IMG/VR virus record: IMGVR_UViG_3300045996_002993
Coordinates: 1 to 32,659 of that record
DNA: 32,659 bases
Source: a virus
Strand: one strand, 5' to 3'
Position 1 is the stretch's first letter. Each line of letters begins with the position of its first letter. Positions 1 to 32,659 of the stretch are shown here, in pieces. The notes beneath the pieces are model-generated. The model was not told the DNA's origin, made no database searches, and saw only the letters and a program-made list of their open reading frames with translations. A program made the position numbers and the translations under genes.

Positions 1-93
1 TTCGAGGTTCCGGCCGGCGACCAGGTGACCGTGCGCCGCGGGCCCACCGGCGACGCCGTGGACGTGCTCATCTCTGTACTGAGGAGTGGATGA
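1..93 (+). CDS. 3' end of an upstream gene (partial, unknown)
   Basis: Frame 1 is open from the window edge to TGA at 91-93 and gives about 30 C-terminal residues ending in LISVLRSG. The stop overlaps the start region of the next gene, as is typical for this operon. The segment has high GC at third codon positions and no recognisable motif. Function cannot be assigned from so short a tail. Confidence 0.6.
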   Translation, partial: FEVPAGDQVTVRRGPTGDAVDVLISVLRSG

Positions 94-329
94 TGAGCGT
101 CCGCAGGCGCAATGCTACGGCCGGGTATGCGCGCAACCGCGGGTGCCGCACTAAGCGCAGCTATCCCACCCGGGAAGCTGCCTACGCGGCCCGTGAGGTG
201 CTGATCGCCAAGGGCACCGCCCGGTGGCGCATCCAGGTGTACGGCAAGAACGGCGGGGCGAACGCGCAACAGCCGTGCCAGTTCTGCAAGGGATGGCACA
301 TCGGTCACAAGATCGAAAGGAAGTTCTGA
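93..329 (+). CDS. Small zinc-knuckle protein
   Basis: A 78-residue basic protein (MSVRRRNATAG...). I prefer the second of two adjacent ATGs (90 and 93), because GAGGAG at 81-86 then lies 6 nt upstream. The C-terminal part has CQFCKGWHIGH, a Cys-x2-Cys followed by two histidines, which looks like a one-metal zinc knuckle. Similar mini-proteins with a C..C..WH ending are widespread in actinophages and have no known function. The stop TGA (327-329) overlaps the next ATG. It could bind nucleic acid, but only the metal-binding pattern is visible. Confidence 0.8.
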   Translation: MSVRRRNATAGYARNRGCRTKRSYPTREAAYAAREVLIAKGTARWRIQVYGKNGGANAQQPCQFCKGWHIGHKIERKF

Positions 330-640
330 TGTCCTGGGATAGCGCAAACGACGTGCTCGCGCGCATTGCTGAGGAGAGCAGGCGCGCCCGGATACCGGGC
401 ATGGTCTGGTACAACCCCATGGTCCAGCACCTCTCACCAGAGGCTATCGTCCGGCACGTCCAGGTGGACGAGTGGCTGGAGACGCAGATGCGCCTGGCCG
501 AGCCGGAGCCCCCGGCATCGGGCGTGGTCTTCGTGCCGGCCGAACGCCGGGACGCCCCCTGGGTCCAGCCGGTGCTGGACGTCGCGTTCGTGGCGACGCT
601 GGTGTTCGGCGTGCTGTTCGCGCTGGGGGTGTTCGTCTGA
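329..640 (+). CDS. Small protein with C-terminal membrane anchor
   Basis: A 103-residue protein (MSWDSANDVLARI...) starting at the ATG that overlaps the previous stop, with AAAGGA at 316-321 as ribosome binding site. The first 80 residues are soluble and charged. The last 20 or so residues (about 82-103, VLDVAFVATLVFGVLFALGV) form one hydrophobic helix that runs to the C-terminus, so it is probably a tail-anchored membrane protein. The family is not recognised. It lies directly upstream of the helicase with a TGATG-type junction, so the two are co-translated. Confidence 0.75.
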   Translation: MSWDSANDVLARIAEESRRARIPGMVWYNPMVQHLSPEAIVRHVQVDEWLETQMRLAEPEPPASGVVFVPAERRDAPWVQPVLDVAFVATLVFGVLFALGVFV

Positions 641-2337
641 TGCCCACCCTGCGCCCGTACCAGCGGGAAGCCCTGAACGCCCGGCGCGCTGCCACCGACG
701 GCAACCGGCAGGCCATCGAGATGGCCACCGGCCTGGGCAAGACGATCACCTTTGCGGTGGAGGCCAAGGAGTCGCTGGAGGCCGGGGAAGGTGACCGCGC
801 CCTGATCCTGGTGCACACCGAGGAACTGGCCAGGCAGGCAGAGACCAAAGTCAAGCTCATGGCGCCGGAGTGCACCGTGGGGGTGGTGATGGCCGGCCGC
901 GACGAGACGAACGCGGACATCGTGATCGGCAGTGTCCCCACCCTGGCGCGTGTCGAGCGTCGCCTCCGGCTCACCGGCGTGGGCCGGGTGATCGTGGACG
1001 AGGCGCACCACGCGGTGGCGAACTCGTACGGCACGGTCCTGCAGCACTTCAACGCCGAGCCCGGTGTACTGAACACCTGGCCGGTTCGCCCGGACGGTAC
1101 CGGAGCCATCCCCGCTACCGGCTACAGCGCCACCCTGAGCCGCACGGACGGCAAGTCGCTCGGCAACGTGTGGCAGGGCATTGCCTTCTCCCGCGGCATC
1201 TCCTGGGCCGTGCGTAAGGGCTACCTAGTGCCCCCGGTGGGCTACCGCGTGCACGTTCCTGAACTCGGCCAGATCGCCGATGGCTCCAAGGACCGGGCGG
1301 ACGCCGTGCTGGCCGAGTCCATCGCGCCGGAACGGGTGGTGGACGCGTGGCTGAAGCACGGCTACGGCCGGTCCACCATCCTGTTCGCACCCCTGGTGCG
1401 CTCGGCCACCACGTTCGCGGAAACATTCCACCGTGCCGGCGTGTCCGCCGCAGTGGTGTGGGGCGACATGCCGGCGCAGGACCGGGAGGATGCCCTGGCC
1501 GCGTACGAGCGCGGAGAGATCACCGTGCTGTGCAACGCCATGATGCTCACCGAGGGGCTCGACATACCCCGTACCAAGTGCGTGATCGTCGCGCGCCCCA
1601 TCCGGTCCGTTCCCGTGTCTCCTCTGTTCATCCAGATGGCGGGCCGCGGCCTGCGCCCCTGGCTGGAACCGGAGGCGCCTCCGGTCGAGGATCAGGACTG
1701 TGTCCTGCTGGTGGTGGGGGACACCTCCCCGAATCTGGCCTCCGTCGCCGACCTGTCCGAGCGGCCGATCGAGCCGGAGGACGGTAAGAGCCTCATCGCG
1801 CTGGAGGACGAGTTCGACCTCTCCCGCGGGCTGGAGCCGGACCCCGAGCATCTGTACGACGGGCGCGTGCACGTCAGCGAGTTCGATCCGCTGGTGGCCC
1901 GCTCGCGCAAGGTGTGGGGGACCACCAAGGGCGGCACGCTGTTCGTTCCGAGCGGGTTCGGCGGGTACGCGTTCATCGCCCCGGACTCCCCGGGGTACGC
2001 AGTGGCGTACGTGAACGGCAAGGGCGGCAAGCGTGAGCACCGGCACATCCCCGATCTGGAGTTCGCCATGGCGCTGGGGGAGGACGTGGCCCAGGACCGC
2101 GGTGGGAACCTGGCCGCTCTAGTGGCGGACAAAGGCCGCGCCTGGCGCGCCGGCCGGCCGTCGGAGGATCAGAAGTCCCTGGCCATCCGGATGGGGCTGG
2201 AGCGCGAACTGGAGCGCATCATGGCCGCCCGGGCCGGCGGCAAGGCCGGGAAACTGTCAGACCTCATGGATAAGGTGCGTGCCAGCCAGCTGGTTGACCC
2301 GGTGGTGGAGAAGATCAAGCAAAGGACGGGACGATGA
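640..2337 (+). CDS. SF2 DEAD/DEAH-box helicase
   Basis: A 565-residue ATP-dependent nucleic acid helicase. The motifs appear in order: RPYQREAL near the N-terminus (Q-like motif), Walker A ATGLGKT at residues 29-35, DEAHH at 120-124 (motif II), SATLSR at about 163-168 (motif III), TEGLD at 304-308 (motif V) and QMAGRGLRP at 332-340 (motif VI). This is the layout of the UvrB/ResIII-like and RadD-like SF2 group found in many phages, where it probably unwinds DNA during replication or recombination. The ATG at 640 overlaps the upstream stop. The C-terminal 200 residues carry no domain I can name. A nuclease gene lies two genes downstream, consistent with a replication/recombination operon. Confidence 0.93.
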   Translation: MPTLRPYQREALNARRAATDGNRQAIEMATGLGKTITFAVEAKESLEAGEGDRALILVHTEELARQAETKVKLMAPECTVGVVMAGRDETNADIVIGSVPTLARVERRLRLTGVGRVIVDEAHHAVANSYGTVLQHFNAEPGVLNTWPVRPDGTGAIPATGYSATLSRTDGKSLGNVWQGIAFSRGISWAVRKGYLVPPVGYRVHVPELGQIADGSKDRADAVLAESIAPERVVDAWLKHGYGRSTILFAPLVRSATTFAETFHRAGVSAAVVWGDMPAQDREDALAAYERGEITVLCNAMMLTEGLDIPRTKCVIVARPIRSVPVSPLFIQMAGRGLRPWLEPEAPPVEDQDCVLLVVGDTSPNLASVADLSERPIEPEDGKSLIALEDEFDLSRGLEPDPEHLYDGRVHVSEFDPLVARSRKVWGTTKGGTLFVPSGFGGYAFIAPDSPGYAVAYVNGKGGKREHRHIPDLEFAMALGEDVAQDRGGNLAALVADKGRAWRAGRPSEDQKSLAIRMGLERELERIMAARAGGKAGKLSDLMDKVRASQLVDPVVEKIKQRTGR

Positions 2338-2642
2338 GTGCTGACAATTGGGCGCAATGCCCTGGGTGTACCGCGGCTGCAACCGCAGAGCTCCAGGAAC
2401 GAGAGACTGCCATCCAGGCGTCCTACGGGACCGTGCCGGTGGATGAGTTCGACAAGGCCCGCCAATCCCTGGCCGACGACAGGAGCCAGTTCGAGCGTCG
2501 TACCCCCACGTTCCGCGAGGACTACGAGATCTACGGGGCCGAGACCGGCACAGTGACGGTGAGCTATAGCGGGGAATGTACGGAATGCCACCTGAAGCTG
2601 AGCTTCACCGAGGACCACCCAATCCCGGGGGTAGCGTCGTGA
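2334..2642 (+). CDS. Zinc-ribbon-like small protein
   Basis: A 102-residue acidic protein that starts at an ATGA overlap with the helicase stop. It has two Cys-x2-Cys pairs, CPGC at residues 9-12 and CTEC about 70 residues later, spaced as in a split zinc ribbon. The middle segment is rich in Glu, Arg and Gln and probably helical or coiled. No family is recognised. Its position between helicase and nuclease suggests an accessory role in DNA processing, but that is inference from context only. Confidence 0.8.
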   Translation: MSADNWAQCPGCTAAATAELQERETAIQASYGTVPVDEFDKARQSLADDRSQFERRTPTFREDYEIYGAETGTVTVSYSGECTECHLKLSFTEDHPIPGVAS

Positions 2643-2854
2643 GCGACGACAACGACCTGTTCGGCCCGGCCGGCCCGGCTCCGCGCAAGACCGGCCGGGC
2701 CGCGTTCGGCCCGGTGTTCACGGCCCAGTACGACGACACGCTGTGTGCCGGCTGTCACGACTACGTGGAGCCGGGCGAGGACATCCGCGCGGACGGGCTC
2801 GGGGGCTGGGTGCACGCCGACGACGACTGCGAAGCGAGGTTTCTCGGTGAGTGA
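2639..2854 (+). CDS. Small zinc-binding protein
   Basis: A 71-residue protein starting at GTG 2639, which overlaps the preceding stop, with a GGGGGT ribosome site at 2627-2632. It has CAGC at residues 36-39 followed by W57VH and a further Cys64. This Cys-x2-Cys ... His ... Cys pattern could bind one zinc ion. The GEDIR..G..GWVHADD context is common in actinophage mini-proteins of unknown role. It overlaps the nuclease start by 8 nt and is surely co-translated with it. Confidence 0.78.
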   Translation: MSDDNDLFGPAGPAPRKTGRAAFGPVFTAQYDDTLCAGCHDYVEPGEDIRADGLGGWVHADDDCEARFLGE

Positions 2855-3815
2855 CCTGGACGACGACCTGCTCGAGGCCGCCGAGCCGGATCCGCTGTAC
2901 GGGCTCGGCGAGCACATCAACCGCAAGCGGGGTCGGTATCACTTCCCGCCCCCGCCCGGGACGCCGGACCCCAAGGGCAACGGCTACATGCGAATGACCA
3001 ACCTGGCCTCCGCGTTCTCCGATCAGGAGCGCCTCCAGCTGTGGCTGGAGTGGCACACCCTCATGGGTCTGCGCTTGCGCGACGGCCTGCTGTTCGATGA
3101 GTGGATGGCCATGCCGCTGGAGCAGATGGACACCGACGAACAGCGCAAGATCACCAAGGAGTTCGCCGAGCGGGTGCGGGACACGAACGGGGCCAATGAC
3201 GGGGGGCGCCGCGGCACCGCGCAGCACGCGGTGAACGAGACGTACCTCAACACCGGGGAGATGATCGGCACCCGCACCCAGAAGCAGCGGCTTGAGAGCG
3301 CCCTGGAGGCGCTGGACCGGTGCGGGTTCGATGTCCTCCCCGGTAGCCAGGAGCAGCGCGTGTGGCACCCGTTGGCGGGCGGGACGATAGGGACCCGGGA
3401 CCTGCGCGTGCTGTGCCGGCGCACCGGCCAGGTGGGGTCCGCCGACTGGAAGACGCAGCTGCGCTTCTGGACGTACCAGGAGGTGGCCGGCCAGATGTAC
3501 GGGTACGACTCCGCTCCCTGGTGGTGGGTGGGGCCGCCGGACGAACGCGGCCGGTGGGTGCGGGCCGAGCCCAGCACGCTCACGGGCCACCCGGACGGCC
3601 CGTTCGCCGGGAAGCCGGTGGCCATCGTGGTGCACATGCCGCGGGACAGCACGCAGGCCGTGATCAAAGAAGTGGATCTGACCTACGGCCGCTCAGTGCT
3701 CACGGTGGCCGCGCAGAACACCGAGTTGCGCTCGATCGGCCGCTCGGTGGCCGTGAACCGGTGTCCGGCGAACGACCGCCCGGCATGGGTTGACACCCCC
3801 GCTATAGCCGAGTAA
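2847..3815 (+). CDS. PD-(D/E)XK exonuclease, RecB/Cas4-like
   Basis: A 322-residue protein starting at GTG 2847, with GAGG (2836-2839) 7 nt upstream. Nuclease motifs are visible in order: RGTAQH at 122-127 with a conserved Glu at 131, GTRD with Asp185, and SADWKT with Asp200 and Lys202, followed by a QEVAGQMYGY helix. This is the RGTxxH / GxxD / DxK / QxxxY arrangement of RecB-family and Cas4-family phage exonucleases, which resect DNA in recombination or degrade host DNA. It is probably functionally coupled to the SF2 helicase upstream. The first 110 residues are family-specific and unassigned. A good promoter for the next operon overlaps its 3' end. Confidence 0.82.
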   Translation: MSDLDDDLLEAAEPDPLYGLGEHINRKRGRYHFPPPPGTPDPKGNGYMRMTNLASAFSDQERLQLWLEWHTLMGLRLRDGLLFDEWMAMPLEQMDTDEQRKITKEFAERVRDTNGANDGGRRGTAQHAVNETYLNTGEMIGTRTQKQRLESALEALDRCGFDVLPGSQEQRVWHPLAGGTIGTRDLRVLCRRTGQVGSADWKTQLRFWTYQEVAGQMYGYDSAPWWWVGPPDERGRWVRAEPSTLTGHPDGPFAGKPVAIVVHMPRDSTQAVIKEVDLTYGRSVLTVAAQNTELRSIGRSVAVNRCPANDRPAWVDTPAIAE

Positions 3816-3818
3816 TCT
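3790..3818 (+). promoter_or_regulatory. Sigma70/HrdB-type promoter
   Basis: A perfect TTGACA (3790-3795) is followed after 17 bp by TAATCT (3813-3818), which satisfies TAnnnT. It lies inside the last codons of the nuclease gene and would start transcription near 3825, giving a leader of about 35 nt before the gene at 3860 with its GGGAGG ribosome site. It probably re-initiates transcription for the small-gene operon downstream. A TATAGC at 3803-3808 inside the spacer looks like the local phage -10 motif but has poor spacing to any -35. Confidence 0.6.
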
Positions 3819-3859
3819 TCAGGGTGTTCAACCAGACGGGACAACAGAAAGGGAGGGCC

Positions 3860-4000
3860 ATGGGGCTTCTCTCCTCGGGGCGCAACACCAACCACACCCC
3901 CAACCCCCAGAACAGCCAGGCGGCGCTCACCGAGCGCCAGCAGACGGCCCAGCGGCAGGACGCGGCGATCGCGGCCGGCCCGGGACGGCGGCGAGTCTGA
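3860..4000 (+). CDS. Small hydrophilic protein, unknown
   Basis: A 46-residue protein (MGLLSSGRNTNHTPNPQNSQ...) preceded by GGGAGG at 3851-3856. It is rich in Asn, Gln and Arg and ends in GPGRRRV. It has no cysteine, no membrane segment and no recognised family. It is the first gene after the consensus promoter at 3790-3818. Its stop TGA overlaps the ATG of the interrupted ORF that follows. Confidence 0.65.
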   Translation: MGLLSSGRNTNHTPNPQNSQAALTERQQTAQRQDAAIAAGPGRRRV

Positions 4001-4161
4001 TGTTTAGTCGGCACAGCAACAGCGGCCTGCGCGTGGACGCCGAGTACCTGAGCGCGTAGAGCACCCGCTCCAGCACCACGACCGCCCGCCAGGCCACGAC
4101 CAAGACAGACATCCCGCTAGTGGTGCCTTGCACCAAGCGCTACGAGGCCAGGAGCAACTGA
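4000..4161 (+). pseudogene. Small ORF interrupted by an in-frame amber codon
   Basis: An ATG at 4000 opens a 19-codon ORF ending EYLSA at TAG 4057-4059. The same frame stays open for another 33 codons (STRSSTTTARQ...CTKRYEARSN) to TGA 4159-4161. Both halves show high GC at third codon positions, and the alternative frame across the second half does not, so one 53-codon gene appears to be split by a single TAG. It could be a nonsense mutation (TGG or CAG to TAG), a sequencing error or programmed readthrough. No start codon with a ribosome site serves the second half alone. Function unknown. Confidence 0.45.
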
Positions 4162-4163
4162 CC

Positions 4164-4277
4164 ATGGCCAAGCCGAAGAGCACCATCCGCCGCGGCGTCA
4201 ACAAGAGCGGCAAGGTGGTCACCACCAAGAAGGGCAAGGGTCTGCTGGACCGGGCCCTGAAGGCCATCGGGAAATGA
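4164..4277 (+). CDS. Very small basic protein
   Basis: A 37-residue protein (MAKPKSTIRRGVNKSGK...) with about 12 Lys/Arg and almost no acidic residues. AGGAG at 4149-4153 is the likely ribosome site. The charge suggests nucleic acid binding, but the family is not recognised. Its stop overlaps the ATG of the next gene (ATGA at 4274-4277), supporting it as a genuine translated gene. Confidence 0.65.
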   Translation: MAKPKSTIRRGVNKSGKVVTTKKGKGLLDRALKAIGK

Positions 4278-4459
4278 CCTCTCCCCACGTACCCCCGGTT
4301 CACTGCCCGCAGTGCGGGGAGCCGAGCCTGGGGTACGTGGGAGGGCAGAGCTTCTGCAGGTGCTGCCCGTGGCAGAGTCCATGGCGGAACCCAGACCCAC
4401 CCCCGGGTGAACCCCGGTCGCCGGATCATCCTCCGGCGTCCGGTTCGCTCGGGGTCTAG
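4274..4459 (+). CDS. Small cysteine-rich (zinc-ribbon-like) protein
   Basis: A 61-residue protein with HCPQCGEPSLGY near the N-terminus and FCRCCPW about 15 residues later. The two Cys-x2-Cys pairs fit a short zinc ribbon. The C-terminal third is Pro-rich and low in complexity. The DNA under that C-terminus holds an inverted repeat (ACCCCG 4411-4416 with CGGGGT 4450-4455, enclosing GCCGGA 4420-4425 with TCCGGC 4432-4437) that could terminate or attenuate transcription at the gene end. Confidence 0.68.
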   Translation: MTSPHVPPVHCPQCGEPSLGYVGGQSFCRCCPWQSPWRNPDPPPGEPRSPDHPPASGSLGV

Positions 4460-4529
4460 CCCCCGCCAACCTCCGGAGCCAACAGCGAGGGAAGAGGCGT
4501 TGCGGTCCGTTCGAGTCGGACCGGGGGCG
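4459..4529 (+). ncRNA. tRNA-like structure (acceptor and T arms only)
   Basis: GCCCCCG (4459-4465) is perfectly complementary to CGGGGGC (4522-4528). Just inside lies a canonical T arm: stem GTCCG (4505-4509), loop TTCGAGT (4510-4516), stem CGGAC (4517-4521). Total length is 71 nt, as for a tRNA, and a single G stands in the discriminator position. I could not fold a D arm or an anticodon arm with U33 in the intervening 39 nt, although CTCCGGA at 4471-4477 resembles a CCG anticodon loop without its stem. No CCA is encoded. It may be a decayed phage tRNA, a tRNA mimic, part of an attP core, or a chance hairpin, since the T stem can extend to 7 bp (CGGTCCG/CGGACCG). Confidence 0.3.
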
Positions 4530-4582
4530 CGACCGGAAACAAGGTTGCGCATCGCAGTATCGAGGGCGGACCGGGAAACATA

Positions 4583-4629
4583 GGTCGGGAACGACCCCAA
4601 CGCAGTCGTGACAGCCCGGAGAGACGGGC
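4583..4629 (+). other. Hairpins in the leader of the 185-aa gene
   Basis: The non-coding stretch 4530-4665 ahead of the next gene holds two small hairpins. One is GGTCG/CGACC closed by a GGAA tetraloop (4583-4596), and the other is GCCCG/CGGGC with a GAGAGA loop (about 4614-4629). No promoter with both elements is evident. They may be mRNA leader structure. Nothing else recognisable lies here. Confidence 0.3.
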
Positions 4630-4665
4630 ATCCAAGAGAAGACGACAGAGAAGGACGACGAGACG

Positions 4666-5223
4666 ATGACGGACGAGTTCAGCATTCCGGCCGGCACGCC
4701 GGTGGATGACGACGACGATCTGTTCGAGGGGGCGCGGGAGGTTTTCCCGGCCAAGGAGGACCTCCTGAACCGGCTGGTGGCCATCTACCCCACCGGTGTT
4801 TCCGGCGAGCGGATGGGTTCCAACAACAAGCCGTACACCTGGATCGAAACCACCACCGTGGTCCTGGACGATGGCCCGGACGGTTGGCAGGCACAGGTCC
4901 AGGACGCCGACGGTGAGATGCGGGACAACCTGGTGGACTCGGTGGCGGAGAACGGGCCGCAGGTGCTCCACAACTTCCAGTGGTCCACCGATGGCCTGGT
5001 GGCTCGGCTCAAGCCGATCTACCTGGACCCTAAGGTGCGCTCTCAGGTGGGGCGGATCAACAAGCGCCCGCCGCGTCAGCGTGGTCACAACGCCGCGTGG
5101 TCGATCAGCAAGCCCACGGACGAGGACATGGCCACCGCGCGCCGGCACGCCGAGGTGTGCAAGGCCGAGCGTCAGGCTATCCGTGACGCGCGTCAGGCCA
5201 AGGCGGACGCCGACGCGTTCTGA
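4666..5223 (+). CDS. Conserved-looking phage protein, unknown (possible DNA-binding role)
   Basis: A 185-residue protein. The N-terminus is strongly acidic (five Asp in a row at residues 14-18), the central part is a mixed beta-type region with KPYTWIETTTVVLDDG, and the C-terminal 50 residues are Lys/Arg/Ala-rich and helical. It stands alone between a structured leader and a strong terminator. The fold and genome position are compatible with an accessory replication protein such as a single-strand-binding protein, but I see no diagnostic motif, so the function stays unassigned. Confidence 0.82.
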   Translation: MTDEFSIPAGTPVDDDDDLFEGAREVFPAKEDLLNRLVAIYPTGVSGERMGSNNKPYTWIETTTVVLDDGPDGWQAQVQDADGEMRDNLVDSVAENGPQVLHNFQWSTDGLVARLKPIYLDPKVRSQVGRINKRPPRQRGHNAAWSISKPTDEDMATARRHAEVCKAERQAIRDARQAKADADAF

Positions 5224-5319
5224 GCTGGCCGGGACTCGGCGGGGGTTGCCTCTGCCCTCCCCGGGTCCTTCGCAGCCGGCGTGGCCCCGGCCGGTGGCCG
5301 ATTACGGGGCACCCAAGAC

Positions 5320-5352
5320 CCGAGCCCGGACGTCCGCCGCGTCCGGGCTCGG
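5320..5352 (+). terminator. Strong hairpin terminator
   Basis: A perfect 13-bp inverted repeat, CCGAGCCCGGACG (5320-5332) and CGTCCGGGCTCGG (5340-5352), surrounds a 7-nt loop. There is no U tract, which is usual for high-GC actinobacterial terminators. It lies about 100 bp after the 185-aa gene and only 22 bp before the next start codon, so it may act as an attenuator for the downstream operon. The rest of 5224-5374 shows nothing else. Confidence 0.65.
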
Positions 5353-5374
5353 CTCGTATCCAGGGAGATGCACC

Positions 5375-5554
5375 ATGCAGACGCACAAGCTGGCGCGCGC
5401 GTTCACCGCGTCCGTGCCGGTGCCGGCCCGCGGGAAGATGCAGCGCCGGTGCTCGAAGTGTGACGCGGCGCCGGGCTGGCGCTGCGTGGCCGAGCGGGAG
5501 GTGGACGGGGTGACCGTGCGCCGGCCGCTCAAGAAGTTCCACAAGGAGAGATGA
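5375..5554 (+). CDS. Small zinc-knuckle protein
   Basis: A 59-residue basic protein starting 22 bp after a strong hairpin, with AGGGAG at 5361-5366 as ribosome site. It contains RRCSKCDAAPGWRC followed by a basic stretch ending KKFHKER. The C-x2-C-(A)APG-x-x-C ... H pattern matches a zinc-finger mini-domain common in actinobacterial and actinophage proteins that is thought to bind nucleic acid. The stop overlaps the next ATG. Confidence 0.75.
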   Translation: MQTHKLARAFTASVPVPARGKMQRRCSKCDAAPGWRCVAEREVDGVTVRRPLKKFHKER

Positions 5555-5712
5555 CCGTGAGTATCAGCGAGCAGGTGTTCTGGGTGATCGTCCTGGCCGT
5601 GTGCCTGATCGGGGGCAGCGCACTGTACGTGATGAATCTCCCGGGCGCGTTCGGCGCTGGCGGCATTGCCGGTCTCGCCGCGGGTGCCCTCTACTGGAAG
5701 GGCAAGAGATGA
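5551..5712 (+). CDS. Small hydrophobic membrane protein
   Basis: A 53-residue protein starting at ATG 5551, which overlaps the previous stop (GTG 5557 is an alternative). AAGGAG lies at 5543-5548. Residues 8-28 (VFWVIVLAVCLIGGSALYVM) form a clear transmembrane helix, and a Gly/Ala-rich second hydrophobic segment (33-48) follows before the basic tail WKGKR. No family is recognised. It sits directly ahead of the NlpC/P60-like gene with an overlapping junction, so a joint role at the membrane is possible. Confidence 0.68.
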   Translation: MTVSISEQVFWVIVLAVCLIGGSALYVMNLPGAFGAGGIAGLAAGALYWKGKR

Positions 5713-6485
5713 CCATGAGTGAGATCAAGCGGCTGGAGGACCTCCGGCCCGGGGACCTGATGTTCGGCCCGATCGGCGGGCTGGTGGGGCTCGGTGTGGG
5801 CCTGGGCCAGCTGGCCCTACGCGAGGCGTTCCGGATCGGGCGCCTGTCCATCCGGCACGTGGGGATCGTGGTGGAGGCCAGCAGAGACCTCCCGCCCGGG
5901 ACGGTGCGCAACCTTTCCACCGGCGAGTGGCATCCGGGTGACGTTCTGATGGGACAGCTGCCGAGAGCCGAACCGTTCGTGGAGTGGCAGTCATATCCCA
6001 CCGGCGTGATCACCACCCCCCGCCTCGTCCAGGCCATGCCGTCCGGGGCGGAAGAGATCGACATGAAGCTCGACACCCACTGGACGGACCGGCACGCGTA
6101 CGCGCGCCTGCCGGAGGACTACCCCGGCCAGGGGGAGGACGCCGCCGCCATTGCCCGTCTCATGGTGGCCGAGCGGGTGGCGTACTCGTTCAGCTCGTAC
6201 GGCGCGCTGGCCCTGCGCCGGTGGGGAGTGCACACCCCGCAACTGGACGCGTGGATCAACCGGCGCCGGCCGGGTCAGGACGTAGCGTTTGGTCGGGGCG
6301 AGACAGGAATTGTTCAACTTCCCTGCGAGGCCATCTGTTCGGTGCTCGCGGACCAGTCCTGGAGCCTCACCGGTAAGCGCGTGGTGGAGGGCACCGCTCC
6401 CCAGGTGGTGACGCCGGGCATGATGGCCAGCCAGCTCTGGCGCCGGCCGGGCGTGGTGTGGGGCGGAGTGGGGATCCTCGGGTAG
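5709..6485 (+). CDS. Permuted NlpC/P60 (YiiX-like) hydrolase
   Basis: A 258-residue protein. It starts LRPGDLMFGPI and continues with RHVGIVVEA, where His50 follows a strand as in circularly permuted papain-fold (YiiX/YebB/LRAT-like) enzymes. A late PCEAICSVLAD segment supplies candidate catalytic Cys206 or Cys210. In that superfamily the order His before Cys is reversed from classical NlpC/P60. The substrates are amide or ester bonds in peptidoglycan peptides or lipids. There is no signal peptide. The start at 5709 is preferred because GGAAGGG at 5696-5702 is well spaced. It lies far from the lysis genes, so a role in lysis is not implied. Confidence 0.65.
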   Translation: MTMSEIKRLEDLRPGDLMFGPIGGLVGLGVGLGQLALREAFRIGRLSIRHVGIVVEASRDLPPGTVRNLSTGEWHPGDVLMGQLPRAEPFVEWQSYPTGVITTPRLVQAMPSGAEEIDMKLDTHWTDRHAYARLPEDYPGQGEDAAAIARLMVAERVAYSFSSYGALALRRWGVHTPQLDAWINRRRPGQDVAFGRGETGIVQLPCEAICSVLADQSWSLTGKRVVEGTAPQVVTPGMMASQLWRRPGVVWGGVGILG

Positions 6486-6584
6486 CCGTAACACACCTGA
6501 CAGCGCACCAGGCAAGATCCTCTGCGCCGGCCTCCTGGCTGTGTCACTGTAAGGAAACCATCACACTTAGCAAGGGAGAAACAC

Positions 6585-7001
6585 ATGGTCCCGATCCGGC
6601 GCGCGCTGGGCTTCCTGGCCGCGGTCCTGTTCGGCACGTTCATGGTCACGCTCGGTCCGGGGCACCCGGCGAGCGCGGCGTGGTCCGACTGCAACTCGGC
6701 CAACATCTGCATCTTCAACGGTGGGGGCGGCACCGGCACGATGTACCAGTGGTCCACCGGCTACATCTACCAGCGCCCTGGCCATCAGATGAACCTCACC
6801 GGTGGCCAGAACAACATGGCCTCCAGCGTGTACATGAACGCGTCCAGCTCCAACGCCTGGTACGTGTACGACTACCAGTGCGACCAGCTGCACATCCCGG
6901 GTGGCAGTGCCATGCGGCTGAACAACGGTGGGTCGTACAACCTCACGTCCGGGACGTGGTCGTTCATGAACAACAGGATCAGCTGCATCAAGGCCAACTG
7001 A
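6585..7001 (+). CDS. Secreted four-cysteine protein
   Basis: A 138-residue preprotein with a classical Sec signal peptide: basic start MVPIRR, hydrophobic core (residues 8-22) and a cleavage site after ASA at 29-31. The mature part of about 107 residues is rich in Asn, Gly, Ser and Tyr, has no Lys until the end and holds four cysteines (36, 42, 99, 134), so two disulfides are likely. The beta-rich pattern with CNSANICIF resembles small secreted actinobacterial proteins of the peptidase-inhibitor I36/crystallin-like group, but I cannot confirm this. AAGGGAG at 6573-6579 is the ribosome site. A strong terminator follows at 7017-7050. It may modify the infected cell surface. Confidence 0.8.
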   Translation: MVPIRRALGFLAAVLFGTFMVTLGPGHPASAAWSDCNSANICIFNGGGGTGTMYQWSTGYIYQRPGHQMNLTGGQNNMASSVYMNASSSNAWYVYDYQCDQLHIPGGSAMRLNNGGSYNLTSGTWSFMNNRISCIKAN

Positions 7002-7016
7002 CTCGGCCGGCGCCAC

Positions 7017-7050
7017 GACGGGACACCGCATTGCCGAGCGGTGTCCCGTC
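7017..7050 (+). terminator. Perfect 13-bp hairpin terminator
   Basis: GACGGGACACCGC (7017-7029) pairs perfectly with GCGGTGTCCCGTC (7038-7050) around the loop ATTGCCGA. It ends the secreted-protein unit. The loop itself contains the TTGCCG that serves as -35 of the next promoter, so terminator and promoter are physically merged. Confidence 0.8.
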
Positions 7051-7065
7051 TGCTATAGTGGGGGT
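7031..7065 (+). promoter_or_regulatory. Leaderless phage promoter
   Basis: TTGCCG (7031-7036), a 17-bp spacer ending in TCTGC, then TATAGT (7054-7059). Six bases later (GGGGGT) comes ATG 7066, so the expected transcription start coincides with the A of the start codon. No Shine-Dalgarno precedes the gene. It belongs to a set of promoters sharing GCTATAGT in this window. Confidence 0.75.
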
Positions 7066-7254
7066 ATGACCGAGACACAGCTCAAGATCCGCAATCTCCG
7101 CCGGTTCTTCTGGGTGGCCCTGGTGTTCGCCGCGGTGGCCGGCATCAACGCGATCGTCTCCGGTGAGGCTATCAAGATCCTCCCGGTGGTCTTCTGCCTC
7201 CTCGCGGCGCTGGGGTTCCTCCTGGCGCGCCGGGATCTGGAGAAGCGGTCGTGA
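7066..7254 (+). CDS. Small two-helix membrane protein (leaderless)
   Basis: A 62-residue protein with a short basic N-terminus (LKIRNLRR), a first transmembrane helix at about 14-32 and a second at about 37-54, then a charged tail ARRDLEKRS. Both ends are probably cytoplasmic. The family is not recognised. The ATG sits at the predicted transcription start, so translation is likely leaderless. The gene begins a five-gene operon running to 8327. Confidence 0.78.
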   Translation: MTETQLKIRNLRRFFWVALVFAAVAGINAIVSGEAIKILPVVFCLLAALGFLLARRDLEKRS

Positions 7255-7460
7255 ACAAGTGCGAGGCCCGGCGCCTGGCCGACGAGGACACCACGCCATA
7301 CGGCGTGCTCTCCCGCGGGCGCACCGGATACGGCCTGATCCACGTCACCGGCTACCGCAACGCGAAGATCATGTCCCGGCCGGGGGACCTGATCCTCACC
7401 GCCTCCGAGGTGAAGCGCGTGCGCGCCGGCTGGCGCCCGGACATGGAGAAGGAGAACTAG
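7251..7460 (+). CDS. Small basic protein, unknown
   Basis: A 69-residue protein starting at GTG 7251, which overlaps the previous stop. It is rich in Arg and Gly, with TGYGLIHVTGYRNAK and a C-terminal helix EVKRVRAGWRPDM. The short beta-type region could be a small barrel, but no family is recognised. It is translationally coupled to the membrane protein upstream. An AAGGAG near its end serves the following gene. Confidence 0.72.
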   Translation: MNKCEARRLADEDTTPYGVLSRGRTGYGLIHVTGYRNAKIMSRPGDLILTASEVKRVRAGWRPDMEKEN

Positions 7461-7462
7461 CC

Positions 7463-7972
7463 GTGCTTAATTCGCAGACCCTGAACGCCATCCGCAAGCG
7501 CGCCGCCAAGGCGACTCCCGGCACCTGGAAGACCGGCCGTGAGTTCGGCAGCGGCTCCCTCGGCTCGCACGTCGCGGTCCTGTCCGGGAAGCTGCCGCCG
7601 GTCGAGCTGGACCCCGACCGCAACGGCCGCAACGATGCCGCGTTCATCGCCCACGCCCGCCAGGACATTCCTGCCCTGCTCGCCGAGATCGACCGTCTCC
7701 GCAACATCGAGGATGCCGCGTTGGACTACTACCGGTCCGGTGGCGACGTCGACGACCACAACGCCCTGATGGACGCGGTGCGCGCCGACCTGGAACAGCG
7801 CGATACCCGTCCGAGTCGCCCGGAGGAGCTGGTGCACGGGCTGCGGAAGGGCGGTCAGTCTTGGTGTACAGGTCACCACGTCCGAGCGTCTCTCAAGCCG
7901 GACACGGTGACCTGTACGGACTGCCTGACCGCCATGGATAACGCGCCAAATGCGACGGAGGCAACTCGATGA
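7463..7972 (+). CDS. Ead/Ea22-like phage protein
   Basis: A 169-residue protein starting at GTG 7463, with AAGGAG at 7449-7454. It has the segments ATPGTWKTG, FGSGSLGSHVAVL, DRNGRNDAAFIAHARQDIP and ALLAEIDRLR in order. This series is typical of a widespread phage family of the Ead/Ea22 type, found in early regions and without known biochemical role. A helical middle section follows. The C-terminus carries WCTGHH and CTDC, which may form a zinc site. The stop overlaps the next ATG. Confidence 0.75.
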   Translation: MLNSQTLNAIRKRAAKATPGTWKTGREFGSGSLGSHVAVLSGKLPPVELDPDRNGRNDAAFIAHARQDIPALLAEIDRLRNIEDAALDYYRSGGDVDDHNALMDAVRADLEQRDTRPSRPEELVHGLRKGGQSWCTGHHVRASLKPDTVTCTDCLTAMDNAPNATEATR

Positions 7973-8172
7973 GCAGGCTTACGCGCAAGCGAGCCCGACA
8001 GTGGGCGCGCTACGTCAATCGCTACGAATCCATCTCGCACCCGGCTATCGGCGGCAGCAGCTTCCTTCGGGTGATCTGGCGCGGGATGTACCGCCAGGAC
8101 CCCGCGACGTACAAGTACATCCGCCGCCAGGTCCGGAGGGTTACCGGTTCCAACGCAGGGAGCACCTCATGA
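7969..8172 (+). CDS. Small Arg-rich protein, unknown
   Basis: A 67-residue strongly basic protein (MSRLTRKRARQWARYVNRY...). Its start overlaps the previous stop and its own stop overlaps the next start. The N- and C-terminal basic helices are compatible with nucleic acid or membrane-surface binding. No conserved family is recognised. Its operon position is between the Ead-like protein and a membrane protein. Confidence 0.7.
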   Translation: MSRLTRKRARQWARYVNRYESISHPAIGGSSFLRVIWRGMYRQDPATYKYIRRQVRRVTGSNAGSTS

Positions 8173-8327
8173 TCTGGGTGATGCTCGGTGCCTGCGTGGT
8201 GTTCGGCGCCCTGGTGCTGCTCATGTGGGTGGACGACTGGTGGCAGCGCTGGGAGTGGATGTTCCACCCCGGCAACCGCGGCGACCTGGACGGCCCCCGG
8301 CATGCAGCCCCCAGAGGGATCGAGTAA
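8169..8327 (+). CDS. Small single-pass membrane protein
   Basis: A 52-residue protein whose residues 2-20 (IWVMLGACVVFGALVLLMW) form a transmembrane helix, followed by a Trp-rich stretch (VDDWWQRWEWMF) and a hydrophilic tail. It is the last gene of the operon that starts at 7066. Its stop codon lies in the loop of an inverted repeat, and two hairpins follow. Confidence 0.7.
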   Translation: MIWVMLGACVVFGALVLLMWVDDWWQRWEWMFHPGNRGDLDGPRHAAPRGIE

Positions 8328-8374
8328 GATCGATCCCTGCAGCCCGCTGGTCACCCCCGAGTGGCCGGCGGGCT
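8315..8374 (+). terminator. Tandem hairpins ending the 7066-8327 operon
   Basis: Hairpin one pairs AGGGATCGA (8315-8323) with TCGATCCCT (8330-8338), with the stop codon in the loop. Hairpin two pairs 8341-8354 with 8361-8374 over 14 positions, including two G-U pairs in RNA, around a 6-nt loop. Together they form a double terminator for rightward transcription. The following 8375-8417 contains a 14-bp perfect palindrome (AGAGAGCGCTCTCT, 8393-8406) of unknown role. Confidence 0.65.
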
Positions 8375-8417
8375 GTCCATGTTCTCTCAGCGAGAGAGCG
8401 CTCTCTGCTATGCAGAC

Positions 8418-8449
8418 GAAGAGGGCCCCCTCCCGGGGGCCCAATCTTC
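8418..8449. terminator. Hairpin terminator of the leftward mini-gene
   Basis: GGGCCCCC (8423-8430) pairs with GGGGGCCC (8435-8442) around TCCC. The stem resumes beyond an AA bulge with GAAGA (8418-8422) and TCTTC (8445-8449). It begins inside the stop region of the leftward gene at 8448-8624 and can terminate from both sides, separating convergent transcription. Confidence 0.75.
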
Positions 8450-8624
8450 AGCTCTCCTGAACCGTCTTGATCGTCCGGGTGGCGCCGGCCGGGGCGCTCT
8501 GGCGGGCTGCATCCTTGCGGCTGTCCAGCTGATCGGCCGGGATGTGGCGGACTCGCTCGGTGGTCTGGGTGGGCCGGCCGTTCTGGATACTGTCGGTGGT
8601 GATGATCAGTCGGTACGTGTCCAT
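8448..8624 (-). CDS. Small protein, unknown (single-gene unit)
   Basis: A 58-residue protein (MDTYRLIITTDSIQNG...) on the minus strand, preceded by a GGAGG-type ribosome site (minus strand GGCGGAGGAAATGG at 8623-8636) and a strong promoter at 8655-8683. It is followed at once by a terminator, so it forms its own transcription unit. It is hydrophilic with a likely short beta strand near the start and a basic C-terminus. No family is recognised. A dedicated promoter and terminator argue that it is a genuine gene with independent control. Confidence 0.75.
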   Translation of the reverse strand: MDTYRLIITTDSIQNGRPTQTTERVRHIPADQLDSRKDAARQSAPAGATRTIKTVQES

Positions 8625-8654
8625 TTCCTCCGCCTCTCTCTTGCTTATACATCT

Positions 8655-8683
8655 ACTATAGCAGACGTATGGACAGGACACAA
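8655..8683 (-). promoter_or_regulatory. Phage promoter, leadered type
   Basis: Read on the minus strand: TTGTGT (8683-8678), a 17-bp spacer ending in GTCTGC, TATAGT (8660-8655), then AGATGT and ATA at the expected +1. Here the ATG seen at the leaderless sites is ATA, and a leader of about 25 nt with a good ribosome site precedes the gene. It is back-to-back with the promoter at 8688-8716. Confidence 0.75.
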
Positions 8684-8687
8684 CCCC

Positions 8688-8716
8688 TTGTCCACGGCAA
8701 CTTCCCCAGCTATAGT
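8688..8716 (+). promoter_or_regulatory. Leaderless phage promoter
   Basis: TTGTCC (8688-8693), 17 bp, TATAGT (8711-8716), CGGGGT, then ATG 8723 at the expected +1. A GGACA...TGTCC inverted repeat (8676-8680 with 8689-8693) spans the -35 boxes of this and the divergent promoter and could be a shared operator. Confidence 0.75.
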
Positions 8717-8722
8717 CGGGGT

Positions 8723-9640
8723 ATGACCAAGCCAATGCACACCCGGGCCGCAAAGGTGGCCACCACCGTCCTTGTCCTCGGCATCTTCGCCAGCCTGGCC
8801 GGCAACCTCCAGGCCATCTACCTGGACAACGCCATGCCCGGCGTGGGCGCCATCGTGTCCGCCGGCCTGTGGCCACTACTTGTCCTCGGTATGGTGGAAC
8901 TCCTGCTGCACACTCCGTGGTTGGCCAACTGGCGTGACCACCTCACCAAGCTGGCCACTGTCCTGCTGGTGGTGGCCGTAGCCGCATGGGTGTCCTACTG
9001 GCACCTGGCCAATGTCCTGTCCCACTACGGCTACGACGTGGCCAGCCGATACGCCGGACCGTTGGCCATTGACGCAGCCATGGTCCTGGCCGCGCTGGCA
9101 CTCAACCGCATCGGATTGGCCAGGCGTGCGCCGATGGCCGTGGACAGTCCGGCCAGCACGCTCATACCCACCGTCTGGGAGGGCATCCGGCATGCGCAGC
9201 TGGACAGCGCGGACACTGCATGCGACCTCGGCGATCCAGCGTGCGAAGGTGGCCACGACCTGAGCTACATGGACATGGCCACGGACATGGCCATCCAGGG
9301 CGCCGGCGCCGAGCTGGCCAACGAGGCAGAGGACTGGCTCACCGCACTGAACGGCCGGGTGCCGCTGGAGGACCCGGTGCTGCCGGCGCCAGTGACCGTG
9401 ATCCCCGGGCCGAGCACTCCGCTGCCGCGGCGCACCCCGGGCCGCACGCGCACTGAGATCGACCCGGTCGAGGCGCTCCACCTCGCCGCCATCGGCCGGC
9501 GCGAGCGCCACTACAGCACCGGCGAGATCGCCGAACTACTGGCCGGCTGGTACGGCGTGAGCACCCGCACGATCCGGCGTCAGCAGTGGTGGAGCCGGGC
9601 CATGCAGGGGGACGCAAGCGAGGGCGCGAACGCGTCTTGA
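8723..9640 (+). CDS. DUF2637-like membrane protein with C-terminal HTH
   Basis: A 305-residue protein starting leaderless at ATG 8723. The N-terminus has four transmembrane helices (about 13-34, 40-62, 76-94, 110-130). The segment VSYWHLANVLSHYGYD followed by PLAIDAAMV resembles the DUF2637 family of actinobacterial plasmids, integrative elements and phages. An acidic linker and a Pro-rich stretch follow. Residues 261-293 (STGEIAELLAGWYGVSTRTIRR) form a probable helix-turn-helix. The layout suggests a membrane-tethered DNA-binding protein. It faces the FtsK/TraB-like gene across one small gene. Its DNA is packed with TGGCCA and GGACA/TGTCC words. Confidence 0.72.
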   Translation: MTKPMHTRAAKVATTVLVLGIFASLAGNLQAIYLDNAMPGVGAIVSAGLWPLLVLGMVELLLHTPWLANWRDHLTKLATVLLVVAVAAWVSYWHLANVLSHYGYDVASRYAGPLAIDAAMVLAALALNRIGLARRAPMAVDSPASTLIPTVWEGIRHAQLDSADTACDLGDPACEGGHDLSYMDMATDMAIQGAGAELANEAEDWLTALNGRVPLEDPVLPAPVTVIPGPSTPLPRRTPGRTRTEIDPVEALHLAAIGRRERHYSTGEIAELLAGWYGVSTRTIRRQQWWSRAMQGDASEGANAS

Positions 9641-9651
9641 TCAGCGGATAC

Positions 9652-9682
9652 GGGGGGTCTCTGGCTTAAGTCAGGGGCCCCC
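9652..9682 (+). terminator. Hairpin terminator with T-rich tail
   Basis: GGGGG and following bases (from 9652) pair with the segment ending CAGGGGCCCCC (to 9682) over about 14 bp including wobble pairs, with CTTAAG at the tip. The T-rich tail TTGCTTGTGATT follows, and its first six bases double as the -35 box of the next promoter. Confidence 0.7.
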
Positions 9683-9711
9683 TTGCTTGTGATTGGTACG
9701 TCTGCTATAGT
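9683..9711 (+). promoter_or_regulatory. Phage promoter, leadered type
   Basis: TTGCTT (9683-9688), 17 bp ending GTCTGC, TATAGT (9706-9711), GGGGGT, then ATA at the expected +1 (9718). The transcript has a leader of about 27 nt with GGAGGA before ATG 9745. It matches the promoter at 8655-8683 in having ATA, not ATG, at +1. Confidence 0.75.
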
Positions 9712-9744
9712 GGGGGTATAAGACGGACCGGCCAGGAGGACCAG

Positions 9745-9915
9745 ATGTACGCAGCGATCACCAGCAAGCTCGGAGTCCACGTCGTCACCACCACTCACGA
9801 CACGCAGCGTGCGGCCGAGATAGCTTGCCGGCGCTCGATCCGATCCGGTGCCGCGGACTCCGCCGCAGTATGGAGCGCTACCGAGCAGATCGCGATCTTC
9901 GGTTCCGGTCGCTGA
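9745..9915 (+). CDS. Small protein, unknown (single-gene unit)
   Basis: A 56-residue protein (MYAAITSKLGVHVVTTTHD...) with a strong GGAGGA ribosome site at 9735-9740, its own promoter and a 16-bp terminator just downstream. The N-terminal part looks like two beta strands and the middle is an Ala/Arg-rich helix. No family is recognised. Its isolation between the DUF2637-like and FtsK-like genes suggests an independently controlled accessory or regulatory peptide. Confidence 0.7.
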   Translation: MYAAITSKLGVHVVTTTHDTQRAAEIACRRSIRSGAADSAAVWSATEQIAIFGSGR

Positions 9916-9920
9916 CACAC

Positions 9921-9955
9921 ACGCGAGCCCCCGGCCAATGGCCGGGGGCTCGCGT
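9921..9955. terminator. Bidirectional 16-bp hairpin terminator
   Basis: ACGCGAGCCCCCGGCC (9921-9936) and GGCCGGGGGCTCGCGT (9940-9955) are perfectly complementary with a 3-nt AAT tip. It separates the rightward 56-aa gene from the leftward FtsK-like gene, whose stop is at 9975. Confidence 0.85.
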
Positions 9956-9974
9956 TCGTAGTGGCCAAGCCAGC

Positions 9975-11855
9975 TCAGTGTCCCAGCACGCGCTCCCTCC
10001 AGTCCACCAGTTCGGCCAGGTCGTACAGCTTGGCCTCCGTCTGTCCATACGGCTGGCCATCGGGCTTGGCCAACGGCGCCGGGAAGCCCGGGCGCCGGCT
10101 GGCCGTCCGGAGCCCGTCCATGGACAGCTTGTCCGGGCCGTCCTGTCCAGGGAGCATGTCCAGCGCGCTGGCCAACGTCACCGCGCTGGTGATGGCCAGC
10201 TGCTCCGAGTGGCCAACCACTGTGCTGTCCACCTGTCCGTGGCCAACCTGCTCACCGAGGACAGGACCGTGGACAGGTGCCGCCTGCTGACACGCGGTAG
10301 CCATGTCCTGCTCGGACATCCACGGGACACGGAAGATGTGGAAGTCCTCGCCCATGGCCACGCCCCAGATGCCGCGCGGGCCGGGTGGACAGGCCACGTA
10401 AGCGATGGTGTCCACCAGCATTTTCCACAGCTTCCTGTCCCACTTGGCCACGAACCGGCCACCCTGGAAGCTCTCCCGCACGTCCCCGCCCCCGCCACCG
10501 AACACGCCGGCCGACGCGCGCTGCGCCGCGGCGATCATGTGCATGCGCAACTCGCGGCCCATGAACACCGTCTCCTGCAGCCCCACCACCGCGGGAGAGA
10601 TGGTGGGCGGATCCAGGTCTTCCTGGTTCAGCCCCTCGTCCAGCGCGAGCACCCACCCGTCCGCCTTGTTGCCATCGCACCGCTCGACGCAGTCGGCCAG
10701 CTTGGCTTTGGCCTCGTTCTGGATCCGCCTGCGCTCGCCGCGCCAGTACCGGTTGAGGATCTTGATCTGCGCGTTCAGTTCCTCGGCCACCACGAACACC
10801 CGGCGCTGGGTCTCCAGTTCCTCCTCCGGCAGCTCGATCCGGCGCCGGGACTCCTCGGCCACGGCCAGCCAGGCGGCATGCAGGTCGGCGTCCCGGTAGG
10901 CGTACACCACCCGGTCCTTGCCCAGCTTGTTCGCCCATCGCCAGTGGGAGAAACGCTTGGGGTCGGTGATCACCACCCCGTCACCGCGCTCGATCCGCTG
11001 GCGCAGCACCACGCGCACCAGCACACTCTTGCCGGTGCCGGCCGCGCCGGACATCAAGATGTGCGGCGAGTCCGCGGACAGCGACACCTTCACCACGTGG
11101 CCACCGGCCTTGCGGCCCACCACGATCTCGTCCTCGGCCGCTTCGCGGATGGCCTTCTCCAGATCGGCCCACGTCACGGTCTTCGGTGGCACCGGCGCGG
11201 CGGACAGCTCCACGGACACCGCGGCGCCGGCCTCGCGCCAGTCCGCGGCCACCGGCGCTGGGATCCCCAGGCGCGCCCCCACGTTCTCGGTGATCTGCTT
11301 CTTCACGCCGGCCGACAGCGCGGTGCCGGCCGGCAGGGCCACCCGGGCCACCTGCCGCACGGCCTCCGGCATGTCCGAGCCGGTCCCCCAGTCCCGCGGG
11401 AGGTCGATCATCGCCCGGGCGCGGCGCTTCTGGTACCGCAGGTTCAGCACCGAGCACAACACCGCCGCGGCCGGGTCGATCCACTCCCGGTTCTGCCGGC
11501 GGTTGGTCCACCGGTCCCGGCCGTACGCCACTGCCCACGCCAGGGTGGCTAGCGCGAGCGCGGCCAGGTACGCCAGGACCACCCACCGGTTCACCCAGGG
11601 GGTGATGGACAGGATGATCAGCCACACCGGCACGGTGGTGGCCAGGTTGCGGCGCGCCACGCGGCGCCAGCGGGCGCGCGTGAGCTTGGGTACCGGCTTG
11701 CCGCGGTAGTCCTCGGTGGCGTCGTGCAGGAAGGACGCATTGTCTCCCTTGCTGAAGATGTATGCCCCGGTCACGAAGTAGGACCAGGGCACACGGATCA
11801 CCGCGGGCACGCGGTACCTATGCTTCTGTTCCACGATCACACGCTGTCCCGTCAT
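9975..11855 (-). CDS. FtsK/TraB-like membrane-anchored DNA translocase
   Basis: A 626-residue protein. Two transmembrane helices (about 73-86 and 91-111) anchor it. The ATPase core has Walker A GAAGTGKS at 270-277, the FtsK-type strand VVITDPK at 294-300 and a Walker B-like VFVVAEE at 353-359. MIAAAQRAS follows in the sensor region, then an extended C-terminus. This order matches FtsK/SpoIIIE/TraB double-stranded DNA pumps of Streptomyces plasmids and integrative elements. No gamma-type winged-helix is obvious. ATG 11855 lies 6 nt after a TAGCAT -10, so translation may be leaderless. The last third of the gene is unusually rich in TGGCCA. It may move phage or plasmid-form DNA between hyphal compartments, or serve segregation. 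Confidence 0.85.
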   Translation of the reverse strand: MTGQRVIVEQKHRYRVPAVIRVPWSYFVTGAYIFSKGDNASFLHDATEDYRGKPVPKLTRARWRRVARRNLATTVPVWLIILSITPWVNRWVVLAYLAALALATLAWAVAYGRDRWTNRRQNREWIDPAAAVLCSVLNLRYQKRRARAMIDLPRDWGTGSDMPEAVRQVARVALPAGTALSAGVKKQITENVGARLGIPAPVAADWREAGAAVSVELSAAPVPPKTVTWADLEKAIREAAEDEIVVGRKAGGHVVKVSLSADSPHILMSGAAGTGKSVLVRVVLRQRIERGDGVVITDPKRFSHWRWANKLGKDRVVYAYRDADLHAAWLAVAEESRRRIELPEEELETQRRVFVVAEELNAQIKILNRYWRGERRRIQNEAKAKLADCVERCDGNKADGWVLALDEGLNQEDLDPPTISPAVVGLQETVFMGRELRMHMIAAAQRASAGVFGGGGGDVRESFQGGRFVAKWDRKLWKMLVDTIAYVACPPGPRGIWGVAMGEDFHIFRVPWMSEQDMATACQQAAPVHGPVLGEQVGHGQVDSTVVGHSEQLAITSAVTLASALDMLPGQDGPDKLSMDGLRTASRRPGFPAPLAKPDGQPYGQTEAKLYDLAELVDWRERVLGH

Positions 11856-11868
11856 ACCTGCATGCTAT
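11856..11868 (-). promoter_or_regulatory. Probable leaderless promoter of the FtsK-like gene
   Basis: On the minus strand TAGCAT (TAnnnT) is followed by GCAGGT and then ATG 11855, the same 6-nt spacing and GGTATG ending as the other leaderless sites. TATAGC overlaps it two bases upstream. No convincing -35 is present, so it is weaker than its divergent partner at 11889-11917. Confidence 0.5.
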
Positions 11869-11888
11869 AACATGGAGAGTTCCTGGTG

Positions 11889-11917
11889 TTGCGTGATGAT
11901 GACACCACAGCTATAGT
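11889..11917 (+). promoter_or_regulatory. Phage promoter, leadered type
   Basis: TTGCGT (11889-11894), 17 bp, TATAGT (11912-11917), GGATGT, then ATC at the expected +1. The leader to ATG 11985 is about 60 nt. A perfect 6-bp inverted repeat, TGGTGT (11884-11889) and ACACCA (11902-11907), flanks the -35 region and may be an operator. Confidence 0.7.
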
Positions 11918-11984
11918 GGATGTATCCCGGGTGGGGCTGGGTGCGGTACCTGGCCCTGTCCGGCCAAACGAGACGGGACATCTC

Positions 11985-12230
11985 ATGCCGACGACGACCT
12001 ATCCTCGTCCCCTGAAGATCCTGAACCGCCTCTGGAACAACTGGCAGTTCACTGACGTGCACACGCTCCAGATCGAGTGCCACGAACCCGGCGACGCACC
12101 GTTCTGGCTCCGGCAGCTGAACCAGGTGGTGACCGTGGACGGTGGCCCCATGCATGAGCAGTTCCTGGTGGTGGCCGTGAGCGGCACGTCCGAGAGCGTC
12201 ACCACGGTGATCCTGGCGAGCGTGCGATGA
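11985..12230 (+). CDS. Small protein, unknown
   Basis: An 81-residue protein (MPTTTYPRPLKILNRLW...). ATG 11985 is chosen because upstream in-frame starts lie before the promoter -10. The ribosome site is weak (GACGGGA). The pattern of VHTLQIECHE, NQVVTVDGG and FLVVAVSG suggests an all-beta fold. No cysteine pair, membrane helix or known family is seen. It is the first gene of a four-gene operon, and its stop overlaps the start of the GIY-YIG-like gene. Confidence 0.72.
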   Translation: MPTTTYPRPLKILNRLWNNWQFTDVHTLQIECHEPGDAPFWLRQLNQVVTVDGGPMHEQFLVVAVSGTSESVTTVILASVR

Positions 12231-12718
12231 CGCTCAAGATCGTGCGCAAGTGGAAGCGGCGCCGACCCGGTATCTACCTGGTGCGCACACGTAAGCACCT
12301 CCACCCATGGCGCCGAGAGAACGGCTACGTGGGCGAGAGCGTGGACGTGGTGGCGCGCGAGAAGGACCACCGCGGCACCGGCCGCTACGGCCACAAGGCC
12401 AAGTGCTGGTCCGACCTGGAGCCCACCTGGCATGTACTCCGGCTCCCGTGGTGGCTGGGCTGGAAGTGGTTGCTGCGCCCGCTGGAGACGCTGGCCATCC
12501 TCCTGCTGGCCCCTCGGTACAACGAGGCTAAGAACCGGTGGAATCCGCGGCGGGTGTCCATCTACAGCCAGCAGGCGCAGCGCCGGGCCCGGGACACCGG
12601 TGGCCTGGCCTACCGCGCGGGTGTCCAGGTGGCCGTGTTCGGCCGGCGCACCGTGCAGTTTCTCGGTGTGCTGCTCATCCTGATGGGCGTCGCGATGACC
12701 GTTAAGGACCAGATGTGA
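12227..12718 (+). CDS. GIY-YIG nuclease-like protein with C-terminal membrane helix
   Basis: A 163-residue protein. GIY at residues 15-17, GYVGES at 33-38, Arg44 in VVAREKDH, Glu87 in LRPLET and Asn99 in PRYNE follow the order of GIY-YIG catalytic motifs (GIY, YxG, Arg, Glu, Asn). The family cuts DNA in homing, restriction or repair. The fold would be complete by about residue 105. A hydrophobic segment near the C-terminus (about 143-160, QFLGVLLILMGVAMTV) looks like a membrane anchor, which is odd for a nuclease. It is translationally coupled to neighbours on both sides. Confidence 0.68.
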   Translation: MTLKIVRKWKRRRPGIYLVRTRKHLHPWRRENGYVGESVDVVAREKDHRGTGRYGHKAKCWSDLEPTWHVLRLPWWLGWKWLLRPLETLAILLLAPRYNEAKNRWNPRRVSIYSQQAQRRARDTGGLAYRAGVQVAVFGRRTVQFLGVLLILMGVAMTVKDQM

Positions 12719-12909
12719 GCGGCAAGACCGGCCCACGCCAGGCGGTGCTCCTGGCCCGGGCGCAGAAGTACGGCAGCGTCATGACGCGCGACGAGGCCGA
12801 GCGGTGTGCAGCCCGGCGCCTGGTGGCCCGCGGCGTGCTCTCGGTCCAGCGGCTCGGCGGACCTGGGTTCGGTTACACCGTCGTATACAAGATCGTGGGG
12901 GGTGCGTAG
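12715..12909 (+). CDS. Small possible winged-helix DNA-binding protein
   Basis: A 64-residue protein from GTG 12715 overlapping the previous stop. The sequence reads helix (QAVLLARAQKYG), helix (TRDEAERCAARRLVARG), then a strand-turn-strand (VLSVQRLGG..GFGYTVVYKIV), which is the topology of a mini winged helix. No exact family is recognised. If it binds DNA it is the best small regulator candidate in this promoter-rich block. The fold assignment is only pattern-based. Confidence 0.65.
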   Translation: MSGKTGPRQAVLLARAQKYGSVMTRDEAERCAARRLVARGVLSVQRLGGPGFGYTVVYKIVGGA

Positions 12910-13367
12910 TGAGCGGCATGGATCTTGTTCGTTTCAACCGGCCGGCCGACGTGGTGCGCCGGCCGCTCCCTCGGCGTGAGCCCACGGTGGTGGAGACGGT
13001 GGTGGGCACGCCGGAGCAGATCAAGGCGGAGATCCTGCGCCTAAAGCGCGCGCGCCTGCTGGTGTCCACCGGGGAGCGCCGGCTGGTCACCCGCGGCCGG
13101 TACGCGGGCCGGGTGGAGCTGGAGCTGGTGGTGCTCGACCGACCGGCGCCGGTGTGGCCGCGCCGGTGGCTGATCGCAGGCTGGGTGATGATGGGGTTCT
13201 CCGCGGTGGTGACCTCGGTCACCTGGCTGCTCACCTCGCTCACGGCCGCGGCACTGCTCACCGTGCTGGTGTCCGTGCTGGCCACGTTCCTGATCGGATT
13301 GTGGATCCGGTTCGGCGGGGGCCGGTCCCGGAATGTCATCGTGAACCAAGTGGTGCAGATGCGGTGA
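12909..13367 (+). CDS. Membrane protein, unknown
   Basis: A 152-residue protein starting at GTG 12909 (ATG 12918 is an alternative), with GGGGGGT upstream at 12897-12902. The first 90 residues are Arg-rich and soluble and include an amphipathic stretch around EQIKAEILRLKRARLL. Two transmembrane helices follow (about 84-105 and 108-132), and a basic tail ends the protein. No family is recognised. It closes the operon begun at 11985, and a leaderless promoter for the next gene follows within 10 bp. Confidence 0.75.
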   Translation: MSGMDLVRFNRPADVVRRPLPRREPTVVETVVGTPEQIKAEILRLKRARLLVSTGERRLVTRGRYAGRVELELVVLDRPAPVWPRRWLIAGWVMMGFSAVVTSVTWLLTSLTAAALLTVLVSVLATFLIGLWIRFGGGRSRNVIVNQVVQMR

Positions 13368-13386
13368 CCTCTGCTATAGTAGGGGT
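13351..13386 (+). promoter_or_regulatory. Leaderless phage promoter
   Basis: CTCTGC precedes TATAGT (13375-13380), which is followed by AGGGGT and ATG 13387 at the expected +1. The -35 region (13351-13357) is weak, but the TGC before the -10 gives an extended -10. It overlaps the last codons of the upstream membrane protein gene. Confidence 0.65.
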
Positions 13387-13578
13387 ATGGACGAGACGCA
13401 GACCGCACCCAGCACCCAGCCCATCCCCACCGACGTGATCCGGTTGAAGGCCGAAGCCATCAACGCCCTGGTGGACTCGTTCGAGAAGCGCTACGAGGAC
13501 GGCCAGTTCTCCCAGACCAGTGAGATCTACACCTTCCTCACCACCTGGCGCGACGCCATCAACGACCTGATGATCTGA
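13387..13578 (+). CDS. Small acidic helical protein (leaderless)
   Basis: A 63-residue acidic protein. After a Thr/Pro-rich start it is largely alpha-helical (VIRLKAEAINALVDSFEKRY, then IYTFLTTWRDAINDLM). No Shine-Dalgarno is present and the ATG sits at the predicted transcription start. It is a single-gene unit with its own promoter and a 15-bp terminator. The family is not recognised. It is the last + strand gene before the late operon. Confidence 0.75.
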   Translation: MDETQTAPSTQPIPTDVIRLKAEAINALVDSFEKRYEDGQFSQTSEIYTFLTTWRDAINDLMI

Positions 13579-13584
13579 CCCCAC

Positions 13585-13626
13585 ACACACGGAAGCCCCC
13601 GCTTGCCGGCAGGGGCTTCCGTGTGT
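13585..13626. terminator. Bidirectional 15-bp terminator between the two arms
   Basis: ACACACGGAAGCCCC (13585-13599) pairs perfectly with GGGGCTTCCGTGTGT (13612-13626). It lies where rightward and leftward operons converge, so it can stop both. It marks the boundary of the late (- strand) region. Confidence 0.85.
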
Positions 13627-13656
13627 CCTACGGCCGAGAACCACTCGGAGGGGACT

Positions 13657-13845
13657 CTACCCCTCCTCCTCGATCACCGGGGGCGGGGCCGACGGCTGCA
13701 CGGCCACCCCGTCCAGCGCGATCTCCGGCCGGTTCTGCAGTTCGATCGCCAGTGCGTTCAGCCGGGCCAGGTCACCCGGCGTCGCCTCCACAGTGAGCGT
13801 CCCGGACATGTCCACCTCGTTGCCCACGTAGCGCATCACCAGCAT
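13657..13845 (-). CDS. Small protein, unknown (end of late operon)
   Basis: A 62-residue protein (MLVMRYVGNEVDMSG...). ATG 13845 overlaps the stop of the upstream gene (TGATG). Two or three beta strands are followed by a helix (ATPGDLARLNALAIELQN) and a Pro-rich acidic tail. No family is recognised. It is the last gene of the - strand operon, before the terminator at 13585-13626. Confidence 0.68.
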   Translation of the reverse strand: MLVMRYVGNEVDMSGTLTVEATPGDLARLNALAIELQNRPEIALDGVAVQPSAPPPVIEEEG

Positions 13846-13976
13846 CAGAGGTTCACCCCCAGGGCGGCCATCGTGGTGATCACCTGGAGCGCGCCGAGCC
13901 AGAACGCGCCGACTGCGGTGTAGGCCAGTACATGCCGAATGGGCCTCATCGGCTTGCCCGAGTGGTCCTCGGTCAT
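13845..13976 (-). CDS. Small single-pass membrane protein
   Basis: A 43-residue protein with a basic N-terminus (MTEDHSGKPMRPIRH) and one hydrophobic helix (about 16-41, VLAYTAVGAFWLGALQVITT). It overlaps both neighbours by a few bases. It lies near the holin and other membrane genes and may assist lysis, but that is inferred from position only. Confidence 0.65.
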   Translation of the reverse strand: MTEDHSGKPMRPIRHVLAYTAVGAFWLGALQVITTMAALGVNL

Positions 13977-14212
13977 TCCACACGCTCCGGCCAGTGCCAT
14001 GAACCCGGCTCGTTGTCGGCCGCGAACGCCACACCCTCGTCCGCCAAGGAGTGGAAGAACAGACCGGTGGGGTTCTGCACGCACAGCCCCACCGTGGTCC
14101 CGTCCACCTCGGTCACCGTGGCAGCCCGGCACGCCGGAGGGAACCGGCCGTCCGCTGAGCCGCGACTGACGTAGTGGACTATCCGGCCGATGCTCGGTCG
14201 CTGCGCAGTCAT
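13973..14212 (-). CDS. Conserved actinophage protein, unknown
   Basis: A 79-residue protein from ATG 14212, overlapping the holin-like gene's stop. It has the recognisable actinophage pattern GRIVHYVSRGS, CRAATVTEVDG, VGLCVQNPTGLFFH and SWHWPE in order. Proteins with this pattern are common in Streptomyces phages near lysis or tail genes and are probably small all-beta domains. The biochemical role is unknown. The start is fixed by the overlap with the upstream gene. Confidence 0.78.
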   Translation of the reverse strand: MTAQRPSIGRIVHYVSRGSADGRFPPACRAATVTEVDGTTVGLCVQNPTGLFFHSLADEGVAFAADNEPGSWHWPERVE

Positions 14213-14445
14213 CGGTTCTTCTTGACGTACGCCGTGGCCAGGCCGGTGACGGTGGCGACCACGTACGTTCCGGCGCCCTGCAGCCATCCCGGGAGCGTCG
14301 TCACGTCCACCTCCCGATCGATGAATCCCAGCACGGCCAGGGCCACGGTACCCACCACGAACGATGTGATGAGGCCGGCCTTGCTCTCCTTGGCCAGCGA
14401 CTTGCTGCCGTCGGAACGCGGACCGGCGGTCTGCGGAGTGGTCAT
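14209..14445 (-). CDS. Holin-like membrane protein
   Basis: A 78-residue protein from ATG 14445. A hydrophilic Ser/Lys-rich N-terminus is followed by two transmembrane helices (about 23-40 and 53-70) separated by a short loop with DREVDV, and a basic end YVKKNR. Size, two-helix topology, charged C-terminus and closeness to the endolysin gene fit a class II phage holin, which would permeabilise the membrane to release the amidase. Two other membrane proteins lie between it and the endolysin, so which one is the true holin is uncertain. Confidence 0.62.
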   Translation of the reverse strand: MTTPQTAGPRSDGSKSLAKESKAGLITSFVVGTVALAVLGFIDREVDVTTLPGWLQGAGTYVVATVTGLATAYVKKNR

Positions 14446-14452
14446 GGTGTTC

Positions 14453-14803
14453 TCACTTCCCGTCGCATTGGAACAGCTCACGGAGATTATGCCATGCCAT
14501 AGCAGCCTTTCTGCCCGCCTCCGTGGTCGGCGGGGCAGCCGGATCGTCCAGCGCCTCGTCCTGCGCCACCACCAACTCGCAGATCAGGCGCCGGGTTTCC
14601 TCCTCCTGGCGCGCCTCCACTGCCGCGGCAAGCCGCTCGCGTTCCTGCCGGTCCTTCTCCCTGGCCTCCACCGCGTTCGTGGCCAGGGCGACGGAGACCA
14701 TGATGGCCAGCACGGAGGACGTCACACTGCTCAGCACCACCACGACCCAGGAGTACCAGCCCGGATGCCCGTGCTCGTTCATCCACCGGCGCAGTGGCAT
14801 CAT
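14453..14803 (-). CDS. Membrane protein with coiled coil (lysis cassette)
   Basis: A 116-residue protein. ATG 14803 overlaps the upstream stop (TGATG). GTG 14806 is possible but lies before that stop. One N-terminal transmembrane helix (about 18-40, SWVVVVLSSVTSSVLAIMV) is followed by a highly charged helix (EAREKDRQERERLAAAVEA) and a hydrophilic tail. Membrane anchor plus coiled coil is the pattern of spanin- or antiholin-like accessory lysis proteins, though actinophages often keep such proteins without known role. Confidence 0.7.
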   Translation of the reverse strand: MMPLRRWMNEHGHPGWYSWVVVVLSSVTSSVLAIMVSVALATNAVEAREKDRQERERLAAAVEARQEEETRRLICELVVAQDEALDDPAAPPTTEAGRKAAMAWHNLRELFQCDGK

Positions 14804-15090
14804 CACTCAACCCCCGATGGCTCTACCGATGGCGTAGGCGAGGGGGACGGCGCTGGCGCCGATGGCTGCCCATCGATACCAGTTGATCCGCCGCCCCATC
14901 GCAACGCTATCAGTTGAGCCAGGCCGGGAACCCCGATCAGGAGTCCGGCAATCACCATCGCCAGCTCGTTCGGATTCGCCGGAGGCGTCACCACCCCAGG
15001 AAATCCCGATTGGCTGAACATGAGGACCCACCCGCCGATGTACGACAGGGCGTCCCGAAGGATGACGCGTGGTGCCGGCCGCGCGGTCAC
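14803..15090 (-). CDS. Membrane protein near endolysin, unknown
   Basis: A 95-residue protein starting at GTG 15090, with GGTGGA about 7 nt upstream on the minus strand. Two hydrophobic segments (about 14-34 and 42-62, AMVIAGLLIGVPGLAQLIAL) are followed by a Ser/Pro-rich tail. A competing frame starting at ATG 15094 gives an unlikely Arg/Gly-rich peptide, so this frame is preferred. It probably belongs to the lysis cassette as a holin-like or accessory membrane protein. Confidence 0.68.
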   Translation of the reverse strand: MTARPAPRVILRDALSYIGGWVLMFSQSGFPGVVTPPANPNELAMVIAGLLIGVPGLAQLIALRWGGGSTGIDGQPSAPAPSPSPTPSVEPSGVE

Positions 15091-15138
15091 TCATGGTCCA
15101 CCAATCTATCGAGGCAGGGTGATTCAGGCAAAAGTTGT

Positions 15139-16032
15139 CTAGCGGACGATCTGGGTACCCTCGTCGTCGCCGGTGCCGCCGGTGTCACCCTGGGAGACAA
15201 GGGCCTGCAGCAGATCTTTCACCTCAGCCAGGCCGGTCTTGAGGTCGCCGACCTCGGTCACCAGGTCCACCACCTGCTCTGCGATTTCCTCCTCGCCCAC
15301 CAGCTCGTCCACCCGGTAGGCGATGCTCTCCTTGGAGTACAGGTAGCGAAGCAGATCCTCCATCGAACGCTTGTTCTGCTCGCCGGTGGTCCCCGGAATC
15401 TGCGTGCGCACCTTCCACACTTCCCTGGCGACTTCCTGGGCGTCGGGCATGTCGTCCTCCTCTTTCGGGGGTGCCATATAGAACCGCACCCTGTTCAGGA
15501 AATGCGTCCACGGGAAATTCGGTCCCGGGTCCGTGTGCGTGCCGTTGTCCTCGGGGAACGCCCGGGTGATGTCCCAGTGCGAGCAGATACCCCGCTCTTT
15601 GTTGCGCACCTGCGCCACCGTCAGATGCCGCACCGGGAGGTCGAACTTCTCGCAGTCCCGGGCCACCTGCTCGGCCGCGCGCTCCAGCATGGCCCGGCCA
15701 TAGGCGTTCAGCCAGGTGGTCTCCGACCAGTTCGCCCGCCCACAGAGTTCGTACTGGATCCCGTACAGGTTGCCGGTGCGGCGCGCGGTGTGCGCCCGGT
15801 CGCTGGAGTGCACGCAGTGCACCACCGAGTTGTTGTCCACGAAGTAGTGCGCGCTGGTGCCGTCGGTGCGTCGCTGGTTGTACTCGGCGCCATCCTCTGC
15901 GCTGTCACCGTGGAAGCTGCCCTCGGTGTCGTGGATCACCACCCACTTGATGTCGCCCTTGCCGCGGTCGTCCGGCGTGTAGGACTTCGGCGGTATCCAT
16001 TTCAGATCCGGCCATTCCTTGCTCTGCGCCAT
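15139..16032 (-). CDS. Endolysin: N-acetylmuramoyl-L-alanine amidase
   Basis: A 297-residue protein. The N-terminal 180 residues form an Amidase_2/PGRP domain: VVIHDTEG with zinc ligand His34, SAHYFVD at 60-66, HTARR, SHWD with His152, and THTDPGPNFPW with His166 and Asp168. It cleaves the amide between MurNAc and the stem peptide at the end of infection. There is no signal peptide, so it needs a holin. The C-terminal 100 residues (from about 195) are helical and acidic with heptad-like stretches (EVGDLKTGLAEVKDLLQAL) and probably serve oligomerisation or wall targeting. Three small membrane genes follow downstream. Confidence 0.92.
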   Translation of the reverse strand: MAQSKEWPDLKWIPPKSYTPDDRGKGDIKWVVIHDTEGSFHGDSAEDGAEYNQRRTDGTSAHYFVDNNSVVHCVHSSDRAHTARRTGNLYGIQYELCGRANWSETTWLNAYGRAMLERAAEQVARDCEKFDLPVRHLTVAQVRNKERGICSHWDITRAFPEDNGTHTDPGPNFPWTHFLNRVRFYMAPPKEEDDMPDAQEVAREVWKVRTQIPGTTGEQNKRSMEDLLRYLYSKESIAYRVDELVGEEEIAEQVVDLVTEVGDLKTGLAEVKDLLQALVSQGDTGGTGDDEGTQIVR

Positions 16033-16060
16033 GGTCCCATCCTCTCATTGATCCGGCAGG

Positions 16061-16558
16061 TCAGATGACCACGCCGGTGTCCGTGGGGGCGCTGCCCATG
16101 TCGAACACCACCATGTGCAGCGTGGCGTCAGAGGCGATCAGCGACACGTTGCCCGTGCCGGCCACTCGGCGCATAGCCAGGAGGAACGAGTACGTGGCGT
16201 CCGAGCCAGGGAAGATGAACGCCAGGATGGACCGCTTCGGGACATGGGTGGTGTCCCCGGTCTCGCCGCGGGTGTAGTCCAGCAAGGTGCTGGCCGTGGT
16301 GGCCGCACCCGAGGTGCTGTACCGAATCGGCATGATGATGTCGTCGTTGGCCACGGTGGACGCCATGTTGGCCGGGGATACCCACACTCCGTACCCGCGC
16401 CCGCCGCGCAACGCCACGTTGTCCAAGCGAAGCAACCCGGTCTCCGTGGTGGTGATGGCCGCGGTGGAGGTGGACCGTTGGCCGCGGGCAATCACCCCGG
16501 TCTGGATGTCCGTCCCCACCTGCGTGGTGAGCCGGAGCCCCGCGAGCGCCTGTTCCAT
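16061..16558 (-). CDS. Probable virion (tail-tip or fibre) protein
   Basis: A 165-residue protein, Thr/Ala/Gly-rich and mostly beta-type, with no cysteine and no membrane segment. It is placed between the minor tail protein and the endolysin, where tail appendage or receptor-binding proteins are normally found. The short length and the pattern of alternating hydrophobic residues (for example SFLLAMRRVAGTGNVSLIA) suggest a small beta-sandwich. No family is recognised. Virion location is an inference from gene order. Confidence 0.72.
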   Translation of the reverse strand: MEQALAGLRLTTQVGTDIQTGVIARGQRSTSTAAITTTETGLLRLDNVALRGGRGYGVWVSPANMASTVANDDIIMPIRYSTSGAATTASTLLDYTRGETGDTTHVPKRSILAFIFPGSDATYSFLLAMRRVAGTGNVSLIASDATLHMVVFDMGSAPTDTGVVI

Positions 16559-16568
16559 GATCAGTACC

Positions 16569-19355
16569 TCACAGCACGATGTAGTCGGGATAGGCCAGGG
16601 TGACCGCTGAACCGGCGTCGTGGGAGCGCACCACGCCGTTCACCGCGCGGCCACCGGTGTCCACGGTGAAGGTCTGCAGGGTGCCGGCCGGCGCCGTGCA
16701 CGCGCTCACCCGGATCACCTCGCCGTTGATGGCCAGCTCCATCGGGAACTCGTCCGGGTACGTGGCGCTGTCCACCCACGCCAGGCCGGCCGTGACGTCC
16801 ACCGTGAACGACATGTCGTCCGAGTCGATCCCCGCGTCCAGCTCACTGCCGTCGGTGTCGAACCGCGGGCCGGAGTCGTCCTCGATGGTGGGGTGCTCCC
16901 AGCCGGTGGCATCCGAGCAGTTGGCGTCCACCGCCCAGGTGAACTTCCCCCACGTGGTGGTCTGCCCTTCCACGATCACATCCGGCGCCTGACCCACGAT
17001 GTGCGCCGGTTCGTTCACCACCTGCAGCCTGGCCCCGTACGGGCGCGAGCGCCACGCATTGATGTACCCGGTGTTTCTGGCCAGGTTCACGGAGATGCGC
17101 GGCCAGCGGTACCCAGGACGGGCGCCCTGGAACACCAGCCAGGAGGCGTGAGTGAGCAGCCGGTCGTCGTCCGCGATGTTCACCGTGGGCGCCTGGGGGT
17201 ACCGCCCCTCCCTGGCCACGTGCTCCTCGTCGGAGTACCGCACGTTCTGCGCGCCGTTCAGCCGGGAAATCGACACATCGTTCACGATCCCGGGTCGGTC
17301 CAGCCCGCCTTCTGGGGGAACGGCCAGGGCGCCGTCCGCGGCGTCCAGCTCCAGGGTGACGGTGCGCTGGTACCGGTTGGCCCGCGGCCGGAGTGCCGCC
17401 CCCCAGCCGGATTCGTACATGATCCCCTGGTCTGCGTTCTGGCTGGATCGCAGGATGGCTAGGGAGGTGTCGATCTCCTGCGGTCCCTGCTCCTCGGAGT
17501 CCCCCGGCTCCACGTACCCGGCGATCCCGGCCTCGGAGAGGATGCGCGCAAACCGCTCCCTCGAGGTCTCGTTCGGGAACCCGGCCCATACGTCCGCGAA
17601 GGTCTGCGAGAAGAACGGCAGCGTGTTCTGCCCCACCCAGTGGTGCGATATCTGCGCCCCCACGAAGTCGGAGTTGGCGCGCACATCGGTGCTGGTGACG
17701 AACGGAATGGTGGAGGAGGCATACGTTCCGGAATTGAAGATGAATCCGCTGGTTCCCACCTGCGTCCACCCGATCCGCCAGGTGGTGGTGCCCCCGGACA
17801 CGCTCAGGCGCAGCTCCACCGCGAACCACTCCAGCGGATTCAGCCCGTACAGCACCGGGGACGCCGGCACGATATCCACCAGGTCGGATGCCCGGAATCC
17901 GCGGATGTTGATGGAGGCTGCATCGAACCGGATCACCCACCGGTCCGCGGTGGCGCCGGTGTTCGTGGCCACGATGATCATGTCGTGCGCCGACCCGGGG
18001 AGCTGGTCGAACTTGAGCAGCCACAGCGCGCTGAACCCGGTGCCCTTGGCCAGGTCCTGCCGCGGGTACCCGCGCAGCCGGTCCACGTCAGACCCGAACT
18101 GGATCACCCTGGCCGCCCCGGGGAGGTCGGAGGTCACCCCTGCGCTCACCGATCCGTCGAAGTAGCCGCCCACTCCACCGGCCGCGGCGTTGGCCGGCCG
18201 CACCGCGGACGACTCGTCCTCCAGCGGAAGGTACAGCGCGGACTCATAGCTGGACAGCTGCCGGTACAGCGGGGACTGCACCACCTTGCTCCCGCGGTCC
18301 GCCACGCGAAGGCGGTCCAGGATGCCAGCACATTCGATAGGGACGAATGCATTGTTCCCGGTGATGTCCCAGCGCGCCGGCCAGTCGCGCACGAACCCGG
18401 CGAACTCGATGTGCTCCAGCACGTAGTCCTTCACCGAGATGGTGATGGTGCCGGGGTTGGTCACCGCGGTTTTGCGCCAGAACACGATGGCGTTCTGCGC
18501 CCCCTCGATCACCTCGTCGTCGGTGACCGAGTGCTGCCAACCGTCCGGCTCGGTACCCGCGGCGGCCCACGCCTTCAGCGAGATGGTGGCCCCTACCAGC
18601 TGCCAGGCGAATGTGATCTCCTCGTTTGCGGTGTACGTCTCCGCGATGGTGAGCACTCCCAGGGAGTTGAAGGCACCCTCGCGTTGCCGAGATATCCCCA
18701 GCGCCAGCTCGCCGGACGCGTTGAACTGCAGCTCCAGCAGGTAGAAGTTGTTCCCGTCCGCCCACCGCGCGGTCACTCCCACCACCAGCGGCCCGCCGGT
18801 GGTCACCGCGGAGGTGGCGAACGTGACCCGGCCGGTGACGTTGTACGCGTCTCCGTTGGTGAGCGTGGCTCGGCGCAATACGTTGTCCGACGGGGCGTCC
18901 AGCACGCGGGTGCCGGCCGAGCCGTTCACGTCGTAGTGGTCCGCCTGGCTGGTCACCGTCCAGCTGATCTCCTCGAACTGCGCTCCGTCCGGGGCGTCCC
19001 ACCCGTCGGTGAACGAGCGCGCGAACGAGTCGGAGGCAATTTCCAGCCCTGCATAGATCGGGGTGTTCCGGGTGAGCAGGCCGTAGTACGGGGACAACGG
19101 GTTGCCCACCACGTACCGGCCGGCAACCCGCCCGTCGTCGTGGGCGCCGTTGTCCAGGGTGAGCCGCATCCTGGACGCGTCCACGTCGGTGTCCTCGGAA
19201 GTGCGCCCGTCAGAGAACTCGATGCGGTCCGAGGTGCCCAGCCGTACGTCCTGGCTGATGTTCACCCAGTTCGGCCAGTCGGCCGGGGTGAGGTTGGGGT
19301 CGGCCCCGGGGGCGATCTTCACCCGGATCGGCAGCTCGGTGGCCGGGAAGGTCAT
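16569..19355 (-). CDS. Large minor tail protein with lectin-like domain
   Basis: A 928-residue protein starting at ATG 19355, which overlaps the tape-measure stop (TGATG). The N-terminal part (to about 120) begins LPIRVKIAPGADP, typical of actinophage minor tail proteins. A region around 120-330 (FTDGWDAPDGAQFEEISWTV... with repeated strands and FYLLELQFNASG) resembles a concanavalin A/LamG-like beta sandwich, and a second such region may lie around 430-590. The C-terminal third resembles distal tail/hub segments. It probably forms the tail tip and contacts the host surface. Long apparent reading frames on the opposite strand are artefacts of GC-rich codon use. Confidence 0.82.
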   Translation of the reverse strand: MTFPATELPIRVKIAPGADPNLTPADWPNWVNISQDVRLGTSDRIEFSDGRTSEDTDVDASRMRLTLDNGAHDDGRVAGRYVVGNPLSPYYGLLTRNTPIYAGLEIASDSFARSFTDGWDAPDGAQFEEISWTVTSQADHYDVNGSAGTRVLDAPSDNVLRRATLTNGDAYNVTGRVTFATSAVTTGGPLVVGVTARWADGNNFYLLELQFNASGELALGISRQREGAFNSLGVLTIAETYTANEEITFAWQLVGATISLKAWAAAGTEPDGWQHSVTDDEVIEGAQNAIVFWRKTAVTNPGTITISVKDYVLEHIEFAGFVRDWPARWDITGNNAFVPIECAGILDRLRVADRGSKVVQSPLYRQLSSYESALYLPLEDESSAVRPANAAAGGVGGYFDGSVSAGVTSDLPGAARVIQFGSDVDRLRGYPRQDLAKGTGFSALWLLKFDQLPGSAHDMIIVATNTGATADRWVIRFDAASINIRGFRASDLVDIVPASPVLYGLNPLEWFAVELRLSVSGGTTTWRIGWTQVGTSGFIFNSGTYASSTIPFVTSTDVRANSDFVGAQISHHWVGQNTLPFFSQTFADVWAGFPNETSRERFARILSEAGIAGYVEPGDSEEQGPQEIDTSLAILRSSQNADQGIMYESGWGAALRPRANRYQRTVTLELDAADGALAVPPEGGLDRPGIVNDVSISRLNGAQNVRYSDEEHVAREGRYPQAPTVNIADDDRLLTHASWLVFQGARPGYRWPRISVNLARNTGYINAWRSRPYGARLQVVNEPAHIVGQAPDVIVEGQTTTWGKFTWAVDANCSDATGWEHPTIEDDSGPRFDTDGSELDAGIDSDDMSFTVDVTAGLAWVDSATYPDEFPMELAINGEVIRVSACTAPAGTLQTFTVDTGGRAVNGVVRSHDAGSAVTLAYPDYIVL

Positions 19356-21355
19356 CAGGCGTTCCCGAAATTGGTGCTGCGCAGCATGTACAGCAACAGG
19401 TCCTTGATCCGGCCCTCGGCACCCACGATGTTCCAGGTGATCTCCACCTGCTGGCGCTGAGGCGCCGCCGCCCACCGGCCGGGACCGGGCATGCCGTGCG
19501 CCAGGCCACCACCGCGCTGGTACTGCTCGATGGACGGCAGCACCTTGCCGTCCTGATCGGGAACGAACACCTCGGCGCGCTTCTCACCCACCACATAGGC
19601 ATGCCCCTTGCGCACAGGACCGCCGTACTCCCGATATGAGGACCGGCCCAGCTGGTCCTCCACCTTCAGCTTGCGGCCCTCGATGTGGGCCACCCGCACG
19701 TACACCGTGCGGTCCTTGATGCTGGCCAGGCGATTCTTCAGCGCCTGCAGCTTGCTCATCGCGCTGGCCGTGCCGCTCACGTTCACCGTGGGGGTGATCT
19801 TCTTGGGGATCCCCAGCAGTTCGTTGGCGAGGCGGCGTGCCTGTCCCGCGGAGTACCCGGCCTTCTCGGCCAGGCGGATGAACGCCTCCCGGTTGCGCTG
19901 CAGCACACCCTGGGCCGCGGCGCCGGCCCCGTTCACCTTCACGTACGCGTCGTAGTTGGCGGACAGCCGGTTGGCCAGCTGGCTCAGCGCCTCCCGGTTC
20001 TCCTGCCCCTTCTCGGTGTTGAGGCTCAGCCCCTCGCCGTTCTCCTTGATCTTCTCGGTGGCGTCAGCGATGGCCTCCGCGGCGTCCACCTGCGAGCCGT
20101 AGAGGTCCCGGTTCGCCCCCAGCAGATCCTGGGCCGCCTCCTCGGCCGCCTCCAGGGCCTCCGCCATCTCCACGGCGCCCGCTGTCATGTCCCGGAAGCC
20201 GGAACCGTCCGCCCCTTCCACCAGCTCGTCCTGGGCTTCCGCGGCGTCGCGGTAGTGCTTGCGCAGCAACGGGAGCAGCGGGCCGGTGAGCCAGGGGTCG
20301 TTGCTCATCTTGCCGATGGTGTTCAGGGTGGTGGCGCTGGTACGTGCCACGTCCGCGGTAGCTCCGGCAACCAGCCGCAGATTGTCGGCCGCCTCCGGTG
20401 ATCCGTCGGACAGGATGCGCAGGAAATCGCCGGCGCCGTCTGCCAGCAGTTCGTACGACTGCCCCAGTCCTCTCAAGGCCGGGCCGCTGTTCTCCGCGGA
20501 GTCGGCGATGGCGTCCGCGATCCCCTCGGTGCCACGGATCAGCGAATCGGTGAGCGGCAGCACCTCGTCTGCCAACGAGGCGAAGGCCTTGCCCATCCGC
20601 GCCGTGATCCGCTGGCTGGCCGCGTCCATGCGGTCCACCCCCTCCAGCACCGGAGTGCGGAACGCCTGGACTGCCACGCGCTGCATCCCCGCAGCGAACC
20701 GCTTGCCCACGTCAGCGCCGGCCGCCTGGATGGCGCCGTCACCCTTCACGGCCAGCGCGATACCGGCGCCGAGCACTCCGCCGCCGATTCCCGCAGAGAT
20801 GCCCGACTGCAGCGCACTCACCACCACCGGGGCTGCCGCGGCGCCGATGCCGGCCCCGATCACCAGCCCGGCCTTGCTGCTGGCCCCCCCCGCGATGGCG
20901 TCCCCACCGGAGGCAATGGCTCCACCGAGCCGCATCATGAACGAGCGGGCTGCTGGCTCGGGATCCGGGAGCAGATCGTTCAGGAAGTTGCGCGACTTGG
21001 TGAGCCGCTTGAGATCGGCCTCCGCCTTGCGGATCCCCTTGCTGATGTCCATCCGGTCGGCTGCAGTACCGGCCTTGGAGAATGCATCGTGCAGGAACGC
21101 CAGGTCCTGGTTCACCTTGGCGATGGACTGATCCAGGTTGTCGATCCCGGACCGGGCGTTCTCCGAGCTGGTGCCCAGCTTCTTCACCGCTTCGCCGGAC
21201 ACGGTGGTGGTCTTGGCCAGCCCCTCGGTGCTCTTCTTGAGGCGGTCGGTGGCACCGGTGACCTTGTCCACGTCGCGCGCCGCGCCGAACGTGCCGGGCC
21301 CCATCTTGTTGCGGGACAGCAGCTCCAGGACGAGCTGAAGCTTCTCAGCCGGCAC
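19355..21355 (-). CDS. Tape measure protein
   Basis: A 666-residue protein from GTG 21355, with GGGAGG about 8 nt upstream. Helical N-terminal coiled coils (to about 130) are followed by Ala/Gly-rich hydrophobic segments (about 140-210), more coiled coils with Glu/Ala-rich helices, and a C-terminal end that includes YGGPVRKGHAYVVGEKRAE and VFVPDQDGKVLP, a signature of actinophage tape measures. Using the usual 0.15 nm per residue, the tail would be about 100 nm. It lies right after the chaperone frameshift pair, as expected in siphoviruses. Confidence 0.9.
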   Translation of the reverse strand: MPAEKLQLVLELLSRNKMGPGTFGAARDVDKVTGATDRLKKSTEGLAKTTTVSGEAVKKLGTSSENARSGIDNLDQSIAKVNQDLAFLHDAFSKAGTAADRMDISKGIRKAEADLKRLTKSRNFLNDLLPDPEPAARSFMMRLGGAIASGGDAIAGGASSKAGLVIGAGIGAAAAPVVVSALQSGISAGIGGGVLGAGIALAVKGDGAIQAAGADVGKRFAAGMQRVAVQAFRTPVLEGVDRMDAASQRITARMGKAFASLADEVLPLTDSLIRGTEGIADAIADSAENSGPALRGLGQSYELLADGAGDFLRILSDGSPEAADNLRLVAGATADVARTSATTLNTIGKMSNDPWLTGPLLPLLRKHYRDAAEAQDELVEGADGSGFRDMTAGAVEMAEALEAAEEAAQDLLGANRDLYGSQVDAAEAIADATEKIKENGEGLSLNTEKGQENREALSQLANRLSANYDAYVKVNGAGAAAQGVLQRNREAFIRLAEKAGYSAGQARRLANELLGIPKKITPTVNVSGTASAMSKLQALKNRLASIKDRTVYVRVAHIEGRKLKVEDQLGRSSYREYGGPVRKGHAYVVGEKRAEVFVPDQDGKVLPSIEQYQRGGGLAHGMPGPGRWAAAPQRQQVEITWNIVGAEGRIKDLLLYMLRSTNFGNA

Positions 21356-21889
21356 GGGAACCCGCCTCCCTCAAGTAGTCCAGCACGTCCATGATGTCCG
21401 CCAGGGACATCTCCTCCAGTTGGTCCCGCCGGACGCCCATGTCCACCAGGAAGCGCGGGGCCAGGGCATCCAGGAGCACGGCTACTCCGCTACCGGCGAA
21501 ACGTCCAATGCGACCGTAGGGCCCGGCGTATCGGCCGGGGAGTCGGCTTTTCCCTCGTCGCCCTCCTTGGCTGCCATGTGCGGGTCCTCGGTGCGCCATT
21601 CCAGCAGATACACCACCGGGGAGTAGTCCGCGAACCTCACATCCCGACCGGCCATCCTCATGGCGATCCAGGATCCGCAGAGGTTGCCGAACACCGACCC
21701 CTCGCGCATCCCGTTCATCACGTCCACCAGTGGGGCGCCGAATGTTTGCTCATAGGCAACCAACGTCCGGGACGGAAGGCGGATCAGTGCACTTTCGTCG
21801 TAGCAGTACCAGTCCTCGTCGTACTCCTTGACGTCGGCCGGATCCGTGAACCGGAACCAGTACGGCGCCAGTAGCTGCTTCTCGTCCAT
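21345..21889 (-). CDS. Tail assembly chaperone GT fusion (-1 frameshift product)
   Basis: The first 114 codons are shared with the shorter chaperone. At GGGAAAA (21554-21548, minus strand) the frame is G GGA AAA, so a -1 slip continues into an overlapping frame of 67 codons (SRLPGRYAGPYGR...LREAGSRAG) ending at 21345, 11 nt into the tape-measure gene. The 181-residue fusion equals lambda gpGT, which binds the tape measure while the tail tube forms. The extension contains a helical DQLEEMSLADIMDVLDYLRE segment typical of the T domain. The extension frame has no good start codon of its own. Confidence 0.85.
21482..21889 (-). CDS. Tail assembly chaperone G (non-shifted)
   Basis: A 135-residue protein from ATG 21889. 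It begins MDEKQLLAPYWFRFTD and contains SALIRLPSRTLVAYEQTFG and an acidic C-terminal section (AAKEGDEGKADSPADTPGP). Position, size and the slippery heptamer near its end identify it as the lambda gpG equivalent. It lies between the gp10-like gene and the tape measure. The acidic tail after the slip site is used only in the non-shifted form. Confidence 0.82.
   Translation of the reverse strand: MDEKQLLAPYWFRFTDPADVKEYDEDWYCYDESALIRLPSRTLVAYEQTFGAPLVDVMNGMREGSVFGNLCGSWIAMRMAGRDVRFADYSPVVYLLEWRTEDPHMAAKEGDEGKADSPADTPGPTVALDVSPVAE
21548..21554 (-). other. Slippery heptamer GGGAAAA
   Basis: On the minus strand G GGA AAA in the chaperone frame fits X XXY YYZ exactly. Re-pairing in -1 gives GGG and AAA. 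The known lambda site is GGGAAAG. It lies 66 nt upstream of the chaperone stop. Confidence 0.85.
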
Positions 21890-21899
21890 CCGTGGCCCC

Positions 21900-22406
21900 C
21901 TAGTCGATCATCTTCTGTGCGTAATCCTCCACCACGCCGATCATGGCACGGGTGGCGTGGTCAGCGGCATCGGCCGTTCCGCGCCGGAAGTAGCCCCCGC
22001 GGATGGCGGTGACCGTCCACGGATTCGCCAGGGCCGTGCCCGCCCTCACTCCCTTGCGCAACCTCCGGGACCGCCCGTACACCGGGTGCCGGAGTTGGCC
22101 GGCCTCCAGCCGGTTGATGTCCCGACGCTCCTTGGTGCCGTCCGCGTACGCGCGCAGGGTGAGCGTGGCCGAACGGCCGCCGGTGCGCCGGCCGAGCCGA
22201 ATGCGCAGGGAACGCGAGAACACCGCGGCGTACCCGCCCCGTGACGGCAGGGTGTCGTACTCCCGCCGCACGTCCCGCTCCACCGGCGCCGCAGCCTTCT
22301 CCAGCGCACGCACCATCTCCCGCTCCAGCGAGCGGTTACCGGCGGCGCGCATCTGCTCGGCCACCTGCTTGAACAGGTAAGCCCCCTCGACGCGCACCTC
22401 CAGCAC
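21900..22406 (-). CDS. HK97 gp10-like tail/neck protein
   Basis: A 168-residue protein from GTG 22406, two bases after the stop of the tail-tube gene. It has an N-terminal helix set (KQVAEQMRAAGNRSLEREM), a basic central region and GQLRHPVYGRSRRL with a following ANPWTVTAIRGGYFRRG, the RHPVYG...FF signature of HK97 gp10-like (DUF646-type) proteins that complete the neck or tail. In most phages this gene precedes the tail-tube gene. Here it follows it. Confidence 0.7.
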   Translation of the reverse strand: MLEVRVEGAYLFKQVAEQMRAAGNRSLEREMVRALEKAAAPVERDVRREYDTLPSRGGYAAVFSRSLRIRLGRRTGGRSATLTLRAYADGTKERRDINRLEAGQLRHPVYGRSRRLRKGVRAGTALANPWTVTAIRGGYFRRGTADAADHATRAMIGVVEDYAQKMID

Positions 22407-22408
22407 GG

Positions 22409-22837
22409 CTACGCGTACGTTCCGGCAGTGACCACGCCGTCCACCTGGAACGTGGCACTGATCGGCACCCGGTCCGCCACCGCAGCATCCACGGTGAAGT
22501 CCGTGAGCCAGCACTCTCCCGAGTACTTCACTGCACCACTCCCCGACCCCTCCGGCCCGTACTCGAACGTGGCCGTGGACGTGGCCGTGCGCAGCCCGTT
22601 CAGCACGGTAGTGACGCCGGTGGTGGCCGTGGTGTCGAACCCACCGGCGATGGAGAACGTCTGGTTGGCCAGGGCGGGGATCCACCGGGTTCCCTGGTCG
22701 CCGAACGCCGTGCTCTCGGACAGAGCCCGGGCGCCAGGCAGACCGGTCACCGAGTTGAGGTAAATGCGGATGTTGCGCAACGATCCGCCGGAATCGTCCA
22801 GCTGGAACGCGATGTCTTTTCCATGCACGAAAGCCAT
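22409..22837 (-). CDS. Major tail (tube) protein, short paralog
   Basis: A 142-residue protein (MAFVHGKDIAFQLDDSG...), mostly beta strands, ending in a VDGVVTAGTYA segment. QGTRWIPALANQTFSIAGGFD parallels SGARYVPGLMGGSLAVRGPQD in the neighbouring larger protein, so the two appear to be paralogs. A tube or tube-cap role follows from the position before the chaperones. AAAGGT upstream on the minus strand is the ribosome site. Confidence 0.72.
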   Translation of the reverse strand: MAFVHGKDIAFQLDDSGGSLRNIRIYLNSVTGLPGARALSESTAFGDQGTRWIPALANQTFSIAGGFDTTATTGVTTVLNGLRTATSTATFEYGPEGSGSGAVKYSGECWLTDFTVDAAVADRVPISATFQVDGVVTAGTYA

Positions 22838-22853
22838 ATCCGGGCTTACCTTT

Positions 22854-23570
22854 CTAACGGGGTGACAAGGCCACCAGGTAGGTGACCGAGCCGGTACCGG
22901 TCACATCCGTGACCGCCCGGACGTAGCGGTTGACCGTGGTGCCGGCAGCCAGGAACTTGCGCTCGGCCACCACGTCGGTGGCCGAGGTGAAGGACACCAG
23001 GTCGTCCCACACCGAGTTGTCCGTGGAGTGCTGGATCTTGATCCCTGCGGACGTGAACCCGCTGTATGCGGTGACGTGCAGAACGGCCACGCCTCCGTTG
23101 GCCGAGTCGGCCAACCTGTCCACCGCGGTTCCGTTGCCATCCGCTGTCTCGGCCCCCAGCGCGTGGACAATGAAGCCCATGTCCACGCTCTCGTCCGCGC
23201 TCGCGGACATGGCGTAGGACACCGCGTCGGCCACGGCGGCGTCCACGGCATGCTCGGACACATCGCCGAGAATGGACATGGCGAACTGTCCAATGGCCGT
23301 GCCGTATGGACACACCGTGGCCAGGAACGAGTTGTCCTGGCCAATGGCCGCCTCGATCTCGGCGTGCAGGTCCTGGTCCACGCTGTCCTGCGGGCCGCGC
23401 ACCGCCAGCGAACCACCCATCAAGCCCGGAACGTAACGCGCGCCGCTGTCCGTCAGCGCCGTCACCTCGGACACCGCGCGCTGGTGCGAGGCTGTCCACG
23501 CACTCACCGTGCTGGACACGGCCTTGGTGTTCACGAACATGCGGGTGGTGTTCCCCAGCGTGAAGGTCAT
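22854..23570 (-). CDS. Major tail (tube) protein, long paralog with extra C-terminal domain
   Basis: A 238-residue protein. The N-terminal 150 residues share the tube-like pattern of the next gene (TLGNTTRMFVNTKAVS, SGARYVPGLMGGSLAVRG). The C-terminal 80 residues (from about NGGVAVLHVTAYSGF) look like a separate beta sandwich with IKIQHSTDNSVWDDLVSF, the kind of Ig-like or lectin-like domain that decorates tail tubes. Its start overlaps the tail terminator stop. The DNA is rich in TGTCC/GGACA words, like the 8.7-10.4 kb block. Confidence 0.7.
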   Translation of the reverse strand: MTFTLGNTTRMFVNTKAVSSTVSAWTASHQRAVSEVTALTDSGARYVPGLMGGSLAVRGPQDSVDQDLHAEIEAAIGQDNSFLATVCPYGTAIGQFAMSILGDVSEHAVDAAVADAVSYAMSASADESVDMGFIVHALGAETADGNGTAVDRLADSANGGVAVLHVTAYSGFTSAGIKIQHSTDNSVWDDLVSFTSATDVVAERKFLAAGTTVNRYVRAVTDVTGTGSVTYLVALSPR

Positions 23571-24010
23571 TGGACAACCACCTCGAAGACCAGAACGGCG
23601 CCGTGGTAGTCGATGCCGTTGTACGTGACCCGGCCGATCGACCGGGTGCCGGAGAAGTGGACATAGGACACCAGGCCACCGAGAGTGGTGTCCTCCTCGA
23701 TGGCGTCCTTGATCCTGTCCACCTCGCCGCCGCTGGACAGGACACGGCGCACCAGCCGTTGTCCAGTGCCGGCATCCGCTTCGGCCACCAGCAGTTGGCC
23801 AAGGAACACGAACGCGTCCGAGCCGCGGCCGGCCGTGAGGTCGTAGTTCACGTCGTCCAGCTCGAACACCAGCGCGGGTGCGGACACCACACCCTCCACC
23901 TCCGAGTACGTGGCCAGCGGGGTGTCCGTGTTGTTGTACGTCTCGGTGGTCAGACCTTCGGTGGCCGTGGCCAGCGCGTCCGCGATGTCATTGAGGTCGT
24001 AGTCGGCCAT
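23567..24010 (-). CDS. Tail terminator-like protein
   Basis: A 147-residue alpha/beta protein (MADYDLNDIADALATATEG...) with an N-terminal helix, central strands (ALVFELDDVNYDL, AFVFLGQLLVAEADAG) and VTYNGIDYHGAVLVFEVVV at the end. Size, pattern and position between the head-tail adaptor and the tail-tube genes match tail terminators (lambda gpU-like fold). It would cap the tail at the connector. Junctions on both sides overlap or are one base apart. Confidence 0.68.
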   Translation of the reverse strand: MADYDLNDIADALATATEGLTTETYNNTDTPLATYSEVEGVVSAPALVFELDDVNYDLTAGRGSDAFVFLGQLLVAEADAGTGQRLVRRVLSSGGEVDRIKDAIEEDTTLGGLVSYVHFSGTRSIGRVTYNGIDYHGAVLVFEVVVQ

Positions 24011-24011
24011 C

Positions 24012-24617
24012 TCAGCTGGCCACCTTCAGCCTGTCCAGCACGTACGGATCGAGCAATTGCTGGACGCGCGGATTGGCTCGCACCCGCACCACGTAGTCCC
24101 CGAACCCCGCCACACCGAACGGGGCGTCCCCGCTCTTGAGGTCGTCCTGGGCCAGCATGTAGGACGCGGTGGTGACGTCGGCCGGTTCGGCCGCCCACCC
24201 CCACTTGGCCGTCACCGCGATCTCCACCTCATAGAAGCGCAACGCGGTGTAGATCGGGTGGGTGGAGTAGATGCGGGCTAAGCGTTCGTACGGCCAGCCT
24301 GCCACCTGGTTCTTGATCCCGTCCCGCGGTTCCAGCCGGTACGCGGACGTGGACGAGTCCCACGCCGTGCCGTCGATGATCAGTCCATCGGTGGTCCAGA
24401 AGTCGTGCACGTCGGCGCCGCGGGCGTCCAGGGTGAACGTGCGTTCGCTGGCCGTGTCCGTCTTGCCGAACTGCCGCCCGGTGTACTGGTGGATGGCCGC
24501 CGCCGCCGTGGCCAGGGCACTCGTGACCGCGTCGTTCCGGCTCGTGTCCGAGTCCGGGATCCCGGCCCGCTTCTTGAGGATGGCCGCGGTCCCGTACGGA
24601 CCCCCGAGCGCGGTCAC
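24012..24617 (-). CDS. Head-tail adaptor (HK97 gp6-like)
   Basis: A 201-residue protein from GTG 24617, overlapping the glycosyltransferase stop (GTGA). It has an N-terminal helical part with AAILKKRAGIPDSD and ALATAAAAIHQYTGRQF, then strands and VTAKWGWAAEPADVTTASYMLAQ. The I..YTGR.F and WGW...P.DV..A elements are typical of gp6-like connector proteins that attach under the portal. The gene lies upstream of the tail terminator as expected. Confidence 0.82.
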   Translation of the reverse strand: MTALGGPYGTAAILKKRAGIPDSDTSRNDAVTSALATAAAAIHQYTGRQFGKTDTASERTFTLDARGADVHDFWTTDGLIIDGTAWDSSTSAYRLEPRDGIKNQVAGWPYERLARIYSTHPIYTALRFYEVEIAVTAKWGWAAEPADVTTASYMLAQDDLKSGDAPFGVAGFGDYVVRVRANPRVQQLLDPYVLDRLKVAS

Positions 24618-25393
24618 GCCGGCACCGCTTCCGATGCGGCCGGCACGCCGATCGGCGAGGTGTAGCGCAGGGCCTGTTGCCGCCGGTAGGCGTCCTCGTC
24701 CAGGTAGATCCCGCCCTTGTGATGCGTGGTCTTGATGGCGGTGTCCACCCCGATCCCGATCCCGGCGTCAGCCAGGCGGGCGCAGAACGAGAGATCCTCG
24801 GAGAACTCGCGCGGCCGGCCACCGGGCAGGCAGTTGGCCGCCAGAATTGGCCGGAACGGGTCCTCCGGCAGCCTCTCCAGCGCGGTGCGGTGTACCAGTA
24901 GGCAGGCGGCGCCGGTGCCGTCCACCCACTGGAAGCTGTTGGGGTTGTACCGCTCGATGGAGATGAACCCCTTCTCCTCGTTCACCTCGGCGAACCCGTA
25001 CAGGGTGGGCTGCATCCGTAGCCGACGCGCGTGCAGCGAGGTCTCCGGCTCGCGCTCCGCCTTCTGGCAGAACGCCAGGGCGCCCACCACCAGCGCCTGG
25101 TGTTCCTCCGCGCTGGCCACCAGCCGGTCCACGGTGTCCCGTTCGAACCCCATGTCGGTGTCCACCATGAACAGCCACTCGGCGTCCAGGGCCAGGAAGT
25201 TGCGCACGATCTCGTTACGCGCACTGGCCACCCCCATGGTGCCGGCCACGCTGCGCAGGAACGTCCCGCCGTTGCGGATGATCCGCTGACTCTGCACCTG
25301 GTCATACAGGCACAGATCGGTCCAGCTCAATCCGAAGCAGGCGGACCACATGCCCCCGTCCACGAACGAGGGGACCACCGACCCCTTGATCAT
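24614..25393 (-). CDS. Glycosyltransferase (GT2-like)
   Basis: A 259-residue protein. VASARNEIVRNFLALDAEW precedes LFMVDTDMGF with the DxD metal/nucleotide-sugar motif at 78-80. A later GTGAACLLVHR and FSEDLSFCARLADAG with EDLxF fit the acceptor side of GT-A glycosyltransferases. Its location in the head operon, between a zinc mini-protein and the adaptor, suggests that it modifies virion proteins or DNA, as reported for some actinobacteriophages. The target is not visible in the sequence. There is no membrane segment. Confidence 0.82.
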   Translation of the reverse strand: MIKGSVVPSFVDGGMWSACFGLSWTDLCLYDQVQSQRIIRNGGTFLRSVAGTMGVASARNEIVRNFLALDAEWLFMVDTDMGFERDTVDRLVASAEEHQALVVGALAFCQKAEREPETSLHARRLRMQPTLYGFAEVNEEKGFISIERYNPNSFQWVDGTGAACLLVHRTALERLPEDPFRPILAANCLPGGRPREFSEDLSFCARLADAGIGIGVDTAIKTTHHKGGIYLDEDAYRRQQALRYTSPIGVPAASEAVPA

Positions 25394-25530
25394 TCCTGGC
25401 CCCCCTTCCGATCACCGTGCGCTGCTTTGACCGCTTCGGCCACAACCTGACGCTGATCGGCGTCTTTCGTGTCCACCGTGCAGTCCTCGATTTCATGCTG
25501 AACGGACGAACAGTTCATGCAACGGATCAT
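25390..25530 (-). CDS. CxxC mini-protein upstream of glycosyltransferase
   Basis: A 46-residue protein from ATG 25530, with GGGAG 7 nt upstream (minus strand, about 25538-25542). MIRCMNCSSVQHEIEDC gives Cys4, Cys7 and Cys17 with His12, a possible small zinc knuckle. The rest is charged and helical. The stop overlaps the glycosyltransferase ATG, so the two are coupled. Just upstream lies the interleaved inverted-repeat region 25546-25606. Confidence 0.68.
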   Translation of the reverse strand: MIRCMNCSSVQHEIEDCTVDTKDADQRQVVAEAVKAAHGDRKGGQE

Positions 25531-25545
25531 CGTGGGTCTCCCGAA

Positions 25546-25606
25546 CTGGCAGGGTGCGGCAGGGTGAGGCCGGGGCGCGCGCAACCCTGCCAGGTACACG
25601 CGCCCC
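25546..25606 (-). promoter_or_regulatory. Interleaved inverted repeats, possible RNA pseudoknot
   Basis: CTGGCAGGGT (25546-25555) pairs with ACCCTGCCAG (25584-25593), and GGGGCGCG (25572-25579) pairs with CGCGCCCC (25599-25606). The arms alternate, so the two stems (10 and 8 bp) can form together only as an H-type pseudoknot, with connecting loops of 5, 4 and 16 nt in the minus-strand RNA. Separately each is a hairpin. A second GGCAGGGTG copy (25558-25566) could compete for pairing. The element ends a few bases before the ribosome site of the 46-aa gene and could control its translation or act as a terminator. Confidence 0.45.
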
Positions 25607-25612
25607 GGGCGA

Positions 25613-25987
25613 TCACTTCGCGGTCCGGCCGGGGGCCTTGGTAGCCCGCGTCTGCGCGCTGTCACCGCTAGAGACCTGGCTCGCGCCGGCCTTCTTCTCG
25701 GTGTCACGCAGGGCCTTGCCCGGGGCGGTGTCCTCCGGCTTGTAGGTCTGCACCTCGGACGGCTTCTCGGCCTGGCCGCCCGGCGCCGGCCGGTTGTCCA
25801 GGTCCTCCGCGGTAGCGCCGGAGTCCATGCTCACGTGCTCGCCGGTGTAACGGTCCACCGGGCCGGTGGCCTCGTGGATCACGACCTCGCGCCCGTCCGG
25901 GCTGGTGGCCAGCTTGCCGCCGTGCTGCTCCAGCGGGACCTTGTCATCGAAATCCGGGTCGCCACTCTTGTTCTTTTCGTAGACCAT
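25613..25987 (-). CDS. Hydrophilic protein after the major capsid gene, unknown
   Basis: A 124-residue protein with no hydrophobic core: rich in Gly, Asp, Lys, Thr and Pro, and probably disordered after residue 60. It starts MVYEKNKSGDPDFDD and ends RATKAPGRTAK. The gene directly follows the major capsid gene, a site often used for capsid decoration or head-fibre proteins, but there is no sequence evidence for that. Separate hairpin elements flank it on both sides (25546-25606 and 26029-26072). Confidence 0.72.
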   Translation of the reverse strand: MVYEKNKSGDPDFDDKVPLEQHGGKLATSPDGREVVIHEATGPVDRYTGEHVSMDSGATAEDLDNRPAPGGQAEKPSEVQTYKPEDTAPGKALRDTEKKAGASQVSSGDSAQTRATKAPGRTAK

Positions 25988-26028
25988 CTCTGGCCCCTTC
26001 CTGCGATTCAGTTCGGTTGAGGTTGAGG

Positions 26029-26072
26029 CCCGCGGGCGCGGGAGGTCGGGGGGCCGGCGCCGCGCCCGCGGG
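26029..26072 (-). terminator. Terminator/attenuator after the major capsid gene
   Basis: CCCGCGGGCGCGG (26029-26041) and CCGCGCCCGCGGG (26060-26072) are perfectly complementary over 13 bp. Reading on the minus strand, it follows the capsid stop (26079) by 6 nt and precedes the next start at 25987. Such a hairpin probably lowers transcription of downstream genes relative to the capsid gene. Confidence 0.7.
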
Positions 26073-26078
26073 GGTCCA

Positions 26079-27530
26079 CTAGGCGGTGGTCTTGTCCTGC
26101 AGCAGGCGGAACGCCAGGTCGTTCACACTGTCCGAGCCGTTGCGGAAGTGCATGTACCAGGCGCGCCGGCCGTCCGGGAGATTGTTCGACGTGTTGAACA
26201 GGTGCGGGATGAACTCAATGGAGCTGGACCCGGGCTTGTCCACGATCACGAAGTTCGAAAACTCGCCGAACACCAGAAGGTTGTCGATCGTGGTGGTCTG
26301 GAACGTGGACGGCGCCGTGAACGACTTCTCCACCGGGAAGCCCAGGAGCTGGTCCGTGGGCCGCTGGGTCATGTCGGTGGAGTAGTTGGCACCGAGCGCG
26401 GTGCCCAGGGCGGCGATGCGCTCCAGCATGGCCGGGTGCATGAGCCAGCGGGAACCGTCCGTCCACCGGTCACCGAGCGAGTTGGCCACGCCGGCCAGGT
26501 CGGCGCGGGTGAACGTGCTGCCCGTGGTCAGGGAGATCTCCACGTTGGTGTTGGCGTCCAGCGCGGTGAAGATGCCCGTAGGCTGACCCGAGCCGGAACC
26601 CGTCATGTGGGCCGCCGCCTCCAGGCGCACGCGCGCGTCCTGCAGCAGCATCTGCACGTCCTGCGCCAGGCCGGTGATGTCCTCGAACGACTCGATGGAC
26701 GCCTGGATCAGCGACTTCGCCGAGTGCACCGGGATCTGCGCCGGGGCGATCGGCGGGGTGTCGTCCGACACCTCGGTGAGTTCCGCGTCCCAGCTAGCCG
26801 TGGCGCCGGCCGTGGTGACGCCGTTCCAGCGATTCGCCCCACCGGTGAGGGACACCACCCGGGACAGGGTGCGTACCACGTCCTTGGCGCCCGAGTTCGT
26901 GAGGATCAGCGTGGGATCCAGGTGCGTGGGCACCAGGTAACCACCCGCGGTGTTCGTGCCCACGGCGATCGCGGCGCGCTCCACGTCGGTCCAGAACATC
27001 TCCCGGCCGGTCATCGCCTTCTCGAACGCGGCGATGTACTCCGGCCGCATCCGGCCCAGCAGATTGCGCGTCCAGCTGGTGTCCTTCTTGTGGCGCTTCA
27101 GGTACATCCGCACCGAGTCGTCGTATCCCTTGGGCATCTCGAACTCGTCCAGCGCGGTGAGGTTGGCGTCCACCAGCGCGCGCTGGAGCTCGTCCTCGCC
27201 CATGTGGCCGGTGCTGCCGCGCAGGATCTCGAACGGGTCGTCCTTGGTGACCACCTGCGGGCCGCGGTTGCGCTTCACCTCCGGCCGGCCGTCCGGCGCC
27301 GGAGTCTCCACGTGACCGGCGATGGTGGCGGACCGGGCCACCTCCAGCCGCTTTTCGTACTCCACCGCGTCGGCCAGTTCCTTCTGGCCCGCCTCGAACG
27401 CCTCCAGTGCGGTGTCCGAACGGGTAATGTCCTCGTCGCTGGCCTCGTCCCCGAGCTCGGCCACCTCGGTGATGGTGCTGCGCAACGCCTCCAGTTGGGC
27501 GGCGATCACACTCGACTTACGACGCTTCAT
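26079..27530 (-). CDS. Major capsid protein, HK97 fold
   Basis: A 483-residue protein. Residues 1-75 are a Lys/Glu-rich coiled coil (delta domain, an internal scaffold usually removed by the protease). The HK97-type body follows: GGYLVPTHLDP at the start of the core, QASIESFEDITGLAQDVQMLLQ in the spine-helix region and a GSGSGQPTGIF segment typical of the family. Later DRWTDGSRWLMHPAMLERI and LLGFPVEKS lead to the C-terminal P-domain strands. The gene overlaps the protease stop by 14 nt. Confidence 0.92.
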   Translation of the reverse strand: MKRRKSSVIAAQLEALRSTITEVAELGDEASDEDITRSDTALEAFEAGQKELADAVEYEKRLEVARSATIAGHVETPAPDGRPEVKRNRGPQVVTKDDPFEILRGSTGHMGEDELQRALVDANLTALDEFEMPKGYDDSVRMYLKRHKKDTSWTRNLLGRMRPEYIAAFEKAMTGREMFWTDVERAAIAVGTNTAGGYLVPTHLDPTLILTNSGAKDVVRTLSRVVSLTGGANRWNGVTTAGATASWDAELTEVSDDTPPIAPAQIPVHSAKSLIQASIESFEDITGLAQDVQMLLQDARVRLEAAAHMTGSGSGQPTGIFTALDANTNVEISLTTGSTFTRADLAGVANSLGDRWTDGSRWLMHPAMLERIAALGTALGANYSTDMTQRPTDQLLGFPVEKSFTAPSTFQTTTIDNLLVFGEFSNFVIVDKPGSSSIEFIPHLFNTSNNLPDGRRAWYMHFRNGSDSVNDLAFRLLQDKTTA

Positions 27531-28263
27531 CCTTGATCACTCCAAGATCCAGAGCGCGCATCCGCATAACATTGCGGCGCGCGTGCGTGATCCGGCTGGA
27601 GTGCCCTGCGGGCGAGTCCCCGGTGGCGCCGGATCCCGGATCGGGAGTGACGCTGGTGGCGGGCGGAGCCTGCGGCGTGCCTGCCATTTCGCTGATCATA
27701 GACCGGATCAGCTCGGCCAGTTCGTCCTGACTGCGGATGGCCACCAGCCCCGCACCCTCGTACGCGGGGGAATGGGTGGGTCCGTACTCTTTCAGTCCCA
27801 ACTCGGTGCGCTCGATCACCGGCAGACCGGCGCCGCGCCGCGGCGGGGCAGACTGGAACACCCGACCCCGGAAGCTCTGCCCCTTGATCTGGCCGCCGTC
27901 CCACGCGGCCAGGATGGCGTCCGCCAGCTCCCCATCGTTGTACCGGGAAATGGTGAGCAGCCCCCGGCCGTCCGGCTTGATCTCCTCGGGCGTAGCGAAC
28001 GGCACCGCCAACAGGCCGTTCGGCCGGCCACTCAGGTCGTACCCGTGGTTGTAGAACACGTTCACCTTGCCGATCCCGTGGGACAGCGTGCGGTTGAACG
28101 CGGACCGGTGGATGGTCTCCAGGTAGTGCCCGTGCTGGTCCCTGATCTCGGCTTCCTGATCGAACACCGCGGCGTACGCGGTGACGGTGCGCCCCTTGGC
28201 CGTGCGCTTGATCTCGAAGTCATCGATCTGGAAGGACCGTTGGATGTTGGTGGCGAGGGCCAT
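27517..28263 (-). CDS. HK97-type prohead protease (S78)
   Basis: A 248-residue protein. VNVFYNHGYDLSGRP gives the catalytic His73, and QSFRGRVF gives Ser130 with the following LGLKEYGPTHSPAYEGA as family hallmark. The C-terminal 60 residues are Pro/Ser-rich and low in complexity. The enzyme cuts the delta domain from the capsid protein during prohead maturation. It lies between the portal and major capsid genes in the canonical order. Confidence 0.9.
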   Translation of the reverse strand: MALATNIQRSFQIDDFEIKRTAKGRTVTAYAAVFDQEAEIRDQHGHYLETIHRSAFNRTLSHGIGKVNVFYNHGYDLSGRPNGLLAVPFATPEEIKPDGRGLLTISRYNDGELADAILAAWDGGQIKGQSFRGRVFQSAPPRRGAGLPVIERTELGLKEYGPTHSPAYEGAGLVAIRSQDELAELIRSMISEMAGTPQAPPATSVTPDPGSGATGDSPAGHSSRITHARRNVMRMRALDLGVIKDEAS

Positions 28264-28266
28264 GGC

Positions 28267-29709
28267 CTACTCCTGTCCGGCCGGAAGTTCGGGGGTGGGC
28301 TTCTGCGCGCCCGGGGGCTGCAGCTGCACGGACACCAGACCGGAATGCACCAGCTGGGAGAGATCCTCGGCCAGGACGGCTAGTTGCGCGCTCTCTGGCG
28401 TCCAACCGGACGCCACCGCGGCGTTGATGGTGGCCATGGTGGTGGCGAGAACCTCGGCGATGTCCTTGGAGTCCTCGCGCAGGAATGCCACGTCCCGCAC
28501 GTCGTACCAGAGGTGCGAGTCCACCTGACCGGCCGCGTTGGTGGGGCGGCGCAGCATCGGCTCCATGGCGCCGGCGAACGACTTCCACTGCGGCCGGGCC
28601 CAGCTGTCCCCGAACGCCCGCCTGGCCTGCGCATAGTTGGAGTACGTGGCCGCGCTCAGTCCCTCGCTCAACCCCACGATGATGGGCGGCACCCGGCCTG
28701 CGGCGCAGATGCGGGTCTCCCCCGCGCCCTGGGTGTTGCGGAAGTCGAGCTGGCGCATATCGGCGCCGATCACCGTGACGGTGGCGCCCCCGCCCACGTA
28801 CAGGTTCTTGTAGGCGTTGTCGATCCCCACACTGGCGTCGTTCGTCTCGCGCACGAACTTGCGGAACTGATCCAGCGTCACGCTCTCGGCCAGGGACACG
28901 GCCAGGTTGGGGGTGGCTGCGTTCTCGAAGAACTTCAGCTTGTGCGCGGTGGCGGCGCCGTCCGCCTGCATCTCCCGGATCACCGGCGTCAGCCAGCTCA
29001 TCCCGCGGTACTGCGCCTCCGGGTCCGGGACCGGGGCCCAGAACGCCCCGTCCGCCTGGAAGTCCGGGTTGTCGCTCGCGGTGAGGAACAGCTCGGACGG
29101 GCCGCCGGACAGCGGGCCGCCCACGGTGTACATGATCCCCACCACGTCCGACTGCACGGCCTCGTCCGGCGGGGCGGTGAGGATGAACTGGCACCAGTCC
29201 GGACGCAGCCGGCGCAGCCGTTCCCCGTACCGGGTCTCCTCCCTGGCCACGAAGAACGTGCCGGCCGCGGTGACGTCCTGCTCCGCACGCATGAGCAGGG
29301 ACTGCGTGGTGCCGCCCGGCCAGGGGCGCTCCAACAGGCCGAGATCCGGGTTGCCGAACAGGTCGTTGCCGCCACCGCGGGATCCGTTGCGCCGCCACTG
29401 GAACGTGATGTCGGTGAACAGCATGGCCCTGGCCAGGGAGACCGCGAACACCACGCCGTTGCTCTTGTACGCTCCCTGCACGTAGCCGATGAACGAGTCG
29501 GCGACCGGCTCCACCTTCTCGCCGGGGATGGTGGTGGTATACCCCGACTGGTAGATCTGGCCCTGGTAGAGCATCCACGCGTCCACCAGCCCCTGCCACT
29601 CAGGGTTGTACACGCGCTCGATCTCGCTCATCCGGGTGGATCCGGTGACGGTGCCGCTCCGGCCGATCAGCTCCCGGCCGAACCGCGCCAGCTCTCCCCG
29701 GATCGTCAT
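28267..29709 (-). CDS. Portal protein
   Basis: A 480-residue protein from ATG 29709, overlapping the terminase stop (ATGA). It has an N-terminal helical domain, FAVSLARAMLFTDITFQWRR, and AQYRGMSWLTPVIREM followed by AHKLKFFENAATPNLAV, the characteristic portal stem/wing segment. It continues LDFRNTQGAGETRICAAGRVPPIIVGLSEG and ends in a Pro-rich tail. It forms the dodecameric vertex through which DNA enters. Size and order (large terminase, portal, protease, capsid) fit an HK97-like siphovirus. Confidence 0.92.
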   Translation of the reverse strand: MTIRGELARFGRELIGRSGTVTGSTRMSEIERVYNPEWQGLVDAWMLYQGQIYQSGYTTTIPGEKVEPVADSFIGYVQGAYKSNGVVFAVSLARAMLFTDITFQWRRNGSRGGGNDLFGNPDLGLLERPWPGGTTQSLLMRAEQDVTAAGTFFVAREETRYGERLRRLRPDWCQFILTAPPDEAVQSDVVGIMYTVGGPLSGGPSELFLTASDNPDFQADGAFWAPVPDPEAQYRGMSWLTPVIREMQADGAATAHKLKFFENAATPNLAVSLAESVTLDQFRKFVRETNDASVGIDNAYKNLYVGGGATVTVIGADMRQLDFRNTQGAGETRICAAGRVPPIIVGLSEGLSAATYSNYAQARRAFGDSWARPQWKSFAGAMEPMLRRPTNAAGQVDSHLWYDVRDVAFLREDSKDIAEVLATTMATINAAVASGWTPESAQLAVLAEDLSQLVHSGLVSVQLQPPGAQKPTPELPAGQE

Positions 29710-31370
29710 GCGTACATCGCCCACGGCGCCACAGTCGTCTCCGCCCCCTTGGTTGCCAGACCCCACAGGGCCTTGGTGAGACTGTCGATCGGCGTCCCGT
29801 CCGTGGTGCACTTCTTGAGATCCCAGGCCTTGCCCTCGCCTACGTCGCGTACGGCCGCGCCTTGTAGGGACATCATAACTTCGGATTGTCCCAGGTGAAC
29901 AACACTCACCGTATCGGCCTGGGTATCGCTTGTGGCCGCATCGTAGATCATCCCGAACGCCTGCGCCACGTCCCGCGTACTCATTGGTTCAGTGGGCACT
30001 CCGGCCGCGTTGATGTCCGCGATGCTGGACCCGGCCGGCGAGCCAGGGTCCACGATGAAGATCCCCTCGTGCTTCTTGTGCAGGCCACGCATGGCCTCCG
30101 GCACCCAGCTCGTTCCCTGACCGGTGAGGATCAGCTCCAGGTGCGCGGCCCCGTCGGCGCGCCGGGAGGCCAGTCCGATGGATGCGCGCACCGGTCCGTT
30201 GCCGCGAGGTGAGACCGAAAGTGCGAACACCTTCTGACCGATCAGGTGACGTTTGAGGTTCTGCGTCTGGCCGGCGCCGTTCAGCATCATCATGGTGGCC
30301 TGGGCCGGATCCAGATCGAGTGTGGCCAGCACATCCTCCGGATCCTTGCCGGACAGCGAATCGGCCATGGCATCCCACTGATCCTTGGTAATGATCGTGA
30401 AGCCCTCGGACAGGTCCGGCGGCCAGGCGCCACCGCGCTCGCGCGCGAACCCCACCGGGTTCATGGCGGCGCGCTCGCGGGCGATGGCGTCCGGACTGAT
30501 CCGGTGCGGGTACGCGGGGTTGGTGGCTTTGTGCATCTCCGGGTCGTCCAGGATGCATCCTGTTTCCTCGAACTGGTGCGTGCAGTCCTCGTCGGCGCAC
30601 GGGCCGATCCGGTCCAGGGATGCCTCCATCCCCCAGTCCAGGAACATCACCCCGGCGGCGCCGGCCAGCGCGGTACGGCGCGCCCGGAACAGGGCCTCAC
30701 CGGTGGCGCTGTCGAGCGGCGGGGACGAGCCCAACCACAGCTGGGGGTTCGGCCGGGCGCTGGTGGTGGGCAGCACCGCATCCACCTGCGCCGCGATGAG
30801 CGCGTACGCCTCGTTCCAGATCATCTTGTCGAACGAGAATCCGCGGCCGGCACCCTTGCTCCTGGCCAGGAAACGTCCGCGCTGTGCCTCCATCTGCGTG
30901 CTCGCGTTGCTGCCGTACCCAGAGATGATCACGGGTGCGGGGAGGAGTTCGATCCCCTCTTCCCCGTTGGTGTTGATAATCTTTTTCACCTTGCGGCGAA
31001 GATCGTCCGTGTTCTGGATCAGGCTCACCACGCGGCGGAACGCCTCCATGGCGGTTTTGTACTCGTGCGCCGAGTGGCCGATCAGACGCTCACCGGTGAG
31101 GAATAACCAGCCCAAGGTCAGTGCCTCGAAAATGGCGTCCTTGCCGTTCTGCCGGGACACCACCACCGTGTTCAGGAAGCTGGCCCAGCGGCCCTCGACC
31201 GTCTCCCCCAGTCCCACATCCAGCACCCACGCCTGCCAGGGGTCCAACAGGAGGCCGGCGCTCGCGGCCAGCTCGGTGAACTCGGGACCGGAGGTGTACG
31301 GCGCCGGTGGGTAGTGGCACACCCGCGGGAGCACCAGGCCGCTCGGCGTGGTCTCCAGCAGGTCTGTCAC
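29706..31370 (-). CDS. terL: Terminase large subunit
   Basis: A 554-residue protein. GTG 31370 is chosen because ELAASAGLLLDPWQAWVL sits at the usual distance from the start and a TACTAT -10 lies 6 nt upstream; an upstream in-frame start would add about 46 unlikely residues. The ATPase has SRQNGKD (72-78, Walker A-like, as in phage TerL), HEYKTAMEAFRRV, a Walker B strand MIWNEAY (183-189, where Asn precedes the Glu in place of the usual Asp), and GSSP in the coupling motif. The nuclease domain follows, with TLDLDPAQ and IFIVDPGSP. It packages DNA into the prohead and cuts concatemers. Confidence 0.9.
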   Translation of the reverse strand: MTDLLETTPSGLVLPRVCHYPPAPYTSGPEFTELAASAGLLLDPWQAWVLDVGLGETVEGRWASFLNTVVVSRQNGKDAIFEALTLGWLFLTGERLIGHSAHEYKTAMEAFRRVVSLIQNTDDLRRKVKKIINTNGEEGIELLPAPVIISGYGSNASTQMEAQRGRFLARSKGAGRGFSFDKMIWNEAYALIAAQVDAVLPTTSARPNPQLWLGSSPPLDSATGEALFRARRTALAGAAGVMFLDWGMEASLDRIGPCADEDCTHQFEETGCILDDPEMHKATNPAYPHRISPDAIARERAAMNPVGFARERGGAWPPDLSEGFTIITKDQWDAMADSLSGKDPEDVLATLDLDPAQATMMMLNGAGQTQNLKRHLIGQKVFALSVSPRGNGPVRASIGLASRRADGAAHLELILTGQGTSWVPEAMRGLHKKHEGIFIVDPGSPAGSSIADINAAGVPTEPMSTRDVAQAFGMIYDAATSDTQADTVSVVHLGQSEVMMSLQGAAVRDVGEGKAWDLKKCTTDGTPIDSLTKALWGLATKGAETTVAPWAMYA

Positions 31371-31382
31371 CCCTGCATAGTA
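31371..31382 (-). promoter_or_regulatory. Possible leaderless promoter of the large terminase gene
   Basis: On the minus strand TACTAT (31382-31377) is followed by GCAGGG and GTG 31370, the same -10 to start codon distance as in the GCTATAGT promoters. No clear -35 is visible and no Shine-Dalgarno precedes the GTG. It would restart transcription after the + strand mini-gene. Confidence 0.4.
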
Positions 31383-31445
31383 GATCACCCACTGCCAGTG
31401 GCTAAGGTGTCGAATCCCTGCTCCGCCTGATGGGAGACTCTGTTG

Positions 31446-31616
31446 GTGAGCGACGAGCAGACAATGATCAGCGCAGACGCCGACGACAGCGTCATGCACC
31501 TCGACCACGTAGACGACTGCCAGTGCCGATACGTGCCAGTCGGGACCGAGGAGACCAAGCTGATCGACGCCCGATGCATCACCGGCTACTCGGTACCCGC
31601 ACGTCCCCCGTGGTGA
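31446..31616 (+). CDS. Opposite-strand mini-gene between terminase genes
   Basis: A 56-residue protein (VSDEQTMISADADDSVMH...) on the + strand from GTG 31446, with GGGAG at 31432-31436 nine bases upstream. It has HVDDCQCRYVPVGTEETK and DARCITGYSVPARPPW, is acidic, carries three Cys and has high GC at third positions throughout. A TAAGGT (31403-31408) might be its -10. The late genes on both sides run the other way. No family is recognised. The C-x-C plus one more Cys could bind a metal. Confidence 0.55.
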   Translation: MSDEQTMISADADDSVMHLDHVDDCQCRYVPVGTEETKLIDARCITGYSVPARPPW

Positions 31617-31637
31617 ACTACGTGGTGGAGTTCCTTC

Positions 31638-31736
31638 CTACCAGCGGAACCCCGGCTGCCGTACGCCGATGCAGATGGCGATGACGGCGCACCCGATCAG
31701 AAACGCCGCCACTAGCACCACCCGCCAGTTAGCCAC
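31638..31736 (-). CDS. Tiny membrane protein after small terminase
   Basis: A 32-residue protein from GTG 31736, overlapping the small-terminase stop. MANWRVVLVAAFLIGCAVIA is one transmembrane helix with a basic end, VRQPGFRW. The family is not recognised. High third-position GC and the overlapping start suggest that it is translated. Confidence 0.55.
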   Translation of the reverse strand: MANWRVVLVAAFLIGCAVIAICIGVRQPGFRW

Positions 31737-32097
31737 CCGCCTGAGCCTGCTCGGCCAGGCGCCTGGCGCGGGCCGCCGCCAGCTCGTCCGCCTTGCTGGC
31801 CGGTGGCACCTCCGCCTCCTTCTGCCCGGTCTGCTTGGCGAACTCGGCCAGCAGGGCACGCAGGGCCTGGCCCTGCTGCCTGGCCTCGGCCAGGGGCGCC
31901 TGGATCCGGAGCTCGGCCACTGTGGGCGGGATGTGGGTGACCACCTCCATCCACGCGTCCGGCTCGCCGGTGAGGATCCGGTCCAGCGCCTCCAGCCGCA
32001 CCATCACCAGGACAGCCTCCTCGGCCAGGGCGCGGGGGATCCCGGACAGCTCGGTAACCTTAAGGTCCGCGGCCAGACGGTCAGCTCTGATCCCCAT
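31729..32097 (-). CDS. terS: Terminase small subunit-like protein
   Basis: A 122-residue helical protein (MGIRADRLAADLKVTELSG...). It has ALAEEAVLVMVRLEALDRIL in the middle, TVAELRIQAPLAEARQQGQ and LRALLAEFAKQTG near the end, the pattern seen in small terminase proteins of actinophages, which recognise the packaging site on DNA. It is encoded upstream of the large terminase gene, as expected, although separated by a tiny membrane gene and an opposite-strand mini-gene. Confidence 0.68.
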   Translation of the reverse strand: MGIRADRLAADLKVTELSGIPRALAEEAVLVMVRLEALDRILTGEPDAWMEVVTHIPPTVAELRIQAPLAEARQQGQALRALLAEFAKQTGQKEAEVPPASKADELAAARARRLAEQAQAGG

Positions 32098-32458
32098 GGA
32101 TGGGATCTCCCTTCGGCTTGTGGCACTGCCACACCGCGCAGCTCTGGTAAGCGTCCTGCCAGGTCTTCAGCCACTCCGGCGAGGGGTCGCTCCCGGGCGG
32201 ATTCCCTTCCTTCAGCCAGGCCAGCTGAACGCCCGTGCTCTTGGCCGGGATTGGCCGGAAGTCGTGCGGGTACTTCCCGGCGAACTGGCTCGGTGTCGCT
32301 TCCTTGGGGTCCACGCCGAGCCGGATCGCGAGTGCGCGCATGAGCTCCACGTCGTCCGTCTCCATGTAGCCGGAGCACATAGTGTCCATCTGGATGGCCA
32401 GGTCGAACAGGCGTTGCGCTTCCTCGAACTTGAGAACGATCATGTCCCGCTCAGCCAT
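32081..32458 (-). CDS. Unknown protein upstream of small terminase
   Basis: A 125-residue protein from ATG 32458, overlapping the previous stop and the small-terminase start. It has an N-terminal helix (MIVLKFEEAQRLFDLAIQM), ELMRALAIRLGVDP, a region with PHDFRPIPAKSTGVQLAWL and a C-terminal part with QSCAVWQCHKPKGDP, which gives Cys-x4-Cys-x-His. No family is recognised. It could be a packaging accessory protein. Confidence 0.68.
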   Translation of the reverse strand: MAERDMIVLKFEEAQRLFDLAIQMDTMCSGYMETDDVELMRALAIRLGVDPKEATPSQFAGKYPHDFRPIPAKSTGVQLAWLKEGNPPGSDPSPEWLKTWQDAYQSCAVWQCHKPKGDPIHGDQS

Positions 32459-32659
32459 CCGGCATCTCTCCCTGCGCCTTGCGCCGCACCAGGTACGTGA
32501 TCGGCCCCTTGGTGTTGGGGTCGATCTTGATAGCGCCGTTGCCACCTACCCGCGCGAACACCGGGAAGGTCCATTCCTCGGTGTCGGCGTCGTACTTCAC
32601 TGTCACGCGGGCCGGGATCGAGCGCGGGTCCAGACCGTGCAGCTCCACCCAGGCGTGCA
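32451..32659 (-). CDS. Partial protein at the window edge, unknown
   Basis: The frame is open from the window end (HAWVELHGLDPRSIPARV...) to a TGA at 32451-32453. The first in-frame GTG lies at 32648, but the coherent upstream residues HAWVELHG suggest that the true start is outside the window. The segment looks beta-rich (VTVKYDADTEEWTFPVF). Its stop overlaps the next gene. Function unknown. Confidence 0.6.
   Translation of the reverse strand, partial: HAWVELHGLDPRSIPARVTVKYDADTEEWTFPVFARVGGNGAIKIDPNTKGPITYLVRRKAQGEMPDG

Follow-up and report, generated by a model that had tools for sequence, protein, structure and literature searches.

The window, a 32,659-bp IMG/VR record of 68% GC analysed here at its full length, contains six predicted promoters built around one invariant core. 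Sequence comparison gives good support for a set of phage-specific leaderless promoters that recurs through a family of related viruses. With moderate confidence, we favor a reading in which these are housekeeping-sigma promoters, with no leader or a short one, each carrying a palindromic operator to which a dimeric regulator encoded by the phage would bind. The regulator would probably be a repressor.

Six predicted promoters in the middle block of the window

The minus strand of the window encodes a terminase, a capsid protein and an endolysin and the plus strand a helicase and an exonuclease. The middle block between the two strand groups encodes a DUF2637-like protein and a HerA/FtsK-like ATPase and contains small ORFs. 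The core GCTATAGT occurs six times in the window, at 7052, 8709, 9704, 11910 and 13373 (+) and 8662-8655 (-), against 0.08 expected, and none of 100 dinucleotide shuffles reached six. All six lie on the two strands within 7.0-13.4 kb, the block to which the first-pass annotation had assigned them. The six promoters that it listed, with TATAGT beginning at 7054, 8711, 9706, 11912 and 13375 (+) and 8660 (-), are exact to the base.

TTG is found exactly 17 bp upstream of five of the six -10 hexamers, as had been claimed, at 7031, 8688, 9683 and 11889 (+) and 8683 (-); the 13375 site has no TTG at that distance. The six bases after the -10 are GGGGGT, CGGGGT, GGGGGT, GGATGT, AGGGGT and AGATGT. All end in GT and are followed by AT, in agreement with the first-pass annotation. 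The more specific NGGGGT/NGATGT form holds in this record and does not extend to the family, in which positions -6 to -1 vary between phages. The ATG codons proposed at +1 (7066, 8723 and 13387) open ORFs of 62, 305 and 63 aa respectively, and a codon-based gene caller starts genes at the same positions. Where ATA or ATC stands in place of ATG a leader had been predicted, and the gene begins 27 nt (9745), 61 nt (11985) or 24 nt (8624, -) downstream. A simple promoter scan of the window lists two of the six sites (7031 and 8688), the other four being below its threshold. The promoters and the genes that they precede are as follows.

7031..7066, +, promoter/operator 1: -35 TTGCCG 7031-7036; -10 TATAGT 7054-7059; candidate operator 7046-7065; predicted +1 is the A of ATG 7066, leaderless
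7066..7254, +, 62-aa ORF: putatively leaderless; small membrane-like protein; gene called without use of the motif; no family match
8448..8624, -, 58-aa ORF: preceded by a 24-nt leader that contains GGAGG
8648..8683, -, promoter/operator 2: -35 TTGTGT 8683-8678; -10 TATAGT 8660-8655; candidate operator 8668-8649 ACGTCTGCTATAGTAGATGT; predicted +1 8648
8688..8723, +, promoter/operator 3: -35 TTGTCC 8688-8693; -10 8711-8716; candidate operator 8703-8722; predicted +1 is the A of ATG 8723, leaderless
8723..9640, +, 305-aa membrane protein: four long helices, C-terminal helix-turn-helix (HTH), DUF2637-like; present in 15 of 15 records
9683..9718, +, promoter/operator 4: -35 TTGCTT 9683-9688; -10 9706-9711; candidate operator 9698-9717; predicted +1 9718; 27-nt leader with AGGAGG to ATG 9745
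9745..9915, +, 56-aa ORF: downstream of promoter 4
11889..11924, +, promoter/operator 5: -35 TTGCGT 11889-11894; -10 11912-11917; candidate operator 11904-11923; predicted +1 11924; ATG 11985 after a 61-nt leader; the FtsK-like gene is divergent
11985..12230, +, 81-aa ORF: first gene of a likely 11985-13367 operon
13352..13387, +, promoter/operator 6: no -35 TTG; extended -10 TGC plus TATAGT 13375-13380; candidate operator 13367-13386; predicted +1 is the A of ATG 13387, leaderless
13387..13578, +, 63-aa ORF: putatively leaderless

Comparison of homologues bears on two of these starts. The N-termini of relatives of the 8723..9640 protein align to 8723 and not to the upstream in-frame ATG at 8669. 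A gene of record G001 with weak similarity to the 63-aa ORF (23358, -) has the same motif and also starts at +1.

Three further sites in the window resemble parts of this set. Read on the plus strand, the palindrome of promoter 2 (8645-8669) gives TATAGC and, six bases later, ATG 8669 in frame with the 8723 gene (a 323 aa version); it scores 23.0 with a matrix built without the window and could serve as a weak divergent promoter and alternative start. At 3787-3815, inside the end of the exonuclease gene, CCCCCGCTATAGCCGAGTAA forms a seventh and weaker operator-like palindrome, with a score barely over the 95% level of shuffles. Record G002 has GCTATAGT near the end of the gene homologous to the exonuclease (21802). 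Ahead of the FtsK-like gene (11840-11885, -), TAGCAT precedes ATG 11855 (-) by six bases with the shared motif absent, a possible leaderless promoter.

A shared core and predicted leaderless starts across an uncultured family

Relatives of the window were found by alignment of the FtsK-like protein, which gave 13 IMG/VR records, and one more came through the DUF2637-like protein. The family thus comprises 15 records including the window, all uncultured and with home-made gene calls, and nine members are 43-46 kb long. The DUF2637-HTH, FtsK-like and 163-aa proteins are present in 15 of 15 records. The DUF2637-like membrane/HTH protein (8723-9640) and the FtsK/HerA-like ATPase (9975-11855) are kept more widely in the family than the virion genes, and both are typical of actinobacterial mobile elements.

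Among 50,697 isolate phage records there is no match to positions 7000-14000 by megablast or to the two marker proteins by tblastn, and the FtsK-like protein has a single 11% match in isolate phages. A profile search with the same protein detected no prophage copies in bacterial genome contigs. Pattern matches in viral contigs were considered as relatives and rejected, as the 40 stretches recovered were mostly single and close to the chance level. The family appears to consist of previously undescribed actinobacterial viruses; the host assignment is drawn from GC content, DUF2637 and capsid relatives in Gordonia and Mycobacterium phages.

Across the 15 records GCTATAGT has 105 exact occurrences against approximately 1.7 expected, and 101 of the 105 are not wholly inside genes, though coding sequence makes up approximately 90% of the DNA. 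TTG enrichment is confined to spacings of 16-19 bp (66 of 129 family sites), so the constant 17 bp is specific to the window's record. These are the hallmarks of sigma-70/SigA (HrdB-type) promoters, a TTG-type -35 at 16-19 bp and a -10 TAnnnT, the latter present in every site by selection. Outside the window's six, core-selected sites have A at +1 in 91% and T at -15 in 90%.

A start codon lies exactly at +1 in 34 family sites and at any other offset in at most 6. Shine-Dalgarno sequences precede none of the 34 starts at +1, compared with 34 of 39 starts with leaders of 11-45 nt. The gene caller rewards Shine-Dalgarno sequences and is blind to the motif; the peak at +1 is therefore no artefact of gene calling. 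Leaderless mRNA, as the first-pass annotation proposed, is strongly indicated by these patterns. Leadered transcripts often would begin ATAAGCAAG or ATCAGCAAG (L079, L082, L087, L095, L058 and the window's 8648, -), which resemble the leaderless start ATGAGCAAG with the G changed. A single base change may convert the leaderless form into the leadered one or back.

The motif had also been claimed to be phage-specific. This claim is borne out by its recurrence in 14 related records and by its scarcity elsewhere. The host-style arrangement TGNTATAGT-N6-ATG has 17 matches in 297 genomes of one class, and the exact long version TCTGCTATAGTNGANNYATGA has 20 matches in a 257 Gb GTDB-based collection, one of them clearly actinobacterial.

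Phage-specific flanks and a candidate operator

The first-pass annotation saw in the invariant bases near +1 a sign of something other than a plain sigma70 promoter. A special initiation element of this sort is not supported by comparison with the relatives, in which the +1 spacing is ordinary and the flanks are phage-specific and form an inverted repeat about the -10. The flank consensus is TACGTCT in many records, CGTGGTGT in G003, CACTCCTCT in G014, CATC(T/C)CTCT in G012 and TTCCTCT in G011. Beyond the family consensus, the sites of one phage are conserved chiefly at -22..-18 (z 15), -17..-15 (z 9) and -6..-1 (z 11). The -35 region and spacer show little such conservation (z approximately 3), and +1..+10 show none.

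Across 14 phages the two flanks change together as mirror complements, with a score of 0.484 at the centre of CTATAG and at most 0.055 at centres shifted by 1 to 8. Each phage was one unit in this test and all alternative mappings share the same ancestry. Of 17,280 mappings of position and base, only 2 reach this score: the true mapping and one that is nearly equivalent to it. The family's records are few and related, which keeps the test short of full independence. Dropping phages or groups hardly alters the result, and the covariation is mainly in pairs 2-6 from the core. Clear palindromes (ACGTCT/AGACGT) are found in G007 and G009. The symmetric core GCTATAGC, a poor -10, is enriched, with 14 sites against approximately 1.6, mostly in one record, G006. 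G003 and G004 have left flanks of their own (CGTGGTGT and GGCCTT-like) with poor right-arm complements.

In the family as a whole the half-sites have dyad symmetry around a single centre; at individual sites this symmetry is partial. Only promoter 2 has a strong palindrome in the window, ACGTCTGCTATAGTAGATGT, the best there, with 7 of 8 flanking pairs matched; the 7066 site is weak, with 2 of 8. Outside the window's six sites, the two half-sites show no covariation from one site of a phage to the next. This is expected if each phage has one protein, and the dyad evidence rests on the 14 phages. The pattern of the flanks looks like that of an operator for a dimeric protein.

In the mechanism that we propose, each site would be a strong promoter for the host housekeeping sigma factor, with TTG at -35 in about half, a TnTGC extended -10, TATAGT and A at +1. 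An operator of approximately 20 bp would be centred on the -10 hexamer, consisting of a left half-site at -20..-15, the core GCTATAGT and a right half-site at -6..-1. A phage-encoded dimeric regulator would recognize both half-sites and, when bound, keep RNA polymerase off the -10, so that dispersed small non-structural genes are held off or shut down together. When the regulator is absent these genes would fire together. As +1 falls just past the right half-site, the gene would start either at +1 with a leaderless AUG or after a short Shine-Dalgarno leader. The sequence itself shows the motif with its enrichment and placement, the register of the start codons, the Shine-Dalgarno split and the phage-specific, covarying flanks; the transcription start, the use of the host sigma factor, the existence of the regulator and repression over activation are inferred from it. 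Repression or temporal shut-off is favored over activation because an operator centred on the -10 would most simply exclude RNA polymerase.

The sites might instead be plain optimised housekeeping-sigma promoters, with a TnTG extended -10 and a favorable discriminator, duplicated round each genome and served by no dedicated regulator. T-17, T-15 and G-14 match the extended -10, and G-5/A-4 are consistent with the known discriminator preference of sigma. Outside the window's six sites, the family consensus alone gives a TCT...AGA symmetry, and the lack of site-by-site covariation within a phage would be explained as well. However, duplication and shared ancestry would not favor covariation of mirror complements at one centre only, and copying would carry along the -35 region, the spacer and the first codons, where there is little or no within-phage excess. 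We therefore regard plain promoters as unlikely.

The palindrome could also bind a phage activator or a DNA-organising protein. The dyad data are silent on repression versus activation, and the family does not require a lysogeny repressor, as tyrosine and serine recombinase domains (PF00589, PF00239) are absent from 13 records, some of them fragments, with controls positive, and no general CI-like HTH_3 repressor, which was sought as a candidate, is common to the family. However, a protein over the -10 is expected to block RNA polymerase, and with a -10 near consensus an activator seems unnecessary, so that this reading has a slim chance of being right. A phage-specific sigma factor or modified polymerase that reads an extended -10/+1 element, as the first-pass annotation implied, would suit the near absence of the motif from host-class genomes but is highly improbable, as bases around +1 differ between phages, the -35 and -10 are ordinary, and no gene with sigma-70 region 2 was found in 13 records. 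Since integrase, resolvase, sigma-70 region 2 and general CI-like HTH genes were not found, the operator reading does not imply control of lysogeny.

A candidate for the regulator was sought among the shared proteins. Of the HTH proteins, the DUF2637-like one (8723-9640) alone was found in every one of the 15 records and is a candidate; its structural model has four long helices and a confident C-terminal helical domain, and its relatives have DUF2637 and HTH matches. The model has no significant Foldseek match, and co-divergence of operator and protein is not beyond that of other genes. A mirror-tree search for the regulator produced correlations that track general relatedness, and no protein family stands out. 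It seems doubtful that this membrane-anchored protein is both the regulator of the entire leaderless regulon and a membrane tether for phage DNA. In several phages the protein would itself be made from one such promoter.

If the operator reading is true, a single short element would account for the leaderless starts as well as for the shared regulation of dozens of small unknown phage genes, and each phage of an uncultured family would have its own regulatory address. Throughout the family, start codons could be revised and small genes located. Identification of the regulator would make paired promoter and operator parts available for actinobacteria.

Comparison with known systems

A literature search on the core string listed no paper of visible relevance. 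In the window, the 13-bp cluster K SAS GGGATAGGAGCCC has no match at up to 2 mismatches. Sites like GGTGGMTGTCAAG, the cluster A stoperator consensus, have 2 matches at up to 2 mismatches compared with 1.9 expected.

Leaderless genes are ordinary in actinobacteria (approximately 20% in Streptomyces), and their promoters have TANNNT ahead of an AUG at +1 with no Shine-Dalgarno sequence (PMC6742748). The promoters described here share the position of the -10, the AUG at +1 and the absence of a Shine-Dalgarno sequence. They differ in the near-invariant GCTATAGT and in their phage-specific flanks, and the 297 genomes hold 17 look-alikes.

In cluster A mycobacteriophages, operators and stoperators are scattered over the genome in many copies, each phage having its own consensus and a repressor specific to it. 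A stoperator is an asymmetric 13-bp site, usually outside promoters, to which the repressor binds as a monomer (PMC6550527, PMC9283540). The present sites are similarly numerous in each genome and phage-specific, but nearly all are at gene starts and they are dyad-symmetric.

The closest known system is that of the ESAS promoters of cluster K mycobacteriophages. Copies of ESAS and SAS are found close to gene starts across the non-structural half of these actinophage genomes, and ESAS combine SigA-like promoters with imperfect inverted repeats that differ between subclusters. The repeats are 17 bp with a 4-13 bp spacer, usually beside the 13-bp SAS that bears a Shine-Dalgarno sequence, and in a phage of subcluster K4 the last base of some right repeats is also the first of the start codon (PMC3203893, PMC11373665, PMC12699233). 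The present sites do not match an arrangement of two 17-bp inverted repeats with such a spacer, as within-phage conservation is mainly at -22..-15 and -6..-1. Both systems unite a promoter and a phage-specific inverted repeat near gene starts; unlike in ESAS, the half-sites here are approximately 6 bp and directly flank the -10, and many of the genes are predicted to be leaderless.
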